Shown here: positions 1-64,000 of the stretch, piece by piece | How positions within the stretch are numbered: the stretch's first letter is position 1 | How the letters are laid out: every line of letters begins with the position of its first letter | Assembly: GCF_009193255.1 (NCBI RefSeq) | Contig: NZ_WACG01000005.1 | Span: 248,001 to 312,000, forward strand | DNA length: 64,000 nt | DNA from: Arthrobacter koreensis | Lineage (GTDB): Bacteria; Actinomycetota; Actinomycetes; Actinomycetales; Micrococcaceae | Direction: 5' to 3' | Position numbers and translations under genes: made by a program | The notes under the pieces: model-generated | Told to the model about the DNA's origin: nothing | What the model saw: the letters and a program-made list of their open reading frames with translations, nothing else | Database searches by the model: none

Positions 1-23
1 TAGGAGCCGCCCAGGCGCAATAC

Positions 24-36
24 GGGGGAAAACCCC
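24..36. promoter_or_regulatory. possible operator ahead of the two-component operon
   Basis: GGGGG-AAAA-CCCC forms a short dyad 37 bases before the kinase start. Similar G-run/C-run dyads occur ahead of actinobacterial LuxR-type two-component operons, so autoregulation is possible. The dyad is short and GC-rich, so chance is a real alternative. Confidence 0.25.
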
Positions 37-72
37 ATGGTGGCAGCTGCCGCCGCAGAGGAAGCTTGAGTC

Positions 73-1413
73 ATGACCAACACCTACGCCCCCGAACCTG
101 CCGCGGCACCGGGAACACGCCCGGCAACAGTGACGCATACACAGCCGCACCGCCCGGCCTTCTTCCGCAGTGCCACGTGGCGGACCTTCGGGTACCACGG
201 CGTGAGCGTCCTCCTCGCTCCGCTGGGCTTCACATACGCCGTGACCGCGGTTTCCCTCGGCGCATCCCTGCTGGTGACCGTAGTGGGGCTGGTCATTACC
301 GCCGCCATGATCGTGGCCGCCAGGTACTGGGGCACCATCAACCGGAATCTCACTGCCTCCCTGCTGGGCCGGAACATCCCGGCACCGGTGCCCTTCACGT
401 CCCGACCCGGTTTCTTCGGGTTCCTGCGGTCCGGCCTGGCTGACAGTGCCGGCTGGCGGGCAGTCGCCCACATGGGCGTCAGCTTCGTAACCTCGGTGCT
501 GTCCTTTGTGCTGAGCTTTACGTTCCTCGCCACGGGCCTGGGTTGCATGAGCCACTGGTACTGGTACCAGTGGCTTCCCGAAATGCAGGCGGCCGACGGT
601 TCCTGGCACCGGGGCAGCATGATCGCACCGGACGTATTTGTCGAAGGGTTCTGGTGGCAGGCCGCCTATGTGGCCGTCGGTATCCTCTTCACCTTCGTCC
701 TGTGGCCGGCCGTCAACAACGGCTTGGGCAAACTGCAGGCTCGCGTGGCTGCCGGTCTCCTCGGGCCGACGGCGGCCCAGCTGCGGGTAAGGGACCTGGA
801 GACCAGCCGCAGCGCCTCCGTCAATACCGCCGATGCCCGGCTGTCCCAGATAGAACGAGACCTGCATGACGGCACCCAGGCCCAGCTCGTCGCGATCGCC
901 ATGAAACTCGGGGACGCCCGCGAACGCCTGTCCGCCGCCGAGTCCAGCCCGGAGCTGCAGCATCTGCTGGACAGCGCCCACGGCACCGCCAAAGATGCGC
1001 TGACGGACCTGCGCTCCATTGCCCGGGGCATCCGCCCGGCTGTGCTTAACGACGGGCTGGACGCTGCCCTTGAATCCCTGGCCGCCGGCGCGGCGCTGCC
1101 TGTGGAACTGGACTACCGGCTCCCGATCCGGCCCGCACCGGCCGTCGAGGCGATCGCGTACTACTGTGCAGCGGAGCTCGTGACGAACGCGGTGAAGCAC
1201 TCCCGGGGAACGGGCATCTGGATCGCCGTCATTGAGCAGGAGAACCGGCTGTTCCTCAGCGTCACCGACAACGGCATCGGCGGCGCCAACCCGGCAGCAG
1301 GCACCGGACTGGCCGGCCTGGCCGAACGGGTCCGCACCGTGGACGGCGCCCTGCACGTTTCCTCCCCCGCCGGTGGCCCCACGGCGGCGACGGTCAGCCT
1401 TCCGCTGCCGTAA
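73..1413 (+). CDS. sensor histidine kinase (HisKA_3 type)
   Basis: Membrane sensor kinase, partner of the response regulator 49 bases downstream. The first ~230 residues form a hydrophobic sensor region with likely membrane segments near 45-75, 140-165 and 195-215. The phosphoacceptor helix reads RDLHDGTQAQL with His265, the HisKA_3 form that pairs with NarL/LuxR regulators. The ATPase domain shows an N box (ELVTNAVKH, about 367-375) and G boxes (DNGIGG and GTGLAGL, about 399-415). ATG 73 is preceded by GAGG at 58-61. The signal is unknown; related actinobacterial sensors often respond to envelope stress, which is only an inference here. Confidence 0.9.
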   Translation: MTNTYAPEPAAAPGTRPATVTHTQPHRPAFFRSATWRTFGYHGVSVLLAPLGFTYAVTAVSLGASLLVTVVGLVITAAMIVAARYWGTINRNLTASLLGRNIPAPVPFTSRPGFFGFLRSGLADSAGWRAVAHMGVSFVTSVLSFVLSFTFLATGLGCMSHWYWYQWLPEMQAADGSWHRGSMIAPDVFVEGFWWQAAYVAVGILFTFVLWPAVNNGLGKLQARVAAGLLGPTAAQLRVRDLETSRSASVNTADARLSQIERDLHDGTQAQLVAIAMKLGDARERLSAAESSPELQHLLDSAHGTAKDALTDLRSIARGIRPAVLNDGLDAALESLAAGAALPVELDYRLPIRPAPAVEAIAYYCAAELVTNAVKHSRGTGIWIAVIEQENRLFLSVTDNGIGGANPAAGTGLAGLAERVRTVDGALHVSSPAGGPTAATVSLPLP

Positions 1414-1462
1414 TGGCGTCCGGCATTTCCGAACCGACGCTTTTCTGGGGCAGGCTTCAGCC

Positions 1463-2122
1463 ATGAGGATTGCGATCGCCGAGGATTCAGCCCTGCTGCG
1501 CGCGGGCCTGGTGGAACTCCTGGCCGGCCGCGGCCATGACGTGGTGGCCGCGGCGGGCACCGCGGACGAACTGTTCCTGGCGCTTGAAACCGCGCAGCCC
1601 GACGTCGTCATCCTGGACAACCGGATGCCGCCCACCCACACCAGCGAAGGCATCCGGGCGGCCCTCACCCTGCGCGCAACCCGCCCGGAAATCGGTGTGC
1701 TGCTGCTGTCCCAGTACGTTGAGACCCGCTACGCCACGCAGCTCTTCGCGGGACAGCCCCGTGGAACCGGTTACCTGCTCAAGGACAGGGTGGCCGACGT
1801 GCGCAGTTTCCTGGACGCCCTGGAGCGCATCCGGGCCGGTGAAACCGTGCTGGACCCCGAGGTAGTGCGGCAGGTCATGGGCGTATCCAAGGCGGCCGGG
1901 CTGGGCTCGCTGACACCGCGCGAACATGACGTCCTGGACCTGATGGCGCAGGGACGGACAAACGCAGGTATTTGTGCTGAACTGTTCCTCTCCGCCGGCG
2001 CGGTGGAAAAACACATCACTTCCATATTCAGCAAGCTTGACCTGGCACCGGCGGCCGGGGACCATCGACGGGTCCTGGCCGTACTGCAGTACCTACAGGC
2101 CGCCTCACCCGGTGTGGCCTGA
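1463..2122 (+). CDS. LuxR/NarL-family response regulator
   Basis: Transcription factor of 219 residues, phosphorylated by the kinase just upstream. The receiver domain has the acidic pair Glu7-Asp8, the phospho-acceptor Asp52 in ILDNRMPP and a conserved lysine in YLLKDR. The C-terminal LuxR helix-turn-helix begins at LTPREHDVLDLMAQG (about 150) and continues through AGAVEKHITSIFSKL. The frame stays open upstream, but ATG 1463 gives the canonical receiver start MRIAIAEDS. Targets cannot be read from the window; the adjacent dehydrogenase gene is a candidate only by position. Confidence 0.9.
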   Translation: MRIAIAEDSALLRAGLVELLAGRGHDVVAAAGTADELFLALETAQPDVVILDNRMPPTHTSEGIRAALTLRATRPEIGVLLLSQYVETRYATQLFAGQPRGTGYLLKDRVADVRSFLDALERIRAGETVLDPEVVRQVMGVSKAAGLGSLTPREHDVLDLMAQGRTNAGICAELFLSAGAVEKHITSIFSKLDLAPAAGDHRRVLAVLQYLQAASPGVA

Positions 2123-2186
2123 CCATTTCCTGGAAACCGTCCTGGCGGAATAGATTTGATCCGGGAGATAAGTCCCCGTCTATGCC

Positions 2187-5012
2187 ATGAATCAGGATCG
2201 TATGTCAGCCACAGCGCAGGAAACCGCCACCGCAATCTCCGAACTCGGGAGCGGGGGAATCAGCACCCGGGAGATCGACCGCCGGAAAATGGCGCACGAT
2301 GCTTCGCACTATCTCCTGATCCCGGAGGCGGTTGCCACGCCTTCCACCACCGGAGAAGTGGCGGATCTGATGCGCCGCAGCCGCGAACTGGGCATCCCCG
2401 CGACATTCCGTTCCGGCGGCACCTCGCTCTCCGGCCAGGCTGTGAGCAGCAGCCTCCTGATCGACACCCGCCACCACTTCCGGGACATTGAAGTGCTCGA
2501 CGGCGGCGCCCGCGTCCGTGTGGCTCCCGGCGCCACCGTGCGCTCGGTCAACTCCCGTCTGGCGGCCTTCGGCCGGAAGCTGGGCCCCGATCCTGCCAGC
2601 GAAATCGCCTGCACCATTGGCGGCGTCGTGGCCAACAACTCTTCCGGCATGGCCTGCGGCACCGAGTTCAATACCTACCGGACCCTTGAATCAATGGTCC
2701 TGGTGCTGGCCAGCGGCACGGTCCTGGATACTGGTGCGCCCGACGCCGAAGAAAAGCTGCGCGCCCTGGAACCGGAACTCTTCGAAGGGCTGCTCCGCCT
2801 GCGCGGCCGGATCGTGGCGAACCCCGATTCCGTTGCCACCATCACCCGGCTGTTCTCCATGAAGAACACCATGGGGTACGGGCTCAATTCATTCCTCGAC
2901 TTCGAGAACCCGGCGGAGATCCTGGCGCACCTGATGATCGGCAGCGAGGGCACCCTGGGCTTCGTGGCGCAGGCAACCTTCCGCACCATCCCTGCGCTGC
3001 CGAAGGTGGCCACCGGCCTGATGTTCTTCGAAACGCTCGACGCCGCCGCCACCGCCCTGCCGGACCTTACCGCCACCGGCCTGGCCACCGTTGAGCTCAT
3101 GGACGCCACCTCGCTGCTTGTGGCCCAGCAGGCAGCGGACGCCCCGCTGGAACTGCGGGACCTGGAGCTCAAGGCCCATGCCGCCCTCCTGGTGGAACAC
3201 CAGGCGGCAACCGCCGAAGAGCTCGAAGCAAAACGGAACGCTTCCCTGCCGCTCTTCGAGTCGCTGCACCTGGCCGCGCCGTTCGCGATGACCACCAACG
3301 CTAAGGACCGTGCCGGTATGTGGCACATGCGCAAGGGCCTCTACACCACGGTGGCCGGTGCACGTCCTTCCGGCACCAACGCCCTCCTGGAGGACATCGT
3401 GGTGCCGGTGCCGTCGCTGGCACGGACCTGCGCCGAGCTGGCCACCTTGTTCACGGCGCACCACTACCGGGACTCCGTGATCTTTGGCCATGCCAAGGAC
3501 GGCAACATCCACTTCATGCTCAATGAGAACTTCAGCGATCCGGCCGAACTGGCCCGCTACGAGGCCTTCACCGAGGAGATGGTGGACCTGGTCCTCGGCG
3601 AAGGCGGCTCGCTGAAGGCCGAGCACGGCACCGGCCGGATCATGGCGCCCTACGTCCGCCGCCAGTACGGCGACGAGCTGTACAGCATCATGGTTGAGGT
3701 CAAGCGGCTGATCGACCCCGCCAACCTGCTCAACCCCGGAGTGCTGATCAACGAGGACCCGCGCTCCTACGTGCAGAACCTGAAGGTAGCTCCCACGGTC
3801 GAGAAGGAAGTGGACCGCTGCGTGGAGTGCGGCTACTGCGAACCGGTGTGCCCCAGCAAGGACCTCACCACCACTCCGCGCCAGCGCATCGTGCTGCGCC
3901 GCGAAATTGCCGACGCCGAAGCCCGCGGGGACACGGTCCTCGCTGCCACCCTGCGCGCGGACTACGACTACGACGGCGTGCAGACCTGCGCCGTGGACGG
4001 GATGTGCGGCACGGCCTGCCCGGTGCTGATCAACACCGGCGACCTGGTTCGCCGCCTCCGCGCCGAGAACACCAACAAGGCGGCCGACGCCGGCTGGAAG
4101 GCCGCCGCCGGACGCTGGGGCACCATGACCTCCGTGGGCGGGAAGGCCCTGACCCTGGCCAAGGCCGTGCCTTCTCCCCTGCCCAAGCTGGCCACCGCCG
4201 TCGGGCGCGCCGTACTCGGCGCAGACAACGTGCAGTCCTATGAGACCGTGCTTCCGGCGGGCGGCACCCGCCGTACCCCGCACGAGGACGCCGATCCGGT
4301 GGCTGTGTTCTTCCCGGCCTGCATCGGCACCATGTTCGGTCCGGCCGAAGGCGGAGAAGGGTCCGCTCCCGCGTTCATGGAACTCTGCGACCGCGCCGGC
4401 GTGGGCGTGCGCATCCCCAAGGGAATCGAAAACCTGTGCTGCGGCACCCCCTGGAAGTCCAAGGGTTTCACCTCCGGGTATTCGGTCATGACGGAAAAGG
4501 TTCTGGCCAACCTGTGGGTGGCCACCGGCGGCGGAAACCTCCCGGTGGTGTGCGACGCCGCGTCCTGCACCGAAGGACTGGACACCATGAAGCGCCTGGC
4601 CGGGGAAAGCCCGGTCTACCCCGGCCTGCGCTTCGTCGATTCAGTTGACTTTGTCCGTGAGAGCATCCTTCCCCGGCTGGAAGTGACCCATAAGCTGGGC
4701 TCCCTGGCGCTGCATCCCACCTGTTCCTCCACCCAGCTGGGCGCCAACGACGCACTCAGCGAGATTGCAGCAGCAGTCAGCTCCGAGGTTTTCGTGCCGC
4801 CGAGCTGGGGCTGCTGCGCCTTCGCGGGAGACCGCGGCCTGCTCCACCCTGAACTGACGGCCTCGGCAACCCGGAAGCAGGCCGAGGAGATCAATTCCCG
4901 TGCCTTCGACGGGTACGCCTCCGTGAACCGCACGTGCGAAATCGGCATGAGCAAAGCAACCGGACACAGCTACCGGCACATCCTGGAGTACCTGGCTGAA
5001 GCCACGCGCTAG
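2187..5012 (+). CDS. FAD-binding and Fe-S-binding D-2-hydroxyacid (D-lactate type) dehydrogenase
   Basis: A 941-residue flavoprotein of the D-lactate/glycolate dehydrogenase family, oxidising a D-2-hydroxyacid and passing electrons through Fe-S centres toward quinone. Order of domains: PCMH-type FAD domain (FRSGGTSLSGQ near 75; GGVVANNSSGMACGT near 150), GlcD-type C-terminal cap, two ferredoxin motifs (CVECGYCEPVCP from Cys545; CAVDGMCGTACPV from Cys601), then two cysteine-rich CCG motifs (CCGTPWKSKG near 751 and WGCCAFAGDRG near the end). It joins what is split into GlcD and GlcF in many bacteria. ATG 2187 is listed, but ATG 2202 with AGGA at 2194-2197 may be the true start. Substrate (lactate, glycolate or other) is not decided by sequence. 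Confidence 0.88.
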   Translation: MNQDRMSATAQETATAISELGSGGISTREIDRRKMAHDASHYLLIPEAVATPSTTGEVADLMRRSRELGIPATFRSGGTSLSGQAVSSSLLIDTRHHFRDIEVLDGGARVRVAPGATVRSVNSRLAAFGRKLGPDPASEIACTIGGVVANNSSGMACGTEFNTYRTLESMVLVLASGTVLDTGAPDAEEKLRALEPELFEGLLRLRGRIVANPDSVATITRLFSMKNTMGYGLNSFLDFENPAEILAHLMIGSEGTLGFVAQATFRTIPALPKVATGLMFFETLDAAATALPDLTATGLATVELMDATSLLVAQQAADAPLELRDLELKAHAALLVEHQAATAEELEAKRNASLPLFESLHLAAPFAMTTNAKDRAGMWHMRKGLYTTVAGARPSGTNALLEDIVVPVPSLARTCAELATLFTAHHYRDSVIFGHAKDGNIHFMLNENFSDPAELARYEAFTEEMVDLVLGEGGSLKAEHGTGRIMAPYVRRQYGDELYSIMVEVKRLIDPANLLNPGVLINEDPRSYVQNLKVAPTVEKEVDRCVECGYCEPVCPSKDLTTTPRQRIVLRREIADAEARGDTVLAATLRADYDYDGVQTCAVDGMCGTACPVLINTGDLVRRLRAENTNKAADAGWKAAAGRWGTMTSVGGKALTLAKAVPSPLPKLATAVGRAVLGADNVQSYETVLPAGGTRRTPHEDADPVAVFFPACIGTMFGPAEGGEGSAPAFMELCDRAGVGVRIPKGIENLCCGTPWKSKGFTSGYSVMTEKVLANLWVATGGGNLPVVCDAASCTEGLDTMKRLAGESPVYPGLRFVDSVDFVRESILPRLEVTHKLGSLALHPTCSSTQLGANDALSEIAAAVSSEVFVPPSWGCCAFAGDRGLLHPELTASATRKQAEEINSRAFDGYASVNRTCEIGMSKATGHSYRHILEYLAEATR

Positions 5013-5043
5013 GAGCCGGGGGTACCTTCCCCGGACACGGTTC

Positions 5044-5086
5044 GCACTGGCCGCCGGCAAATTAGCCGGCGGCCAGTGCTGTTTTC
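5044..5086 (+). terminator. intrinsic terminator after the dehydrogenase
   Basis: A perfect 15-bp stem (arms 5044-5058 and 5065-5079) with a 6-base AAATTA loop is followed by TGTTTTC. It lies 31 bases after the dehydrogenase stop. Confidence 0.85.
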
Positions 5087-5199
5087 ATCCGTCCCCGCGC
5101 CGCCCAGCCGGGCGGCACCACGCGGCGTGCAGCACTTTCTCCGCACGGACGGGGCGTCCCCTCGCCGGCACAGCGGCGTTGTCACCTTTAAAAAACTGC

Positions 5200-5235
5200 T
5201 TGCAATCTTACTTTCTTCACCGTATAAAGTAAGAA
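5200..5235 (+). promoter_or_regulatory. leaderless promoter with overlapping operator
   Basis: A -35 TTGCAA (5200-5205) and -10 TATAAA (5223-5228) are 17 bases apart. The predicted start of transcription, 7 bases after the -10 box, is the A of ATG 5235, so the mRNA should be leaderless. A perfect dyad CTTACTTT/AAAGTAAG (5207-5214 and 5226-5233) spans the spacer and -10 box, where a bound protein would block RNA polymerase. The ROK product itself is the likely ligand. Confidence 0.7.
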
Positions 5236-6371
5236 TGTCGTCCACCTCACATGCACCAACGGGCCGCCGGGAACTCCGGCGAATCCGGGTGGAAGCCGTA
5301 GTGGGAGCCCTGCTCTCGCACGGCCCCATCTCCCGCACCGACCTCGCCGCGGCCACCGGGTACAGCCCCTCCACCGTCACCGGAATCGTGCATGAGCTGC
5401 AGGAACTGGGCTACCTGCAGGAAGTGGGCCAGCGCGAATCCACCGGCGGACGCCGGCGCACCCTAATGGAAATCGACCGCTCCGCCGTCGTCCTGGTGGT
5501 GGCGGAGGTGTCCCGCGGGTCCGTCCGCGCCAGCCTGGTTGACCTCGACGCCGCAGTGCTGGAAACCCGGGAGTCAGCGTTCGACGCCGGGGATCCGGTG
5601 TCCTCTACGGCACGCGCCGTCTCCGAGTTGGCTGCCGCCGCACCCCGCAGGCCGGCCCGCCTGGTCCTCGCCCTCCCCGGCGTGGTGGGCACTGACGGCA
5701 CGGTCAGCCTGGCTCCTGACTTTGCTGCGGCGAATGGCTCGGAACTTGCCGGCGAGCTGCAGCGCCGCACCGGGCTGCAGGTCACGCTGGAAAACGACGT
5801 CAACCTTGTGGCGCTCGGCGAGCGCAGCGCCGGTGCCGCCGCAGGCGTCGATGACCTGGTGCTGATCCATGTGGCCGAGGGCATCGGCGCCACCATCCTC
5901 AGCGGCGGCAAGCTCCTCCACGGAGCGACGCGTTCCGCAGGGGAGGTCGGCTTCCTGCCCGTAGCACCCCGCCCGCTCCCCCACGGCAACCGGGGACCCT
6001 TCGAGGCCGCCTGGAGTACGCCGGCCATTGCCGCCGCTGCCTCTGCTGCAGGGCTCGACGCCGACGGGCCGGTCATCGCACGGATCTGCGCCGACGAACG
6101 CACCCAGGCACTGCGTGACGATGTCCTGGATGCCTGGGCCTGGGCCGCCGTGGTCTGCGCCTGCGTCCTGAACCCGGCCCTCGTCGTCTTTTCCGGAGAC
6201 GCCGTTGACCTTGACGGTCCCGCCCGAGACGCGCTCGCCGGCCGCATTCACGCTGCAGCGCCGTCGGCACCGGACGTCACCTTCGCCTCGCTGGGCGCCG
6301 CCGGCATCCTGCACGGTGCCGTAGCCCGCGTCCTGGAAGACCCCTCAGCCCTCCTCACGCCCGGCGGCTAA
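5235..6371 (+). CDS. ROK-family transcriptional repressor
   Basis: A 378-residue regulator with an N-terminal winged helix-turn-helix (about 20-80; ISRTDLAAATGYSPSTVTG) and a ROK sugar-kinase-like effector domain with the conserved LENDVNLVALGE segment. The usual ROK zinc cluster (CGxxGCxE) is absent: the corresponding region reads EVGFLPVAPRPLP, so this member probably binds no zinc. Start ATG 5235 is favoured over longer versions because a good promoter points to it. It is followed after 51 bases by the binding protein of an eight-gene operon and probably controls it. ROK repressors usually sense sugars or sugar phosphates, in line with the kinase and NagB-like enzyme in the operon. Confidence 0.88.
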   Translation: MSSTSHAPTGRRELRRIRVEAVVGALLSHGPISRTDLAAATGYSPSTVTGIVHELQELGYLQEVGQRESTGGRRRTLMEIDRSAVVLVVAEVSRGSVRASLVDLDAAVLETRESAFDAGDPVSSTARAVSELAAAAPRRPARLVLALPGVVGTDGTVSLAPDFAAANGSELAGELQRRTGLQVTLENDVNLVALGERSAGAAAGVDDLVLIHVAEGIGATILSGGKLLHGATRSAGEVGFLPVAPRPLPHGNRGPFEAAWSTPAIAAAASAAGLDADGPVIARICADERTQALRDDVLDAWAWAAVVCACVLNPALVVFSGDAVDLDGPARDALAGRIHAAAPSAPDVTFASLGAAGILHGAVARVLEDPSALLTPGG

Positions 6372-6422
6372 GCCCGCCGGCATCCACTAACCACCCGCAC
6401 CACCACACCCAAGGAGAAGTAC

Positions 6423-7487
6423 ATGATCCGCACTGTCCGCAAGCCGCTCGGCGCCGTTGCCGGCGGCCTCGCGCTGATGCTCGCTCTCTCGTCCTGCGGC
6501 CTGGACGATTCGTCCTCCGGCGCCGAAGGCTCCGACGGCGGCACCCTCACCATTTACACCGCCCGGGACAAGGGCCTGGCCGAAGCAGTCGTCGCCGACT
6601 TCGAGGCGGCCAACCCGGACTACGCCGGCAAGGTGGAAATCCTGACCCTCGGAGCGCAGGAAGCACTCGAGCGCATCCGCGCCGAGAAGGCCAACCCCCA
6701 GGGTGACATCTGGTGGGGCGGCACCGGCCAGCAGATGAAGCAGGCCGCCGGGGACGATGTCCTTGCGCCCGCTCCGGAAGCAGTGATCGACGCCGTTCCC
6801 GAAGACCTGCGCGATCCCGCGGGTCTCTGGGTAGGCGAAATGCAGCTCGCCGAGGTCATCTTCTACAACCACGACATGCTCAGCGAAGCAGAAGCGCCCA
6901 AGGACTGGGATGACCTGGTCGCTCCGGAAATGGCGGACAAGCTCGCCATCCGCGACGTCGAGGCCTCCGGCACCATGCGCAGCATCTACTCCGCCATGAT
7001 CGACCGCCAGTATGACGCCGCGGGCTCGCCCGAAGCGGGCTACGACTGGCTGCGCAAGCTCGATGCCAACACCAAGGTCTACGCAGCGAACCCCACGGAC
7101 CTCTACCTGCGCGTGACCCGTCAGGAAGCCGCCGCCAGCGCCTGGAACCTGCAGGACGTGATGCTGCAGATCGAGAGCCAGAACGCCCCGTACACCCCGG
7201 TGATCCCCGAGTCCGGTGCGCCGATGCTGGTGGACGGTGTCGCCAAGATCAAGAACGGGCCGTCTTCCGACGCCGCTGATGCCTTCCTTGAGTTCCTCCT
7301 CAGCGAAGAAACCCAGAAGGACCTCTCCGAGACCTACTACCAGATCCCCTCGATCGAAATGACCGAGACCCCGGCCTGGCTCGCCGACCTTGACCTGGTT
7401 GAAATGGACGTCGACTGGGACCGCATCGGCCAGAACGAATCCGAATGGATCGGTTACTGGGCCGAAAACATCAAGGGCAAGGGCTAA
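6423..7487 (+). CDS. ABC transporter substrate-binding lipoprotein (FbpA/AfuA-like)
   Basis: Secreted lipoprotein of 354 residues that captures the substrate for the importer encoded next. A signal peptide with lipobox ALSSC (Cys25) is followed by a type 2 periplasmic-binding fold of the iron(III)/phosphonate/spermidine class (TLTIYTARDKGLAEAVV near 40; GDIWWGGTGQQ near 98). The FbpA iron-binding tyrosine pair near the C-terminus is not evident: ETYYQIPSIE has two tyrosines but in another context. The cargo may therefore be an organic compound rather than bare ferric iron. AAGGAGAAG sits 5 bases before ATG 6423. First structural gene of the ROK-linked operon. Confidence 0.85.
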   Translation: MIRTVRKPLGAVAGGLALMLALSSCGLDDSSSGAEGSDGGTLTIYTARDKGLAEAVVADFEAANPDYAGKVEILTLGAQEALERIRAEKANPQGDIWWGGTGQQMKQAAGDDVLAPAPEAVIDAVPEDLRDPAGLWVGEMQLAEVIFYNHDMLSEAEAPKDWDDLVAPEMADKLAIRDVEASGTMRSIYSAMIDRQYDAAGSPEAGYDWLRKLDANTKVYAANPTDLYLRVTRQEAAASAWNLQDVMLQIESQNAPYTPVIPESGAPMLVDGVAKIKNGPSSDAADAFLEFLLSEETQKDLSETYYQIPSIEMTETPAWLADLDLVEMDVDWDRIGQNESEWIGYWAENIKGKG

Positions 7488-7500
7488 CCCAGCCCGGACA

Positions 7501-7528
7501 GGCAGCCGGCGCCCCGGCGCCGGCTGCC
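7501..7528 (+). other. intra-operon GC hairpin
   Basis: GGCAGCCGGCGCC and GGCGCCGGCTGCC pair around CC between the binding-protein gene and the ATPase gene, with no T-run after it. Such hairpins often stabilise the 3' end of binding-protein mRNA and lower downstream expression; that role is inferred. Confidence 0.55.
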
Positions 7529-7568
7529 TCCCCCACCTTCCAACCCCCTACCCCTGCGGAGAGCAGCC

Positions 7569-8657
7569 ATGACACGAGTCCTCCTCGAATCGATTGAAAA
7601 ACGGTACCCGGGTGCCGCGCCTTCAGTGGCAGACCTCAACCTCACCATCGAAGACGGCGAGTTCTTCACCCTCCTGGGACCGTCCGGGTGCGGCAAGTCC
7701 ACCACCCTGCGCATGGTTGCGGGCTTCATCCAGCCCTCCCGCGGGCGGATCCTCTTCAACGACCGGGATGTCACGAACACCGCACCCAACCGGCGCGACA
7801 CCGGCATGGTTTTCCAGAACTACGCCTTGTTCCCGCACATGACCGTGCGCGCCAACGTCGGTTACGGCCTCAGCGTCCGCCGCACCGCCCGCGCGGAAAA
7901 GAACAAGCGCGTGGACCGCGCCCTCCAGCAGGTTGGCCTCGAAGGCTACGCAGACCGCCGCATCGACATGCTCTCCGGCGGACAGCAGCAGCGTGTGGCG
8001 CTGGCCCGGGCCCTGGTCATCCAGCCCTCGGTCCTGCTCCTGGACGAGCCGCTGTCCAACCTGGACGCCAAGCTGCGCGAAGAAACCCGCGCCGAAATCC
8101 GCGGCACCCAGAAGGCCGCCGGCATCACCAGCATCTACGTCACCCATGACCAGGCCGAAGCCATGGCCATGAGCGACCGCGTCGCCATCCTCGAATCCGG
8201 GCGGCTGCACCAGGTGGCTCCGCCGCGCGAGGTCTACCACCGCCCGGCCACCTCCTTCGTGGCACGGTTCATCGGCCGCTCCAACGTACTTGAGTGCACC
8301 GTCCTGGAAACCGGCACCGACTCCGTGCAGCTCAAGCTGGCAGACGGTTCAATCCTGCGCGCCCCGCGGGTCACCGGCACCGCCTCCGGCAACGCCGCCG
8401 CAGGCGACACCGCCGCGGTGAGCCTGCGCCCCGAATCCTTCACCATGCACACGGACGCCGGCGGCGAAAGCCGCCCGGGCACCCTCCGCGGCACGGTCAA
8501 AACGGCTGAGTTCACCGGAGCCGTGAACGTGTACGAAGTGGACTGGAACGGCCAGGACCTAGTGGTCTCCGTCCCCGATTCCGAGGACCGGGCACAGCCC
8601 GGGGACCGGGTCACCCTGTTCCCGCATCCGGACCGGGTCTGGCTGGTGGCTCCGTGA
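7569..8657 (+). CDS. ABC transporter ATP-binding protein (FbpC/PotA-like)
   Basis: Cytoplasmic ATPase of 362 residues powering the importer made with the flanking binding protein and permease. It shows Walker A GPSGCGKST (about 37-45), Q-loop VFQNYALFPHM, signature LSGGQQQRVALARAL (from 135), Walker B VLLLDEPLSNLDAKL (about 155) and the switch histidine in YVTHDQAEAM. A C-terminal TOBE domain (about 240-360) is of the kind used for regulation in the PotA/FbpC group. GGAGAGCAGCC precedes ATG 7569. Its stop overlaps the permease start by four bases. Confidence 0.92.
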   Translation: MTRVLLESIEKRYPGAAPSVADLNLTIEDGEFFTLLGPSGCGKSTTLRMVAGFIQPSRGRILFNDRDVTNTAPNRRDTGMVFQNYALFPHMTVRANVGYGLSVRRTARAEKNKRVDRALQQVGLEGYADRRIDMLSGGQQQRVALARALVIQPSVLLLDEPLSNLDAKLREETRAEIRGTQKAAGITSIYVTHDQAEAMAMSDRVAILESGRLHQVAPPREVYHRPATSFVARFIGRSNVLECTVLETGTDSVQLKLADGSILRAPRVTGTASGNAAAGDTAAVSLRPESFTMHTDAGGESRPGTLRGTVKTAEFTGAVNVYEVDWNGQDLVVSVPDSEDRAQPGDRVTLFPHPDRVWLVAP

Positions 8658-10468
8658 CCGGGCTCGCCGCAAGACTGCGGAACCGCAGCGGAACCACGTC
8701 CTCGGACCGGTTCATCTACTGGCTGGCCATTCCGCTGGTCCTGATCCTCCTGCTGTATATCGTGATTCCGATGTTCGCCACGGCACGCACCAGCGTCGAC
8801 GGCGGAATGGGCAACTACAGCGGCTTCTTCGGCGGAAACTCCGGCCGGGCGCTGGGCCTCTCCGTGGGAATCTCCGTGGTCTCAGTGATCACCACCGGCG
8901 TGATCGGCACGGCGCTGGCCGTCCTGCTGACCCGCTTCGACTTCCCGGGCCGGAATGTGCTGCGGCTGTTCGCGATGCTGCCCATGGCGCTGCCCCCGCT
9001 GATCGGCGCGGTCTCCTTCTACTTCCTGTACGCCGAAAGCGGGATCCTGCCGCGCTTCCTGGCCCAGTACTTCGGTGCCGATCCCGGAGCAGTCTCCGCC
9101 AACGGCGTCCTGGGCGTGCTCCTGGTCCACACCATGACCATGTACCCGTACTTCTATTTGGCGGTCTCCTCCGGCCTGGCCGGTTCCGACGCGTCCATGG
9201 AAGAAGCCGCCCTGAACCTTGGCGCCAGCCGCTTCACCATGTGGCGCACCGTGCTGCTGCCCATGCTGACCCCGGCCCTGGTATCCGGCGCCCTGCTGAC
9301 CTTCATGGTCTCCATGGCATCCTTCACCGCACCGCAGTTCTACAACGTCCAGACCCTGACCATGCAGATTGTGGCCTCACGGACCTCCGGCGCCTACGAA
9401 CTCGCCGCGGCCCAGTCCACGGTCCTGTCCGTCGTCTCCATCCTGTTCCTGCTCGCCATGCGCTGGTACCAGAACCGCCGCGTGCACCGCAGCGCTTCCA
9501 AGGGAACCCCGCAGGCCGTGAAGGTCATCCACGGAACGCTCCCCCGGCTCGGCGCCGGCCTGGGCTCCACGCTCCTGGTGCTGATCCTGATGGCACCGGC
9601 CGCAGTGATTGTGCTGCTGGCCTTCACCGTGGACGGCTCCTGGACCGTGCAGATCCTGCCCAGCCAGTACACCCTGGGGAACTTCTCCCGGATCTTCACC
9701 GATCCGTCTACCCTGCGCCCCATCCTGGTGAGCAGCCAGATGGCCTTCATCGCCATGATCGCGTGCACCGTGGTCGGTGTCATCGCCTCCTGGGTCGTCA
9801 CCCGCTGGAAAGGCCCGGGCAAGGGACTGCTGGACGTGATGGTCATGATTCCCTGGGCGCTGCCCGGCACCGTTGTCGGCGTCAACCTGGTGACCGCCTT
9901 CGCCAGCCCCTCCCCGTTCAACCTGGGACAGGTCCTCATCGGCTCACTGTGGATCCTTCCGGTCGCCTACTTTGTCCGGTTCCTTCCGCTGGTCTTCCGC
10001 TCCGCCAACGCGGCGCTGGCCCAGATAGATCCCTCCGTGGAAGAAGCTGCCCGCAACCTCGGTGCCGGCCACTGGCGGGTGCTGCGCACCGTGACGGTTC
10101 CGCTGATGTACCGCGGCATTCTGGCCGGCGCCCTGATGGCGTTCATCCAGGGCTTCGGCGAGTACGTGGCTTCCGTGGTGATCTACCCGGCGCGCTTTGC
10201 ACCGCTGTCCGTGGAGATCTACAACCGGATCTACTCCAACGAGTTCGGCACCGCCGCAGCGTACGGCACCCTGCAGATGGGCCTGATCCTGATTGTCCTG
10301 ATCATCTCGCAGCGGCTTGAAAACCCGGGCAGCGGCGGCATCGCCAAGATGCTGAAGCGCCGCCGCCGTCCCACCGTGGAGACCCCGCTGGTTGGCCCCA
10401 TGCCTCCCACGGCCACCCCGCTGCCGATTCCCTCTTCCGCCGCCCCCGACCTGAAGCCGGTGAAATAA
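8654..10468 (+). CDS. fused double permease of FbpB type (ABC importer)
   Basis: Inner-membrane protein of 604 residues with two binding-protein-dependent permease units in one chain, as in FbpB/ThiP. The first half carries the EAA loop MEEAALNLGASRFTMWRTV and the second VEEAARNLGAGHWRVLRTV, both ATPase contact sites. About twelve hydrophobic segments are visible. GTG 8654 overlaps the ATPase stop (GTGA), so translation is coupled. The C-terminal ~35 residues are Pro/Thr-rich with no recognised domain. It forms one importer with the two preceding genes. Confidence 0.9.
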   Translation: MTGLAARLRNRSGTTSSDRFIYWLAIPLVLILLLYIVIPMFATARTSVDGGMGNYSGFFGGNSGRALGLSVGISVVSVITTGVIGTALAVLLTRFDFPGRNVLRLFAMLPMALPPLIGAVSFYFLYAESGILPRFLAQYFGADPGAVSANGVLGVLLVHTMTMYPYFYLAVSSGLAGSDASMEEAALNLGASRFTMWRTVLLPMLTPALVSGALLTFMVSMASFTAPQFYNVQTLTMQIVASRTSGAYELAAAQSTVLSVVSILFLLAMRWYQNRRVHRSASKGTPQAVKVIHGTLPRLGAGLGSTLLVLILMAPAAVIVLLAFTVDGSWTVQILPSQYTLGNFSRIFTDPSTLRPILVSSQMAFIAMIACTVVGVIASWVVTRWKGPGKGLLDVMVMIPWALPGTVVGVNLVTAFASPSPFNLGQVLIGSLWILPVAYFVRFLPLVFRSANAALAQIDPSVEEAARNLGAGHWRVLRTVTVPLMYRGILAGALMAFIQGFGEYVASVVIYPARFAPLSVEIYNRIYSNEFGTAAAYGTLQMGLILIVLIISQRLENPGSGGIAKMLKRRRRPTVETPLVGPMPPTATPLPIPSSAAPDLKPVK

Positions 10469-10470
10469 GC

Positions 10471-11961
10471 ATGACTACCCCCTCCCGTCCGCTCCTGACC
10501 GACCGCCCGGACCTGTCCGTCTACTGGGACAACCACCTGCGCGACGCCTTCGAGGAGGCGGCCGCCAACATCTATCCGCCCATGGTGGAAGCCTCCCTGG
10601 CGCACGTCTGGATGCTCGACGACGAAGGCATCCTCCCGCGCGAACGTTCCGCCAGGCTGGAGAAGGGCCTGCTGGAACTGTGGGAACGGATCACGGACGG
10701 CCGGCAGGAATACGCCTTCGACGGCTCCGTGGAAGACCCGTACTACTTCATGGAACAGCAGCTCGCCGCTGCCTGCGGAATCTCCACTTCGGAGCTGGAC
10801 GTCCAGCTCGCCCGCAGCCGGAACGACCTCGATGCAGGCGCGTTCAGGATGGTGCTCCGGCGCCAGATCCTCGACCAGGCGGACCTGGTGCTCCAGGCCG
10901 CCGCCGATGCCGCTGAGCTGGCCCGCCGGCACTCCGACGCGCTCATCATCGGCTTCACCCACCGCCGTCCCGCCCAGCCCACAACTATCGGCCACGTTAT
11001 GGGGGGCTTGGCCGAAGCCCTGCTGAGCCAGGGACGGGAACTGCTGGACATCTACGCGGAGATGAATGTGTCCCCGCTGGGTTCCGCGGCGTTCACCGGA
11101 TCCGACGTGCCGATCAACCCGCAGACGGTTGCGGACCTGCTGGGCTTCGATTCAACGTTCACGTCCAGCTACGAAGCGGTGGCGGGGGCGGAGCACTTTA
11201 TGCGCCTGGCCGCCGCGCAGGCACGGATTTGCGCCACCGGTGCGCGGTTCTCCCGCGTGCTGCTGGAATGGATGACGTTCGGCTGGGTGGCCACCCCGGA
11301 TGCGTACACCCAGGGCTCCTCGATCATGCCGCAGAAGAAGAACCCGGTAGTGCTGGAGCACATGGTCTCCATGGCCGGTGCCGCCGCCGCGGACATGTCC
11401 GCCACCTACGCGAACATCAACTCCGGCTGGTACGAAGATTCAAACAACGCGACCACCGATGTGCAGAAGCACCTGTGGCGCGCCTCGGACCGGGTGATCC
11501 GGTTCGTGCGGATGCTGGACGGACTGCTCGGCGAATTCACCGTGCTGCGGCTTCCGGACAAGGCGGAAATTGTCCGCTCAGGCGCCACCACCACGTCAGT
11601 GGCGGAAGCGCTGGCAGTGGCCGGGGTGCCCTGGCGGGGAGCGCACGACGTCGTCGGCCGGCTGTTCAAGTCCGCTGACCCCACAGCGTGGTCACGGGAG
11701 CAGGTGACCGAGGCCCTCGCCGCCGGGAACATCAGCGCGGACCTGGCCGACCTGGTGCTAGCCGCAGGAACCGACCCGGGACGCATCCTGGACCGGCCGC
11801 AGGCCGGCAGCCCGGGTATCAAGGCCGTCACCGCCACCGCGGACCTCGCCACGGAAACCGCCCGTGCCCTCGCCGTACGTGCCGCGGAACTCCGTGCCGG
11901 CATTGATGCGGCGCGCGCCGCCCTGCTGGAACGCGCCCAGGCGCTGGCGGCCGCGGCATGA
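10471..11961 (+). CDS. argininosuccinate lyase-like C-N lyase (fumarase/aspartase superfamily)
   Basis: A 496-residue superfamily member that should split an N-(1,2-dicarboxyethyl) amine into fumarate and an amine. The superfamily signature GSSIMPQKKNP (282-292) carries the catalytic serine; SRNDLDAG (from 116) and THRRPAQPTTIGH (near 165) match argininosuccinate lyase segments. The segment YEDSNNATTDVQKHLW differs from the NKDMQEDKEP region of true ArgH. Its place in a transport/kinase operon, not an arg cluster, argues for a catabolic paralogue. EDDS lyase, another ArgH-like enzyme, is a precedent. It starts two bases after the permease stop. Substrate unknown. Confidence 0.8.
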   Translation: MTTPSRPLLTDRPDLSVYWDNHLRDAFEEAAANIYPPMVEASLAHVWMLDDEGILPRERSARLEKGLLELWERITDGRQEYAFDGSVEDPYYFMEQQLAAACGISTSELDVQLARSRNDLDAGAFRMVLRRQILDQADLVLQAAADAAELARRHSDALIIGFTHRRPAQPTTIGHVMGGLAEALLSQGRELLDIYAEMNVSPLGSAAFTGSDVPINPQTVADLLGFDSTFTSSYEAVAGAEHFMRLAAAQARICATGARFSRVLLEWMTFGWVATPDAYTQGSSIMPQKKNPVVLEHMVSMAGAAAADMSATYANINSGWYEDSNNATTDVQKHLWRASDRVIRFVRMLDGLLGEFTVLRLPDKAEIVRSGATTTSVAEALAVAGVPWRGAHDVVGRLFKSADPTAWSREQVTEALAAGNISADLADLVLAAGTDPGRILDRPQAGSPGIKAVTATADLATETARALAVRAAELRAGIDAARAALLERAQALAAAA

Positions 11962-12899
11962 GCGGTGCGCAGGCCGGCATCGCCGTTGTAGGGAACACCA
12001 ACCTGGACATCATGGTGTCCGGAGCAGCCGAACTCCCGGAGCCCGGAACCGAAGCGATCGTGCCGGGCATCGACATCCGGCTGGGCGGATCCGCGGGGAA
12101 CCTCGCCGTCCGCTGCGCAGGGCTGGGACAGGAAACCGTCCTGGTCAGCAAGGTAGGAGACGACGCCTCCACCCGCCTGGTGGAACAGGAGCTGGCCCTG
12201 CCCGGACTCTCGGCAGAGCTGGTGCGTGACGCCGGGCTGCCCAGCGGCATCACCGTCGCCGTGGAGGCACCCGGGCGGGACCGGGCGTTCATTTCCTCCC
12301 TCGGAGCCATGGCGGAGCTGACCCCGCAAGACGTTCCTGCCTCCGCCCTGGGTGCTGCGACCGTGGTGCTGGCCGGCTATTTCCTGCTGCCCAAACTGCG
12401 CGGGAACGCCGCCGTAGAGCTCTTCGCCGCAGCACACGCCAACGGGGCCCTCACGGTGCTGGACACCGGCTGGCCGGCTGAAGGCTGGACCGGGGACGTC
12501 CGCACGGAGGTCCACAGCGTGCTCGGCTCCGTTGACCTGTTCCTGCCGAACAGCGACGAGCTGGCCGGCCTGACCGGAAACCCGGATCCGCAGGACGCCG
12601 CCCTGCAGCTGGCACAGCAGACGTCCACGCTGGTGGCCGCGAAACTCGGAGCCGACGGCGCCGGGCTGGCACTTCCGGACGGAACCTGGCTTCACTCCGC
12701 GGCCCGGCCGGTGACCCCGGTGGACAGCACCGGAGCCGGAGACGGATTCAACGCCGCGTTCCTGGCCTGCCTCGCCCGCCGGGACACGCCTGCCCAGGCC
12801 CTGGCCGCCGCGGTCAGCTACGCCACCGAGCTGGTGGCTACCGCTCCCGAACGCCGCAGCGCCGTCGTACTCCCCGAACCCCAGCCGCTGTCCCTGTAG
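11958..12899 (+). CDS. PfkB-family carbohydrate kinase
   Basis: Cytoplasmic kinase of 313 residues, ribokinase fold, phosphorylating a sugar or amino sugar. The N-terminal signature GGSAGNLAVRCAGLG (from about 36) and C-terminal anion-hole motif DSTGAGDGFNAAF with catalytic Asp263 are intact. The four-base ATGA overlap with the lyase gene indicates tight coupling. Between a C-N lyase and a glucosamine-6-phosphate deaminase it would plausibly make the phosphorylated amino sugar. Family members range over ribose, fructose, adenosine and fructoselysine kinases, so specificity is open. Confidence 0.85.
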   Translation: MSGAQAGIAVVGNTNLDIMVSGAAELPEPGTEAIVPGIDIRLGGSAGNLAVRCAGLGQETVLVSKVGDDASTRLVEQELALPGLSAELVRDAGLPSGITVAVEAPGRDRAFISSLGAMAELTPQDVPASALGAATVVLAGYFLLPKLRGNAAVELFAAAHANGALTVLDTGWPAEGWTGDVRTEVHSVLGSVDLFLPNSDELAGLTGNPDPQDAALQLAQQTSTLVAAKLGADGAGLALPDGTWLHSAARPVTPVDSTGAGDGFNAAFLACLARRDTPAQALAAAVSYATELVATAPERRSAVVLPEPQPLSL

Positions 12900-12907
12900 G
12901 AGGAACC

Positions 12908-13951
12908 GTGCACGTCTCCCGGATCGGGAACCGCCCTGTGGTGCAGGGCCTGTCAATCATCGACTTCCATCTGCATTTCCGGATGCCGTTCGATCCGCTG
13001 ACCCGGCAGCTGTCCGGCGGCCAGTTCGCGTGCGAGGAAACCAGCCCCGCCGCCGCGGAGCGGGCCGCCAAGGTGGCCGGCATGTCAGCGCAGTGGCGGC
13101 GCAGCTGGGACTTCGCAGACCCGGAAAGCGCCGCCCAGGACGCCGGGTGGGAAGCGGAAGCCGAGCGCTGGACCGCTGAACTGGACCAGCACCACATTGA
13201 ACACGCGGCATTTGTCACCGCCGGCGGGAATCGGGAAATGGCTGCCCTGGTGGAACGTGGTGCCGGGCGTTTCCTGGGCCTGGCCGCCATGGCCGATCCT
13301 TTCGCGCCGGGTGCAGTGGAGGAATTCCGCCGGGCGGTCCGCGACGACGGACTGCGCGGCCTGAAGCTGTTCGCCCCGCTGATGTCCTCCCGGATCGACG
13401 ATCCCGCTGCGGATCCGCTCTGGCGTGTTGCGGCGGAGTACCAGGTGCCCGTGCTGATCCACTTTGGGCACTGCGGCTCCGCCGGCGGGATTGCGCACAA
13501 CGCGATGATTGAACCCGCGTGGCTGGAGGCTGTGGCCAAACGGCATCCGGACGTGACGTTCGTGGTGCCGCACTTCGGCATCCAGCACGTGCAGCAGGTG
13601 CTGTTCCTGATGTGGGCCTGCCCCAACGTACTGGTTGACACTTCCGGCTCAAACCAGTGGGTCCGGTTCATGGCCCAGAAGCTCACCCTCGAGAACCTTT
13701 TCCGCCGGTTCTACGAGACCCATGGGCCGGAACGGATTGTCTTCGGCACCGACTCGTCCTGGTTCCCCCGAGGCTATGCCCGGCGCTACCTGGTGGACCA
13801 GCTGCGGATCTGCTGGGAAATGGGCATGCCCGCAGCTGACGTGCAGAAGATCTTCGGGGCCAACGCCGCCGGCCTGCTCGGCCTGGCGGACTGGACGCCG
13901 GCTGACCCGGAGCTGGCACGCGCGCTTGCCCGGGAAGGAACCCGGGCATGA
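12908..13951 (+). CDS. amidohydrolase-family TIM-barrel hydrolase
   Basis: A 347-residue metal-dependent hydrolase or decarboxylase of the amidohydrolase-2 (PF04909, COG2159) group. Metal ligands are visible as DFHLHF (His21, His23), the LIHFGH and VPHFG histidines, and FGTDSSW with the catalytic Asp282. A TAGGAGG-type ribosome site precedes GTG 12908, eight bases after the kinase stop, and its own stop overlaps the next gene. Members include ACMSD-type decarboxylases and acyl/lactone hydrolases; in this operon it may trim a substituent before or after the lyase step (inference). Confidence 0.82.
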   Translation: MHVSRIGNRPVVQGLSIIDFHLHFRMPFDPLTRQLSGGQFACEETSPAAAERAAKVAGMSAQWRRSWDFADPESAAQDAGWEAEAERWTAELDQHHIEHAAFVTAGGNREMAALVERGAGRFLGLAAMADPFAPGAVEEFRRAVRDDGLRGLKLFAPLMSSRIDDPAADPLWRVAAEYQVPVLIHFGHCGSAGGIAHNAMIEPAWLEAVAKRHPDVTFVVPHFGIQHVQQVLFLMWACPNVLVDTSGSNQWVRFMAQKLTLENLFRRFYETHGPERIVFGTDSSWFPRGYARRYLVDQLRICWEMGMPAADVQKIFGANAAGLLGLADWTPADPELARALAREGTRA

Positions 13952-14715
13952 GCGTGCAGGTCCTGGTTGCCGCCTCCGCCCTGGACCAGGGCGTGGCCGC
14001 TGCGGATGCCGTCCTGGAACGGCTGGCTGCACGTGCCCGTCCAGTCCTCGGCATTGCCACCGGTTCCTCCCCGCTGCCGCTGTATGAGCAGCTGGCCCGG
14101 CGGGCACGGGAGCTGCCGCAGCTGCGCGGATTCGCGCTGGACGAATACCTCGGCCTGCCCGCGGGCCACCCGCAGAGCTACCGAGAGGTGGTGCGCCGGG
14201 AAGTCGTTGAGCCGCTGGGCCTGGACCCGGCCCGGATCCACGTGCCCGACGGCGGCGCCCCTGACCCGGAGCACGCAGCAGCCGCCTACGAGGAGCTCAT
14301 CACGGCCGCGGGCGGCATTGACGTGCAGGTCCTGGGCATCGGCGGCAACGGGCACCTGGCCTTCAACGAACCCGGCTCGGCGCTGGATTCCCGCACGCGC
14401 GTGGTCGAGCTGACAGCCGGCACCCGGGAAGCGAACGCCCGCTTCTTCCCCTCACCCGGTGACGTTCCGACGCACGCGCTGACGCAGGGACTGGGCACCA
14501 TCCGGGAAGCACGGTCCCTGGTGCTGCTGGCCTCCGGTCCGCAGAAAGCGGACGCGATTGCCGCCGCGCTGACCGGTCCGGTGACGCCGGAGATGCCGGC
14601 GTCACTCCTGCAGCTGCACCCGGATGTGACCGTGCTGCTTACCGGCGGGGCCGAGGCCGGACTGGACCCGGAGAGTTACCGCCGGGTGCGGGAAAACAGT
14701 ACCGCCGGACGCTGA
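13948..14715 (+). CDS. nagB: glucosamine-6-phosphate deaminase (NagB family)
   Basis: A 255-residue enzyme expected to convert glucosamine 6-phosphate to fructose 6-phosphate and ammonia. NagB hallmarks are present: phosphate loop IATGSSP (about 36-42), ALDEYLGLPAGHPQSY with the acid pair Asp65-Glu66, and GIGGNGHLAFNEPG with the ring-opening His136. It overlaps the amidohydrolase stop by four bases and closes the operon. No nagA is in the window, so glucosamine phosphate must come from another route, consistent with the kinase two genes upstream. A 6-phosphogluconolactonase is less likely given the intact LDEY and NGHLAFNEPG motifs. Confidence 0.85.
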   Translation: MSVQVLVAASALDQGVAAADAVLERLAARARPVLGIATGSSPLPLYEQLARRARELPQLRGFALDEYLGLPAGHPQSYREVVRREVVEPLGLDPARIHVPDGGAPDPEHAAAAYEELITAAGGIDVQVLGIGGNGHLAFNEPGSALDSRTRVVELTAGTREANARFFPSPGDVPTHALTQGLGTIREARSLVLLASGPQKADAIAAALTGPVTPEMPASLLQLHPDVTVLLTGGAEAGLDPESYRRVRENSTAGR

Positions 14716-14740
14716 CCGCTCCGCTTCCGGTCCTGCGCGC

Positions 14741-15118
14741 CTACCCTGCGGGCCGGGCCGGAAGCTCCTGCAGCGACCACTGGTTGCCGTCCGGGTCGCT
14801 GAAGTAGACAAAGGTTCCCCATTCAAGCGGCGTCACCTCGCTGACCCCTGCCACGCCGCCGTCGAGCAGGTGCCGGCGGGCTTCGACGGCACTGGGCACC
14901 ACTATCTGGATCCGCTGGGTGCCGGGAAGCATGTCCGTAGTTCCCTCACCGATCACCACGGAACAGGCCGAACCCGGCGGTGTGAGCTGCACGAACCGCA
15001 GGGATTCATCCACTCGCTGGTCATGGTCGGCAGCAAAACCGACCTGGTTCACGTAGAAGTGTTTCGCGGCGTCGACGTCGGACACCGGCACGGGAACAAG
15101 CTCTATTTTCCAGTCCAT
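14741..15118 (-). CDS. VOC-family (glyoxalase-like) protein
   Basis: A small 125-residue metalloprotein-fold subunit of the vicinal oxygen chelate superfamily. It opens MDWKIELVPVPVSDVDAAK and ends with EWGTFVYFSDPDGNQWSLQEL, the beta-alpha-beta-beta-beta pattern with the terminal FxDPDGN signature. Start ATG 15118 follows the usual family start; an in-frame ATG four codons upstream is possible. It is divergent from the aldo/keto reductase gene, so the two may share a detoxification theme. Whether it is an enzyme or a binding/resistance protein cannot be said. Confidence 0.85.
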   Translation of the reverse strand: MDWKIELVPVPVSDVDAAKHFYVNQVGFAADHDQRVDESLRFVQLTPPGSACSVVIGEGTTDMLPGTQRIQIVVPSAVEARRHLLDGGVAGVSEVTPLEWGTFVYFSDPDGNQWSLQELPARPAG

Positions 15119-15232
15119 GCGCAGGAACATACGCCCCGGCGCGAACCCAAAAAACACCTGCCCGGACAGCTTCGGTCCGCATTTGCCACGCAAAAAGGAA
15201 TAAGCCTGCTTAGTATTGGGTTGTACCCCGAC

Positions 15233-16099
15233 ATGACTGAGCAGAGGAACAACACCTTGTCCGCAACCATCGACTTGAAGGACCTGGGCACCGTGAACCG
15301 GCTTGGCTTCGGTGCCATGCGCATCGTTGGCCCCGGCGTCTGGGGCGAGCCCGAAAGCCGCGGCACCGCCGTCGAGGTGGTGCGCCGCGCCGTCGAACTC
15401 GGCGTCGACTTCATCGACACCGCAGACTCCTACGGCCCCAACATCAGCGAAGAAATCATTGCCGAAGCGCTCTACCCCTATCCGGACGGACTGAAGATCG
15501 GCACCAAGGCCGGGTTCGTGCGCACCGGCCCGGACGAATGGATTCCGCTGGGACGCCCCGAGTACCTCCGCCAGCAGGCCGAGCTGAGCCTGCGCAAGCT
15601 GAAGGTGGATTCCCTGGACCTGCTGCAGCTGCACCGCATCGACCCGACTGTGGACGCCGAGGAGCAGTTCGGCGTCCTGGCCGACCTGCAGAAGGAAGGC
15701 AAGGTGAAGGCGCTGGGATTGTCCCAGGTCAGCGTTGAACAGCTGGAAGCAGCCGGCAGGCATTTCACCGTCTCCACCGTGCAGAACCGCTACAACCTCA
15801 CGGACCGCTCTTCCGAGGACGTGCTTGAGTACGCCACTGCCAACGGAATCGGGTTCATCCCCTGGGCCCCTATTTCGGCCGGCGAACTGGCCCAGCCGGG
15901 AGGAGTGCTGGACGACGCCGCCCGGAAGCTCGGTGCCAGCACCTCCCAGGTAGCCCTGGCGTGGCTCCTGAAGCGCTCACCGGTCATGATGCCCATTCCC
16001 GGCACCGGATCGGTGGCCCACCTCGAAGAGAACCTGGACGCCCGGGACCTGGTGCTGGACGACGAGACCTTCGAAGCGATCGACGCCGCGGCCCGCTAG
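15233..16099 (+). CDS. aldo/keto reductase
   Basis: A 288-residue NADPH-dependent oxidoreductase with a TIM-barrel fold that reduces aldehydes or ketones. The tetrad is visible: Asp62 in FIDTADSYG, Tyr67, Lys92 in KIGTKAGF and the histidine in LLQLHRIDP. The cofactor segment near the C-terminus (VMMPIPGTGSVAHLEENL) is typical of the YdbC/Tas-like group. ATG 15233 is chosen because upstream residues do not resemble the family. The physiological substrate is unknown. Confidence 0.9.
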   Translation: MTEQRNNTLSATIDLKDLGTVNRLGFGAMRIVGPGVWGEPESRGTAVEVVRRAVELGVDFIDTADSYGPNISEEIIAEALYPYPDGLKIGTKAGFVRTGPDEWIPLGRPEYLRQQAELSLRKLKVDSLDLLQLHRIDPTVDAEEQFGVLADLQKEGKVKALGLSQVSVEQLEAAGRHFTVSTVQNRYNLTDRSSEDVLEYATANGIGFIPWAPISAGELAQPGGVLDDAARKLGASTSQVALAWLLKRSPVMMPIPGTGSVAHLEENLDARDLVLDDETFEAIDAAAR

Positions 16100-16143
16100 C
16101 TCCGCCTCCCCAGCGCTATCCCATCCCCAAAGGAAGGACCCCC

Positions 16144-16845
16144 ATGAACAACATCCTGATGGTTGTCTCCGCCGCTGATTCCCTCACCATGAAGGACGGC
16201 TCCGAACACCCCACCGGCTTCTGGGCCGAGGAACTGGTCGAAGCCCACCGCACCCTGGCTGAAGCCGGCCACCGCATCACCTTCGCCACCCCCGGCGCCA
16301 AGGCTCCCACAGTGGATGCGATCAGCCTGCAGCCGGACCAGGCCGGTGGAGAGGAAAAGGCGGCCCGCCTGAAGTCCTATCTGGAGGAGCTGCGTCCGGA
16401 ACTGGAGGCGCCCATGGCACTCGCCGACGTCGCACCCCTTGAATACGACGCCGTCGTCATCCCGGGTGGCCACGGTCCCATGGCGGACCTGGCCACCGAC
16501 TGGGACATGGGACGGATCCTGATTGCAGCGAATGACGCCGGCATGCTCATCGCCCCGTTCTGCCACGGCCCGGCAGCGCTGCTCAGCGCCGAAACCCCGG
16601 AAACCGGGTTCGCGTTCTCCGGCCGCCGGCTCACCGTCTTCACCAACGAAGAGGAGCTGAACGGCGGCACCGGGGAGAACACTCCCTGGATGGTCGCTGA
16701 CGCGCTGGCCGAGAAGGGCGCACTTGTGGAGTCCGGGCCTGCGTGGGAAAGCTTCGTGGTCACCGACGGCAACCTGGTCACCGGGCAGAACCCGCAGTCC
16801 AGCGTCGACGTGGCCCGCCAGGTCCTCGCCTCACTGCCCGACTAG
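16144..16845 (+). CDS. DJ-1/PfpI family protein (Hsp31-like)
   Basis: A 233-residue class I glutamine-amidotransferase-fold protein of the Hsp31/HchA-like group, linked to glyoxalase III or protein-deglycase activity. The nucleophile elbow is PFCHGPA with Cys140; YDAVVIPGGHGPMADL carries the conserved GGHG turn. AAAGGAAGG sits six bases before ATG 16144. It follows the aldo/keto reductase by 44 bases and probably shares its transcript, giving a reactive-carbonyl defence pair (inference). Confidence 0.87.
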   Translation: MNNILMVVSAADSLTMKDGSEHPTGFWAEELVEAHRTLAEAGHRITFATPGAKAPTVDAISLQPDQAGGEEKAARLKSYLEELRPELEAPMALADVAPLEYDAVVIPGGHGPMADLATDWDMGRILIAANDAGMLIAPFCHGPAALLSAETPETGFAFSGRRLTVFTNEEELNGGTGENTPWMVADALAEKGALVESGPAWESFVVTDGNLVTGQNPQSSVDVARQVLASLPD

Positions 16846-16865
16846 ATCTTTGGCAGACTAAAGCC

Positions 16866-17708
16866 ATGACTGTCCTGATTACCGGCTGCGGTGACCTGGG
16901 CACGGAAGCCGGCCTGCGGTTCGCCGCGGCCGGCTTTTCCGTGTTGGGCTGGCGCCGTTCCGCCGAGAAGATTCCCGCTCCCCTGACTGGCCAGGCCGCC
17001 GACCTGACCGGCTCGCTGCCGACCATCCCGGCGGATACCGAAGTCGTCGTGATTTCAACGGCGGCCCGGGAACGCTCCGAAGCCGCGTACCGCTCCGCCT
17101 ACGTGGACGGGACCGCCAATGTGCTGGACGCCCTGGACCGGGACGGCGTGCATCCGCGCCGGATCCTCTTCGTGTCCTCCACCGCGGTCTACGGCGACGC
17201 CGGCGGCGGCTGGCTGGATGAAGACTCCCCCACCGCTCCGGCGTCAGTGACCGGCGCCGTCATCCGCGAAGCCGAGGACCTGCTGCACTCGCGCCGGCCG
17301 GATGCGGTGGTGCTTCGGCTGGCTGGAATCTACGGCCCGGGGCGCACCCGGCTGATCGACCAGGTCCGGTCCGGAACGGCGGATCCCGGGCAGGGACAGC
17401 TGACCAACCGGATCCACCGCGATGACGCCGCCGCGGCGATCGTGCACCTGACCACCGCCGTTGCTGACCCCGCGCCCCTCTGTCTCGGGGTGGACAACGA
17501 ACCCGTGGAGAAGCGGGAGGTACTCCGCTTCCTGGCCGCTGAACTGGGTACGGAACTGGGGCCGGAAGAGCCGTCGAACTCCTCGCGCGGCGGCAACCGG
17601 CGCCTGTCCAACACCCGGCTGCTTTCCACCGGATTCGAGTTCAGCTACCCCACCTTCCGGGAAGGCTACCGCGCGGTGCTTGCCGGGGACGGCGTGCGGC
17701 ACGGCTGA
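16866..17708 (+). CDS. NAD(P)-dependent epimerase/dehydratase (extended SDR)
   Basis: A 280-residue Rossmann protein like YeeZ. It starts MTVLITGCGDLGTEAG, a glycine-rich nucleotide loop at 5-12, followed by ILFVSSTAVYG (about 103) with serine and tyrosine at the SDR active-site positions and VVLRLAGIYGPGR (about 145). The YxxxK lysine is not clear, as in YeeZ-like proteins, so catalysis is unproven. It begins 20 bases after the DJ-1 gene and probably ends that transcription unit. Confidence 0.8.
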   Translation: MTVLITGCGDLGTEAGLRFAAAGFSVLGWRRSAEKIPAPLTGQAADLTGSLPTIPADTEVVVISTAARERSEAAYRSAYVDGTANVLDALDRDGVHPRRILFVSSTAVYGDAGGGWLDEDSPTAPASVTGAVIREAEDLLHSRRPDAVVLRLAGIYGPGRTRLIDQVRSGTADPGQGQLTNRIHRDDAAAAIVHLTTAVADPAPLCLGVDNEPVEKREVLRFLAAELGTELGPEEPSNSSRGGNRRLSNTRLLSTGFEFSYPTFREGYRAVLAGDGVRHG

Positions 17709-17734
17709 ACTTGTGGGGCGGGTCCGGCGCCGCG

Positions 17735-19207
17735 CTACAGCTCCGGGTACCGCCCCGCCCAGGGACGCAGCACCTCGATGGCAGCACCGAGGCGGAAGAC
17801 GGGTTCCTCCGCAAACGGGTGGCCCACCACCTGCACACCGGTAGGGACGCCGTCGGCACCGAATCCGGACGGCACGGCCAGGACCGGACAGCGGTTGGTG
17901 ATGTTGAACGGAGCCGTCAGGTGGCCTTCCCAGTAGTGCTGCAGCGTCCGCCCGGCCACCGAAATCCCGTCCAGGTAGTCCCCGTCCGCAGCCAGTGAAC
18001 CGGCTCCCGAGGTGGGGCAGAGCAGCACATCGAAACCGGCCATTGCCGTTGCCAGCTCCGCCTGGATCCTGGCCTCGGCAGCGAGTCCCTCAACCAGGGT
18101 TGTTCGTTCCGCGGCGGCGCGGGCATCCGCCATGAACCGGCGCGTGTAGGAGGCCAGCTGCTCCTGGTCCCCGGCGGTGGCCTCCTCCATGGCAGGTCCC
18201 AGGATGTGGCCAAAGTGGGTGAAGATGGCCTCCCGGATACCGGCAGTGGTCCACGGCAGCTCAACTTCTTCCACCACGGCACCGGCCCCCTGCAGCGCTG
18301 CGGCAACGGCCCGGGTGTTGGCTTCGACCGCGGCATCCAGCGGATAGTCGCCCAGCCGCAGGCACAGTGCCACGCGCACCCCGGCCAGCTCGCCGGCGTC
18401 GGGATAGCGCAGCGGCAGCACGCCCGGACCGCCGAAGGAGGCGTGGTCCGCCGGGTGGCGGCCGGACATCACGTTGGCCAGCAGGGCAGTGTCCGCAACC
18501 GTGCGTGCCATGGGTCCGTCGCCCCGGTACCAATCGGCGGAGAGCGGAGCCTGTCCGGGGATCCTGCCGTAGGGCGCCTTGTATCCAACAGTTCCGGTGA
18601 ACGCCGCCGGCAGGCGGGTTGATCCCGCGATGTCCGACGCCGTTGCCAGCGGCGCCAGGCCCGCGGCCAGGGCCGCTCCCGCACCGCCGGATGAGCCGCC
18701 GGGTGAGCGGTCCAGGTTCCAGGGATTGCGGGTAACGCCCCACATGGGACTGTGCGTCACGGTGGCGCAGCTGAACTCCGGAGACGTAGTGCGGGCGTGC
18801 ACTATGCCGCCGGCAGCCCGGATGCGCGCCACCACGGGATGGTCCGCCGCGGCTACCGTACCGGCATGGGCGAGCAGGCCCTGCGAGAGGCTGCGCCCGG
18901 CCAGGGCGTGCTTCTCCTTGGTCGCCACGGGCAACCCCAGCAGCGGACGCTCCCCTGTGTCACCGCTGCGGTACGCCGCTTCGGCTTCCCGCGCCTGCAC
19001 CATGGCGTCGTCGAACAGGGTTTCCGTCAGGGCATTCACTGCCGGATTCGCGGTCTCCGTCCGCTCCGCGACCGCCGTCAGCAGTTCAACGGGCGAGAGG
19101 GTCCCGGAACGGAACAGCTCCAGCGCGGAAACAGCGTCCAGGTAATGCAGCGGCGCGTTCCCTGCGACACGTGCAGCGAGGTCTTCGCCGGTCACCGGCG
19201 TGCTCAT
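17735..19207 (-). CDS. amidase (amidase signature family)
   Basis: A 490-residue serine amidase releasing ammonia or an amine from an amide. The Ser-cisSer-Lys triad can be placed: Lys97 in LPVATKEK, the GGSSGG serines at 172-173 and nucleophile Ser196 in SDIAGSTRLP. The length fits single-domain GatA-like amidases; the extra C-terminal domain of allophanate hydrolase is missing. Its ATG overlaps the stop of the M20 hydrolase by four bases (ATGA), so the two enzymes are coupled. Substrate unknown. Confidence 0.88.
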   Translation of the reverse strand: MSTPVTGEDLAARVAGNAPLHYLDAVSALELFRSGTLSPVELLTAVAERTETANPAVNALTETLFDDAMVQAREAEAAYRSGDTGERPLLGLPVATKEKHALAGRSLSQGLLAHAGTVAAADHPVVARIRAAGGIVHARTTSPEFSCATVTHSPMWGVTRNPWNLDRSPGGSSGGAGAALAAGLAPLATASDIAGSTRLPAAFTGTVGYKAPYGRIPGQAPLSADWYRGDGPMARTVADTALLANVMSGRHPADHASFGGPGVLPLRYPDAGELAGVRVALCLRLGDYPLDAAVEANTRAVAAALQGAGAVVEEVELPWTTAGIREAIFTHFGHILGPAMEEATAGDQEQLASYTRRFMADARAAAERTTLVEGLAAEARIQAELATAMAGFDVLLCPTSGAGSLAADGDYLDGISVAGRTLQHYWEGHLTAPFNITNRCPVLAVPSGFGADGVPTGVQVVGHPFAEEPVFRLGAAIEVLRPWAGRYPEL

Positions 19208-20463
19208 GCTGCCGGACCCGTGGCCTGGTCCGTCAGGGCACCGTGGATCAGCTTCCAGCCCAGTTCGGTGAGGGCGTCCAGGCCGGCAACCATGTCCTCG
19301 TCCGTGGTGAACTCCCGTTCGCAGTGGGACACCCCGTCAACGGAGGGAATGAACATCATCACCGTGGGGGCGATGCGGTTCAGCGCCACGGAGTCGTGGC
19401 CGGCCATGGTCTGGATCCGGCGGATGCCGAGGCCCAGCTCCGCTGCCACCTTCTCGGCCAGCTCCAGCCCCTCCTCCGGGTAGTACTGGATGCCGCGGAT
19501 GTCGAAGTCGTTCACGTTGATGGTGATGTCGTGTTCGCGGGCAATGGCGTCGATGTCAGCGAGGAGGGACGCACGCGCTTCGGCCACGATCTCCGGTGAG
19601 GCCGAGCGCAGGTCCGCCACCAGATGGACGCGGCGGGCGACGACGATCGGTGAGTTCGGCTCCAGGGTCATCCGCCCCACCGAGGACACCAGTGCTTCAT
19701 CGGCGAACTTCTTCGTCACGTCGTGGACGAGCAGCACCACCTTGGAGGCTGCCACCAGGGCATCGTGCCGGTCCGCCATGGCAGTGGCTCCGGTGTGCGA
19801 CTGTTCGCCAAGCACCTCAATGTCCAGTTTCTGGGTGTACCAGGAATAGTCGACGGCACCCAGCGGCAGCTGCTCGCGTTCCAGGATGCGGCCCTGCTCA
19901 ATGTGGATTTCCGCGTAGCTGGCCACCTCCGGCCGTGGATCAGTGCCGAGGTACCCGATTCCGGACAGGGCCTCCCGGACAGAAATCCCAGCGAGGTCAC
20001 GGACCTCCAGCATGGCTTCTTCATCCATGAGCCCCGCGAACACGGAGCTGCCCATGATGGACGGCGCGAACCGCCCGCCTTCCTCGTTGAACCAGTTCAC
20101 GACAGCCAGGTTGAAAACCGGCGTGCCGCCTGCGGCCTGCAGGCGTTCGGTGATCCGGGAGGCGGCGTGCAGGCCGGCAATCACTCCGTACGCGCCGTCG
20201 AACCGCCCGCCCAGCGGCTGGCTGTCCAGGTGCGAGCCGACCAGGACGTACGGTGCGCCGGGAACCAGCTCGATCAGCGCAAACATGTTGCCGATGCTGT
20301 CCACCCGCACCTCCCACCCGCGGGTCTCGGCATAGGTGGCAAACCAGTCCCTGGTCTGCTTGTCTTCAGCGGTGGCTGCTTGCCGGTCGACGCCGTTGGC
20401 TGCGGTGGCGCCGATGGCGGCGACGTCGTGGAAGTCCTTCAGGAAGGCCTGGGGTGAAGTCAT
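19204..20463 (-). CDS. Zn-dependent M20 hydrolase (allantoate/N-carbamoyl-amino-acid hydrolase type)
   Basis: A 419-residue amidohydrolase of the M20/hydantoinase group, related to allantoate amidohydrolase, ureidoglycolate amidohydrolase and N-carbamoyl-L-amino-acid hydrolase. Metal ligands lie in GSHLDSQPLGGRFDGAYG and NWFNEEGGRF, with further motifs SYAEIHIEQGRILE and MAGHDSVALNRIAPTVMMF. ATG 20463 is preceded by AAAGGAAAG; the frame stays open far upstream, but that stretch is antisense-like to the transporter gene. It sits between an MFS carrier and an amidase, suggesting uptake and stepwise hydrolysis of a ureido or amide compound. Confidence 0.87.
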   Translation of the reverse strand: MTSPQAFLKDFHDVAAIGATAANGVDRQAATAEDKQTRDWFATYAETRGWEVRVDSIGNMFALIELVPGAPYVLVGSHLDSQPLGGRFDGAYGVIAGLHAASRITERLQAAGGTPVFNLAVVNWFNEEGGRFAPSIMGSSVFAGLMDEEAMLEVRDLAGISVREALSGIGYLGTDPRPEVASYAEIHIEQGRILEREQLPLGAVDYSWYTQKLDIEVLGEQSHTGATAMADRHDALVAASKVVLLVHDVTKKFADEALVSSVGRMTLEPNSPIVVARRVHLVADLRSASPEIVAEARASLLADIDAIAREHDITINVNDFDIRGIQYYPEEGLELAEKVAAELGLGIRRIQTMAGHDSVALNRIAPTVMMFIPSVDGVSHCEREFTTDEDMVAGLDALTELGWKLIHGALTDQATGPAA

Positions 20464-20516
20464 GGTTCTTTCCTTTGAGTCAGGCGGGCTGGTCCGTGCG
20501 GCTGCACCGGACGGTG

Positions 20517-21860
20517 CTAGCCCATGCGGCCGCGGGTTTCCGGCACTTTGGTGAGGGTGAGGAGCAGCAGCACGATCACGGCTGCGGCACTCATGTAGAA
20601 GCCCGGTGAGTACGCCACGTCCGTCGCTGCCACCAGTGCGGTGCCCACGAACGGTGCGGTGCCGCCGAAGATGGCGTAGGCGACGTTGTAGCTGATGGCT
20701 GCGGAAGTGAAGCGGGTCTTGGTGGTGAAGATTTCCACGAAGAAGGTGTAGCAGCCGCCGCCGTAGATGCAGAGCGGAATGACGAAGAGCAGCTGGCCCA
20801 GGATGGCCAGTCCCAGCACGCCGCTGGTAACCAGCATGAAGCAGGGAACCGCGAAGACGGCCAGTGCGGCAGAGCCGGCAATCAGCATGGGCTTGCGGCC
20901 AACCTTGTCGCCGATGATTCCGCCCAGCGGCAGCAGGATTGCGTAGAACGCCATGGCCGCGGCGTTGGCCAGCAATGACTGGTCGCGGCTGAGGTTGCCG
21001 GTGGTCTGGACGTAGGAGACGAAGTAGCCGGAGAGGAAGTAGAAGCCCATGGCGGTCAGGCCCATCACGAAGATGACCTGCAGCATGCGGACCTTGTTGG
21101 TGCGGAAGGTCTCGCGGATGGGGCTGTATTCCTTGGTCTGGTTCTTGGCCAGGACTGCCTTGAAGACTTCGCTTTCCTCGGTCTTGGCGCGGATCCACAG
21201 GCCGAAGAGGGACAGCGGCAGTGCCAGCAGGAACGGGATGCGCCAGCCCCAGCTCTGGAAGTCGGCGTCGCTCATGGACTGGCTGAGGATCAGGATCAGC
21301 GTTCCGGCCACCACGGAGGGCAGCGCGGTGGCAGCGAGGGTGATGTTGAGCCAGAAGCCGCGGCGGTTCGCCGGCGCGTGTTCGAAGACGAACGACGGCG
21401 CGCCCACCGATTCGCCGCCGGCCGAGAAGCCCTGCACCAGCCGGCACAGCACCAGCAGGGCCGGTGCCAGCGCGCCGATGGTTGCATAGGTTGGCAGCAG
21501 GCCGATTGCGGCCGTTGCGGCACCAATTGAAACCAGCGTGATGTACAGGACGCGGCGCCGGCCGATCCGGTCTCCCAGCGCGCCGAAGAACAGTCCGCCC
21601 AGCGGCCGGATGAGGAAGGCGACGCCAAAGGTTGCAAAGGTGGAGAGCAGGCCAATGAAGGCGCTTTCGCTGGGGAAGAAGAGCTGGGACAGCACGACGG
21701 CGGAGAGGCCGTAAAGCGCGAAGTCGTAGAACTCGATGAACTGGCCAACGCTGCCGCCGGCCAGGACACGCTTCTGCATGCCTGTGATGCGGGGCTTGGC
21801 ACCTTCCGCCGGAGCGGACTGGACACTGGTGTCGTGCGGAGTCACTTCGTTCGTAGTCAT
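20517..21860 (-). CDS. MFS transporter, metabolite:H+ symporter type
   Basis: A 447-residue inner-membrane carrier with twelve expected helices. The opening motif GQFIEFYDFALYGLSAVV and loop GALGDRIGRRRVL are typical of MHS carriers (ProP, KgtP, ShiA), which import organic acids or zwitterions with protons. ATG 21860 is the first start giving an MHS-like N-terminus; the open frame upstream lacks family resemblance. The next gene downstream, 53 bases away, is the M20 hydrolase, so it probably imports that pathway's substrate. Confidence 0.88.
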   Translation of the reverse strand: MTTNEVTPHDTSVQSAPAEGAKPRITGMQKRVLAGGSVGQFIEFYDFALYGLSAVVLSQLFFPSESAFIGLLSTFATFGVAFLIRPLGGLFFGALGDRIGRRRVLYITLVSIGAATAAIGLLPTYATIGALAPALLVLCRLVQGFSAGGESVGAPSFVFEHAPANRRGFWLNITLAATALPSVVAGTLILILSQSMSDADFQSWGWRIPFLLALPLSLFGLWIRAKTEESEVFKAVLAKNQTKEYSPIRETFRTNKVRMLQVIFVMGLTAMGFYFLSGYFVSYVQTTGNLSRDQSLLANAAAMAFYAILLPLGGIIGDKVGRKPMLIAGSAALAVFAVPCFMLVTSGVLGLAILGQLLFVIPLCIYGGGCYTFFVEIFTTKTRFTSAAISYNVAYAIFGGTAPFVGTALVAATDVAYSPGFYMSAAAVIVLLLLTLTKVPETRGRMG

Positions 21861-22190
21861 GGGAGCCACCGTACGCACACCGGGTTTTGGCCCCGTTGCC
21901 CGCCGTTTCGGGCACGTAACGTCTGCTGAGGACTTGTGTCGGCAGCGTTTCCCGCGGCCCGTCCGTGGCCCGCAGGCTGCGTAACGCCGCGGAAACGTGA
22001 TTCTGAACTGTTCAACTGCACTCCTGGGGGATTCAGTACCGGCTCGGGCCGGCATCTCCGCGACGCTGCGGGGATCCACCGGCCTGCCACCGGCGGGGCA
22101 GAGATGATGATGGGTCAACTCTGGTGACCTGCGTCACAGATGTCCAGTTGATGTTTCTGAAGGCTCTCATCGATTTTGACGATGCGAAGA
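21861..22190. promoter_or_regulatory. 330-base intergenic region before the MFS gene
   Basis: No convincing gene. It must hold the promoter of the MFS/M20/amidase operon and the 3' end of the LysR gene. An 11-base palindrome TGAAC-T-GTTCA at 22004-22014 is a possible LysR-type site. A weak dyad CATCG/CGATG (22168-22184) sits just after the LysR stop. Confidence 0.4.
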
Positions 22191-23105
22191 CTAGCTGCCC
22201 GCTCCGTACAGGCGTCCGCAGACGGCTTCGAAGGCGAGGGCGCGGCGGGTTGGGCGGACTCCGGCCGGGCGGACGAGCATGACTTCGATTCCGGGCAGGT
22301 CATCGGTCAGCCGAAGGGGAACCACTCGGCCCCCGGCGTACGTCTGGTCATGGTGCAGCCGCTGGTTCAGCACCGAGTAGCCGTGTCCCCGGGCGACGAA
22401 GGAACGCACCGTCTCGTAGCCGGAAGCGCGGTGGCGGATCTTGGGGCGCACTCCGGCGGCCGCAAAGAGGCTCATGAAGTATTCGCGGGTGTGCGGCAGG
22501 TCCAGCAGGATCAGCGGTTCGTCTTCGAACTGGGCCAGGGACACTTCGCCGTCCGGACTGGCGGCCAGGGGATGGTCTTCCGCGACGATCACGTGGGCGG
22601 AGATCCGCTCCACGACCTTCGTGGTGAAGCCTTCATCCAGTCCGAGGCCGTACATCAGGGCGAGTTCGCATTCGCCTTCCAGCAGCGAACGGCGCAGGTA
22701 TTCCTGGTCTCCCTCGAGGAATGAAAGCTGCACCCCGGGGTGGGCGGTTTCGAAGGCCTGCAGGATTACCGGGGCCCGGAAAGGTGCCAGCGGAGCAAAG
22801 ACTCCCACGCGCAGTTCACCCGTGAGTGCATCCGAGTAGCCGCGGGCAGCTTCGTAGAGCGCGTCGGCTTCTTCGAGGAAGGGCGCCAGGTCCTTCGCGA
22901 ATTGCCTGCCCGCCGCGGTCAGCTGCATTCCCCGCTGCCGTCCGCGGATAAAGAGCTGCACGTCGAGGTCCTTCTCCAGCTGTGAGACCGCGGCGGAGAG
23001 CGCCGACTGGGTGACATTGAGTTCGCGCGACGCGGCAGTCATGCTCTCCGCTGCTGCCACGGCCGAGAAGTAGCGCAGCTGCACCAGGGTAAACGGTTTG
23101 GCCAT
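22191..23105 (-). CDS. LysR-family transcriptional regulator
   Basis: A 304-residue regulator with the N-terminal LysR winged helix-turn-helix (FTLVQLRYFSAVAAAESMTA, then TQSALSAAVSQLEKDL, residues 5-60) and a type 2 periplasmic-binding-like effector domain (ELRVGVFAPLAPFRAPVI from about 92). Start ATG 23105 gives the family-typical six residues before the HTH. It lies upstream of and in line with the MFS/M20/amidase operon, its most likely target; it is not divergent from it, which is less usual for LysR. Confidence 0.9.
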   Translation of the reverse strand: MAKPFTLVQLRYFSAVAAAESMTAASRELNVTQSALSAAVSQLEKDLDVQLFIRGRQRGMQLTAAGRQFAKDLAPFLEEADALYEAARGYSDALTGELRVGVFAPLAPFRAPVILQAFETAHPGVQLSFLEGDQEYLRRSLLEGECELALMYGLGLDEGFTTKVVERISAHVIVAEDHPLAASPDGEVSLAQFEDEPLILLDLPHTREYFMSLFAAAGVRPKIRHRASGYETVRSFVARGHGYSVLNQRLHHDQTYAGGRVVPLRLTDDLPGIEVMLVRPAGVRPTRRALAFEAVCGRLYGAGS

Positions 23106-23235
23106 GTGCCCATCCTGCCAGTCCAGCTGCGCGCGGCGCCGTGCATGACGCCGCCAGATGGCATCTGCGCTTTGGCGCCCGCGGGCCGGGCATGGCCGGT
23201 AGCCGCAGCTGCAGGCCATGCCCCGCTAGCGGCAA

Positions 23236-23922
23236 TTAGCCGATCGGTTCAGCCATCTGACGCACGCCGTAGCCCAGCGAAAGGGTTTCGCCGGTGACCG
23301 GGTCAGACATCTCGACCTTCCAGCTGCGGGCGAACTGATCCACTCCGTGCAGCATGGCAACGGTCCCGGAAATCAGGACGGTCCCGGGCTTGTCCAGCCC
23401 GCGCTCGGCCAGGATGTCCAGCCAGTAGTCGGGCGTCAGCAGGGCTGCGAGCGAGCTGTCCTGGATCAGCGTGTCCGGCACCTCGCCGGCACCAACCCAT
23501 GCCTTCAGCGTGATGTCGTCCAGGTGGCCGCGGACGTCATCCAGCCGCCAGGCCCGGCGGCCCAGGACGTCGGGGCTGGCATTCTTGCTCCAGGCCACGC
23601 CGTGGACTTCCAGCTCACGGTCCGTGTGGTCGCACGCCACGGTCAGCAGCGTTCCAGCGTCGCTGATGACCAGCGCCCATTCCGCTTCACCGGAGGTCTT
23701 GCCGTGCTGCACGCTGACTTCGTCAACCTGCTGGGCCAGGTACGGAGAGACTGGGTAAAGGGCCGGAGTCACGGACGGGCCCGGGACACCCAGCTCCGCA
23801 AGTTCCTGAATGTGCGCCTGCACTTCGTCCTGTTCACGGCCTGCGTAACCGGCGTTGAGCAGGTGCCGTACGTCTACGGCAACTTCGGTGCCGTCCGGAA
23901 GCTCGAATGTCAGCGTTGTCAT
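23236..23922 (-). CDS. DUF2848 family protein
   Basis: A 228-residue soluble protein matching DUF2848 in length and pattern (MTTLTFELPDGTEVAV at the start; YWLDILAERGLDKPGTVLISGTV and LGYGVRQM toward the end). Function is not established; genes of this family tend to lie beside amidases and acid transporters. ATG 23922 is preceded by GAAGGG, and the 28 extra codons upstream do not look coding. It is divergent from an MFS carrier, with a GntR-type operator between them, which places it in the small regulon described at 23997-24006. Confidence 0.72.
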   Translation of the reverse strand: MTTLTFELPDGTEVAVDVRHLLNAGYAGREQDEVQAHIQELAELGVPGPSVTPALYPVSPYLAQQVDEVSVQHGKTSGEAEWALVISDAGTLLTVACDHTDRELEVHGVAWSKNASPDVLGRRAWRLDDVRGHLDDITLKAWVGAGEVPDTLIQDSSLAALLTPDYWLDILAERGLDKPGTVLISGTVAMLHGVDQFARSWKVEMSDPVTGETLSLGYGVRQMAEPIG

Positions 23923-23996
23923 GTTTTGGCCCTTCGGAAGAGAGTTTTTACAAACCGGAAATGGAAACCCTCGCCAATCTACATCAAGTATGCGTA

Positions 23997-24006
23997 ATGT
24001 ATACAT
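23997..24006. promoter_or_regulatory. GntR-type operator, site 1
   Basis: The palindrome ATGTATACAT lies between the divergent DUF2848 and MFS genes. With its flanks it reads TAATGTATACATC, which matches site 2 in front of the GntR/nitrilase pair in 11 of 13 bases. The form fits FadR-subfamily operators (TnGTnnACnA). Confidence 0.7.
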
Positions 24007-24061
24007 CGTTCACACAAGTGGCTTGCATCACTCCCGCCCATACCCCGGAGGTCCTACAACC

Positions 24062-25420
24062 GTGACAACCACCCCCACTCCCGGCGCCAGCCAGCCGCCG
24101 CAGACGTCCTCGCCGGATAGACCAGCCGGCCTCTACAAGGCCTTTGCGGCCAGCCTCACGGGCACCGCTCTCGAGTGGTACGACTTCGCGGTCTACTCGG
24201 CTGCAGCCGCCGTCGTTTTCCCCATCATCTTCTTCCCCTCATCGGATCCGCTGACGGGAACCATCCTGGCGTTCTCCACCTACGCCGTGGGCTACGTTTC
24301 CCGCCCGGTCGGCGGAATCATCTTCGGCCGGCTGGGTGACCGGATCGGTCGGAAAAAGGTCCTGGTTGCCACGCTGATGATCATTGGCGTGGCCACGGTG
24401 CTCATCGGAATCCTTCCCGGCTACGCCACCATCGGCATCGCTGCACCGCTCATCCTCGTCCTGCTGCGGTTTGCCCAGGGCGTGGGCGTGGGCGGGGAAT
24501 GGGGCGGCGCCGTCCTGCTCTCGAGCGAATACGGAGACCCCAAGAAGCGCGGGTTCTGGGCTTCCGCCGCCCAGGTTGGTCCGCCGGCCGGCAACCTGAT
24601 GGCAAACGGCGCCCTGGCTATCCTCACGGTTGCCATGACTGAGGACGCCTTCATCAGCTACGGCTGGCGCATTGCCTTCCTGTTCTCCGCCGTCCTGGTG
24701 GGCTTCGGACTCTGGATCCGCCTCAAGCTGGAGGACACCCCCGTCTTCAAGGCAATCGAAGCCCACGGCGACCGCCCGCAGGCCCCGGTCAAGGAAGTCC
24801 TGACCACCCAGCTGCGGCCCCTCATCGCGGCGATCCTGAGCCGTGTTGGACCCGATGTGCTCTACGCGCTCTTCACCGTCTTTACCCTGACGTACGGCAT
24901 CCAGTTCCTCGGTTACGAGCGCAACCAGGTACTCACTGCCGTCCTGGTCGGTTCTGCCTTCCAGCTCATCACCATTCCGCTGGCGGGAGCCGTTTCGGAC
25001 CGCATCAACCGCCGGGTGGTCTACGCGGCAGCGGCGATCCTCGGCGCTGCGTGGACCTTCATCTTCTTCGGCATCCTGGGCAGCAATAACCAGGCAATCC
25101 TGGTTATCGGCATCGTCCTAGGCCTGACCTGCCACTCATTCATGTACGGCCCGCAGGCCGCGTTCGTCGTCGAGCAGTTCTCCCCGCGGCTCCGTTCCAC
25201 GGGCAGCTCGCTGGCCTACACGTTTGCCGGCGTCATCGGCGGCGCCATTGCCCCGCTGATGTTCACGCTCCTGCTCAGTGAGTTCGGCAGCTGGGTACCC
25301 GTTGCCGCCTATGTTGGCGTAGCAGGCATCCTGACCCTGATCGGCCTCGCACTCGGACGCGACCCGCACAACACCGAGGACGAGGAATACCGGACCATGC
25401 TGGAGACAGAAAAGATCTAG
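24062..25420 (+). CDS. MFS transporter, metabolite:H+ symporter type
   Basis: A 452-residue inner-membrane carrier related to the one at 20517 but a separate gene. Hallmarks are SLTGTALEWYDFAVYSAAA, GRLGDRIGRKKVL and GVGVGGEWGGAVLLSSEY, typical of MHS carriers for organic anions. GTG 24062 follows GGAGG at 24047-24051; an ATG-initiated extension lacks a ribosome site and crosses the operator. Expression is probably set by the GntR repressor, whose gene converges on it with a shared CTAG at the two stops (25417-25420). Confidence 0.88.
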   Translation: MTTTPTPGASQPPQTSSPDRPAGLYKAFAASLTGTALEWYDFAVYSAAAAVVFPIIFFPSSDPLTGTILAFSTYAVGYVSRPVGGIIFGRLGDRIGRKKVLVATLMIIGVATVLIGILPGYATIGIAAPLILVLLRFAQGVGVGGEWGGAVLLSSEYGDPKKRGFWASAAQVGPPAGNLMANGALAILTVAMTEDAFISYGWRIAFLFSAVLVGFGLWIRLKLEDTPVFKAIEAHGDRPQAPVKEVLTTQLRPLIAAILSRVGPDVLYALFTVFTLTYGIQFLGYERNQVLTAVLVGSAFQLITIPLAGAVSDRINRRVVYAAAAILGAAWTFIFFGILGSNNQAILVIGIVLGLTCHSFMYGPQAAFVVEQFSPRLRSTGSSLAYTFAGVIGGAIAPLMFTLLLSEFGSWVPVAAYVGVAGILTLIGLALGRDPHNTEDEEYRTMLETEKI

Positions 25421-26073
25421 CCGCGGAGCAGGAGGCCCAGCGTCACGTCCAGGTGGCGGCTGATGGCCTCCTGCGCCGCGTCGGCGTTCCCTGCGGCCAG
25501 CGCGTCGAGGATCTCCTGGTGCTCGCCGCACACCTGCCGCCTGCGGCCGGAGGTCCGGAAGAGCGCTTCAACGCCAACGAGGATCTGCCGGACCTGCAGC
25601 TTGGCGTAGGTGCCGGATATCAGCTCATTGCCTACCGCATCCACGAGCAGCTGGTGGAAGGCCGCATCAAGGCGGATGAACTCGCGGGCACTGGCCGCGT
25701 CCAGCAGATCCGGGAGGCCGGCCTGCTGCTCGAGCGTAGCCCGCATCGCCTCCTCCGGAACGGTGCCCGCACCAATGGTGTGGACTGCAGCATGGCGTTC
25801 CAGCACGCCGCGCAGCTCCATCAGCTCGGAAATCTGCCTGCCGGTGACCGCGGGGACATAAGCTCCGCGCTGCGGGATCAGCTCCACCAGACCGTCCGCC
25901 ACAAGCAGGAGCAGCGCTTCACGCACGGGCGTCCGTGAGACACCGATTTCAGCCGCCAGCTCCTGCTCATTGAGGAACGTACCCTGGCGTGCAGGGTCCA
26001 CCAGGATGTTCTCCCGGAGGTAGGAAAAGGCTTTTTCGCGGCTGGACGCAGCGGTCCCCGTGGTTTTAGGCAT
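25417..26073 (-). CDS. GntR-family regulator (FadR/FCD subfamily)
   Basis: A 218-residue repressor with a winged HTH (NEQELAAEIGVSRTPVREALLLL, about 36-58) and an all-helical FCD effector domain (ISELMELRGVLERHAA onward) that in this subfamily binds small carboxylates, often through a metal. It is divergent from the nitrilase-fold gene with only 33 bases between starts, and an ATGTATAC operator lies in that gap, six bases from its start codon. It should repress itself, the hydrolase, and the DUF2848 and MFS genes. Confidence 0.88.
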   Translation of the reverse strand: MPKTTGTAASSREKAFSYLRENILVDPARQGTFLNEQELAAEIGVSRTPVREALLLLVADGLVELIPQRGAYVPAVTGRQISELMELRGVLERHAAVHTIGAGTVPEEAMRATLEQQAGLPDLLDAASAREFIRLDAAFHQLLVDAVGNELISGTYAKLQVRQILVGVEALFRTSGRRRQVCGEHQEILDALAAGNADAAQEAISRHLDVTLGLLLRG

Positions 26074-26078
26074 ACATT

Positions 26079-26088
26079 ATGTATACAA
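26079..26088. promoter_or_regulatory. GntR-type operator, site 2
   Basis: ATGTATACAA, with flanks TTATGTATACAAC, lies in the 33-base gap between the divergent GntR and nitrilase-fold genes. It agrees with site 1 in 11 of 13 positions. Confidence 0.7.
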
Positions 26089-26106
26089 CAAGGAAAGGGG
26101 AATCCC

Positions 26107-26910
26107 ATGCGCATCGCGCTTGCCCAAGTTATCAGCAGTTCAGATCCATCCTCCAACCTTGACCTCGTCCGCGACTACGCGGGCCGGGCGAAGGCGGCCG
26201 GTGCCGAGCTGGTTGTCTTCCCCGAAGCTGCCATGTGCGCATTCGGGAATCCCCTCGGGTCCGTCGCGGAGCCGCTGGACGGACCCTGGGCTTCCACGGT
26301 CCGGCAGATTGCCGCGGATCTCGGCATCACCATTGTGGCCGGCATGTTCACCCCCGGCAGCGGCGGCCGGGTCCGCAACACCCTGCTGGTCACGGGTCCG
26401 GGGACCGAGACTTCCTACGACAAGATCCACCTCTTCGACGCCTTCGGCTTCGCCGAGTCCGACGCCGTGGACGGCGGGGACGCGCCGGTAACCTTCAGCC
26501 TCGGCGGCATGACCTTCGGACTGGCAACCTGCTACGACGTCCGTTTCCCGGCCCTGTTTACCGCCAATGCGCGCGCCGGTGCTGACGTAAACATTGTGTG
26601 CGCCTCATGGGGCGCCGGGCCGGGAAAGACGGAGCAGTGGGACCTGCTCGTCCGGGCACGCGCCCTGGACAGCACCACTTACGTGCTTGCCTGCGGACAG
26701 GGCGACCCGGCCTCCCTCGGCCGGCCCCTGGAAGGAACCGCACCCACCGGCGTCGGGCACAGCGCCGTCGTGTCACCGCTGGGTGAGGAACTGGCCGCGC
26801 TCGGCGAGGCGCCTGGACTGGCTGTCCTCGACCTGGATCCGAAGCTTGTAGCCCAGGTCCGCGAGCGCCTTCCGGTGCTGGCCAATGCGAAGGATTTCGC
26901 CGCGGCCTAG
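26107..26910 (+). CDS. carbon-nitrogen hydrolase (nitrilase superfamily amidohydrolase)
   Basis: A 267-residue thiol hydrolase that cleaves a C-N amide bond. The Glu-Lys-Cys triad is intact: Glu40 in VVFPEAAMCAF, Lys106 in YDKIHLFD and Cys142 in ATCYDVRFP. Length and motifs fit the omega-amidase/N-carbamoyl-hydrolase branches better than true nitrilases. AAGGAAAGGGG precedes ATG 26107. The divergent GntR regulator and shared operator suggest it acts on the same compound class as the DUF2848/MFS pair. Confidence 0.87.
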   Translation: MRIALAQVISSSDPSSNLDLVRDYAGRAKAAGAELVVFPEAAMCAFGNPLGSVAEPLDGPWASTVRQIAADLGITIVAGMFTPGSGGRVRNTLLVTGPGTETSYDKIHLFDAFGFAESDAVDGGDAPVTFSLGGMTFGLATCYDVRFPALFTANARAGADVNIVCASWGAGPGKTEQWDLLVRARALDSTTYVLACGQGDPASLGRPLEGTAPTGVGHSAVVSPLGEELAALGEAPGLAVLDLDPKLVAQVRERLPVLANAKDFAAA

Positions 26911-26919
26911 CGTATGCAA

Positions 26920-26964
26920 AAAACGCACCGGTGGCTCCCCCCATGGGAGCCACCGGTGCGTTTT
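26920..26964. terminator. bidirectional terminator
   Basis: A perfect 20-bp stem (arms 26920-26939 and 26945-26964) with a five-base loop has an A-run on the left and T-run on the right, so it can stop transcripts from both the hydrolase (+) and the DUF3817 gene (-). Confidence 0.92.
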
Positions 26965-26976
26965 CTTTTACCGCTC

Positions 26977-27432
26977 TTAGCCCTTCGGGATGGGCGGGCC
27001 CAGGTAAAGAAGGATCGAAAAGACGACGGCGACTCCGGCGACGGCAACAAGGGCAGCTGCCGCGGGACGGCGCAGCACCAGGGCCTGGACCTTGTCCACG
27101 AAGTTCTTCGGCTCCTCGCCGCCCGGGCCCAGGCGCCAGCCGCCGTCGAGCAGTCCACGCTTGTCCAGTGACTTCTCGAACGGAATGGTGGCCCAGGGAA
27201 CGACCGCGAGCGCAACACCCAGCACACCGGTGGCTGCGGACCACTTCTGGTTGACCCATACGAATACGGTCACTGCGGCGTAGGAGAGGAAGACGAAGCC
27301 GTGCAGTCCGCCGGCAACGGGAGTGAACACTTCGTTGCCGAAGGCGTACTTGGCCACCAGGGCCGCGATCAGGAGAGTCCACGTCACGGCTTCGGCGAAC
27401 GCCAGGGTGGTGAACAGTTTGCGTGGAGTCAT
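26977..27432 (-). CDS. DUF3817 domain-containing membrane protein
   Basis: A 151-residue integral membrane protein with about four helices (WTLLIAALVAKYAF, GFVFLSYAAVTVFVWV, TGVLGVALAVVPWATIPF and AALVAVAGVAVVFSILLYL). The mix of FTxLAFAEAxTW at the start and HGFxFLxYA fits DUF3817, common in Gram-positive bacteria and of unknown function. It is a single gene bounded by the bidirectional terminator. The start at 27432 is the only sensible one. Confidence 0.8.
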   Translation of the reverse strand: MTPRKLFTTLAFAEAVTWTLLIAALVAKYAFGNEVFTPVAGGLHGFVFLSYAAVTVFVWVNQKWSAATGVLGVALAVVPWATIPFEKSLDKRGLLDGGWRLGPGGEEPKNFVDKVQALVLRRPAAAALVAVAGVAVVFSILLYLGPPIPKG

Positions 27433-27525
27433 GGAACAGGGCCGCCTTCCGAAGGGGGTTTGCCAACATTATGTCAGCGTGCCCGCGGACGGCCCTAATC
27501 GGGGAAGCGGGGTTGCCTGCGGAGC

Positions 27526-28446
27526 CTACCGATGAGCCGACGCCGGGTAAGTCAGCGGTTCGATAATCCATTCCAGGTCCGCCCAGCGGTCCATGCGCTG
27601 CACAATTTCAAAGCTCGACTGGCACATGTCCACCACCGCCTGTTCCGGATCCGGATAGGAGAAGGCATCCTCCAGGGTGAGGATGAACTCGCTCATCTGC
27701 GGCCGGAACTCCGCGCGGTCCGGCTTCAGCATTGATGCGTAGCTTTCGATGCCGGAGAAGAACGGATATGGCATGCCGAAGAACGCAGGCTGGGACATCT
27801 TCACGTCCCCGGGCCAGAAGCCGTACTCCACGAACTTTTCATCGAAGCAGTTCACGCCCACCACATCGGTGCCGCTGTAGGGTGCGGCCTGTCCGGCGAA
27901 CACCGAACCGGAGAGGTCCATGGTGCCGAACCAGAACTCCGGCATATCCACCTTGCCGCGGAACGGCGAGAGGAACCGGGACAGGCAGCGGTAGGCGAAG
28001 TGCAGGTTCTCCAAGTAGGCCTCAACCGCATGCCGGTCCCAGGAGTGGTGCTTGGTGTCCTCATCGAACGGCGTCTGGTCGTAGAACTCCTGCGGCGTGG
28101 TGTTGATCTCCGTTGGCGCCCCAATGTAGTCCAGTGCGGCCATGAGCTGCGAGTGGAACTCGGCCACGCTCAATCCGTCCCCGAGCGGGATCCGTGACTT
28201 GCCGCCGTCGGTATTCTGCACATCCACGTGGTGCCGGCGCAGGTTGAAGTAGATCTCGAAGCTGAACGCGCCGGCCGGAATGATTCCGGTGCCGATTCCG
28301 TCGATGCTCAGCGGCAGCCGGACATGGGCCCACCCCGGCCGCTTGTTGCTGCGTTCAACCTTCACCTTGCCGGCCATCTGCAGGAAGAGGTGCAGGGTGT
28401 CTGCCGTGTCCTGCCAGTCGGTGTAATCCAGGATCCGTTTTTCCAT
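27526..28446 (-). CDS. DUF5996 family protein
   Basis: A 306-residue soluble protein matching DUF5996: WQDTADTLHLFLQMAGKVK at the start, then YFNLRRHHVDVQ and FYDQTPFDEDTKHHSWD. The family has no established function. No signal peptide or membrane segment is visible. Start ATG 28446 has GAGG nearby; codons upstream to 28536 lack the family pattern. It is divergent from the MFS exporter, with a long inverted repeat between them. Confidence 0.78.
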   Translation of the reverse strand: MEKRILDYTDWQDTADTLHLFLQMAGKVKVERSNKRPGWAHVRLPLSIDGIGTGIIPAGAFSFEIYFNLRRHHVDVQNTDGGKSRIPLGDGLSVAEFHSQLMAALDYIGAPTEINTTPQEFYDQTPFDEDTKHHSWDRHAVEAYLENLHFAYRCLSRFLSPFRGKVDMPEFWFGTMDLSGSVFAGQAAPYSGTDVVGVNCFDEKFVEYGFWPGDVKMSQPAFFGMPYPFFSGIESYASMLKPDRAEFRPQMSEFILTLEDAFSYPDPEQAVVDMCQSSFEIVQRMDRWADLEWIIEPLTYPASAHR

Positions 28447-28552
28447 GCGTATCGCCTCAGCTCGGGTGGCAGCCAACGGGGGACTCAACAGGGCGGAATG
28501 TTCCTCCAGTGTGAAACTCCGCCCTTCCCCGGTCAACGCTTCCCGCCCCCTC

Positions 28553-28618
28553 CCCGCCGAAAGGGCAGTTACGGCTCCTTTGAGCGTTGAAACGAGCCGT
28601 AACTGGCCTTTCGGCGGG
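28553..28618. repeat. long inverted repeat in a divergent promoter region
   Basis: Arms of 25 bases (28553-28577 and 28594-28618) match at 24 of 25 positions around a 16-base loop. It lies between the divergent DUF5996 and MFS genes and ends two bases before a -10-like TATACT (28621-28626), so it covers the -35 region of the MFS promoter. It could be an operator or an interspersed palindromic element. Confidence 0.8.
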
Positions 28619-28673
28619 ACTATACTGGCCGAGGCCCACCGTCTTCATAATCCTGCTTAGGAGCACTTCCCCG

Positions 28674-29957
28674 GTGTCCAAAACCTCCCCCGCACGCACC
28701 TCCTCCCGCTCCCGCAGCCTGAAGTACATCCTGATGCTCGGTGCCCTCGCCGCGCTGCCCGCCGTGACCACCGACATGTACCTTCCGGCGCTGCCTGAGG
28801 TCGCCTCGGACCTGGCGACGACGACGACGGCGGCACAGTTCACGCTCTCCGGCACCCTGCTGGGAACCGCCGTTGGCCAGCTGGTCATCGGCCCGCTGTC
28901 CGACCGCTTCGGCCGGCGGCTGCCGCTGCTGATCGGCATCTCGATGCACGTGGTGACCTCCCTGCTCTGTGCGATCGCGCCGAACATTGGCCTGCTGATC
29001 GGCCTGCGCATTATGCAGGGCTTCTTCAACGCTGCTGCCTCCGTGGTGGCCATCGCGGTGATCCGGGACCGGTTCACCGGATCCGATGCCGCGCGCCTGC
29101 TGTCCCGGCTGATGCTGATGATCGGCCTCGCGCCACTGCTGGCCCCCACGCTGGGCCAGGCTGTTGCCGGCATCTGGGCCTGGCGGGCTGTGTTCTACGC
29201 GCTGGCGCTGATCGGGGTGATCCTGGTGGTCATCGTCTGGCGCTGGATGCCCGAAACGCTTCCCCGCGAACGCCGCCTGGCCAAGGCGAAGAAGGGCACC
29301 CCGAAGTCCGGCAAGCCCGGCGGCTACCGGATCCTGCTGCGCGACCGCCGCTTCCTGGCGTTCGCCGTCATTCCCGGCCTGTCCATGGGCATCATCATGA
29401 GCTACGTGGTCGGTTCACCGTTCGTGATGCAGGAAGAGTACGGCCTCTCCCCCGCCACCTTCGCACTGGTCTTCGCCATCAACGGTGTCGCCATGGTGGT
29501 CTCCTCGCAGGTCAATGCGTCCCTGCTGAACCGGTTCCCGTCAGCCGGGATCCTGCGCATCGCAGCACCGGTGCTGCTCCTGCTGGCGCTGATCCTGCCG
29601 GTCATCATCGCCACCGGGTTCGGCGGTGTGGTGGGCCTGGTTGCCGGACTTTGGGTGACGCTGGGCATGCTCGGCTTCATCTTCTCCAACGCCACATCCC
29701 TGGCACTGGACGGCTACGGCCACATGGCCGGAACAGCCGCCGCCCTGCTGGGCTGTCTCCAGGTTGGACTTGCCGGCCTCATCAGCCCGCTGGTTGGAGT
29801 CTTCGGCGGATCGGCACTGTCGATGGCCGGGGTGATCATCGGCTGCGCGCTCATGATCAATCTCGTACTGGCGACGACGCCGGCCTACCGCCGCGGCGGG
29901 CGACGGCTGGGTGCCGCTCCGCAGCCAGACGGCATCGGCACGCCCGACCAGGCCTAG
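28674..29957 (+). CDS. MFS multidrug efflux transporter, Bcr/CflA type
   Basis: A 427-residue, twelve-helix proton antiporter. Diagnostic segments are TTDMYLPALPEVASDL in helix 1, GPLSDRFGRRLPLLIG in the first loop and MLMIGLAPLLAPTLG in helix 5, characteristic of Bcr/CflA drug exporters. GTG 28674 with TTAGGAG at 28657-28663 is preferred over an ATG near 28587 that overlaps the inverted repeat and promoter. No regulator gene is adjacent. Confidence 0.87.
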   Translation: MSKTSPARTSSRSRSLKYILMLGALAALPAVTTDMYLPALPEVASDLATTTTAAQFTLSGTLLGTAVGQLVIGPLSDRFGRRLPLLIGISMHVVTSLLCAIAPNIGLLIGLRIMQGFFNAAASVVAIAVIRDRFTGSDAARLLSRLMLMIGLAPLLAPTLGQAVAGIWAWRAVFYALALIGVILVVIVWRWMPETLPRERRLAKAKKGTPKSGKPGGYRILLRDRRFLAFAVIPGLSMGIIMSYVVGSPFVMQEEYGLSPATFALVFAINGVAMVVSSQVNASLLNRFPSAGILRIAAPVLLLLALILPVIIATGFGGVVGLVAGLWVTLGMLGFIFSNATSLALDGYGHMAGTAAALLGCLQVGLAGLISPLVGVFGGSALSMAGVIIGCALMINLVLATTPAYRRGGRRLGAAPQPDGIGTPDQA

Positions 29958-30447
29958 CCAGTCGGGCGTGCCGGCGGGGGCCGGTGGCGGGGGCGCCGTG
30001 CCTGCCGGGGCTGCACCCGACGGCGAAACGTCGTGGGCATCCTCTGATGCGATAACGCTGCTTAGCGGTAGGAGTTCGCATCCTGTGCTGCACTAACGTT
30101 CCTACGAGCCGTTGTGAACGACGGTATTGCGACACAGGACGCACGGCACCGCACCAAAGCACCAACCCTGTTCATCCTGTGCTGCAGAAACGCCCCTCTC
30201 AACCTTTCAGACCAGCGTTATTGCGACACAGGATCCACGCCCCTGGCTCAAAGCGACTGCAATGCGACTCAGGACGCGGACCCCGGACAGAGCCCCACCA
30301 CGGAGCCCGGCCCCGAAGAGAGCACCGGAAAACCCCGCGCCGGAGCTACCGCCGCTCCACCTTCGCGGGGACGCAGGCCCCTCCCCCTCAGCGAGGCCCT
30401 GCCCCGTGCCAGCACCCGCGTCCGCCTGCAACACTCCTGGCCAGAGG
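29958..30447. repeat. 490-base convergent intergenic region with 94-bp repeated hairpin
   Basis: No credible gene. Two direct copies of a unit begin at 30079 and 30173 (period 94 bases). Each starts CATCCTGTGCTGCA and has TATTGCGACACAGGA 46 bases later (30125 and 30219); these segments are imperfect inverted complements, so each unit can fold. A third, partial AATGCGACTCAGGA follows at 30260. Confidence 0.65.
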
Positions 30448-31476
30448 CTAGTTGACCCCCTCCGGCGGAGCAGCAGTGCTCTGCCGGACCACCAGGGACG
30501 TGGACAGGTCCAGCCGCGTGTTCTTGGGCTGCTCCCCGTCCCGCAGCATCAGCACCATGCGGGTGGCCTCCTCGGCCATCTCGATCAGCGGCTGGTGCAC
30601 TGTGGTGAGGGCGGGCGAGGACCAGCGGGCCACCTGCAGATCGTCATAGCCCACCACGGACAGCTGCTCCGGAACCGAAATTCCCAGTTGCCGGGCGGCG
30701 TCGAGCACTCCCAGGGCCTGCAGGTCGCTGCCGGCGAAGATGGCGGTGGGCCGTTCAGGTTGGGCCAGCAGGTCCAGCGCGTGGTCGCGTCCGCCGTCGA
30801 CGTGGAAGTTCCCGTACCGCACCAGTCCCGGATCGAAGTCCAGTCCAGCTGTATTGAGCGCTGACCGGTAACCGTCAATCCGGGCCAGGGAACACATCAG
30901 GTCCTCCGGCCCGGTGATCGCCGCGATCCGCCGGTGCCCCAGGTCGATGAGGTGGCGGGTCGCCATCATTCCGCCGGCCCAATTCGCCGATCCCACCGAG
31001 GGAACATCCGGCGCCGGGTCCCCCGCCGGGTCAATAATCACGAACGGTATGCCGCGGGATTCGAGCAGCCGGCGGGACTCCTGCGCCAGGTCGGCAAAGA
31101 CCAGCACGACGCCGGCCGGCCGCCTGGCGATCACACCCTCCACCCATTCAGGCCCGGGTGAATGCCGGGTGCCGCTCTCGGTGAGCACCACGCTCAGCCC
31201 GTGTTCCCTGGCCACGTTCTCCACGCCGCGGATAATTTCCAGTGCCCACGCACTTTCCAGCTCATGGAACACCAGTTCCAGCAGCCCGGATTTGGTGCCG
31301 CGGCTCGCTCGCCGCTGGTAGCCGTGCCCGTCCAGGAGGGCTTCAACTTTCGTCCGGGTTTTTCGCGAAACATCAGACCGCCCGTTGAGAACTTTCGAAA
31401 TCGTGGACAGCGAGACCTCCGCTTCAGCGGCAAGCTCAGCCAGGGTAACGCGCCCAGCCGCAGGCGTTTCTGCCAT
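30448..31476 (-). CDS. LacI-family repressor of xylo-oligosaccharide operon (BxlR-like)
   Basis: A 342-residue repressor with an N-terminal LacI HTH (VTLAELAAEAEVSLSTISKVLNG, about 9-31) and a periplasmic-binding-like sugar domain (VSVVGYDDL-type signature reads LSVVGYDDLQVARW). ATG 31476 with GGAGGAG is chosen; upstream codons are not family-like. It is divergent from a binding-protein gene in the same order as Streptomyces bxlR-bxlEFGA, so it should repress that operon and be released by xylose or xylobiose. Candidate operators lie in the intergenic region. Confidence 0.9.
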   Translation of the reverse strand: MAETPAAGRVTLAELAAEAEVSLSTISKVLNGRSDVSRKTRTKVEALLDGHGYQRRASRGTKSGLLELVFHELESAWALEIIRGVENVAREHGLSVVLTESGTRHSPGPEWVEGVIARRPAGVVLVFADLAQESRRLLESRGIPFVIIDPAGDPAPDVPSVGSANWAGGMMATRHLIDLGHRRIAAITGPEDLMCSLARIDGYRSALNTAGLDFDPGLVRYGNFHVDGGRDHALDLLAQPERPTAIFAGSDLQALGVLDAARQLGISVPEQLSVVGYDDLQVARWSSPALTTVHQPLIEMAEEATRMVLMLRDGEQPKNTRLDLSTSLVVRQSTAAPPEGVN

Positions 31477-31492
31477 GTGTTTCTCCTCCGTG

Positions 31493-31599
31493 CGAAAGTT
31501 CCCGGCGCGAAGACGCAGCCAAAAAGTGTTGCGCATCACATTCCTGCATTTTAAGCTAGCCGCATTCCAGAACTTTCGGCAAGTGTTTCGAAACTTTCG
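31493..31599. promoter_or_regulatory. LacI operators of CGAAA-N-TTTCG type and promoter
   Basis: A perfect CGAAACTTTCG palindrome lies at 31589-31599, with poorer copies at 31493-31503 (CGAAAGTTCCC) and 31568-31578. The CGAAA-N-TTTCG element is known from actinomycete xylanase promoters. A candidate plus-strand promoter is TTGCGC (31529-31534) and TAAGCT (31552-31557), 17 bases apart, which places the perfect site just after the transcription start. Confidence 0.65.
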
Positions 31600-31640
31600 G
31601 AGCCCGCTTCCCGGAAGAACTTCCAGTGAGGAGCAGTTCA

Positions 31641-32951
31641 ATGAGGAACAACCGCAGCTGGCTGAAACCAGCTACCGCAGCCGCGGGTGCGCTGGCACTC
31701 GGCATGTCTATGGCCGCCTGTTCGAACAGCGGGGAATCCGCTGCCAGCAACCGGCCGGAAAATGAGGTCCACGTCCTGGTCTACGGCGACGCCGCCAACG
31801 ACGTCGAGCGGGCCATGGTGGACAAGTTCAACGAAACTTCGGACGTGAAGGTCGTCCTGGACACCATCCCCGGGGCCGACTACCAGCAGAAACTGCAAAC
31901 CGTCATCGACACGGACTCTGCCCCGGACATCTTCTTCAACTGGGGCGGCGGATCCATCACGGACTATGTGGACGCCGGCCTGCTGATGCCGCTGGATGAC
32001 TTCATCGAGGAGGACCCCCGGCTCAAGGATGCCTTCCTCCCCTCGGTCTTTGACACCGCCGTCGTGGACGGGCAGGCGTACGGCATTCCCATGCGCGGAA
32101 CCCAGCCGGTCATGCTCTTCAGCAACGAAGAGGTCCTGGCCAGTGCCGGCGTCGACGGCGCTCCGGAAACGTGGGACGAGCTGCTGGACGCAGTGGAGAA
32201 GCTCAAGGCCGCCGGCGTCACCCCCATTGCGCTCGGCGGTGCCGACGAGTGGCCCACCCTCATGTGGGTGGAGTATGTGTATGACCGCGTCGCCGGACCC
32301 GAACTCTTTGAAAGCGCCCTCGCCGGGGACACCGAAGTCTGGGACTCCGAGGAAAGCCGGGAAGCCCTGGGCATGCTGCGCGAACTGGTTGACTCCGGCG
32401 CCTTCGGCACCAACTTCCAGTCCGTGAAGTTCACCGACGGCGGCTCCGCATCGCTGCTCTCCAGCGGCCAGGCAGGCTTTGAGCTGATGGGCTCCTGGGC
32501 CTACTCAACGCACCAGGACGCGGCTCCCGAATTCGTGGAGTCCGGCGCCCTGGGCTACAGCGAGTTCCCCACGATCGACGGCGGCAAGGGAGACCCTGCC
32601 AACCTGGTCGGCAACACCAACAACTTCTACTCAGTCCTGGCGAACACCCGGTATCCGGACACCGTCCGCGACTTCCTCAAGCTGATGTACTCGGATGACT
32701 TCGTCCAGGAGCAGGTGGCCATCGGCAACCTGCCCACCACCACCAACACCGAGCAGTTCCTGGACGCGTCCGCGGATCCGGACTACGCCCGCTTCCAGTA
32801 CGGGCTGGTGGAACAGGCACCGGCCTTCCAGCTTTCCTGGGACCAGGCCTACCCGCCCTCGGCGACCCCTGCCATCCACGGCGCCATGTCCGATTTCTTC
32901 AGCGGACGGATCGACGAGGACGGTTTCATCGCCGCCATGCAGGGCCTCTAG
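31641..32951 (+). CDS. ABC transporter sugar-binding lipoprotein (BxlE-like)
   Basis: A 436-residue lipoprotein capturing oligosaccharides outside the membrane. Lys/Arg-rich start, hydrophobic stretch and lipobox SMAAC near residue 28, followed by an extracellular solute-binding family 1 fold (PDIFFNWGGGSITDYVDAG near 98; AYGIPMRGTQPVMLF near 150). GTGAGGAG ends seven bases before ATG 31641. Gene order LacI / binding protein / permease / permease / GH3 points to xylobiose or related xylo-oligosaccharides as cargo. Confidence 0.9.
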   Translation: MRNNRSWLKPATAAAGALALGMSMAACSNSGESAASNRPENEVHVLVYGDAANDVERAMVDKFNETSDVKVVLDTIPGADYQQKLQTVIDTDSAPDIFFNWGGGSITDYVDAGLLMPLDDFIEEDPRLKDAFLPSVFDTAVVDGQAYGIPMRGTQPVMLFSNEEVLASAGVDGAPETWDELLDAVEKLKAAGVTPIALGGADEWPTLMWVEYVYDRVAGPELFESALAGDTEVWDSEESREALGMLRELVDSGAFGTNFQSVKFTDGGSASLLSSGQAGFELMGSWAYSTHQDAAPEFVESGALGYSEFPTIDGGKGDPANLVGNTNNFYSVLANTRYPDTVRDFLKLMYSDDFVQEQVAIGNLPTTTNTEQFLDASADPDYARFQYGLVEQAPAFQLSWDQAYPPSATPAIHGAMSDFFSGRIDEDGFIAAMQGL

Positions 32952-32963
32952 GAACTCCATCTG

Positions 32964-33917
32964 ATGACTGCACTGCTTCCTCCCAAGCCGCCGGCGCTGC
33001 CGGACGGATCCGAACGGGTCCGTCCGGCAGCCGCCGGCCGCTCGGCCCGCTCAACCCGTCCCGGGCTGGCCTGGACCCTGCCGGCCACCGTGTTCTTCCT
33101 GCTCTTCGCCGTGATCCCGCTGATCGCCGTCGTCGTCCTGTCCTTCATGAGCTGGCGCGGCATCGGCGAGCCCAAGTTCGTCGGCATGGAGAACTGGCAG
33201 GAACTCGCCGGGGACCCGGTGATGCTCAAGAGCCTCTGGCTGTCCCTGCTCTTCATCGTCCTCGGTGTTGCCACGCAGACGCCGGTGAGCATGCTGCTGG
33301 GCGTGTGGGCTGCCGGACCGCAGCGCAACCGCGCTGTCCTCAGCGCCATCTACTTCGTGCCGCTGCTGCTCTCCTCGGCCGCCATCTCGGTGCTGTGGCG
33401 GGCGCTGCTGGATCCCAACTTCGGCGTGCCCTCCCAGTTCCGCTGGCTGTTCGGGGACGGAAACCTGTTCGGGCACCAGGCAACGGCAATCGGCGTCATC
33501 ATCTTTGTGAGCATGTGGCAGTTCACGCCGTTCCATACGCTGATCTACCAGGGCGCGGCACGGGCCATTCCGCAGGTGCTCTACCAGGCCGCGGAGATCG
33601 ACGGCGCCGGACGGGCACGGACCTTCTTCAGCATCACGCTCCCCCAGCTTCGCAACTCCATCATCACGTCCGTGATCCTAATGGTGGTGGGCGGACTGAC
33701 CACCTTCGAGACGGTGCTGATCCTCACCAACGGCGGGCCGGGAACGGACACCACCATCACGGCCTTCTACATGTTCGAACAGGCCTTCCGCCGCTTCGAC
33801 TTCGGCATCGGAGCCGCCGTGGCCCTGGTACTCGTGATCGTAGCCACCACCATCTCGCTGATCATGGTCAAGGTCTCCGGCTACGACAAGATGCGCAGCA
33901 CGCTGGAAGGGGTCTAG
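32964..33917 (+). CDS. ABC sugar permease, MalF-like (BxlF-like)
   Basis: A 317-residue inner-membrane permease with six main helices after a ~35-residue Pro/Arg-rich cytoplasmic tail. The EAA loop reads YQAAEIDGAGRARTFFSITLP (near 210) and contacts the ATPase. No ATPase gene is in the operon, as usual for actinomycete CUT1 importers that share an MsiK-type ATPase encoded elsewhere. It starts 12 bases after the binding-protein stop and directly abuts the next permease. Confidence 0.92.
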   Translation: MTALLPPKPPALPDGSERVRPAAAGRSARSTRPGLAWTLPATVFFLLFAVIPLIAVVVLSFMSWRGIGEPKFVGMENWQELAGDPVMLKSLWLSLLFIVLGVATQTPVSMLLGVWAAGPQRNRAVLSAIYFVPLLLSSAAISVLWRALLDPNFGVPSQFRWLFGDGNLFGHQATAIGVIIFVSMWQFTPFHTLIYQGAARAIPQVLYQAAEIDGAGRARTFFSITLPQLRNSIITSVILMVVGGLTTFETVLILTNGGPGTDTTITAFYMFEQAFRRFDFGIGAAVALVLVIVATTISLIMVKVSGYDKMRSTLEGV

Positions 33918-34736
33918 ATGCGCACGCGCCCCAATTACATTGCCGGAGCCGCCGCCGTCGTCTGGCTCCTGATCGTTGCCCTGCCGCTGTACGTGATGAT
34001 TGCGGCCAGCGTCCAGACCCGCAGCGACTTCAGCGCCGGCGGACCGCTCTCCTTTCCCACCAGCTTCACGCTGGAGAACTACGCCGGTGTGTTCCAGAGC
34101 GGGTTCGGGCTGTACTTCCTGAACACCCTGATTGTCACCGGCGGAGTGGTGGGAATCGTGCTGCTGGTGGTGCCGCCCCTGGCCTACGCCATTGTGCGCA
34201 ACCAGTCCCGCACCACCACGCTCATCTTCCGGTTCTTCCTGCTGGGCCTGGCCATTCCGGTGCAGGCGGTGATCGTTCCAATGTTCTACCTGATCAACAC
34301 GGTGGGACTCTATGACACCCTGCTGGGCATCATCCTGCCCACCGCGGCGTTCGCCCTGCCGATCTGCACGCTGATCCTTTCCGGAACCATGCGGGACATC
34401 ACCCCGGAGCTCTACGAGGCGATGGCCGTGGACGGCGCCGGAACCTGGCGGACCTTCCTCCGGCTGGTGCTGCCGCTGTCCAAGCCGGGGATCTCCACGA
34501 TCGCCGTGTTCGCCGCCCTGCAGGGGTGGAACGGTTTCCTGCTTCCGCTGATCCTGACCCAGTCGGAGTCCACCCGGGTCATCACGCTTGGCCTCTTCAA
34601 CTTCCAGACCCAGTACGGCATCAACGTCCCCGGCATCCTCGCCGCGGTGATGCTTTCGATGATTCCCGTGCTGCTGGTTTACCTCTTTGCGCGCCGCGCA
34701 CTAGTCCAGGGCCTCATGGGCGCTGGCGGAAAGTGA
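33918..34736 (+). CDS. ABC sugar permease, MalG-like (BxlG-like)
   Basis: A 272-residue inner-membrane permease, partner of the preceding one. Six helices are visible and the EAA loop reads YEAMAVDGAGTWRTFLRLVLP (about 160-180). It begins on the base after the upstream stop, so the two are translated together. The family role is import of di- or oligosaccharides with the lipoprotein encoded upstream. Confidence 0.92.
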   Translation: MRTRPNYIAGAAAVVWLLIVALPLYVMIAASVQTRSDFSAGGPLSFPTSFTLENYAGVFQSGFGLYFLNTLIVTGGVVGIVLLVVPPLAYAIVRNQSRTTTLIFRFFLLGLAIPVQAVIVPMFYLINTVGLYDTLLGIILPTAAFALPICTLILSGTMRDITPELYEAMAVDGAGTWRTFLRLVLPLSKPGISTIAVFAALQGWNGFLLPLILTQSESTRVITLGLFNFQTQYGINVPGILAAVMLSMIPVLLVYLFARRALVQGLMGAGGK

Positions 34737-34739
34737 CCC

Positions 34740-37139
34740 ATGTCGAACACCACCACCAAGCGCGTCCCCTGGCGGGATGCCTCCCTTCCCCCCGCCGAAC
34801 GCGCGGATGCCCTGCTCGCCCAAATGACCCTGGAGGAGAAGACCGCCCAGCTGATCGGCGTGTGGGTCGGCGCATCAGCCGACGGCGCCGAGGTGGCACC
34901 GCACCAGCATGAGATGAACCAGCCACCGGACCTTGAGTCGCTCCTGCCTGCCGGGCTGGGCCAGCTGACCCGCCCGTTCGGCACCAAACCGGTCGACGCC
35001 GGCGCCGGCGCCCTGTCCCTGATGCGCACCCAGGAGCGGATCGCCGCCTCCAACCGGTTCGGCATCCCCGCGATGGCGCACGAAGAGTGCCTGGCCGGGT
35101 TCGCGGCCTGGGGTGCGACGGCGTATCCGGTTCCGCTGGCGTGGGGTGCCACCTTCAATCCTCAGCTGGTCCGCCGCATGGCCGGAGCGATCGGGGAGGA
35201 CCTGCGCCGGGTGGGCGTCCACCAGGGACTGGCACCGGTGCTGGACGTTGTCCGGGACGCCCGCTGGGGCCGGGTGGAAGAGACCATCGGTGAGGACCCG
35301 TACCTGGTGGGCAGCATTGCCACGGCTTACATCCAGGGCCTGGAGCAGGCCGGAGTGGTGGCCACGCTGAAGCACTTCGCCGGTTACGCTGCCTCCCGGG
35401 CCGGCCGGAACCTCGCGCCGGTTTCCATGGGGCCGAGGGAATTCGCCGACGTCGTCCTGCCGCCGTTCGAAATGGCGGTCCGGGAGTCCGGCGTGCGCTC
35501 GGTAATGCATGCCTACACCGATACCGACGGCGTTCCCTCCGCGGCCGACCATTCGCTGCTGACGGGGCTGCTGCGGGACACCTGGGGATTCGACGGCACC
35601 GTGGTGGCCGACTACTTCGGCATCGGGTTCCTGCAGGACCTGCACGGTGTGGCGGGAAGCCGCGGCGAGGCGGCCGGCGCAGCGCTGGCCGCCGGTGTCG
35701 ACGTGGAGCTGCCAACGGTCGACGCCTACGGGGAGCACCTGCTCGAAGAACTGAAAGCCGGCCGGGTTGATCCGGCCCTGGTGGACGCAGCCGCGCGCCG
35801 CGTCCTGCTGCAGAAGATCGGCCTTGGCCTCCTGGATGAGGACTGGACCCCGGCCCCGGAGGCGCTTCCCGCCGGGGCCGCTGACCTCGAAGCCGTCCAG
35901 TCCACGGTGGACCTGGATCCGCCCGGAAACCGGGAGCTGGCCCGGGAACTGGCGGAGGAGTCGATTGTCCTGCTCAGCAACAACGGAATCCTGCCGCTGC
36001 AGGCGCCGGCGCGCATCGCCGTCGTTGGCCCCAATGCGGAGAACCCGATGGCGTTCCTGGGCTGCTATTCCTTCCCGGCACACGTCGGCTCGCAGTTCCC
36101 GGAAACCGCCGCGGGAATCGACCTGCCCACGGTGGCCACCTCGCTGCGGAACCAGTTCCCGGAGAGCAGCATCGCGTACGCTGCCGGCTGCGGAATCGAT
36201 GATCTTGACGCGTCCGGAATAGCCGCCGCCGTGGCAGCGGCCCGGAACGCCGACGTCGTGATTGCGGCACTCGGTGACCGCGCCGGGCTTTTTGGCCGCG
36301 GCACCAGCGGCGAGGGATGTGACGTCGAATCGCTGGTGTTGCCCGGTGTGCAGCAGCAGCTCCTGGATGCGCTGCTGGACTCCGGAACCCCGGTGGTGGC
36401 CGTGCTGATGACCGGCCGCCCCTATGCGCTGGGAACCGCGGTGAGCCGGGCCGCCGCCGTCGTGCAGGCCTTTTTCCCGGGCGAGGAAGGCGGGCCCGCC
36501 GTCGCGCGTGTGCTCAGCGGGGCGGTCAACCCGTCCGGGAGGCTGCCGGTCAGCGTCCCGGCGACGCCGGGCAGCCAGCCCGCCACGTATCTGGCAGCGC
36601 CGCTGGCCGGACCCACGGACGTCTCCAGCATCGACCCGACGCCGGCCTTCGGGTTCGGTCACGGGCTCAGCTACACGCAGTTTGCCTGGGACTCTCTGGC
36701 GGTTGAGGTCCGAGAGATCGGCACCGCCGGTGAAGCCGTTGCCTCCCTGACCGTAACGAACACGGGACAGCGCGACGGCGTGGAGGTGGTCCAGCTGTAC
36801 CTGCACGATCCGGTGGCGTCAGTGGTGCGGCCCGTGCAGCGGCTGATCGGCTATGCCCGGGTGCCGCTGCAGGCGGGCGGATCGTCCCGGATCCGGTTTA
36901 CGGTTCCGGCGGACCTGGCGTCCTTCACCGGGGTGGACGGGAAGCGGCGGGTGGAGCCGGGAGAACTGGAGCTGCGGTTTGGGGCCTCCAGCACCGACAT
37001 CCGCCTGAGTGCCGGAATTGTGCTCAGTGGACCGGTACGCTCGGTGGACCACAACCGGCGGCTGCACTGTGAAGTTCACATTGAGGAAGTTCACAGTGAG
37101 GCAGTCGATTCAGTGCCGGTGGACGTCACGGCCCCCTAG
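34740..37139 (+). CDS. GH3 glycosidase, beta-xylosidase/beta-glucosidase (BxlA-like)
   Basis: A 799-residue cytoplasmic retaining glycosidase (no signal peptide). The N-terminal TIM barrel contains KHFAGYAASRAGRNLAPVS and the nucleophile Asp291 in GTVVADYFGIG; the second alpha/beta domain shows GPNAENPMAFLGCY and VVAVLMTGRPYALG; a fibronectin-III-like domain closes the protein (about 660-770). Position after a bxl-type importer indicates hydrolysis of imported xylo-oligosaccharides to xylose, although GH3 members overlap with beta-glucosidases and arabinosidases. It begins three bases after the permease stop. Confidence 0.88.
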   Translation: MSNTTTKRVPWRDASLPPAERADALLAQMTLEEKTAQLIGVWVGASADGAEVAPHQHEMNQPPDLESLLPAGLGQLTRPFGTKPVDAGAGALSLMRTQERIAASNRFGIPAMAHEECLAGFAAWGATAYPVPLAWGATFNPQLVRRMAGAIGEDLRRVGVHQGLAPVLDVVRDARWGRVEETIGEDPYLVGSIATAYIQGLEQAGVVATLKHFAGYAASRAGRNLAPVSMGPREFADVVLPPFEMAVRESGVRSVMHAYTDTDGVPSAADHSLLTGLLRDTWGFDGTVVADYFGIGFLQDLHGVAGSRGEAAGAALAAGVDVELPTVDAYGEHLLEELKAGRVDPALVDAAARRVLLQKIGLGLLDEDWTPAPEALPAGAADLEAVQSTVDLDPPGNRELARELAEESIVLLSNNGILPLQAPARIAVVGPNAENPMAFLGCYSFPAHVGSQFPETAAGIDLPTVATSLRNQFPESSIAYAAGCGIDDLDASGIAAAVAAARNADVVIAALGDRAGLFGRGTSGEGCDVESLVLPGVQQQLLDALLDSGTPVVAVLMTGRPYALGTAVSRAAAVVQAFFPGEEGGPAVARVLSGAVNPSGRLPVSVPATPGSQPATYLAAPLAGPTDVSSIDPTPAFGFGHGLSYTQFAWDSLAVEVREIGTAGEAVASLTVTNTGQRDGVEVVQLYLHDPVASVVRPVQRLIGYARVPLQAGGSSRIRFTVPADLASFTGVDGKRRVEPGELELRFGASSTDIRLSAGIVLSGPVRSVDHNRRLHCEVHIEEVHSEAVDSVPVDVTAP

Positions 37140-37150
37140 GAGGAATCTAC

Positions 37151-38182
37151 GTGTATACGGATCTGCCCGCTGACCAGCTGGCCGCCTATCTGGGCAGCCA
37201 GCAGGACCCGGAGGACTTTGACGCTTTCTGGGCGCAGACCCTGGCGGAGGCACAGGCCCATCCGCTGGACGTCAGGCTGGAACGCGTTAATACGGTGCTG
37301 TCCACCGTGGATGTTTGGGACGTAACCTTCAACGGCTACGGCGGCGAACCCATCCGGGCGTGGCTCCGGGTGCCGGCGGGCGCATCCGGGCCGCTGCCCG
37401 GCGTCGTCCAGTTTGTGGGCTACGGCGGAGGGCGCGGCGACGCATCCGAAAACCTCTTCTGGGCCTCGGCTGGCTTCGCACACCTGCAGATGGATACGCG
37501 GGGCCAAGGTGCAGGCTGGAGCAAGGGAGCGACGCCGGATGCTTCCGGGAGTGCCGGCCCGCAGGTCCCGGGGGTGATGACGCGCGGCATTACGGATCCG
37601 CAGTCCTATTACTATCGGCGGCTGTTCACCGATGCCGTGCGGGCAGTCGCTGCGCTGCAGTCCCTGGACATCGTGGATCCCGCCCGCTGTGCAGCGGTAG
37701 GCGGCAGCCAGGGCGGTGCATCGGCGGTGGCCGCCGCAGCGCTGGCTCCCGGGCTGGCAGCCGTCTGCGCCTACGTTCCGTTCCTTTCGGACCTGCCGCG
37801 GGCCGTGCAGGTGACTGACGCGTATCCGTACCGGGAAGTCCGAGATTACCTTTCTGTTCACCGGACGCAGGCGGAGCGGGTTCTGGGCACACTCTCGTAC
37901 TTCGACGCCGTCAACTTCGCGCGCCGCGCCACGGTGCCGGCGCTGTTTTCGGTGGCGCTGATGGACGAGGTGACTCCCCCCTCCACGGTGTACGCCGCCT
38001 ATAACAACTATGCCGGGACCAAGGAGCTGCTTGTCTGGCCGTATAACGGCCATGAGGGCGGAGGCATAGAGGATGAGGTAGCCGCTGCCAGGTTCCTGCA
38101 GGGCTTGCTGGCGGTGAGTGAGCCGGCCGGTCAGCCGATGGCCGCAGAAACAGCCACCGCAGCAGCCAGCACCAGCGCGTAG
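37151..38182 (+). CDS. acetyl-xylan esterase, carbohydrate esterase family 7
   Basis: A 343-residue cytoplasmic alpha/beta-hydrolase of the CE7 (acetyl-xylan esterase/cephalosporin C deacetylase) family, removing acetyl groups from short xylo-oligosaccharides. It has the CE7-specific RGQG motif (near 117), nucleophile elbow GGSQGG with Ser186, and the triad completed by Asp272 (LMDEVTPP) and His301 (NGHEGG). AGGAGG precedes GTG 37151, 11 bases after the GH3 gene. The last 52 bases overlap the end of a convergent gene, and the C-terminal Ala/Thr-rich tail is a dispensable-looking extension. Confidence 0.92.
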   Translation: MYTDLPADQLAAYLGSQQDPEDFDAFWAQTLAEAQAHPLDVRLERVNTVLSTVDVWDVTFNGYGGEPIRAWLRVPAGASGPLPGVVQFVGYGGGRGDASENLFWASAGFAHLQMDTRGQGAGWSKGATPDASGSAGPQVPGVMTRGITDPQSYYYRRLFTDAVRAVAALQSLDIVDPARCAAVGGSQGGASAVAAAALAPGLAAVCAYVPFLSDLPRAVQVTDAYPYREVRDYLSVHRTQAERVLGTLSYFDAVNFARRATVPALFSVALMDEVTPPSTVYAAYNNYAGTKELLVWPYNGHEGGGIEDEVAAARFLQGLLAVSEPAGQPMAAETATAAASTSA

Positions 38183-38571
38183 CTGCCGAACGCTATTGTC
38201 CCCGGTTCCCGGGACTGCCCGCCGCGTCGACCGCGCGTGGACTCCGCCCGGGCGGCTGCCGGGTCCGCCCCGGGTGCCGCGTCTGCGACGGACGCTGTCC
38301 TTGGCAGTGAATCCCAGCGAATCACGGTTCCGGCCGTACCCGCAGCCAATGCTGCGACGGACAACACCCAAAGCCAGATGGTGACCGGCGACCATTCGAC
38401 CACGAGCCGCATAAAAACAGCCACAGACGCGGTCTCCAGCAGGGCGGCCAGCAGTCGCCGCCGGCTGCGCGCTGCTGCGGGACCGCTGCTCGTCCAGGCG
38501 GAAGCCGCCACCAAGCTGCAGGAGAGCATCAGCACCAGCGGAAGGACCCAGCCGATAATCGCGGGGATCAT
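38131..38571 (-). CDS. hypothetical membrane protein
   Basis: A 146-residue protein with four likely helices (IIGWVLPLVLMLSCSLVAAS, LLETASVAVFMRLVVEW, TIWLWVLSVAALAAGTAG and ALVLAAAVAVSAAIG) and an Ala/Arg-rich linker between helices 3 and 4. I do not recognise a family. The start overlaps the beta-lactamase-like gene by four bases (ATGA), supporting it as real and co-translated. Its 3' end overlaps the convergent esterase gene by 52 bases, which is unusual but not rare in compact genomes. Confidence 0.6.
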   Translation of the reverse strand: MIPAIIGWVLPLVLMLSCSLVAASAWTSSGPAAARSRRRLLAALLETASVAVFMRLVVEWSPVTIWLWVLSVAALAAGTAGTVIRWDSLPRTASVADAAPGADPAAARAESTRGRRGGQSREPGTIAFGSYALVLAAAVAVSAAIG

Positions 38572-39671
38572 TCGGGCCCTCCTGCCAATAGCTCGAACAC
38601 TGCTCGTTCCTGTCCGGCAGAGACGTTGGAGAGCATCACCACGGCGCGTCCGGCGTCGCGGTCCAGGGCAACCATGGACCAGAATCCACCGGTCTGCCCG
38701 TTGTGCCAGGTGATTTCCCGGTCCCCGTGCTCCTCAACCACCCAGGCCAGGCCGTACCTGCCGCCGCTTCCGTCGTCCCACTGCGGTTCCAGCGCCGCAG
38801 CGCCCGGGGCCGTTCCGTCCAGCTGGGCCCGGGCGTAGAGCACCAGGTCAGCGGCGGTGGACCGGATTCCGCCCGCAGGCGCCGTGCCGTTGGCTGTCCA
38901 GGCCCGTTCCGCACGGCCGGCAGCGCTGCGGCCGGTGGGAGCGCCGTCGGGTAGGTTCTCCACGGTGACCGGGGCGAAGGTCTCATCCAGCGCCACCGGG
39001 GCCAGCACCCGCTCAGCCAGGAGTTCTTCCCAGCTGGTGCCCGCGGCTTTGGCCAGCAGCTGGCCGAGGAAGGCGTAACCCAGGTTCGAGTAGGTGGCCG
39101 TTCCGCGGCCGTCCAGGCAGGAGGCCTGCGCCTGTTCCAGAACCTGGTCCGGTGAGGCGGTATAGGGATCCCGGTTCAGCAGCTGCCCGGCCAGGAGGGA
39201 GGACAGGGTCTCGAGACCCGCCGCCAGCCGCGGCAGCCCGGAACGGTGGCTCGCCAGCTCGGCCAGGGTCACGGTGCCAATTTCAGCATCCGGATCCAGG
39301 AGGTCCTCCCCCAGAATGTCCGCAACCGTGGTCTCCAGCGTGAGCTCACCCCGGTCCACGGCATCGGCGAGCAGCGAGGCGGTGAAGGTCTTGCTGACGG
39401 AACCGATCTCGTACTGGGTATGTTCATCCGCTCCGAAGCCCGCGTACCGGATGCCCTCCCCATCGATGTACGCGACGCTGACCTGGTCCGCGGGCGCAGT
39501 CAGCAGCGGCCGGACGCGTTCGGCCAGTGCTGAATCGCCGGTGACGTTCCCGGAAAGCCTCGGCGGCCACGGCGCTGCGGCGAGGCCGCACAGCAGGACG
39601 ACGGCGGCCGCGGCACCTCCGGCGATCAGGCGGGGCGTCAGTTTCCTGGCGCGGATAACGGTTTCAGGCAT
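38568..39671 (-). CDS. serine hydrolase, class C beta-lactamase family
   Basis: A 367-residue penicillin-binding-protein-like hydrolase anchored or exported by an N-terminal hydrophobic segment (LIAGGAAAAVVLLCGLAAAPW, 15-35). Active-site motifs are SVSK (Ser91-Lys94), YSNLGY (about 194) and HNG in ITWHNGQTGG. The family includes beta-lactamases, D-amino-peptidases and esterases, so the name does not prove antibiotic hydrolysis. It starts one base after the upstream regulator gene's stop and is followed by a coupled membrane protein, forming a three-gene unit. Confidence 0.85.
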   Translation of the reverse strand: MPETVIRARKLTPRLIAGGAAAAVVLLCGLAAAPWPPRLSGNVTGDSALAERVRPLLTAPADQVSVAYIDGEGIRYAGFGADEHTQYEIGSVSKTFTASLLADAVDRGELTLETTVADILGEDLLDPDAEIGTVTLAELASHRSGLPRLAAGLETLSSLLAGQLLNRDPYTASPDQVLEQAQASCLDGRGTATYSNLGYAFLGQLLAKAAGTSWEELLAERVLAPVALDETFAPVTVENLPDGAPTGRSAAGRAERAWTANGTAPAGGIRSTAADLVLYARAQLDGTAPGAAALEPQWDDGSGGRYGLAWVVEEHGDREITWHNGQTGGFWSMVALDRDAGRAVVMLSNVSAGQERAVFELLAGGPE

Positions 39672-39672
39672 G

Positions 39673-40182
39673 TCAGTTCCCTCCAGCGGCGGCGGTCAGG
39701 ATTGCCAGCAGCGGAATGACCCGGGCCCCCGGTACGCGGTAGCGGGAACGTGCGTGGGCCGCGAGCCATCCCTGGGCGCTGAGCTGGTTCACGTGGTGGT
39801 AGATCTGCCCGGCTGTCCCGGCTCCCAGCTCCTCGGCCAGGCCGGCCACGGTCTCGGTTCCGCCCAGGACTGCGCGCAGGATCGCCAGCCGCACCGGGTT
39901 GCCCAGGGCGGCGAGCGAGTCGGCGAAGGGTGCCCAGTCGGCGTCGAGCAGGTGACCTGTTTCGAGGCCGTACTGGTACTCGTACCGTTCGCCGCCCGGT
40001 GTGCTGGCGGTACCGGCGAACAGAACCGCCCCCGGCGCCGGGTAACGCTCCCGGATACCGTTCAGCGCCCAGAAGACATCATCAGTTGCCGGGTTGCCCT
40101 CCGGCGGGGAGGCTGTGAGCCGTTCTTCCAGGGCGGCAACACGTTCTTCAAGTGCCTGCAGCCGGTCGTCTTGCAAAGTCAT
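39673..40182 (-). CDS. ArsR-like winged-helix regulator
   Basis: A 169-residue regulator. A coiled-coil-like N-terminus (LQALEERVAALEERLTA) is followed by a winged helix: LAALGNPVRLAILRAVLGG, VAGLAEELGAGTAGQIYHHVN, near 105-150, in ArsR/HTH_20 style. Start ATG 40182 is chosen over an upstream in-frame ATG at 40218 because a perfect 24-base palindrome would otherwise be coding. It probably represses its own operon with the serine hydrolase and membrane protein. No metal-binding cysteines are seen, so it is unlikely to be a metal sensor. Confidence 0.8.
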   Translation of the reverse strand: MTLQDDRLQALEERVAALEERLTASPPEGNPATDDVFWALNGIRERYPAPGAVLFAGTASTPGGERYEYQYGLETGHLLDADWAPFADSLAALGNPVRLAILRAVLGGTETVAGLAEELGAGTAGQIYHHVNQLSAQGWLAAHARSRYRVPGARVIPLLAILTAAAGGN

Positions 40183-40185
40183 GTC

Positions 40186-40209
40186 TTCAAGAGTTACGTA
40201 ACTCTTGAA
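40186..40209. promoter_or_regulatory. 24-base perfect palindrome, operator of the ArsR-like gene
   Basis: TTCAAGAGTTAC/GTAACTCTTGAA is perfectly symmetrical and lies three bases upstream of ATG 40182, between it and the convergent end of the cupin gene. A degenerate second copy (TTCTTGAATTACTCCTTGAG) follows at about 40223-40242. Confidence 0.8.
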
Positions 40210-40229
40210 ATAGGTCAAGGATTCTTGAA

Positions 40230-40526
40230 TTACTCCTTGAGTTCGACGAAGAACACGTGGGTGTCCGTCTCGCCGATGTTTTCACCGACGTGTTCCTGGG
40301 CTGGCAGCCATTGGACCGTACCGGCGGGCAGCTCAACCTCCCGCTCGTGGTCGCCGGAGATTAGCCTGCGGCGGAAGGAACTCGCGGTGACCATCACGCT
40401 GTCCGGGTGCCGGTGGACAACGGTCCGGTGTCCGGGGGTATCCCGGTATTCAAGCACCCGGACGCGGTCATTCTCGAAGACCACCGAGTAGTTGCCGGGG
40501 TTGGACTGGACTGGATCCTGCGTCAT
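40230..40526 (-). CDS. cupin-domain protein
   Basis: A 98-residue single-domain cupin. The beta-barrel metal-site pattern is visible: HRTVVHRHPDSVMV (first motif, histidines and Asp in place of the usual Glu) and ELPAGTVQWLPAQEHVGEN (second motif with His). Such small cupins include enzymes and sensors; function is unknown. Start ATG 40526 removes an upstream Arg/Gly-rich stretch without family resemblance. It stands between a GNAT gene and the ArsR-like unit on the same strand. Confidence 0.75.
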   Translation of the reverse strand: MTQDPVQSNPGNYSVVFENDRVRVLEYRDTPGHRTVVHRHPDSVMVTASSFRRRLISGDHEREVELPAGTVQWLPAQEHVGENIGETDTHVFFVELKE

Positions 40527-40624
40527 ACCCCGAAGGGTAGGCCTGCGGGCGCCTCCACTGAAGGGGTCCTGCCAATCAGCACCCGAACGCTGGCCGGAGG
40601 TGACGGCCCCGCAGGCTGGCACTT

Positions 40625-41245
40625 TCAGAGCTGGCCGGGTAGCCTCAGCTTCTGCTTCGGCGGGAAGCGGGCGTCGAACGCGTCCACGTCCTCGTCACTC
40701 GCCACATAGCCGGGCGGGTCCCGGTAAACCCAGGGGCCGCCGGCAAGGTAGCCCTCCCGCAGTTCAAGCGCCTGCAGGTAGGGAGTGGGCTCGTCACGGG
40801 GAACGCCGTCGTAAGAGATTCCCAGTGTCTTCGCCTCCGCAAACCCGAACCTGCGGTAATACTCCGGACTGCCGGTAATAACAACGGCGCCGAAGCCGGC
40901 TTCCGCGGCTTCGGTCAGGGTGTGCCCGATCAGCGCCGCGCCGTAGCCGCGCTTCTGGTATTCCGGCAGGACGGAGACTGGTCCGAAGACCAGGATGGGC
41001 AGCACAGCTCCATCCTCCCGGTGAAGTTCGGCACGGCTGTACAGAATGTGGCCGGGGATCCTGCCTTCCGCTTCCAGGACCTGGCTGAGCTCCGGAACGA
41101 AGTCCGGCAGGGAGCGGTAGCGGTGCAGCAGGAAGTGCTCCACCGCCCCCGGCCGGTACACGTTCCAGAACGCTTCGCGGGTCAGGTTCTCCACTGCGGC
41201 GTAGTCTGCGGGGGTTTCCGGCCGGATGACGTAGTTAGTGCCCAT
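40625..41245 (-). CDS. GNAT-family N-acetyltransferase
   Basis: A 206-residue acetyltransferase of the COG3153 type. The acetyl-CoA loop is VLPEYQKRGYGAALIGHTL (about 92-110), preceded by the beta-4 strand VLPILVFGPVSV; FGAVVITGSPEYYRRFGF is the characteristic C-terminal strand-loop of the group. Substrate unknown. ATG 41245 begins MGTNYVIRPET, the normal GNAT start. It is the first gene after the perfect palindrome at 41275. Confidence 0.87.
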   Translation of the reverse strand: MGTNYVIRPETPADYAAVENLTREAFWNVYRPGAVEHFLLHRYRSLPDFVPELSQVLEAEGRIPGHILYSRAELHREDGAVLPILVFGPVSVLPEYQKRGYGAALIGHTLTEAAEAGFGAVVITGSPEYYRRFGFAEAKTLGISYDGVPRDEPTPYLQALELREGYLAGGPWVYRDPPGYVASDEDVDAFDARFPPKQKLRLPGQL

Positions 41246-41274
41246 GCCGGGACACTACCCCGGAACACACGCTT

Positions 41275-41330
41275 CGAGATGACAGAAACTGCCCGTATGA
41301 GCGCTCATACGGGCAGTTTCTGTCATCTCG
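41275..41330. repeat. 56-base perfect palindrome (element copy 1)
   Basis: Two 28-base arms (41275-41302 and 41303-41330) are exact reverse complements with no spacer. It lies 26 bases downstream of the sugar-binding-protein stop and 30 bases upstream of the GNAT start. No T-run follows on either strand. A second copy, 47 of 56 bases identical, is at 55758-55813. Confidence 0.9.
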
Positions 41331-41355
41331 AAAGGGTCAGCTGGTGCTGACGGGG

Positions 41356-42753
41356 TTACTGGACTGAGTTGTTGTAGTTCTCGATTTCAGTCTTGAGCGC
41401 GTCAACGGACTTGGTCAGCTCCGTCTTGCTGTCTCCGCCGAGCAGCGCGCCTTCCAGCGCGTCCTCAGCGGCCTTGCGGGCCTGCGGCATCGAGCCGGCG
41501 GCGCAGCCCTGGGTGGCGGCTGTCAGTTCGGTCGCCTCGAGCTGTTGCACGGCGACGTCGAACTGCGGGTACTGCTCGCGCCAGGCGACGTCCTCCGGCT
41601 CATCCAGCGCGGCCTTGGAGATCGGGAAGTAGCCGGTTCCGGTGTGCCAGGTGGCCTGGGTGGCCGGCTCGGCGAGGAACTGCATGAACTGCCAGGTGGC
41701 TTCCTTCTCCGCATCGGAGTGGCCCTCGCCGGAGATCCAGAGCGAGGCACCGCCAATGATGGGACCGGAGTCGTTCTGCTCAATCTTCGGGTAGAAGCCG
41801 ACTCCCAGTTCGAAGCCCTGCTCCTCGGCAGCCTTCTGCATGCCGCCCAGCGCGCCCGTTGATTCAAGGGTCATGCCAATGGTGCCGCTCTTGAAGGCGT
41901 TCTGTGCGTCTGCGGTGGCACGGCCGGTGTTGCCGGCAACCCCGTCAGCCACCAGGCCCTTCCACCAGTCCACGAACTCGACGGCGGTGTCATTGTTGAA
42001 GCTGTAGTCCGAGGCGCGTTCTCCGGAGCGGCCGTTGTCCGGGCTGCAGTAGAGGGCGCCGTTGGCGGCGATTTCCTGCTCCAGGAGCCAGCCGTAGATG
42101 GCCGCGTTGAAGCCGAACTCCGCCGGGCCGCCGTTCTTCTTGGACAGCGCGGCGGCTGCTTCACCAACCTCGTCCAGGGTTTCGGGCGCGGTTTCCGGGT
42201 CCAGCCCGGCTGCTTCGAAGAGGGTCTTGTTGTAGTACAGCACCGGCATCGAGGTGTTGAACGGCATGGACCAGAGGTCCTCGTCGATCGTGTAGTAGCC
42301 GGCGATATTGGGCTGCAGGTCCGAGACGTCGTATTCGTCCCGGTCGATGAAGGCCTGGGTGGGCAGCACTGCGCCGGAGTCGATCATGAACTGGGTGCCG
42401 ATGTCATAGATCTGCACCATGCTGGGCGTGCTGTTGGACTGGACCGCGGCCTTGTACTTGGTGATGGTGGAGTCGTAGTCGCCCTGGTAAACGCCCTTGA
42501 CCTCAATCTTGCCTTCATTGGCAGCATTGAATTCGTCAATGAGCTTGCCCAGGGTCTCACCGTTGGTGCCGTCCATCGAGTGCCAGAAATTGACGGTGGT
42601 GACGCCGTCAGCCGACTCAAGTGCATCCGCGGCGGGCGCTTCGCCGGCCCCGCCCGTGCTGCTGCCGCCGCCGCAGGCGGACAGTACCAGGGCAAGCCCC
42701 GCAGCACCGGCGGCCATCATTGGCAGCCGGCGTCCTCTGGTTGTAGTTCGCAA
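41356..42753 (-). CDS. ABC sugar-binding lipoprotein, UgpB-like
   Basis: A 465-residue extracytoplasmic binding protein with an Arg-rich signal peptide and lipobox LVLSACG (Cys27), then the family 1 solute-binding fold (VNFWHSMDGTNGETLGKLI near 55; GASLWISGEGHSDAEKEAT near 330). Closest in pattern to UgpB/glycerol-3-phosphate- and sugar-binding proteins. It is the last gene of a unit that begins with two permeases and lies downstream of xylA-xylB, so xylose or a xylose-containing sugar is the favoured ligand (inference). Confidence 0.87.
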   Translation of the reverse strand: MRTTTRGRRLPMMAAGAAGLALVLSACGGGSSTGGAGEAPAADALESADGVTTVNFWHSMDGTNGETLGKLIDEFNAANEGKIEVKGVYQGDYDSTITKYKAAVQSNSTPSMVQIYDIGTQFMIDSGAVLPTQAFIDRDEYDVSDLQPNIAGYYTIDEDLWSMPFNTSMPVLYYNKTLFEAAGLDPETAPETLDEVGEAAAALSKKNGGPAEFGFNAAIYGWLLEQEIAANGALYCSPDNGRSGERASDYSFNNDTAVEFVDWWKGLVADGVAGNTGRATADAQNAFKSGTIGMTLESTGALGGMQKAAEEQGFELGVGFYPKIEQNDSGPIIGGASLWISGEGHSDAEKEATWQFMQFLAEPATQATWHTGTGYFPISKAALDEPEDVAWREQYPQFDVAVQQLEATELTAATQGCAAGSMPQARKAAEDALEGALLGGDSKTELTKSVDALKTEIENYNNSVQ

Positions 42754-42820
42754 TGGATATCCCTTCAGGATTGGCCGGAGCCTGAGCTCCGGATAGCCGT
42801 GGTGTTTGGCCGGGGTGCGT

Positions 42821-43723
42821 TTATTTGATGGAACCCGCGGTCAGGCCGCGGACGATGAAGCGCTGACCGAAGATGACCAGCAGCAGGGTGGGAATGATGG
42901 CCAGGACCGTTCCGGCCAGGACAAGCCCGGCGTTGAAGTTGTCCGCGGAACGCAGCTGGGTGATGCCAATCTGGATGGTCTGCATCTCCGGGGTCTGGGT
43001 TACCAGCAGCGGCCAGAAGTACATGTTCCAGGCCGAGAGGAAGGCCCAGATTCCCAGTGCCGCCAGGGTGGGCTTGGACAGCGGAACCAGCACCGAGATC
43101 AGGAACCGGAAGTGCCCGGCGCCGTCGATCTTGGCTGCTTCCCAGAGTTCCGTCGGGAAGGACAGGAACGCCTGCCGAAGCAGGAAGATGCCGAATCCGT
43201 GTGCCAGGAAGGGCAGGGTCAGCGCGGGAATCGTATTGATCAGTCCGGCGGAGGACATGGTCAGGTAGTTCGGGATGATGATGGCTTCGGCCGGCACCAT
43301 CATGCTGCACAGGAACAGGGCGAACCAGAAGGCCCGGCCCCGCACTTTCAGGAAGACCAGCGCGTAGGCCGCCAGCAGGGAGGTCACCAGCTGGCCCAGC
43401 GTGATCAGGCCTGCCATGACAACGGAGTTCACGTACTGCCGTCCGAGCGGGATCGAGTTCAGCGCACCGGCGAAGTTCTCCACCCGGAATCCGTTGAACG
43501 GCCACAGCGACGCCGGATAGGCGTTGATGTCTGCCGGGCCCATGAAGGAGCCGACGAAACCGAAGTAGACGGGAAAGAGGACGATGACGGCGCCGACGCT
43601 CAGCGCGGCGTAGGTCAGGAGCCTGCCGGGCGTCAGGGGACGGCGCTGGCTCTTCTTCAGGTCCCGGGGACGGCCCGCTGCCGCAGGCGGCTTCGCGGGC
43701 GCGGGGGCTGCTGTGCGGCTCAT
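42821..43723 (-). CDS. ABC sugar permease, UgpE/MalG-like
   Basis: A 300-residue inner-membrane permease with six helices and an EAA loop, WEAAKIDGAGHFRFLISVLVP, near 200. A Pro/Ala-rich cytoplasmic N-terminus of about 35 residues precedes helix 1. ATG 43723 overlaps the previous permease stop by four bases. It works with the UgpA-like permease and the downstream lipoprotein. No ATPase gene is linked, so a shared MsiK/UgpC-type ATPase is expected elsewhere. Confidence 0.9.
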   Translation of the reverse strand: MSRTAAPAPAKPPAAAGRPRDLKKSQRRPLTPGRLLTYAALSVGAVIVLFPVYFGFVGSFMGPADINAYPASLWPFNGFRVENFAGALNSIPLGRQYVNSVVMAGLITLGQLVTSLLAAYALVFLKVRGRAFWFALFLCSMMVPAEAIIIPNYLTMSSAGLINTIPALTLPFLAHGFGIFLLRQAFLSFPTELWEAAKIDGAGHFRFLISVLVPLSKPTLAALGIWAFLSAWNMYFWPLLVTQTPEMQTIQIGITQLRSADNFNAGLVLAGTVLAIIPTLLLVIFGQRFIVRGLTAGSIK

Positions 43724-44661
43724 CGGTAGAAGACCTTCCGTTCCAGGACACCGAATTGGATGGCGGACACCACTACCACGATGATCAGAAGCACCACGGC
43801 CTGCGCGGACGCGTAGCCGAAGTTTGAGTTGTTGTTGGCGAATGCCTGTTCGTAGATGGAGTACACGAGTGTGGTGGTGCTGTCCTGTGGTCCGCCCTTG
43901 GTGAGAATGTGGATCTGCCCGAAGCTCTGCAGGGCGTGGATGGTTCCGGTGACCAGCAGGAAGAACATCTGCGGGGTGAGCAGCGGCATGATGATTGACC
44001 GTTGCATCCGCCACCCGTGGGCACCGTCCAGCCGGGCTGCCTCCACCACGTCTTCGGAGACCGCGCCGAGTCCGGCGGAGAGCACGAGCAGGTTGTAGCC
44101 CAGCTGCATCCACACCGTGGCCAGGGAAACCGACACCAGGGCCCAGGCCGGGTCCGTGAGCCAGCCGACCCGGTCAAACCCGAAAAAGCCGAGCATGCCA
44201 TTCAGCACGCCGGTGGCCTGGTTGAACATCACGCCGAAGATGACCGACGCGGTGGCCACGGAGTAGGCGAACGGAAGGGCGAAGGCCGTCCGGAAGAACC
44301 GGATGCCCTTGATCTTCTGGTGCAGCAGCAGCGCAAGCGCCAGTGCGATGCCGATGGAGGGAATCACGGTCAGCACCGTGAATCCGAGGGTTACGCCCAT
44401 GACGGTCCAGAAGCCGCTGTCCGTGAACATGCGGATGTACTGGTCGAATCCGACGAATCCGGAGGGGCGGCCAAAGAGGTCGCTGCCCTGGAAGGAGAGG
44501 AAGACGGACCGGCCCAGCGGGTAGAAGAGGAACAGCGCGAAGACCACCAGCGCGGGAACGAGGTACCACAGGGCCCGGATGCTGCCGCGGTCCGTGACGC
44601 GCTCGGGCGCGGTTTTCGGTGATTCCTGCTGGGGTGCGGTGGCCGGTTTAAGGGCGCTCAT
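43720..44661 (-). CDS. ABC sugar permease, UgpA/MalF-like
   Basis: A 313-residue inner-membrane permease with six to seven helices, beginning after a ~30-residue soluble tail. The EAA loop reads VEAARLDGAHGWRMQRSIIMP near 225. It is the first gene of the sugar-importer unit and overlaps the next permease by four bases. A short upstream reading frame ends on its start codon (ATGA), which may couple its translation. Confidence 0.9.
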   Translation of the reverse strand: MSALKPATAPQQESPKTAPERVTDRGSIRALWYLVPALVVFALFLFYPLGRSVFLSFQGSDLFGRPSGFVGFDQYIRMFTDSGFWTVMGVTLGFTVLTVIPSIGIALALALLLHQKIKGIRFFRTAFALPFAYSVATASVIFGVMFNQATGVLNGMLGFFGFDRVGWLTDPAWALVSVSLATVWMQLGYNLLVLSAGLGAVSEDVVEAARLDGAHGWRMQRSIIMPLLTPQMFFLLVTGTIHALQSFGQIHILTKGGPQDSTTTLVYSIYEQAFANNNSNFGYASAQAVVLLIIVVVVSAIQFGVLERKVFYR

Positions 44662-44753
44662 GCCCGGGTGCCCGGTGCGGGCCTGCCGGGATGGGAATAC
44701 GGCCAGCGGACGGTTCCATCCGGCTGCAGCGGTTCACTGCAGGTAGCTTTCAT
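44658..44753 (-). CDS. possible 31-residue upstream reading frame
   Basis: MKATCSEPLQPDGTVRWPYS continues for 11 more residues, and its TGA overlaps the UgpA-like permease ATG by four bases, as in the operon's other junctions. The ribosome site is weak (GGACGGAATAAAG). It may be a leader peptide, a translational coupler or chance. No homology is recognised. Confidence 0.25.
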   Translation of the reverse strand: MKATCSEPLQPDGTVRWPYSHPGRPAPGTRA

Positions 44754-44885
44754 TGCTTTATTCCGTCCATAATTCTGCGGCGCTCCAGTGCGCCGGATAC
44801 CGGTGTTACGCCCGTCACAGTACCCATTAGTTTTTACCCATGGCAAACAGGCTTGCCGTTGCCACAGGTATTGCTTCGCCGCAGG

Positions 44886-46298
44886 TCAGCTGGCGGAACC
44901 GTGCATACGCTGCGCCGCGGCCCGGTAACGTTCCAGCACCTGCGGCGCCGCGGGGGCGGATACCGTCAGCGAGTCCTGGGTTTTCCACTCCGGCCAGGCC
45001 CCCGAAAGCACCGCGGCCGCCTGGCGGGCAGCGCCGTCGGCCACGTATTCCCCGGGCTCCGGCACGTCCACCGGCATCCCCAGCACGGAGGAAAGCGTCT
45101 GCTGCATGGCAACCGAGCGCGCCCCTCCGCCCACCAGGATGACGCGCCGCGCCTCGATCCCAAGCCCGGTTACGGCACGGAAGGCGTCAGCCAGCGAGCA
45201 CGCCACGCCTTCGAAGGCAGCACGGGCCAGGTTGACAGGAGTGTAGTTGGCGAGCGTCATGCCGTGCAGGCTGGCCTGCGCCTCGGGAAGGTTGGGCGTG
45301 CGCTCCCCCTCAAAGTAGGGAACCAGCGAGAGCCCTCCGGCGCCGGGTTCGGCGGCCAGGGCCAGTTCGGTGAGCGCTGGAAGATCGACGCCGAGCACAC
45401 CTGCCGTCGCATCCAGGACCCGGGAGGCGTTCAGCGTCGCGGCCAGCGGAAGGAAGTTGCCGGTGGCGTCCGCGAACCCGGCCACCAGGCCCGTGACGTC
45501 CGCCGTGGGATCCTCGGTCACCGCAAAAACCGTCCCGGAGGTTCCCACGGACACTACTACGTCACCCACCGTGGCGCCGACGCCGAGCGCGGCACCGGCG
45601 TTGTCCCCCGTTCCGGGGCCGATTACGGTACCCGCCGGCGTCTGCAGCCCGGGTTCCAGCGGGCCGAGGACCACCGGGAGCGCAGGAACATGCCCGAGCG
45701 TCGCATCCAGGACTTCCGGCAGGTACTGGCCGGTTGCCGGAGACCAGTAGCCGGTCCCGGAAGCGTCGGAGCGGTCCGTGCGGAGGGCGGCCAGCCCGCC
45801 GCTTCCCGGGCCATGCCCGGCCAGCCGCCAGGACAGCCAGTCATGGGGCAGGCACACTGCGGCGGTCCGGGCGGCGTTTTCGGGTTCGTTCTCCGCCAGC
45901 CATTTGAGTTTCGCTGCCGTTATGGAGGCAACCGGCACCGTCCCGGTGGTTTCCGCCCAGTAGGCCGCGCCGTCGGGCCCGGCATCCTCAATCAGTTGCC
46001 GGGCCGCGGCGGCGGACCGTGTGTCGTTCCAGAGCAGCGCGTCCCGCACCACTGCCCCGTCTGCGTCCAGGCAGACCATGCCGTGCTGCTGTCCGGAGAC
46101 TGCCACTGCGGCAACGTCGTCCAGGCCGCCGGCGGCCGCGGCGGCCTCCAGCAGTGCCCGCCACCAGGTTTCCGGATCCACCTCGGTCCCGGGCGCGTGG
46201 CGGGCTGTTCCCTGACGGTGCAGGGCCCCGGTTTCGGCGTCGCGGATAACGACCTTGCAGGACTGCGTGGAGCTGTCCACTCCTGCGACAAGCGGCAT
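44886..46298 (-). CDS. xylB: xylulokinase
   Basis: A 470-residue FGGY-family kinase that phosphorylates D-xylulose to xylulose 5-phosphate in the cytoplasm. The N-terminal phosphate motif VAGVDSSTQSCKVVI (4-18) and catalytic Asp near 230 in GPGTGDNAGAALGVGA are present, as is the C-terminal adenosine motif VGGGARSVAMQQTLSSVLG (about 390). GAAAGG precedes ATG 46298, 63 bases after xylA, and the two are clearly one operon. Confidence 0.93.
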   Translation of the reverse strand: MPLVAGVDSSTQSCKVVIRDAETGALHRQGTARHAPGTEVDPETWWRALLEAAAAAGGLDDVAAVAVSGQQHGMVCLDADGAVVRDALLWNDTRSAAAARQLIEDAGPDGAAYWAETTGTVPVASITAAKLKWLAENEPENAARTAAVCLPHDWLSWRLAGHGPGSGGLAALRTDRSDASGTGYWSPATGQYLPEVLDATLGHVPALPVVLGPLEPGLQTPAGTVIGPGTGDNAGAALGVGATVGDVVVSVGTSGTVFAVTEDPTADVTGLVAGFADATGNFLPLAATLNASRVLDATAGVLGVDLPALTELALAAEPGAGGLSLVPYFEGERTPNLPEAQASLHGMTLANYTPVNLARAAFEGVACSLADAFRAVTGLGIEARRVILVGGGARSVAMQQTLSSVLGMPVDVPEPGEYVADGAARQAAAVLSGAWPEWKTQDSLTVSAPAAPQVLERYRAAAQRMHGSAS

Positions 46299-46361
46299 AA
46301 CGGACCTTTCAACAGGTAGAGCGGGCTTCAGTGCCCGGAACCATGGATGCTAGCAAACCCC

Positions 46362-47549
46362 CTAGCGGGAGCCGAGCAGGTGCTCCATGGCGAGCTGGTT
46401 CAGCCGGATGAAGCCGAAGGAGCGCTGGGCGGCGGCATCGGCGTCGAACTCGTCGAACGCCGCGGTGTCCGCAAGGAGGTCAGCGGTGCTCTCCCCCGCC
46501 GCCAGCGTGGGTTCGGCCAGTTCTCCGACGCCGGACGCGGCCAGGGCTTCCTGGACCTCCGGATCGGCGCGGAAGGCCTGGGCGCGTTCCTTCAGCAGCA
46601 GGTACATGGACATGTTCGCCGCTGCCGATTCCCACACGCCGTCATACCCGTCGGTGCGGGAGGGCTTGTAGTCGAAGTGCCGCGGGCCGTCGTAGACCGG
46701 GCCGCCGTTCGGGAAGCCGTTCTCCAGCAGGTCCACGGTGAAGAACGCGCTGGTCAGGTCACCGTGGCCGAAGACGAGGTCCTGGTCATACTTGATGGAC
46801 TTCTGGCCGTTGAGGTCAATGTGGAAGAGCTTGCCGGCCCAGAGCGCCTGCGCAATGCCGTGCGTGTAGTTCAGCCCGGCCATCTGCTCGTGCCCGGTTT
46901 CCGGGTTCAGGCCCACGATGTCCTGGTGTTCCAGCTGGGCGATGAATCCCAGGGCGTGGCCAACGGTGGGCAGCAGGATGTCTCCGCGCGGTTCGTTGGG
47001 CTTGGGTTCCAGGGCGATCCGCAGGTCATAGCCCTGGTCCTTGATGTATCCGGCGGCGGTGTCCACGCCTTCGCGCATGCGGTCCAGCGCCGCGGAGATG
47101 TCCTTGGAGCCGTCATACTCCGCGCCTTCGCGCCCGCCCCACATGACGAAGGTCTTGGCCCCCAGTTCGGCGGCGAGGTCCAGGTTGCGCAGGACCTTGC
47201 GGAGGGCGAAGCGCCGCACCGAACGGTCATTGGAGGAGAAGCCGCCGTCCTTGAAGACCGGGTGGCTGAACAGGTTGGTGGTGACCATGGGAACCTGCAG
47301 GCCGGTTTCCGCCAGCGCGGCGCGGAAGCGCTTGAGGATCAGGTCCCGTTCCTGGGAAGAGGAACCGAAGGGCACCAGGTCATCGTCGTGGAAGGTGACG
47401 CCGTAGGCGCCCAGGTCGGCCAGCTTGTGGAGGGCCTCCACGGGGTCCAGGTCTGCACGGGTCGCGGTGCCGAACGGGTCATTGCCCGTCCACCCCACGG
47501 TCCAGAGTCCAAAGGTAAAGCGGTCGGCAGGTGTTGGCGTCTTTGTCAT
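46362..47549 (-). CDS. xylA: xylose isomerase, class I
   Basis: A 395-residue TIM-barrel enzyme converting D-xylose to D-xylulose (and glucose to fructose). The active-site pair His54/Asp57 in [12 protein letters not shown], metal ligands in [11 protein letters not shown] (Glu181, Lys183 by family numbering), [12 protein letters not shown] and [10 protein letters not shown] are all present. Length and motifs are those of the short actinobacterial class (Streptomyces and Arthrobacter enzymes). First gene of the operon with xylB, divergent from the ROK repressor. Confidence 0.96.
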
Positions 47550-47584
47550 GGTGCTCTGCTCCAGAATGTGGGTCCGCTGAATTA

Positions 47585-47599
47585 GTTGTGGTCAACAAC
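47585..47599. promoter_or_regulatory. candidate XylR operator
   Basis: GTTGT-GGTCA-ACAAC lies in the xylA/xylR divergent region, 36 bases upstream of xylA. A second pair of TTGT/ACAA elements is near 47663-47686. ROK repressors of xylose genes use AT-rich dyads of this general kind. Assignment is by position and symmetry only. Confidence 0.45.
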
Positions 47600-47723
47600 A
47601 TATGCAGGGCCCAAGCCGCTGTCAATGGGTTAACGACTGAGCTTTCCGGCCGCAACGTGGTGTTGTAAATGGTGTTCCGTGCAACAATCAAGCGTTCAGT
47701 TCTCTCCGCAAAGGACCCAGCGC

Positions 47724-48932
47724 ATGCCGAGCAAACCGGCCACAGACAGCATCCGCGTACAGAACCTGTCCCGGGTGCTGTCCCTGCTGCACCGCCGCGG
47801 AGCGTTGTCCCGGGCCGAGCTGACCCGCCTCACCGGATTCAACCGTTCCACCGTCGGAGCACTTGCCGCCGAGCTGTCCCGCCTGGGACTCGCGTATGAG
47901 ACCGAGCCCGCCGCTGCCGGCCGCGCCGGTCGGCCCAGCCCCCTGGTCCACCCCAACGAACGTGTGGCTGCGCTGGCAGTGCATCCCGACGTCGACGCCG
48001 TGACGGTGGGCCTGGTGGGCCTGGGCGGGAGGGTGCACCGCCGGGTCCGGTACGACGCCGCCGCCGTGCCGGGAGTTGCGGAAACCCTGAGCATCACCCG
48101 GGCGGTGGTGGAAGGCATGGCAGCTGAGCTGGCCACGATGGACCGGATAGTGGGAGTGGGCGCAGCGGTGCCCGGGCTGGTGGACAGCGCGGACGGATCC
48201 GTGCGTTTGGCACCGCACCTCGGCTGGACGGATGAACCATTCGCGCAGGCGCTGTCCCGGGCGCTGGGACTCCCGGCGTTCGCGGGCAACGACGCCACCC
48301 TCGGCACCCTCGCCGAGTCGGTTTTCGGGGCCGGTGTGGGGCAGACAGACGTGGTTTACCTCAACGGAAGTGCCAGCGGCATCGGCGGCGGCGCCGTCGT
48401 TGGAGGTGTGCCGCTGGGCGGGCAGGCGGGTTTCGCGGGGGAACTGGGCCACACGCTGGTCCGCTCGGACGGGCTGGCCTGTTTCTGCGGCCGGCGCGGC
48501 TGCCTTGAAACCGAGGTGAACCTGGGCGGGCTGCTGGCACCGCTGGGACTCGAGCACGCAGACCTCGAGGAACTGGAAGCCGCCATGTCCGGCCGCCGGA
48601 CGCCGGAGTTCGACGCCGTGGCAGCCCGCCAGCTGGATCTGCTGGCCGAGGCACTGGTCAACTTCGTGAACATCTTCAATCCGCGCACCATCCTGCTGGG
48701 AGGCTTCCTCGGAGTCCTGTTTTCCTTCGACCCGGAACGGCTGCAGGATGCCGTAGCCCAGGGTGGAATCGGCGGCCTGGGCCGGCAGGTGGAGATTCGC
48801 CGGGCGGCGCTCGGCGCGGACCTGCTGCTGGTTGGTGCCGCCGAGCTGGCGTTCTCCGAACTGCTGGCGGCGCCGGCGGCCGCACCGGCCGCGGCTTCGG
48901 TGCCTGCGGCCCAGGCGGCTGCCCGGTCCTAG
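47724..48932 (+). CDS. xylR: ROK-family repressor of xylose genes (XylR type)
   Basis: A 402-residue repressor with an N-terminal winged HTH (LSRAELTRLTGFNRSTVGALA, about 25-45) and a ROK domain including a zinc site (GELGHTLVRSDGLACFCGRR followed by GCLE). This differs from the ROK protein at 5235, which lacks the cysteines. ATG 47724 with AAAGGA nine bases upstream is preferred over GTG 47679. It is divergent from xylA-xylB, the classic XylR arrangement; D-xylose should relieve repression. Confidence 0.9.
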   Translation: MPSKPATDSIRVQNLSRVLSLLHRRGALSRAELTRLTGFNRSTVGALAAELSRLGLAYETEPAAAGRAGRPSPLVHPNERVAALAVHPDVDAVTVGLVGLGGRVHRRVRYDAAAVPGVAETLSITRAVVEGMAAELATMDRIVGVGAAVPGLVDSADGSVRLAPHLGWTDEPFAQALSRALGLPAFAGNDATLGTLAESVFGAGVGQTDVVYLNGSASGIGGGAVVGGVPLGGQAGFAGELGHTLVRSDGLACFCGRRGCLETEVNLGGLLAPLGLEHADLEELEAAMSGRRTPEFDAVAARQLDLLAEALVNFVNIFNPRTILLGGFLGVLFSFDPERLQDAVAQGGIGGLGRQVEIRRAALGADLLLVGAAELAFSELLAAPAAAPAAASVPAAQAAARS

Positions 48933-49010
48933 CTCCTGCGCACCGTCAGGAATCCCAGCCCAAGCGCAACCGTTCAGGGTGAAACGGCTCCATCACGGCG
49001 TTCCGCTGAC

Positions 49011-50081
49011 TCACGGGTTTGGCACCAGGATGGCCCGGCCGGTGAGTTTGCCGGCGTCGAGGTCATGCAGCGCCTGAACCGCATCGAGGAGGTCATAGGT
49101 GGTGGTGTGCAGGGTAATCTCGCCCTGGGAGTTCAGCGTCATCAGTTCCGCCAGGTCCTGGTAGGTGCCCACCAGGTTTCCCACCACGCTGATTTCCCGG
49201 GATATCAAGTCGATGGTTGGCAGCGCCACGGTGCCGCCGTAGCCGATGGCGTAGTAGCTGCCGCGGTTGCGGAGCATCGCCGGGCCGGTGATCTCGGTGC
49301 CGTTCTCGCCCACAAAGTCGAAGACGACGTGCGCTCCCCCGCAGGTGATATCCAGGACGGCAAGCACGACGGCGTCTGCCGGAGGTTCGCCGACGGCGCG
49401 GGCCGCGGGATGCAGGTCGTTGGGGTTCACGGTCGCGTCGGCACCGAGTTCCTTGGCCAGTGCGAGGGCCGCATCGGAGGTGTCCACCACGGTAATGTGC
49501 GCCCGGGTCAGTGCCTTCAGGGACTGCACGCCAATGTGTCCCAGCCCGCCGGCGCCGATCACCACGGCCTCTGAGCCGGGCGGCAGCAGGGGAACGGCCT
49601 TGCGCACCGCGTGGTAGGCGGTGAGTCCGGCGTCGGCGAGGGCAGCGACGTCCGCTGGCGCCACGGAGGAGTCCAGCTTCACCACGGCGCGGGCGCTGGT
49701 CTTGAGCAGTTCGGCCATGCCGCCGTCGGCGTTCAGGCCGGGAAAGCTCGATGCCTCGCAGTGCGAGTCCTCCCCTGCCCGGCACGGAGGGCAGAGCCCG
49801 CAGGCGACCAGCGGGTGGAGGATCACGGTGTCCCCGGGCTGCACATTCGTTACGGCTGAGCCGGTTTCAAGCACCCAGCCGGCGTTCTCGTGGCCCAGGA
49901 TGTAGGGCAGTTCCGGCCGCTGGATTGCATCCCACTGCCCCTCCAGCACGTGCAGGTCCGTCCGGCAGACTCCGGCGGCGCCCACCTTCACCAGCACATC
50001 CAGCGGTCCCGTGATTTCCGGCTCCGGCACGTCGTCAATGCGCGCGTCTTCCCCGTAGCGGTGCACTCGTACAGCTTTCAT
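49011..50081 (-). CDS. Zn-dependent alcohol dehydrogenase
   Basis: A 356-residue medium-chain dehydrogenase, NAD(H)-dependent by motif. The catalytic zinc ligands lie in GAAGVCRTDLHVLEG and LGHENAG, the structural zinc in CGLCPPCRAGEDSHC, and the Rossmann loop in VVIGAGGLGHIGVQSL followed by VVDTSD (acidic residue favouring NAD). The start at 50081 (MKAVRVHRYGEDARID) is typical. It converges on xylR and is separate from the sugar operons; no partner gene indicates its alcohol. Confidence 0.92.
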   Translation of the reverse strand: MKAVRVHRYGEDARIDDVPEPEITGPLDVLVKVGAAGVCRTDLHVLEGQWDAIQRPELPYILGHENAGWVLETGSAVTNVQPGDTVILHPLVACGLCPPCRAGEDSHCEASSFPGLNADGGMAELLKTSARAVVKLDSSVAPADVAALADAGLTAYHAVRKAVPLLPPGSEAVVIGAGGLGHIGVQSLKALTRAHITVVDTSDAALALAKELGADATVNPNDLHPAARAVGEPPADAVVLAVLDITCGGAHVVFDFVGENGTEITGPAMLRNRGSYYAIGYGGTVALPTIDLISREISVVGNLVGTYQDLAELMTLNSQGEITLHTTTYDLLDAVQALHDLDAGKLTGRAILVPNP

Positions 50082-50154
50082 GCCTGCTCCTTTGCGATCG
50101 ACTGTGGCCGGAATCGTATCCCGCGGCTCCCGGCTGCCAACAGCCCCTCTCCGC

Positions 50155-51426
50155 TTACGCCGGCTGCGCACCGCCGTCGTCCTCCGCCACCATGTGGGGA
50201 GCGTGCGTCACCACCAGCCAGGCGGGCAGGATCGCCAGGCACAGCATGGCGGACACCGCCACGTCTCCGGTAATGACGACGGCGATGAACAGTGCCAGCC
50301 ATCCGTCGCGTGCGATGGCGAGCACCACGCCCAGCACTGCGGCTGACACCGCGGCGTCCGCGCGGATGTCCGGCAGGAGGGCACCCGCGGCCAGGCCAAA
50401 CGCGACGCCCACGAACACGGCCGGGAAGATCCGGCCGCCGCGGAACCCGGCGGCGGCTGCCACCACGAGCGCCGCCAGTTTCACCGCAGCCAGAACGGCC
50501 AGCGTTGAAAAGGACTCGCCCTGGCCGTGCAGCAGTTCCTCGGATTCTTCGGCGCCCTTGAACAGCGTGAGCGGACCGCCCAGGACACCCAGCAGGCCCA
50601 GCAGCGCTCCGCCGAGTGTGGTGAACAGGACGGGGCTGCGCAGGCGGCGGAACTGCCGGTGCGCCCAGCGGAACGCGAGGACCCCGGCCAGTCCGAATGC
50701 TGCGGCGAGCGGGGCGATGGCCATGGCGGCCAGGACGTCCCAGCCGCCGGGGCTTCCCGCCTCCGGAATGCTGGCCGGCAGCATGGTCCCGCCCAGCGTG
50801 GTCATGACGGCCGCCCCCGCTCCGGCGGAGACCAGCGGCAGGAAGAGTTTGTCGAACAGGGCTCCGGGGCCCGCCATGGCGCCGGCCATCCCGGTAAAGA
50901 GCAGGGCTGCGGCCACCGGGGTGCCGAACAGCGCCCCGACCGTGCCGGCCATCGTCAGGCCCAGGACCAGCCGTGCCGGCACCCGGCGGAAGAACCTGGC
51001 CAGCAGCGCGGTCAGGACAGCCGTGTTGATGGCGATGATCGGATTCTCCGGGCCCAGGCTCACCCCGCCGGCCAGGCCCAGGACGGCGACGGCGGCCAGC
51101 GAGGGAACCACCTTCAGCGGGAGGGCTGAACCGCCCAGTTCCGCGGCGGCGGAGTCGGGTCCGGCGTGGCCCGGCAGGTAGCGCACCATGAGGCCCACTG
51201 CCAGTCCGGTGGCGGTGAGCATCCCGAAGATCCACCAGCCGCCGTCGGGGTCTATCCCCACCGCATGCGGCAGGACGTCCCAGAGCAGGTCCTGGAGCTG
51301 CCGGCTCAGCTCGTCCAGGGCGAAGAGGATCAGCGCCGAGACGACGCCGATGAGGACCGCCGGGACCGAGAGCACGGCCAGCGTCCGGATGCGGTTTTGT
51401 CCCAGGCCTGGTTCGGGTTCGGTCAT
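50155..51426 (-). CDS. ClC-family ion channel/transporter
   Basis: A 423-residue inner-membrane protein with about ten helices, of the voltage-gated chloride channel fold. The ClC signature near helix N-termini reads GGVSLGPENP (about 118-127), retaining the gating-glutamate position as Glu in GPENP. GTPVAAALLFTGMAG and GFRGGRIFPAVFVG mark later conserved turns. The usual GSGIP chloride-site serine is not obvious (PGHAGPDSAAAEL in its place), so anion specificity is uncertain; actinobacterial members are annotated simply as ion channel proteins. Confidence 0.82.
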   Translation of the reverse strand: MTEPEPGLGQNRIRTLAVLSVPAVLIGVVSALILFALDELSRQLQDLLWDVLPHAVGIDPDGGWWIFGMLTATGLAVGLMVRYLPGHAGPDSAAAELGGSALPLKVVPSLAAVAVLGLAGGVSLGPENPIIAINTAVLTALLARFFRRVPARLVLGLTMAGTVGALFGTPVAAALLFTGMAGAMAGPGALFDKLFLPLVSAGAGAAVMTTLGGTMLPASIPEAGSPGGWDVLAAMAIAPLAAAFGLAGVLAFRWAHRQFRRLRSPVLFTTLGGALLGLLGVLGGPLTLFKGAEESEELLHGQGESFSTLAVLAAVKLAALVVAAAAGFRGGRIFPAVFVGVAFGLAAGALLPDIRADAAVSAAVLGVVLAIARDGWLALFIAVVITGDVAVSAMLCLAILPAWLVVTHAPHMVAEDDGGAQPA

Positions 51427-51523
51427 TGCTCACATCCTGGGCCGGCGGGAGCTGGAACACTGCTCAGCCCAGCGTACGGCGCACCGAAGATGTTCGGACA
51501 GGGTATGCGGAACTGCCGGACGT

Positions 51524-51574
51524 TAAACAGAGGACGACGGCGGCACCGGAAGTGCCGCCGTCGTCCTCTGTTTA
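51524..51574. terminator. terminator after the FAD monooxygenase
   Basis: A perfect 23-bp stem (arms 51524-51546 and 51552-51574) with loop CGGAA lies just beyond the monooxygenase stop (51581). A- and T-runs at its base allow action on both strands. Confidence 0.88.
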
Positions 51575-51580
51575 GGTGTG

Positions 51581-53479
51581 CTAGTGCTGCGGCTGGTGTG
51601 CCGGCAGCAGCGGCGCGAAGAACTCAGCCAGCTCGGCCGTGGCCGTCAGCGGCAGGACGTTCGCCACGTACTGGTCCGGACGGACCACCACCACGACGCC
51701 GGAGCGGTCCAGGCCGCGCGCCTCGAAGATGTCTTCCTCCGGGTTGGCGCCGTAGACCTTGTTGAGGTCGGTCAGGCGGAACGGGCCAACCTGCGGCTTG
51801 AAGACCTGCGGCACGGCATTGATGTCGATTGCGGTGTGGTCCTGCTGGTAGATCACCTTCACGTCGAACCACGCGTCGTCATCGCCGCCGGCCGGCTGCG
51901 CAGCGAGCGGGGATTCCGGCGCGTTCTGCAGCCACTCGGCCAGTTCGGTAACGCCGGACTGCGTGCCGGCGGGAGCTGCGTCAGCGAAGACGTAAATCCT
52001 CCAGCGGCCGTCCGCCTTGGCCTGGTGGCCCAGCTGCAGCGGGTTGGTGTCGCTGACCCGCAGCACCGGGGCGGACTTGAAGCGCTTGCCGATGGTGAAT
52101 CCGGTGGCCAGGTCCTGGTGCTTCGCCTCGCCGATCAGCATCGACGGAGTGTATTCGGTCATGAACCCGGCCGGGAATTCGGCGGTACGGACGTAGAAGT
52201 CCTCGAGGTCCGAAGGGTTCTCGAACTCCTCCGGCTTCTTGGCCATGAGGGTGGACCATTCCTTGTCGAAGTCGATCAGGTTCTTGGCCACCACCTGGCG
52301 CTCGGCGGAGTAGGTGGAGAGCAGGGATTCCGGCGCACGGCCGTCCAGCACGTGGCCGAGCTTCCAGGCGATGTTAAAACCGTCCTGCATTGAAACGTTC
52401 ATGCCCTGTCCTGCCTTGGCGCTGTGGGTGTGGCAGGCATCGCCGGTGATGAAGACGCGCGGGGTGCGGGTGCCCACTTCCTCCGGCTTCACGTCGTCGA
52501 AGCGGTCGGTAAGCCGGTGCCCCACCTCGTAGACGCTGTGCCAGGCCACGTTGCGCACGTCCAGCGTGTAGGGGTGCAGGATCGCGTTGGCCTTGGCGAT
52601 GATCTCGTCGATGCTGGTTTTGCGGACGGCGCCGTTGTCGCCTTCCGGAACTTCACCGAGGTCAACGTACATGCGGAAAAGGTGTCCGCCTTCGCGCGGG
52701 ATGTGCAGGATCGAGCCGCCGTTGGAGGACTGGATGGCGCACTTGGTGCGGATATCCGGGAAGTCGGTGGAGGCCAGCACGTCCATGACGCCCCAGGCGT
52801 GGTTCGCGGCGTCGCCCGCCAGAGTGGAGCCGATCGACTGGCGGACCTTGCTGCGGGCGCCGTCGCAGCCCACCACGTACTTGGCCCTGACCGTGCGCTC
52901 GGTGCCTTCGTCCTCGCCTGCAGTGCGGCGCAGGGTGACGGTGACCGGGTACTCGGCGTCGTCGTCGACCTCCAGGTCCACGAACTCGTAGCCGTAGTCC
53001 GGCTTCATGCGGGCCGGGGAGTTCGCCATGAACCGGGCAAAGTAGTCCAGGACGCGGGCCTGGTTGACGATCAGGTGCGGGAACTCGCTGATCCCGGCCG
53101 GGTCATCCAGCGCGCGGCCGGAGCGGACGATGTTCTCCGGGTTTTCCGGGTCTGGGCGCCAGAAGCACATCTCCGTGATGCGGTACGCCTCGGCGGTGAT
53201 TTCCTCGGCGAAGCCGAACGCCTGGAAGGTCTCCACGCTGCGGGCCTGGATGCCGTCGGCCTGGCCGATCACCAGGCGGCCGGGGCGGCGCTCGACAATG
53301 CGGGTGGTGATGTTCGGGAACTGGGACAGCTGTGCCGCGGCGAGCATGCCTGCGGGACCGGAGCCCACGATTAGGACGTCGACTTCCTCGGGGAGCTCTT
53401 CGGGGCGGTCAAGGCCGACGCCGGCTGCCGGTTCGATGCGCGGATCGCCGGAAACGTAGCCGTGGTGGTGGAACTGCAC
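51581..53479 (-). CDS. FAD-dependent aromatic hydroxylase (3-hydroxybenzoate 4-/phenol 2-monooxygenase type)
   Basis: A 632-residue class A flavin monooxygenase that hydroxylates a phenolic ring using NADPH and oxygen. FAD-binding GSGPAGMLAAAQL (about 38-50), the DG motif VVGCDGARSKVR (about 200) and GDACHTHSAKAGQGMNVSMQ (about 345) are intact, and a thioredoxin-like C-terminal domain completes the ~630-residue form seen in MobA and PheA. GTG 53479 has GAGGA upstream. It is monocistronic with no ring-cleavage gene nearby, so the substrate is uncertain. A large palindrome occupies its promoter. Confidence 0.87.
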   Translation of the reverse strand: MQFHHHGYVSGDPRIEPAAGVGLDRPEELPEEVDVLIVGSGPAGMLAAAQLSQFPNITTRIVERRPGRLVIGQADGIQARSVETFQAFGFAEEITAEAYRITEMCFWRPDPENPENIVRSGRALDDPAGISEFPHLIVNQARVLDYFARFMANSPARMKPDYGYEFVDLEVDDDAEYPVTVTLRRTAGEDEGTERTVRAKYVVGCDGARSKVRQSIGSTLAGDAANHAWGVMDVLASTDFPDIRTKCAIQSSNGGSILHIPREGGHLFRMYVDLGEVPEGDNGAVRKTSIDEIIAKANAILHPYTLDVRNVAWHSVYEVGHRLTDRFDDVKPEEVGTRTPRVFITGDACHTHSAKAGQGMNVSMQDGFNIAWKLGHVLDGRAPESLLSTYSAERQVVAKNLIDFDKEWSTLMAKKPEEFENPSDLEDFYVRTAEFPAGFMTEYTPSMLIGEAKHQDLATGFTIGKRFKSAPVLRVSDTNPLQLGHQAKADGRWRIYVFADAAPAGTQSGVTELAEWLQNAPESPLAAQPAGGDDDAWFDVKVIYQQDHTAIDINAVPQVFKPQVGPFRLTDLNKVYGANPEEDIFEARGLDRSGVVVVVRPDQYVANVLPLTATAELAEFFAPLLPAHQPQH

Positions 53480-53507
53480 AGTGTCCTCACTTCTCTGGTT
53501 CTTCGTG

Positions 53508-53540
53508 TTCGATATTTGAACAACTAGTTCAATATTCGAA
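53508..53540. promoter_or_regulatory. operator of the FAD monooxygenase gene
   Basis: An imperfect 33-base palindrome with 14-base arms (53508-53521 and 53527-53540, 11 of 14 pairs) and core TTGAAC-AACTA-GTTCAA lies 29 bases upstream of the start codon. The size suits a MarR/PadR-type dimer. No such regulator gene is adjacent. Confidence 0.65.
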
Positions 53541-53611
53541 TCAAGCTCGGATTCACTGTACTGGAGGCATGACGCACGTCACAACAAGGTGCGGGCTTGT
53601 GACATGTTCGT

Positions 53612-53679
53612 TTCTGCTGCCACCTGGCACTTTTCCGGCCGGTTCCAGGCGGTCGAAAAAGTGCCAACCGGCAGCAGAA
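53612..53679. terminator. interrupted inverted repeat after the 5'-nucleotidase gene
   Basis: TTCTGCTGCC-4-GGCACTTTT (53612-53634) pairs with AAAAGTGCC-4-GGCAGCAGAA (53657-53679) around a 22-base loop. It begins 12 bases after the nucleotidase stop, so it may stop or stabilise that transcript, although no classic T-run follows. Confidence 0.55.
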
Positions 53680-53691
53680 GAACCCGTCTGG

Positions 53692-55614
53692 TTACCCGAA
53701 GACGGGTACACCCTCCCGGACCAGCCGCCAGTTCTCTTCCGCGAAGCCGGCCGGGTTGATGCTCTGGTTCGCCACGACGTAGTCGATCAGCAGCTGCCGG
53801 ATTTCGGTCTGCTGGTTCAGCAGCACCGGAGCCGTGGCGATGTGCGGGAAGTTCCCGCCGCCGGACTGGCGGTAGTTGTTGGTCGCGACGGCGAAGTGCT
53901 GCTCCGGATCCAGCGGAGCGCCGTCGTACGTCAGGTTGGCGATCCGCTCCCCCACCGGCGCACTGATGTCGATGTCGTAGCCGATGCCGGAGAACATGTC
54001 GTAGTTGTAGTCCGGCGTCCCATCGGAGTTGGTCAGGGTTTCCGGATCCACTGGGGCACCGGACGCCGTCTGGGTGAAGTACTTCGCCGAGTACTCCAGG
54101 TAGTCCTTGATCTGCGCTCCGGTCATGTCCACCGCGTAGAGCGTGTTCGGGAAGACGTAGAGCCCGGCCAAGTCGCGGATCGTCACCGGACCTTCAGGGA
54201 TGGCGGCCGTGCGGCTGAAGGGGGCAGCGAGTGAGAGCACGGGGAGGTCGCCCGCGGGAGTGCCGGCGAGCGCGCGCTGGACGGCCTGGGCCTGCACCTC
54301 ATTGACGAAGTCGATCACGGCGGTATCCCGGTACCGCGATTCCGCGGCGGACATGGTCTCCGTCGCCGTGCCAACCGGCGTGTTCACGTAGTCGATCACC
54401 CGCTGATGCGCATCCCGGACCAGGTCCGAGACCACGGGGTCCGCCTCGACGGTGTTGGCATTGAGCAGGGAGGCCGACGCCGATGTCACGTCCCACTTGC
54501 CGCGCACCTTGATCAGTTCAAAGTCCAGAACGGACAGCCGCATGCCCCAGTTCAGCGGTTCGGTCAGCAGCACCTGTTCCCCGGTGGCCTTGTTGGTGAC
54601 GAAGTGCTCCGGGATTTCCTGGTGCGCATGGCCCACCAGGATCGCGTCGATTCCGGGGACTTCCTCTGCCACCTGCGTCGCGGCGTTCTCCAGCGGCAGG
54701 TCATCACCATAGGAAGACGTGCCGGAGGTGCCGGAGTGCGCACTGACCACAACGACGTCGGCTCCCGCTGCTTTCATCTGCGGCACATATTCAGCGGCCG
54801 TTTCCACCAGCCCCGGGAAGCGGAGCTTTCCCTCCACGTTGCCCTTGTCCCAGATGGCGATGCCGGGGTTGGTCAGGCCCAGGATGCCCACCTTGATGGG
54901 CTTGCCGCCCTTCGGCTTGACCGTCTTGATGATGTACGGGGCGAAGGCGGGCTGGCCGGTGGCTTCATCCACCGCGTTGGCAGCGAGCAGCGGGAAGTCC
55001 AGCTGCCCTTCGAAGCGGGCAAGCAGGTCGGTGCCGTAGTTGAATTCATGGTTGCCCAGGGCTGCGGCGTCGTAATCCATGGCGTTCATGGCCGCGGCCA
55101 TTGGGTGGAGCTCGCCGGTCTCGGTGATGGGTTCAACGTTGGCGAAGTAGTCGGTGAGCGACGTGCCCTGGATGGTGTCGCCGGCGTCGATCAGCAGCGT
55201 ATTGTCCACGCCGCGGTCGGCGCGGACCTGGTTGACCAGGCCGGAGATCTTGGCGAGGCCAACATCGTTGCCGGCGGCGTCGTCGTACTCCGTGTTCTTG
55301 AAGTAGTCCCAGTTTTCGATGTAGCCGTGCAGGTCGGACGTGCCCATGACCGTGATGCTCGCAGTGTTGCCGCCGCCGGGCTTACCGGGCTTGTCCGGCT
55401 TGCCCGGTTTGCCCGGATGTGCCGGTTTGCCTGGATGTCCCGGCTTGCTGCCGTGCCCGGGCGCGCTCCCGGATCCATGGCCAGGTCCGTGACCCTGTCC
55501 GTGGCCGGGACCCGGCGAGGCGACTGCAGCAGGCATAACAACCAGGCTAGCCGCGCACACGGCGGCGAGTACGGCGGCAACGCGCGTGGGCGGCCGGGGC
55601 GAGGGAAAGAACAC
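53692..55614 (-). CDS. secreted 5'-nucleotidase/bifunctional metallophosphatase (UshA/CpdB family)
   Basis: A 640-residue exported enzyme hydrolysing extracellular nucleotides. Signal peptide 1-32 (ending VMPAAVASP), then a low-complexity spacer of about 45 residues rich in HG, KPG and HPGKP repeats, the calcineurin-like metallophosphatase domain (MGTSDLHGYIENWDYF near 88; LIDAGDTIQG; GNHEFNYGTD; LVGHAHQE) and the 5'-nucleotidase C-terminal domain (about 400-600). GTG 55614 follows AAGGAG. No LPXTG or membrane anchor is seen at the C-terminus, so it is probably free or held by the basic repeat region. Confidence 0.9.
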   Translation of the reverse strand: MFFPSPRPPTRVAAVLAAVCAASLVVMPAAVASPGPGHGQGHGPGHGSGSAPGHGSKPGHPGKPAHPGKPGKPDKPGKPGGGNTASITVMGTSDLHGYIENWDYFKNTEYDDAAGNDVGLAKISGLVNQVRADRGVDNTLLIDAGDTIQGTSLTDYFANVEPITETGELHPMAAAMNAMDYDAAALGNHEFNYGTDLLARFEGQLDFPLLAANAVDEATGQPAFAPYIIKTVKPKGGKPIKVGILGLTNPGIAIWDKGNVEGKLRFPGLVETAAEYVPQMKAAGADVVVVSAHSGTSGTSSYGDDLPLENAATQVAEEVPGIDAILVGHAHQEIPEHFVTNKATGEQVLLTEPLNWGMRLSVLDFELIKVRGKWDVTSASASLLNANTVEADPVVSDLVRDAHQRVIDYVNTPVGTATETMSAAESRYRDTAVIDFVNEVQAQAVQRALAGTPAGDLPVLSLAAPFSRTAAIPEGPVTIRDLAGLYVFPNTLYAVDMTGAQIKDYLEYSAKYFTQTASGAPVDPETLTNSDGTPDYNYDMFSGIGYDIDISAPVGERIANLTYDGAPLDPEQHFAVATNNYRQSGGGNFPHIATAPVLLNQQTEIRQLLIDYVVANQSINPAGFAEENWRLVREGVPVFG

Positions 55615-55757
55615 GTGGAACCAGCTCCTTGGGACCTGCGGGAATGGGGATACTTAGGCAGCCTTTCCTGCTGCACCACAGGAGCGGAAGGCACCGAGCC
55701 CGTTTCGGCATCCAATCACCGCAATGTCACGTCCGGTTTGTCAGGCGTTCCCCCCAT

Positions 55758-55813
55758 CGAGATGGCAGAAACTGCCCGAATAAAGGGCCATACGTGCAGT
55801 TTCTGCCATCTCG
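55758..55813. repeat. 56-base palindromic element (copy 2)
   Basis: 47 of 56 bases match the perfect palindrome at 41275-41330. The arms stay complementary because the A-T pair at positions 8/49 is G-C here; the centre has lost symmetry. Pairing extends three bases outward on each side (55755-55816). It lies in the divergent region between the nucleotidase and EamA genes, where a terminator would not be expected. Confidence 0.88.
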
Positions 55814-55835
55814 ATGTGGGCAGCTCTGGACTTTA

Positions 55836-55870
55836 CTAAGCGCTTAGATAATTATGGCTAAGTGCTTAGC
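55836..55870. promoter_or_regulatory. twin CTAAG-N2-CTTAG operators over the EamA start
   Basis: CTAAGCGCTTAG (55836-55847) and GCTAAGTGCTTAGC (55857-55870) have centres 22 bases apart, about two helical turns. A -10-like GATAAT (55847-55852) lies between them. The GTG start codon at 55862 is inside the second site. Confidence 0.7.
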
Positions 55871-56791
55871 AAAATAAACCTGCTCCTCCTGACCGCCCTT
55901 GCGCCTGCCGTCTGGGGCACCACCTATCTGGTGACCACCGAGTTGCTGCCGCCGGACCGGCCCCTGCTCGCCGCCGTCCTGCGTTCCCTGCCCGCCGGAC
56001 TGGTACTGCTGCTCCTGCTCCGCCGCCTCCCTGCCGGCTCCTGGTGGTGGAAGTCCGCCGTGCTGGGGCTGCTCAACTTCGGTGCCTTCTTCGCGCTGCT
56101 GTTCATCGCCGCCTACCGCCTGCCGGGTGGCGTCGCGGCGATGGTCGGCGCCGTACAGCCGCTGCTGGTCGCAGTCCTGGCTGCGCGGGTACTCGGCGAG
56201 CGCCTGGGTCCGGTGAAACTCGGTGCCGGCATGGCGGGAATCGCCGGGGTGGGCCTGCTGGTCCTCTCCGCGGACGCCAGGCTCGACGCCGCCGGGGTGC
56301 TGGCGGCGTTGGGCGGGGCCGCTTCGATGGCAGCGGGCATCGTGCTGACCAAGCGCTGGCAGCCACCGGCCGGGCCGCTGACATCCACGGCGTGGCAGCT
56401 GGTGGCAGGAGGCGTGTTCCTAGTGCCGGTCATGCTCGCCGTCGAAGGGCCCGCCCTGCCCGCCTTCACCGGCGCAAACCTTGCCGGCTACCTCTACCTG
56501 GCGCTGGTGGGAACCGTACTGGCCTACTGGCTGTGGTTCCGCGGAATTGGCCGGCTGCCGGCGTCGGGCGTCAGTTTCCTGTCCCTGCTCAGCCCCGTAG
56601 TCGCTGCGGTGGCCGGCGCCGCCGTGCTGGGTGAAGCCTTCTCTCCCGGGCAGCTGGCCGGCCTCGCCCTCATTCTCGGAGCACTGGTGGCGTCCAATGC
56701 GTCGGCGCTTGATGTCGGTTCGCGCTGGGCGGGACGGGCACGACGCCGCGAAGTTACTCGGTCCGCCAGCTCGCCTCGGTCGGTTCGGTAA
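55862..56791 (+). CDS. EamA-family (DMT) transporter
   Basis: A 309-residue exporter with ten likely helices in two EamA repeats (PAVWGTTYLVTTELLPPDRP at the start of repeat 1; GPLTSTAWQLVAGGVFLVPV at the start of repeat 2), of the RhaT/YedA type that exports metabolites or amino acids. GTG 55862 is the first start in frame after a stop; it is at the predicted transcription start, so the mRNA may be leaderless. The twin operators indicate tight repression by an unlinked regulator. The Arg-rich C-terminal 38 bases overlap the convergent DUF4190 gene. Confidence 0.88.
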   Translation: MLSKINLLLLTALAPAVWGTTYLVTTELLPPDRPLLAAVLRSLPAGLVLLLLLRRLPAGSWWWKSAVLGLLNFGAFFALLFIAAYRLPGGVAAMVGAVQPLLVAVLAARVLGERLGPVKLGAGMAGIAGVGLLVLSADARLDAAGVLAALGGAASMAAGIVLTKRWQPPAGPLTSTAWQLVAGGVFLVPVMLAVEGPALPAFTGANLAGYLYLALVGTVLAYWLWFRGIGRLPASGVSFLSLLSPVVAAVAGAAVLGEAFSPGQLAGLALILGALVASNASALDVGSRWAGRARRREVTRSASSPRSVR

Positions 56792-57650
56792 GTCCGAACG
56801 TCTCCTCGACCAGCACGCGCTGCCCGGGAAGCGCCGCGGCAGGAACGTCCATGCAGACCTCGTACTGGGCCGCGCCGCCGTTTTCGAGTGTCGGCACGGA
56901 GGTGCCGTCCAGGTCCAGGGTGGCGGTGCACGTCGACTCGTCATACTGGCGGCTGTCCGAACCCACGAACGCCGGCGTGAGGTCCAGCCAGGGGTCGCCC
57001 TCCTCGTTGCCGTTGTAGACGACGTCGAGGGTGAGCAGCACATACTGTCCCTGGGGTGCCTCGTTGAATTCATTGAAGCCCAGGATCGCGTCGGTCGCGT
57101 CAAGCTGGACGCTGGAAACCGTGACGGTGTAGTCGCCCACCTCCCCCGCTGTACCTACTGGGAGCAGTTCGGTGCTGGCCGACCCGGACGTGGAGGCGGA
57201 AGGACTGGACGTGGACGCGGAAGGACCGGACGTGGACGCGGAAGGACCGGCCGTGGACCGCGGTGCGTTTGTGGAGGAGGAGCTGTTGTTCACCTCGTCC
57301 TGCACTGCACTGAACAGCGCACCCCAGAACGCGGTGACCAGGATGGCGGCAAGCAGCGCGACGGCGGATACCACCACCGCGGCGATGGACAGCCCCTTGG
57401 CCGATGTCCGCTCGCGGACGGCGATCACCAGCGCTGCTATGCCCAGCCCCAGGCCGACAAGCGCCAGCACCAGCGCCACCCAGCTGATGATCGGAATCCA
57501 GAACAGGAAAAGCGCCACGATCCCCAGGATCAGTCCTGCCAGCGCCATGCCCCTGCCCTTGTTGGACTGCATCAGTCCCGGCGGAGGCGGATACCCCTGA
57601 TACCCCTGCCCGCCATAGCCGTACATAGGATCGTTTGGCCCAGTACCCAT
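56754..57650 (-). CDS. DUF4190/DUF4352 membrane protein
   Basis: A 298-residue membrane protein: a Tyr/Gly/Pro-rich cytoplasmic head (YGYGGQGYQGYPPPPG), two or three helices forming a DUF4190 unit (about 32-120), a Ser/Thr-rich low-complexity linker with repeated GPSASTS units, and an extracytoplasmic DUF4352-like beta domain (VGDYTVTVSSVQLDATD onward). ATG 57650 with GAGG is preferred over GTG 57674, because the paralogue downstream has the same GCGAGGC-N4-ATGGG context. Function unknown. The gene overlaps the EamA gene by 38 bases at their 3' ends. Confidence 0.75.
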   Translation of the reverse strand: MGTGPNDPMYGYGGQGYQGYPPPPGLMQSNKGRGMALAGLILGIVALFLFWIPIISWVALVLALVGLGLGIAALVIAVRERTSAKGLSIAAVVVSAVALLAAILVTAFWGALFSAVQDEVNNSSSSTNAPRSTAGPSASTSGPSASTSSPSASTSGSASTELLPVGTAGEVGDYTVTVSSVQLDATDAILGFNEFNEAPQGQYVLLTLDVVYNGNEEGDPWLDLTPAFVGSDSRQYDESTCTATLDLDGTSVPTLENGGAAQYEVCMDVPAAALPGQRVLVEETFGLTEPTEASWRTE

Positions 57651-57808
57651 GATCGCCTCGCTGAATTCGGACACCGCAGCTGGGGAACCCTGTTCCTGGC
57701 CCTCCCGGCAGCGGGTCGGTTTTTCGGGTCTTTCAACGGTAGGCGCGCCTGGCAGGCGCTACAAGGATGTGCGCTTTCCCCGCCACGTCCGCGCCGCATT
57801 CCCTGCAT

Positions 57809-58300
57809 TCAGCGCGAGGCCGTCGCGCCGCTGGTGGGCGTCGCGGGAGCGAACGTCCCCGAGGTCCCGGTGGGCACAGACGACGACGCCGGTCCGCTGG
57901 GGCTGCCAGGCCCGGCGGATGACGACGGCGGGGCGGTGGCCGTACGGGTGGGCTCGGGCGAGGGAGTCACGGTGTTGCGCTCCATGGGCGTGAACAGTGA
58001 CGCCCACATCACCGCGGCCAGGATGCTCAACACCAGCGCGGCGGCGGAAATGATGACTGCCGCAACGGAGAGTCCCTTCGCCGAGCTGCGGGCCCTCCCG
58101 GCGGCTACGAGTGCTCCGATCCCGAGGCCAAGCCCGATGATGGCGAGCGCCACCGCCAGAAGGTTGAGGGCGGGAAACCAGACCAGCAGCAGTGCGGCGA
58201 TGCCGGCGATCAGGCCGGCGGCTGCCAGTCCCCGGCCGTCTTTCCGATTCGGCGGCGGATACCCCTGATAGCCCCGGGAGTCGTGCGGCTGGGAGCCCAT
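57809..58300 (-). CDS. DUF4190-type membrane protein, tandem paralogue
   Basis: A 163-residue protein with the same head (GYQGYPPPNRKDGRG) and DUF4190 helices (LAAAGLIAGIAALLLVW and later SSAKGLSVAAVIISAAAL) as the neighbour at 56754, but its Ser/Pro/Thr tail ends without the DUF4352-like domain. It arose by tandem duplication; a shared ACGGTAGGYGCGCC segment lies upstream of both genes (57736-57749 and 58364-58377). It may be a truncated or specialised copy. Function unknown. Confidence 0.75.
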   Translation of the reverse strand: MGSQPHDSRGYQGYPPPNRKDGRGLAAAGLIAGIAALLLVWFPALNLLAVALAIIGLGLGIGALVAAGRARSSAKGLSVAAVIISAAALVLSILAAVMWASLFTPMERNTVTPSPEPTRTATAPPSSSAGPGSPSGPASSSVPTGTSGTFAPATPTSGATASR

Positions 58301-58341
58301 AGTTGCCTCGCTGGTCCGGTCCCGGCAGGCAAGCCTGCGGG

Positions 58342-58932
58342 TCAGTGGTTTCGCGCTTCTCCCACGGTAGGTGCGCCAGGTGGACCCAGCAACACCGCGG
58401 ACTCTTCCGTCCCGTCCCCTGCAAGCCTTTCCGCCTGTGCCCTCAGCTCGGATTCCAGCATCGACCCTGCCGCCGGTCCGGCCCGCGTCCGGAGCCTGCC
58501 CCGGAGCACCCGGGGACCGCCGTCGTCCGCCTCCGGAACCCGCTCCTCAGAAACCGGCGCGTCCGAAGCCCGCCCCTCCGGAACCCGCGGCGGGGGAAGA
58601 CGAGCCTCGGGACCGGCACCCGACAGTTCTTCCCGCACCGCCGCCCCGATGAGCCGGAAGAGCTCCTGGTCCTCCCGGGTCGCCAGGGAGGAGCTCTTCA
58701 GGTCATTCAGCACGGCCAGCCCGGCCAGCGAACGGCGCGGATCGGCACTGAGTGACGCTTCGAGCGCCCACTGCGCCCGCACCCACCACTGAGCCCGGCG
58801 GTCAGCTTCAAGCTTCTGGCGGTAGGCAAAGTACGCCACCAGCGCCGTTGCCAGGATGCCCAGCGGACCCAGCACCGGTATCCACGTAATGGCCCAGTCC
58901 GTGACTGCCGGCCAGAATTCTCCCCAACCCAT
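58342..58932 (-). CDS. hypothetical single-span membrane protein
   Basis: A 196-residue protein with one N-terminal membrane segment (ITWIPVLGPLGILATALVAYFAY, about 14-36) followed by a basic helical region (RQKLEADRRAQWWVRAQWALEA) and a Pro/Arg/Glu-rich tail (about 110-196). The N-terminal half resembles small actinobacterial membrane proteins with conserved LEADRRAQWW and SLAGLAVLNDLK segments. No enzyme motif is seen. It lies just upstream of the DUF4190 pair on the same strand, and the shared upstream motif of the paralogue falls inside its 3' end. Confidence 0.6.
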   Translation of the reverse strand: MGWGEFWPAVTDWAITWIPVLGPLGILATALVAYFAYRQKLEADRRAQWWVRAQWALEASLSADPRRSLAGLAVLNDLKSSSLATREDQELFRLIGAAVREELSGAGPEARLPPPRVPEGRASDAPVSEERVPEADDGGPRVLRGRLRTRAGPAAGSMLESELRAQAERLAGDGTEESAVLLGPPGAPTVGEARNH

Positions 58933-58977
58933 GCCCGGAGCCTAACCCCGGACACGGACAGTGAGGGAGGCCGGACC

Positions 58978-59388
58978 TCAGACCAGCACGGCCACTGCCT
59001 CGATCTCCACCAGCAGGCCGGGACCGGCCAGGGCTGCCACGCCAATGCCAGTGAACGGTGGAAGCGATTCGGTGATTCCGAGCTTTGCGATGGCGCGGTC
59101 ACGGCCCTCCATGAACAGCGGGAAATCTTCGGGCTTGTAGTCCACCAGGTAGCAGGTCAGCTTTGCGACGTCGGCAAAAGTGGCACCGGCTGCTTCCAGG
59201 GCCGCGGCCAGGTTCAGGTACACCTGTTCCACCTGTGCGGCGAGGTCCCCCTCCCCCACGAGGTTGCCCGAGGAGTCCACCGCCACCTGGCCGGCGAGGA
59301 AGACCATCTTCGAGCCGGAGACAACGGCAACCTGGCGGTACAGCGGCACCTCGGGCAGGGCTTCCGGGTTCATCAGTGTCACGGGCAT
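58978..59388 (-). CDS. RidA-family (YjgF/YER057c/UK114) enamine/imine deaminase
   Basis: A 136-residue cytoplasmic protein that typically hydrolyses reactive enamines/imines to ketoacids and ammonia. Family features include MVFLAGQVAVDSSGNLVGEGDLAAQ cut at about 28-52 and the helix LAAALEAAGATFADVAKLT. The catalytic arginine of archetypal RidA (near 105) is not clear: the segment reads SLPPFTGIGVAAL, so this may be a Rid subgroup with another role. It is divergent from a TetR regulator with an operator between them. Confidence 0.85.
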   Translation of the reverse strand: MPVTLMNPEALPEVPLYRQVAVVSGSKMVFLAGQVAVDSSGNLVGEGDLAAQVEQVYLNLAAALEAAGATFADVAKLTCYLVDYKPEDFPLFMEGRDRAIAKLGITESLPPFTGIGVAALAGPGLLVEIEAVAVLV

Positions 59389-59445
59389 GGCGGGCTCCTT
59401 ACGGGTTGATACCGCGGGGCAGGGCTGCCGAGCGGCGTACTGGAG

Positions 59446-59483
59446 TTAACATAGCATTGCTATGCCATGTAATCTTGACGGCA
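59446..59483 (+). promoter_or_regulatory. leaderless TetR promoter with embedded operator
   Basis: TTAACA (59446-59451) and TAATCT (59470-59475) are 18 bases apart. The predicted start is the A of ATG 59483. The 15-base palindrome CATAGCA-T-TGCTATG (59450-59464) fills the spacer. Binding there would also affect the divergent RidA gene, whose start is at 59388. Confidence 0.65.
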
Positions 59484-60088
59484 TGGCACGCCCCACTGAT
59501 CCGGCGGTTCGACGACGCCTCCTGGAACGCGCAGCACGCATGCTCCGCGACCGCGAACCCGTGACGCTCCGCTCCCTGGTCGCCGGCACGGGCGCCTCCA
59601 CCATGGCCGTCTACACCCACTTCGGCAGCATGGAAGGAATGTGGCAGGCGCTGCGCCAGGAGGGGTTCACCGGGCTCGAGGACGCATTCGCGGGAATCCC
59701 CTCCACCGACGATCCGCTGCAGGATCTCACGGCCCTGGTGTGCGCCTACCTCCGGCACGGACTGGATCATCCGGACCTTTACCAGGTCATGTTCGACGCC
59801 AGCATCGAACTGGTGGACCTGCCCGCAGCCGATGCCACCCTGGATTACCTGGTCCGGGCCGCCGCGCGCGCCCGCGACGCCGGCCGCCTGCGCCCGGACA
59901 CGGTAGCGCTCGACGTCGCCACCCAAAGCTGGGCTGTCGCCCACGGCCTGCTCTCCCTCGTGGCCGGCGGCCCGCTTCCCCGCGAAGACCTCCAGCACAC
60001 CGTTCCAATCCTCAGCGCACTCTTCGCCGGCGCCGGGGACGATCCCGAGCGGGCGAGCCGGTCCGTCCGGGCAGGCTGGAGCCTCTAG
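59483..60088 (+). CDS. TetR-family regulator
   Basis: A 201-residue repressor. The N-terminal helices contain RRRLLERAARMLRDREPVTLRS and the HTH GTGASTMAVYTHFGSMEGM (about 40-58), followed by an all-helical ligand domain of TetR_C type (VCAYLRHGLDHPDLYQVMFD). ATG 59483 is favoured over an in-frame ATG at 59462 because promoter geometry places the transcript start at this base. It probably controls itself and the divergent RidA gene. Confidence 0.88.
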   Translation: MARPTDPAVRRRLLERAARMLRDREPVTLRSLVAGTGASTMAVYTHFGSMEGMWQALRQEGFTGLEDAFAGIPSTDDPLQDLTALVCAYLRHGLDHPDLYQVMFDASIELVDLPAADATLDYLVRAAARARDAGRLRPDTVALDVATQSWAVAHGLLSLVAGGPLPREDLQHTVPILSALFAGAGDDPERASRSVRAGWSL

Positions 60089-60245
60089 GCCTGGAACCCC
60101 GCCGCGTTGCAACACCTGCGGCCAGCGACTCCTCCTCCACAGCCCGCCTAGCCAGCGGCGTGTTACTGACCGTTAACGGCGGTGAAACGTTCTTCGATGC
60201 CGCGGCCGCTACCCTGAGCTAAACGACCCGTAAGGACCCACCGAT

Positions 60246-61292
60246 ATGTCTTCGAGCATTACGTCCATGCCCGCCGAATGGGCACGCCACGAGCGCACCT
60301 GGATGGCGTTTCCGCCGTCGAACGAGACCTTTGGCGAGCCGGGCAGCAGCACACTGGACCGTGCGCGCGCTGCCTGGTCCGCCGTCGCGCGCACCATCGC
60401 CCGCTACGAGCCGGTCACGGTCCTGGCCGACCCGGCAGACCTGGACGCCGCCCGAGAATACCTCGGTGACGGCATCAAAGTCCTCGCCGCTGACCTGGAC
60501 GATGCGTGGCTGCGGGACTCCGGGCCCACCTTCGTCCACACGGCGGAGGGTTCCGTGGCGGCCGTGGACTGGATCTTCAACGGCTGGGGTGCCCAGGACT
60601 GGGCGGCCTGGGATCAGGACCAGCACCTGGGCCGTTTTGTCGCAGCCCAGGCCGGTGCAGCGGTCCAAACCAGCGGGCTAATAAATGAAGGCGGCGGGTT
60701 CCATACCGACGGCGAGGGCACGGTGCTGCTCACCGAAACCGTGCAGCTGGATCCGGGCCGCAACCCCGGCGCCACCCGTGAATCCGTCGAAGCCGAAATC
60801 CACGCCCGGCTCGGCACTTCCAAGGCCATCTGGCTGCCGCGCGGCCTGACCCGCGACTACGACGAATTCGGCACCCGCGGCCACGTGGACATCGTTGCGT
60901 GCTTTGCCTCCCCGGGCACGGTTCTGCTGCACCGGCAGGACAACCCGGCGCACCCGGACCACGGGGTCATGCAGGAAATCCGCGCCGTCCTCGAAGCCGC
61001 AACGGACGCCCGCGGTCGGAAACTGGAGCTCATTGACGTTCCCGCCCCCACGGTTATCGATGCCGGGGACGGGTTCGTGGACTACTCCTACATCAACCAC
61101 TACGTCGCCAATGGGGCGGTGATCCTCTGCGGGTTCAATGACGCGAACGACGCCGCCGCCGCGGACATCCTGTCCCGCGCCTACCCGGGCCGCGCCATCG
61201 AACTCGTGGATGCACGGGACATCTTCGAATTCGGCGGCGGCATCCACTGCATTACCCAGCAGCAGCCGGCTCCCCGGACCGCGGGCGCCTGA
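60246..61292 (+). CDS. aguA: agmatine deiminase family protein
   Basis: A 348-residue amidinotransferase-fold enzyme (porphyromonas-type peptidyl-arginine deiminase family). It hydrolyses agmatine to N-carbamoylputrescine and ammonia in the usual case. Motifs: MPAEWARHERTWMAFPP at the start, DDAWLRDSGPTFV (about 84-96), GHVDIVACF (His, Asp) and the nucleophile Cys335 in GGGIHCITQQQP. AAGGA precedes ATG 60246. The following amidase starts on its last stop base, so the pair is translationally coupled; the expected N-carbamoylputrescine amidase of nitrilase type is not here. Confidence 0.88.
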   Translation: MSSSITSMPAEWARHERTWMAFPPSNETFGEPGSSTLDRARAAWSAVARTIARYEPVTVLADPADLDAAREYLGDGIKVLAADLDDAWLRDSGPTFVHTAEGSVAAVDWIFNGWGAQDWAAWDQDQHLGRFVAAQAGAAVQTSGLINEGGGFHTDGEGTVLLTETVQLDPGRNPGATRESVEAEIHARLGTSKAIWLPRGLTRDYDEFGTRGHVDIVACFASPGTVLLHRQDNPAHPDHGVMQEIRAVLEAATDARGRKLELIDVPAPTVIDAGDGFVDYSYINHYVANGAVILCGFNDANDAAAADILSRAYPGRAIELVDARDIFEFGGGIHCITQQQPAPRTAGA

Positions 61293-63001
61293 TGTTCGAC
61301 GTCGTTGAAGCCGGCATTGCCGAACTGCGGGATGCGCTGGAGTCCGGGAAAACCAACAGCGAGGAACTGGTCACTGCCTACCTGGCGCGAATCGAGGCCT
61401 ATGACCGGTCCGGGCCGCGGCTGAACTCGGTCATCGTGGAGAATCCCGGGGTGTTCGAGGAGGCCCGCGCCTCCGATGCCCGGCGTGCCCGCGGAGAGAC
61501 CTTGGGCCCGCTGGACGGTATTCCGTATACGGCGAAGAACAGTTTCAAGGTCCGGGGGCTGACCGTCGCCGCCGGCTCCCCCGCCTTTGCGGACCTGGTG
61601 GCGCAGCAGGATGCCTTCACCATCGGGCGGCTCCGCGATGCTGGGGCTGTGCTGATCGGCCTGACGAACATGCCGCCCATGGCCAACGGCGGCATGCAGC
61701 GCGGGGTCTACGGCCGCGCGGAAAGTCCGTACAACGCGGCGTACCTGACGTCGGCGTTCGCGTCCGGGTCCTCCAACGGGTCCGGGACGGCGACGGCGGC
61801 CAGCTTCGCCGCATTCGGGCTCGGCGAGGAGAGCTGGTCTTCCGGCCGGGCACCGGCGTCGTGCAATGCGCTCTGCGCCTACACGCCCTCCCGCGGCGTC
61901 ATCTCCATCCGCGGCAACTGGCCGCTGGTACCCACCATGGACGTGGTGGTTCCGCATACCCGCACCATGGCGGACCTGCTGGAGGTCCTGGACGTCATTG
62001 TGGCGGACGACGCCGAGACGCGCGGCGATTTCTGGCGCGCCCAGCCGTGGGTGAAGGTGCCTGCAGCGTCCGACGTGCGTCCGCCGTCGTACCCGTCCCT
62101 GGCCGTGGGCACCGCCGCCGCGCGCGGAGTCCTGTCCGGAAAGCGCTTCGGCGTGCCGAAGATGTACATCAATGAGGACCCCGACGCCGGAACGGCGGAC
62201 TCCCCCGGCATCGGCGGGCCGACCGGCCAGCGGATCGAAACCCGGGACACCGTGATCGAGCTGTGGCGGGCTGCCCGCCGTGATCTGGGAGCTGCCGGTG
62301 CCGAGGTGGTGGAGGTGGACTTCCCGGTGGTCTCCAACTACGAGGGTGACCGGCCCGGCACTCCGACCGTCGCCACCCGCGGGCTGGTCAGCCCGGAGTT
62401 CCTGCACCGGGAAATCGTGGACCTGTCTGCGTGGGCGTGGGGGGACTTCCTGGCGGCCAACGGGGATCCGAAGCTGATGTCACTGGCCGACGTCGACGCC
62501 GCCGCCATCTTCCCGCATCCCGAGGGTGCGCTGCCGGACCGGTACACCGGGTTCGACGACGACATCGCCATGTACCCGCAGCATGTGCGGGAACATCCGG
62601 TGGAGTCCTTCACGGACATTCCACATCTGGCGGGCGGCGTGCGCGGGCTGGAGGAAACCCGGCGGATCGACCTGGAAGTGTGGATGGATTCGCTGGGACT
62701 GGATGCCGTGGTGTTCCCTGCCGTGGCGGACATTGGCCCAGCTGACGCCGATGTGAACCCGGAGTCTGCTGATCTTGCCTGGCGCAACGGCGTCTGGGTG
62801 GCCAACGGCAACCTCGTGCCGAGGCATCTTGGCATCCCAACGGTCACCGTGCCGATGGGCACCCTGCCGGATATCGGTATGCCGGTGGGGCTGACCTTCG
62901 CCGGGCGCGGCTGGGATGACAACGCGCTGCTCCGGTTTGGTGCTGCGTTTGAGGCAACCGGTTCCCGACGCACCGAGCCTCCCCGGACGCCTCGGCTGTA
63001 G
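61292..63001 (+). CDS. amidase-signature family protein with variant nucleophile motif
   Basis: A 569-residue amidase. Lys82 (IPYTAKNSFKV) and the SGSSNGSG loop (158-165) fit the amidase signature. The nucleophile loop reads EESWSSGRAPAS (179-190), where the family usually has DTGGSIRxPA: Ser184, Arg186 and Pro188 align, but the two oxyanion-side glycines are Trp182 and Ser183. Catalysis may be altered or the substrate unusual. Extra segments make it about 80 residues longer than GatA-like enzymes. TGATG overlap with the deiminase gene suggests consecutive steps in amine or guanidine-compound breakdown. Confidence 0.85.
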   Translation: MFDVVEAGIAELRDALESGKTNSEELVTAYLARIEAYDRSGPRLNSVIVENPGVFEEARASDARRARGETLGPLDGIPYTAKNSFKVRGLTVAAGSPAFADLVAQQDAFTIGRLRDAGAVLIGLTNMPPMANGGMQRGVYGRAESPYNAAYLTSAFASGSSNGSGTATAASFAAFGLGEESWSSGRAPASCNALCAYTPSRGVISIRGNWPLVPTMDVVVPHTRTMADLLEVLDVIVADDAETRGDFWRAQPWVKVPAASDVRPPSYPSLAVGTAAARGVLSGKRFGVPKMYINEDPDAGTADSPGIGGPTGQRIETRDTVIELWRAARRDLGAAGAEVVEVDFPVVSNYEGDRPGTPTVATRGLVSPEFLHREIVDLSAWAWGDFLAANGDPKLMSLADVDAAAIFPHPEGALPDRYTGFDDDIAMYPQHVREHPVESFTDIPHLAGGVRGLEETRRIDLEVWMDSLGLDAVVFPAVADIGPADADVNPESADLAWRNGVWVANGNLVPRHLGIPTVTVPMGTLPDIGMPVGLTFAGRGWDDNALLRFGAAFEATGSRRTEPPRTPRL

Positions 63002-63019
63002 GTGGCGGGCGCGGGGCGG

Positions 63020-63610
63020 AAGGTCCTTTTGGTCCCGTTCGGCCCAGGACCTGGGTGGTCTCCTGAGCGGAGGTGCCCGGTCGGGTAGGCGGGGGGGGGC
63101 GGGTGCCGGGCGGGCTGGGGGTCGAGCAGGCCGGGGCCGGCCGGGCGCGACCGGGATTCCCACCCGCTGTGAAACCTGCTTCCTTCTGGGACCACACCCG
63201 ACTCACCAGCAACGAAGGGTGGGAACGCCTGCACGACCGAGCGGCGGACGGCCCGTTTTGTCCCGTTCGCCCCAGGTCCCGGGTGGACTCTGAACGGAGG
63301 TGCCCGCCCGGCCTGGCAAGCCGGCTACCGAGCAGGACGGGGCCGGCCGGGCGCGACCGGGATTCCCACCCGCCGTGAAACCTGCTCCCTCCTGGGACCA
63401 CACCCGACTCACCAGCAACGAAGGGTGGGAACGCCTGCACGGCCCAGCGGCGGACGGCCCGTTTTGTCCCGTTCGCCCCAGGACCCGGGTGGACTCTGAA
63501 CGGAGGTGCCTGCCCGGCCGAAGCACGCACGGCCGGGGCAGCGCGGAGATTCCCACCCGCCGTGAAACCTGCCTCCTCCTGAGGTCACACCTGCCTCGCC
63601 AGTAACGAAG
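63020..63610. repeat. three degenerate tandem repeats of about 190-230 bp
   Basis: GTCCCGTTC-containing blocks recur at 63032, 63260 and 63466 and GATTCCCACCC blocks at 63155, 63361 and 63548. Each unit pairs TTCCCACCC with a later GGGTGGGAA, and carries CGAAGG before it. Copies 1 and 2 share long identical runs; copy 3 has diverged. Reading frames through the block are low-complexity Arg/Pro/Gly and do not look coding. Confidence 0.75.
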
Positions 63611-63663
63611 GACGGGCACGTCGGGACCCGCAAACCCAAACCGCCACAACCCCGGAGACAGCA

Positions 63664-63692
63664 AAAGCCAGCGAATCGACTTCGCTGGCTTT
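63664..63692. terminator. terminator hairpin
   Basis: AAAGCCAGCGAA and TTCGCTGGCTTT form a perfect 12-bp stem around TCGAC. The T-run is longer on the minus strand (TTTTGC), so it best serves a minus-strand transcript arriving from the right. Confidence 0.85.
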
Positions 63693-63898
63693 CACCCGCA
63701 ATCTCCGCTGCACCCCCACAGGCAGCGGATGTTGCCTAACCGTCCGGGCGTAGCTTCACCGGACGCGTCCCAAGAAGGCGGACGGGGTGCGCGGCTTACG
63801 GGACTCAGCCCCAAGCCAGGGCTGCAGGCGTGATCCCCCAATCACATAATGCCTGCGGCTTCACCGTTCGGTGAGCGCATTCCCCGTCCGTCATTCTC
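63693..63898 (-). ncRNA. candidate structured RNA of unknown class
   Basis: On the minus strand GGACGGGG (about 63889) can pair with CCCCGTCC (about 63779), enclosing hairpins TCACC/GGTGA, GCAGGC/GCCTGC with inner GTGAT/ATCAC, and AGCCC/GGGCT. A CGTCCGG/CCGGACG hairpin and the terminator at 63664-63692 follow. No open frame of note is present. I could not match it to a named riboswitch, tmRNA, SRP RNA or RNase P RNA. Strand is chosen from the terminator. Confidence 0.4.
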
Positions 63899-63942
63899 GG
63901 TTTCACTCATGTTTCACACATGTGTGAGACATGAGTGAAACC
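63899..63942. promoter_or_regulatory. 44-base near-perfect palindrome
   Basis: The 22-base arms match at 21 of 22 positions with no spacer. Nested inside is TCACACATGTGTGA. Outer ends read GGTTTCAC and GTGAAACC. It may be an operator for the RNA or gene beside it, or a chromosomal protein-binding site; it contains parS-like half-sites but no intact parS. Confidence 0.75.
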
Positions 63943-63976
63943 ATAGCAGCGCACCGCAGGACGGTCAAAAACGGCT

Positions 63977-64000
63977 CTAGTCGGTTTCGTCGAGGATCTT
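63977..64000 (-). CDS. 3' tip of a minus-strand gene
   Basis: From the right edge, the minus strand reads K-I-L-D-E-T-D then TAG (63977-63979). The acidic C-terminus and good codons suggest the end of a gene lying to the right. Eight codons do not allow identification. Confidence 0.35.
   Translation of the reverse strand, partial: KILDETD

Follow-up and report, generated by a model that had tools for sequence, protein, structure and literature searches.

The tandem array and its locus

The window, by which we mean the whole stretch of 64,000 nucleotides of Arthrobacter koreensis DNA that was analysed, carries near its right end an amidase gene (PF01425; 61292-63001, plus strand) and, between the amidase stop codon (63001) and a convergent gene, a tandem array. 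The amidase is full length with 569 amino acids, its closest relative (L094) aligns over residues 1-569, and it is 90-91% identical to the amidases of Arthrobacter sp. Edens01 and A. gandavensis. Repeat comparison within the window places a tandem pair of 206-nt units, 92% identical to each other, at 63105-63310 and 63311-63516 on the plus strand, each composed of a palindromic element and a locus-specific spacer, and TRF gives the array a score of 738 at a period of 206. An 80-nt core occurs three times, beginning at 63155 (96% identity), 63361 (the reference) and 63548 (81%). The covariance model introduced below recognizes on the same strand two 69-bp copies of the element at 63157-63225 (copy 1, 83.4 bits) and 63363-63431 (copy 2, 84.5 bits, the best match of the genus model), and a third at 63550-63618 whose right arm is decayed (copy 3, 64.3 bits). 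The spacer segments start at 63006, 63234 and 63440.

An earlier note on this DNA had described a tandem repeat of about 190-230 bp per unit, and the start-to-start distances of 228, 206 and 187 agree with it. Three cores are present; correcting the note, the leftmost piece (63006-63084, plus strand; repeat families D3 and D5) is a partial unit of spacer only, without a palindrome. The internal complementarity TTCCCACCC/GGGTGGGAA, attributed by the note to every unit, pairs perfectly in the first two copies and has decayed in the third, and the rightward decay it remarked on is true of the palindrome. Beyond the array, a hairpin AAAGCCAGCGAA/TTCGCTGGCTTT (63664-63692) is also kept in A. gandavensis. 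A 22-bp gapless inverted repeat, GGTTTCACTCATGTTTCACACA/TGTGTGAGACATGAGTGAAACC, lies further on at 63899-63942; it is 95% complementary, is kept in A. gandavensis SR10, and may be an operator of the adjacent minus-strand gene.

Given that no Pfam domain was found in four open reading frames tested across the array and that its period of 206 is not a multiple of three, the array looks non-coding, as the note had proposed. The opposing case, that a coding gene ends here in decay, is contradicted by the intact amidase and by the A. gandavensis SR10 locus (L095), where the distance from the amidase stop to a CCCCGG motif, compared by eye, is 22 bp against 648 bp in the window (63002-63649), a net difference of 626 bp. 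The element model finds nothing at the amidase loci of SR10 and 13 other relatives, and the array was therefore either gained in the lineage of the window or lost in the relatives.

A nucleotide search of the genome, which the note had put forward as a check, matched five further places, and only the 69-bp core recurs there. The spacer matches this array only within its own genome, gives four weak partial matches in four other genomes, and resembles neither the spacers of other arrays nor the nuclease flanks among those tested. The spacer had been considered as a second dispersed element; this was dropped, and its apparent palindrome scores below shuffled sequences.

A dispersed palindromic element

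The core is a 69-bp imperfect palindrome, extending to about 83 bp with its flanking arms, and reads TTCCCA followed by GTGAC, is centred near TGGGACC and then runs through a GTCAC-like mirror motif to TGGGAA. A covariance model (R1) built from 20 copies yields 33 copies at 17 loci of the same genome (E up to 0.001; strands merged by hand) and picks up the element in 24 of the 29 genus genomes, where counts are rows and include both strands. In a family-wide search of 197 genomes with stricter filters (E up to 1e-4), 13 genomes match, 12 of the genus and a single outsider, G174, out of approximately 185 family genomes outside the genus. A count of zero means that the model recognized none, since one such genome (G014) holds a variant; this is a 76-bp palindrome seen by eye at L232 after the matched gene, at a site orthologous to an element site.

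Element length varies only between 68 and 71 bp in 46 non-redundant copies, and most copies are intergenic. Neighbouring genes, identified with a crude gene caller, could be assigned at 36 of 49 loci (12 were unresolved and one was scored inside an open reading frame); 19 of these loci lie between convergent genes, 15 between co-directional genes and 2 between divergent genes, and the excess of convergent over divergent contexts has a binomial p of 2e-4 with loci that are not all independent. A 5S rRNA gene was recognized at three element loci of the own genome, and a fourth locus (L006) ends in the same 5S-like sequence. At the ends of the own rRNA operons (L003-L006, by eye), one full element is followed by tandem one-arm half-copies beside the 5S end, as if half-sites can multiply too.

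Copies at the same locus resemble one another most, the twelve closest pairs being 89-97% alike, whereas among the top pairs listed for the 12 of 17 own-genome loci compared, identity between loci does not exceed 77% apart from the rRNA ends. No near-identical copies were found at unrelated loci among these 12, and growth of the element thus appears to be mainly local, with recent dispersal not seen. Some orthologous sites are kept between species, as judged by eye, and others are not occupied in every genome. The site after a gene that we take to be CoA-transferase-like holds an element in G000 (the own genome) and G005 and none in G023 and G024.

A probable double-stranded site rather than an RNA

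Covariation between the arms was evaluated in 46 of 80 copies (less than 80% identity, length up to 71), the 80 having been hand-picked from 161 rows by taking the best strand and omitting duplicates and some array members. Every base of TCCCA and TGGGA is present in 45 or 46 of the 46 non-redundant copies and G13 and its partner C in all 46, counts that are upper bounds because the copies were collected by model search. Watson-Crick pairs from arm to arm sum to 859 against 841.5 expected (z 1.4), with positions -5 (z 4.8), -4 (2.9), 1 (2.8) and 14 (4.2) as exceptions, of which positions 1 and 14 follow clades. Mirrored arms with so little covariation of the hairpin type point to a site that would be recognized as double-stranded DNA by a symmetric protein. 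The conservation shows no significant 10-bp helical periodicity, the best period being 9.5 (block-permutation p 0.26).

The RNAalifold consensus of -3.0 kcal/mol, with 10 pairs of which 2 are compensatory, is a weak fold. At gathering cut-offs, Rfam gives no match in the window and, in 15 related loci, three 5S rRNA matches and nothing else; a permissive search of five loci adds three sub-threshold microRNA matches. An RNA gene, which the earlier note had entertained, or a riboswitch was rejected on these grounds together with the near-chance covariation.

A probable nuclease gene beside the element

The clue to a partner came from four genomes with two elements about 1.1 kb apart, in three of which a gene is called between them; the fourth (G011) was matched later in the nuclease search. 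The encoded protein has about 280 residues and ends in a DUF559/MTES_1575 domain (Vsr-type REase), MTES_1575 being assigned to the Vsr-type nucleases in a published study (PMC3710099). Pfam DUF559 scores 23.0-25.0 bits against a cut-off of 20.6 in all three genus proteins tested and 25.5-41.6 bits in all four homologues. For AbiEi_4 (PF13338, cut-off 25), two of the three genus proteins reach 20.0 and 24.9 bits and the third has no match, and among the four homologues one scores 37.4 and another 24.9 bits; the AbiEi-like start of some members is also detected by PADLOC AbiEi. The partner is thus a probable fusion of an AbiEi-type winged-helix start and a Vsr-like PD-(D/E)XK nuclease end, judging from these domain matches. 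Conserved acidic and histidine residues of such nuclease domains are catalytic, and E190, D217, E227, D229, H234, R237, R244 and W247 are invariant in all 20 proteins of alignment A3, in which the protein of G015 was not included, its frame being lost after about residue 193. This G015 gene (L262) belongs to the genome whose 9 element rows are the fewest among the 21 with a nuclease. NCBIfam gives no match for four proteins, and the best PDB match, 3r3p ("mobile intron protein"), is not significant (E 0.51).

A single nuclease match was obtained in each of 21 of the 29 genus genomes, and the own genome holds a single copy (G000:C7:64580-65428). In all 21, an element lies 22-235 bp from the gene, where the chance of one gene being that near an element is about 1% by rough estimate; in 15 of them an element ends 115-131 bp upstream of the nuclease match start. 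The upstream element is continued in several genomes by a tandem series with a period of about 90-105 bp, reaching eight copies in G027. Elements on both sides within 300 bp are found at only 6 of the 21 loci. One neighbouring gene recurs at 19 of the 21 loci, where it lies downstream in 18 cases and upstream in L246, and a second recurs at 9; in L237-L239 the neighbours are presumably a short-chain dehydrogenase and a DUF488 protein. Given this single conserved neighbourhood, the nuclease is probably inherited vertically within the genus and the 21 adjacencies are not independent. Searches of phages, plasmids and IMG/VR contigs gave no relative of the nuclease.

Shared presence, shared absence and co-variation

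All 21 nuclease-bearing genomes carry elements, with 9-53 rows each. Among the eight nuclease-free genomes, in which a profile search likewise found no nuclease, five have no element rows (G001, G003, G010, G014 and G022) and G020 has one, and the remaining two carry elements without a detectable nuclease (G004 with 37 rows and G024 with 16). Two or more rows are therefore present in 21 of 21 genomes with the nuclease versus 2 of 8 without it (Fisher p 5.9e-5, kinship not corrected). Well-scoring elements occur in both G004 (L060, L079) and G024 (L057), and either a recent loss of the nuclease or a different partner would account for them. In a CoA-transferase tree of 21 of the 29 genomes, which lacks G014, has several weak forks and gives G019 a very long branch, genomes with no nuclease and at most one row stand in three places (G020; G001, G003 and G022; G010), and G004 adjoins the G001 group.

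The profile search covered 79 genomes, 8 of the genus and 71 others, and the homologue of G174 scores highest among the 71 (260 bits, the next 219). The G174 gene is flanked by similar palindromes, of which the genus model recognizes the downstream one only. Within the genus, all 12 element copies compared for one nuclease clade, from seven genomes, begin with A or G and end with C or T (the ATCCCA...TGGGAC type), their GTGAC motif is mostly GGGAC (8 of 12) and the mirrored motif GCACC (10 of 12), whereas the main other group begins with T in 46 of 52 and ends with A in 50 of 52. This comparison was made after the difference had been noticed, with the clade read from alignment A3; it leaves aside nuclease-adjacent copies, draws its 12 copies from 7 of the 9 clade genomes, and has a third group of 3 copies. 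Similarity of nucleases and of elements is correlated over 18 genomes (Mantel r 0.55, with none of 5000 permutations as high). This co-variation supports a partnership and does not prove it, since shared descent could give the same result.

Homologues in other genera

With a gapless dyad scan, 12 of 28 loci from other genera were positive, and the scan picked up no more than 5 of 11 genus loci in which elements are known; given this insensitivity, it was replaced by a comparison of upstream with downstream flanks. Flank similarity exceeds z 5 at 18 of 30 homologue loci of other genera, and the same test is passed by only 4 of the 21 genus loci. The controls gave 0 of 28 CoA-transferase loci and 3 of 360 random placements made in two of the homologue-bearing genomes, with four samples that possibly hold nuclease genes omitted from the random placements. 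A score of 24 or more is reached at 16 of the 30 homologue loci versus none of the 360 placements, and 12 of the 30 have no matching flanks.

At 14 of the 18 positive loci the alignment of the flanking repeats extends over 72-123 bp, and at 16 the direct orientation gives the higher score; the repeats differ in sequence from locus to locus. At L264, L273, L278, L280, L281 and L283 they share a central GACACGCC/GGCGTGTC motif and have different arms. Palindromicity, tested at the 18 positive loci, is significant in at least one copy at 12 (19 of 36 copies) and in neither copy at 6, and some palindromes of other genera contain perfect hairpins. Paralogue flanks compared within one genome, in two genomes, show at most a marginal likeness, with scores of 20 (shuffle maximum 19) and 16 (shuffle maximum 18). 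Dispersed copies are scarce in two other genera: samples of 400 kb yielded one further full-length copy in G102 (E 5e-6) and a weak one in G076 (E 0.004), and the crossed controls of these two samples showed no dispersed copies. With such repeats flanking the gene across genera, a merely coincidental adjacency is unlikely.

Proposed explanation and its alternatives

Two of the natures that the earlier note had offered, a protein-binding site and a member of an element family, gain support by inference from the finding that the repeat is dispersed and dyad-symmetric and is accompanied by a nuclease gene, and its third, an RNA gene, does not. We regard the association of palindrome and nuclease as very probably genuine, and the data suggest a previously unnoticed partnership built from parts unrelated to those of the known repeat-enzyme pairs. 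Our preferred reading, to which we assign a probability of roughly 0.56 with its mechanism included, is that the array arose by local amplification of a dispersed double-stranded palindrome whose partner is the AbiEi-DUF559 nuclease. We infer that the nuclease binds and cleaves the palindromes, regulates itself through them, and copies or controls them. A dimer would read both arms of the palindrome; binding to the copy upstream of its own gene would provide autoregulation; and a cut or nick at palindromes could be repaired by recombination that copies them and multiplies them in tandem. The palindromes would accordingly spread and persist only where the nuclease is present or recently was. 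Copying by way of the nuclease, taken as a claim by itself, is tentative and in our judgement falls a little short of an even chance. The odds seem to us balanced on the wider proposal of a new nuclease-palindrome class in the Micrococcaceae that is independent of REP/RAYT, in which each AbiEi-Vsr/DUF559 nuclease would propagate its own double-stranded palindrome of 70-100 bp in flanking, solo and tandem form, the two co-evolving and being lost together.

The main rival is a pure regulator. The AbiEi-DUF559 protein would then act mainly as a DNA-binding regulator or chromosome organiser; ordinary tandem duplication would multiply its sites, selection would maintain them, and the nuclease would have no part in spreading them. 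The near-constant length of 68-71 bp, the mirrored arms with little covariation, the element found in 15 of 21 genomes at 115-131 bp upstream of the match start and the orthologous sites seen by eye to be kept between species all suit an operator, and the contrast of 89-97% identity within loci to at most 77% between them is what local duplication predicts. The catalytic-type residues are however invariant, so that cutting probably matters, and in many genera the gene has repeats on either side, more than an operator at a promoter would require. We consider this alternative unlikely, though it deserves to be taken seriously.

A lower standing, that of an improbable explanation, is given to a repeat of the ERIC or BIME kind that is inert or useful to the host as a terminator, mRNA stabiliser or supercoiling site, with the proximity of the nuclease being a coincidence inherited at one locus. 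The predominance of convergent over divergent neighbours (19 and 2 of 36), the arrays adjoining 5S rRNA genes, the one neighbourhood that the nuclease occupies within the genus, and the elements of G004 and G024 without a nuclease are all in keeping with it. It does not account for the shared absence at three places of the tree, for G174, which has both elements and the best nuclease homologue outside the genus, or for the differing repeats that flank homologues in other genera. A structured RNA array, whether of non-coding RNAs or attenuators, is very improbable: single copies are able to fold into hairpins, but Rfam yields only 5S rRNA at gathering score besides the three sub-threshold microRNA matches, the consensus fold amounts to -3.0 kcal/mol and the arms covary near chance. 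Classical REP elements, which RAYT (Y1 tyrosine) transposases mobilise, would likewise be palindromic, intergenic, clustered and paired with an enzyme gene, and this reading is dismissed almost entirely, as PF01797 is found in 0 of 29 genus genomes and GTAG in 0 of 80 copies.

Should the preferred reading hold, nature would have found a second, unrelated solution to enzyme-dependent palindromes, and such populations would have arisen more than once. It would also give a testable role to DUF559, a Pfam entry of "unknown function", and explain an abundant repeat of Arthrobacter genomes.

Comparison with known systems

Homing endonucleases of the I-Bth0305I type act on a long pseudo-palindromic target, and 3r3p is, as we take it, I-Bth0305I itself, a homing endonuclease of the Vsr fold. 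The nuclease described here probably has the catalytic fold in common with them, the match to 3r3p (E 0.51) not being significant, and by analogy an enzyme that cuts a long symmetric site in the manner of a homing endonuclease would fit. One study treats Vsr and I-Bth0305I as alike (PMC11879112). The differences are that no intron or intein was seen and that the target here would be a multicopy intergenic repeat.

AbiE is a type IV toxin-antitoxin system whose AbiEi protein binds its own operator. The AbiEi-like start of some members and the inverted repeats upstream of the gene recall it, but here a nuclease domain is fused and the repeats are dispersed genome-wide. ERIC, BIME and MITE sequences are imperfect palindromes of near fixed length between genes, a description that also suits our element; it differs in having no Rfam family match and in having a chromosomal nuclease gene, not an insertion sequence, as its probable partner. 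As to the marks of a MITE, the best identity between loci outside the rRNA ends is 77% (12 of 17 loci), and the junctions are too diverged for a target-site duplication to be read.

To our knowledge, bacterial intergenic palindromes with a dedicated enzyme have been described only as REP/RAYT and their relatives. A literature search found no account of this palindrome family or of a link between DUF559 and palindromes, a result that does not establish absence in print, most subscription journals being outside its scope. No RAYT gene (PF01797) was found in any of the 29 genus genomes, with 5 of 14 controls positive in the same search, so that mobilisation by RAYT is refuted for the genus at the sensitivity of this search. 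GTAG was found near neither end in any of 80 copies; for the two sides of the same copies, CGTC occurs 2 and 1 times and GACG 1 and 4 times.

The likeness to REP/RAYT systems (REPtrons, REPINs) lies in clustered extragenic palindromes that are dispersed over the genome together with an enzyme gene flanked by them, as set out in three reports (PMC2817692, PMC3116915, PMC3733652), and in an enzyme whose presence tracks the abundance of the repeat and whose pairing is lineage-specific, as described in the first of these (PMC2817692). The enzyme here is however a Vsr/DUF559-type nuclease, while theirs is a Y1 tyrosine transposase (IS200/IS605-like), and the element is 69 bp long and dyad-symmetric, while theirs is a hairpin of 20-40 bp with a GTAG head. 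Hairpin covariation is moreover slight in the genus (overall z 1.4), and the flanking repeats of other genera score higher in direct orientation (16 of 18 loci). The pair of palindrome and nuclease is thus a parallel to REP/RAYT in its arrangement and is no member of it.
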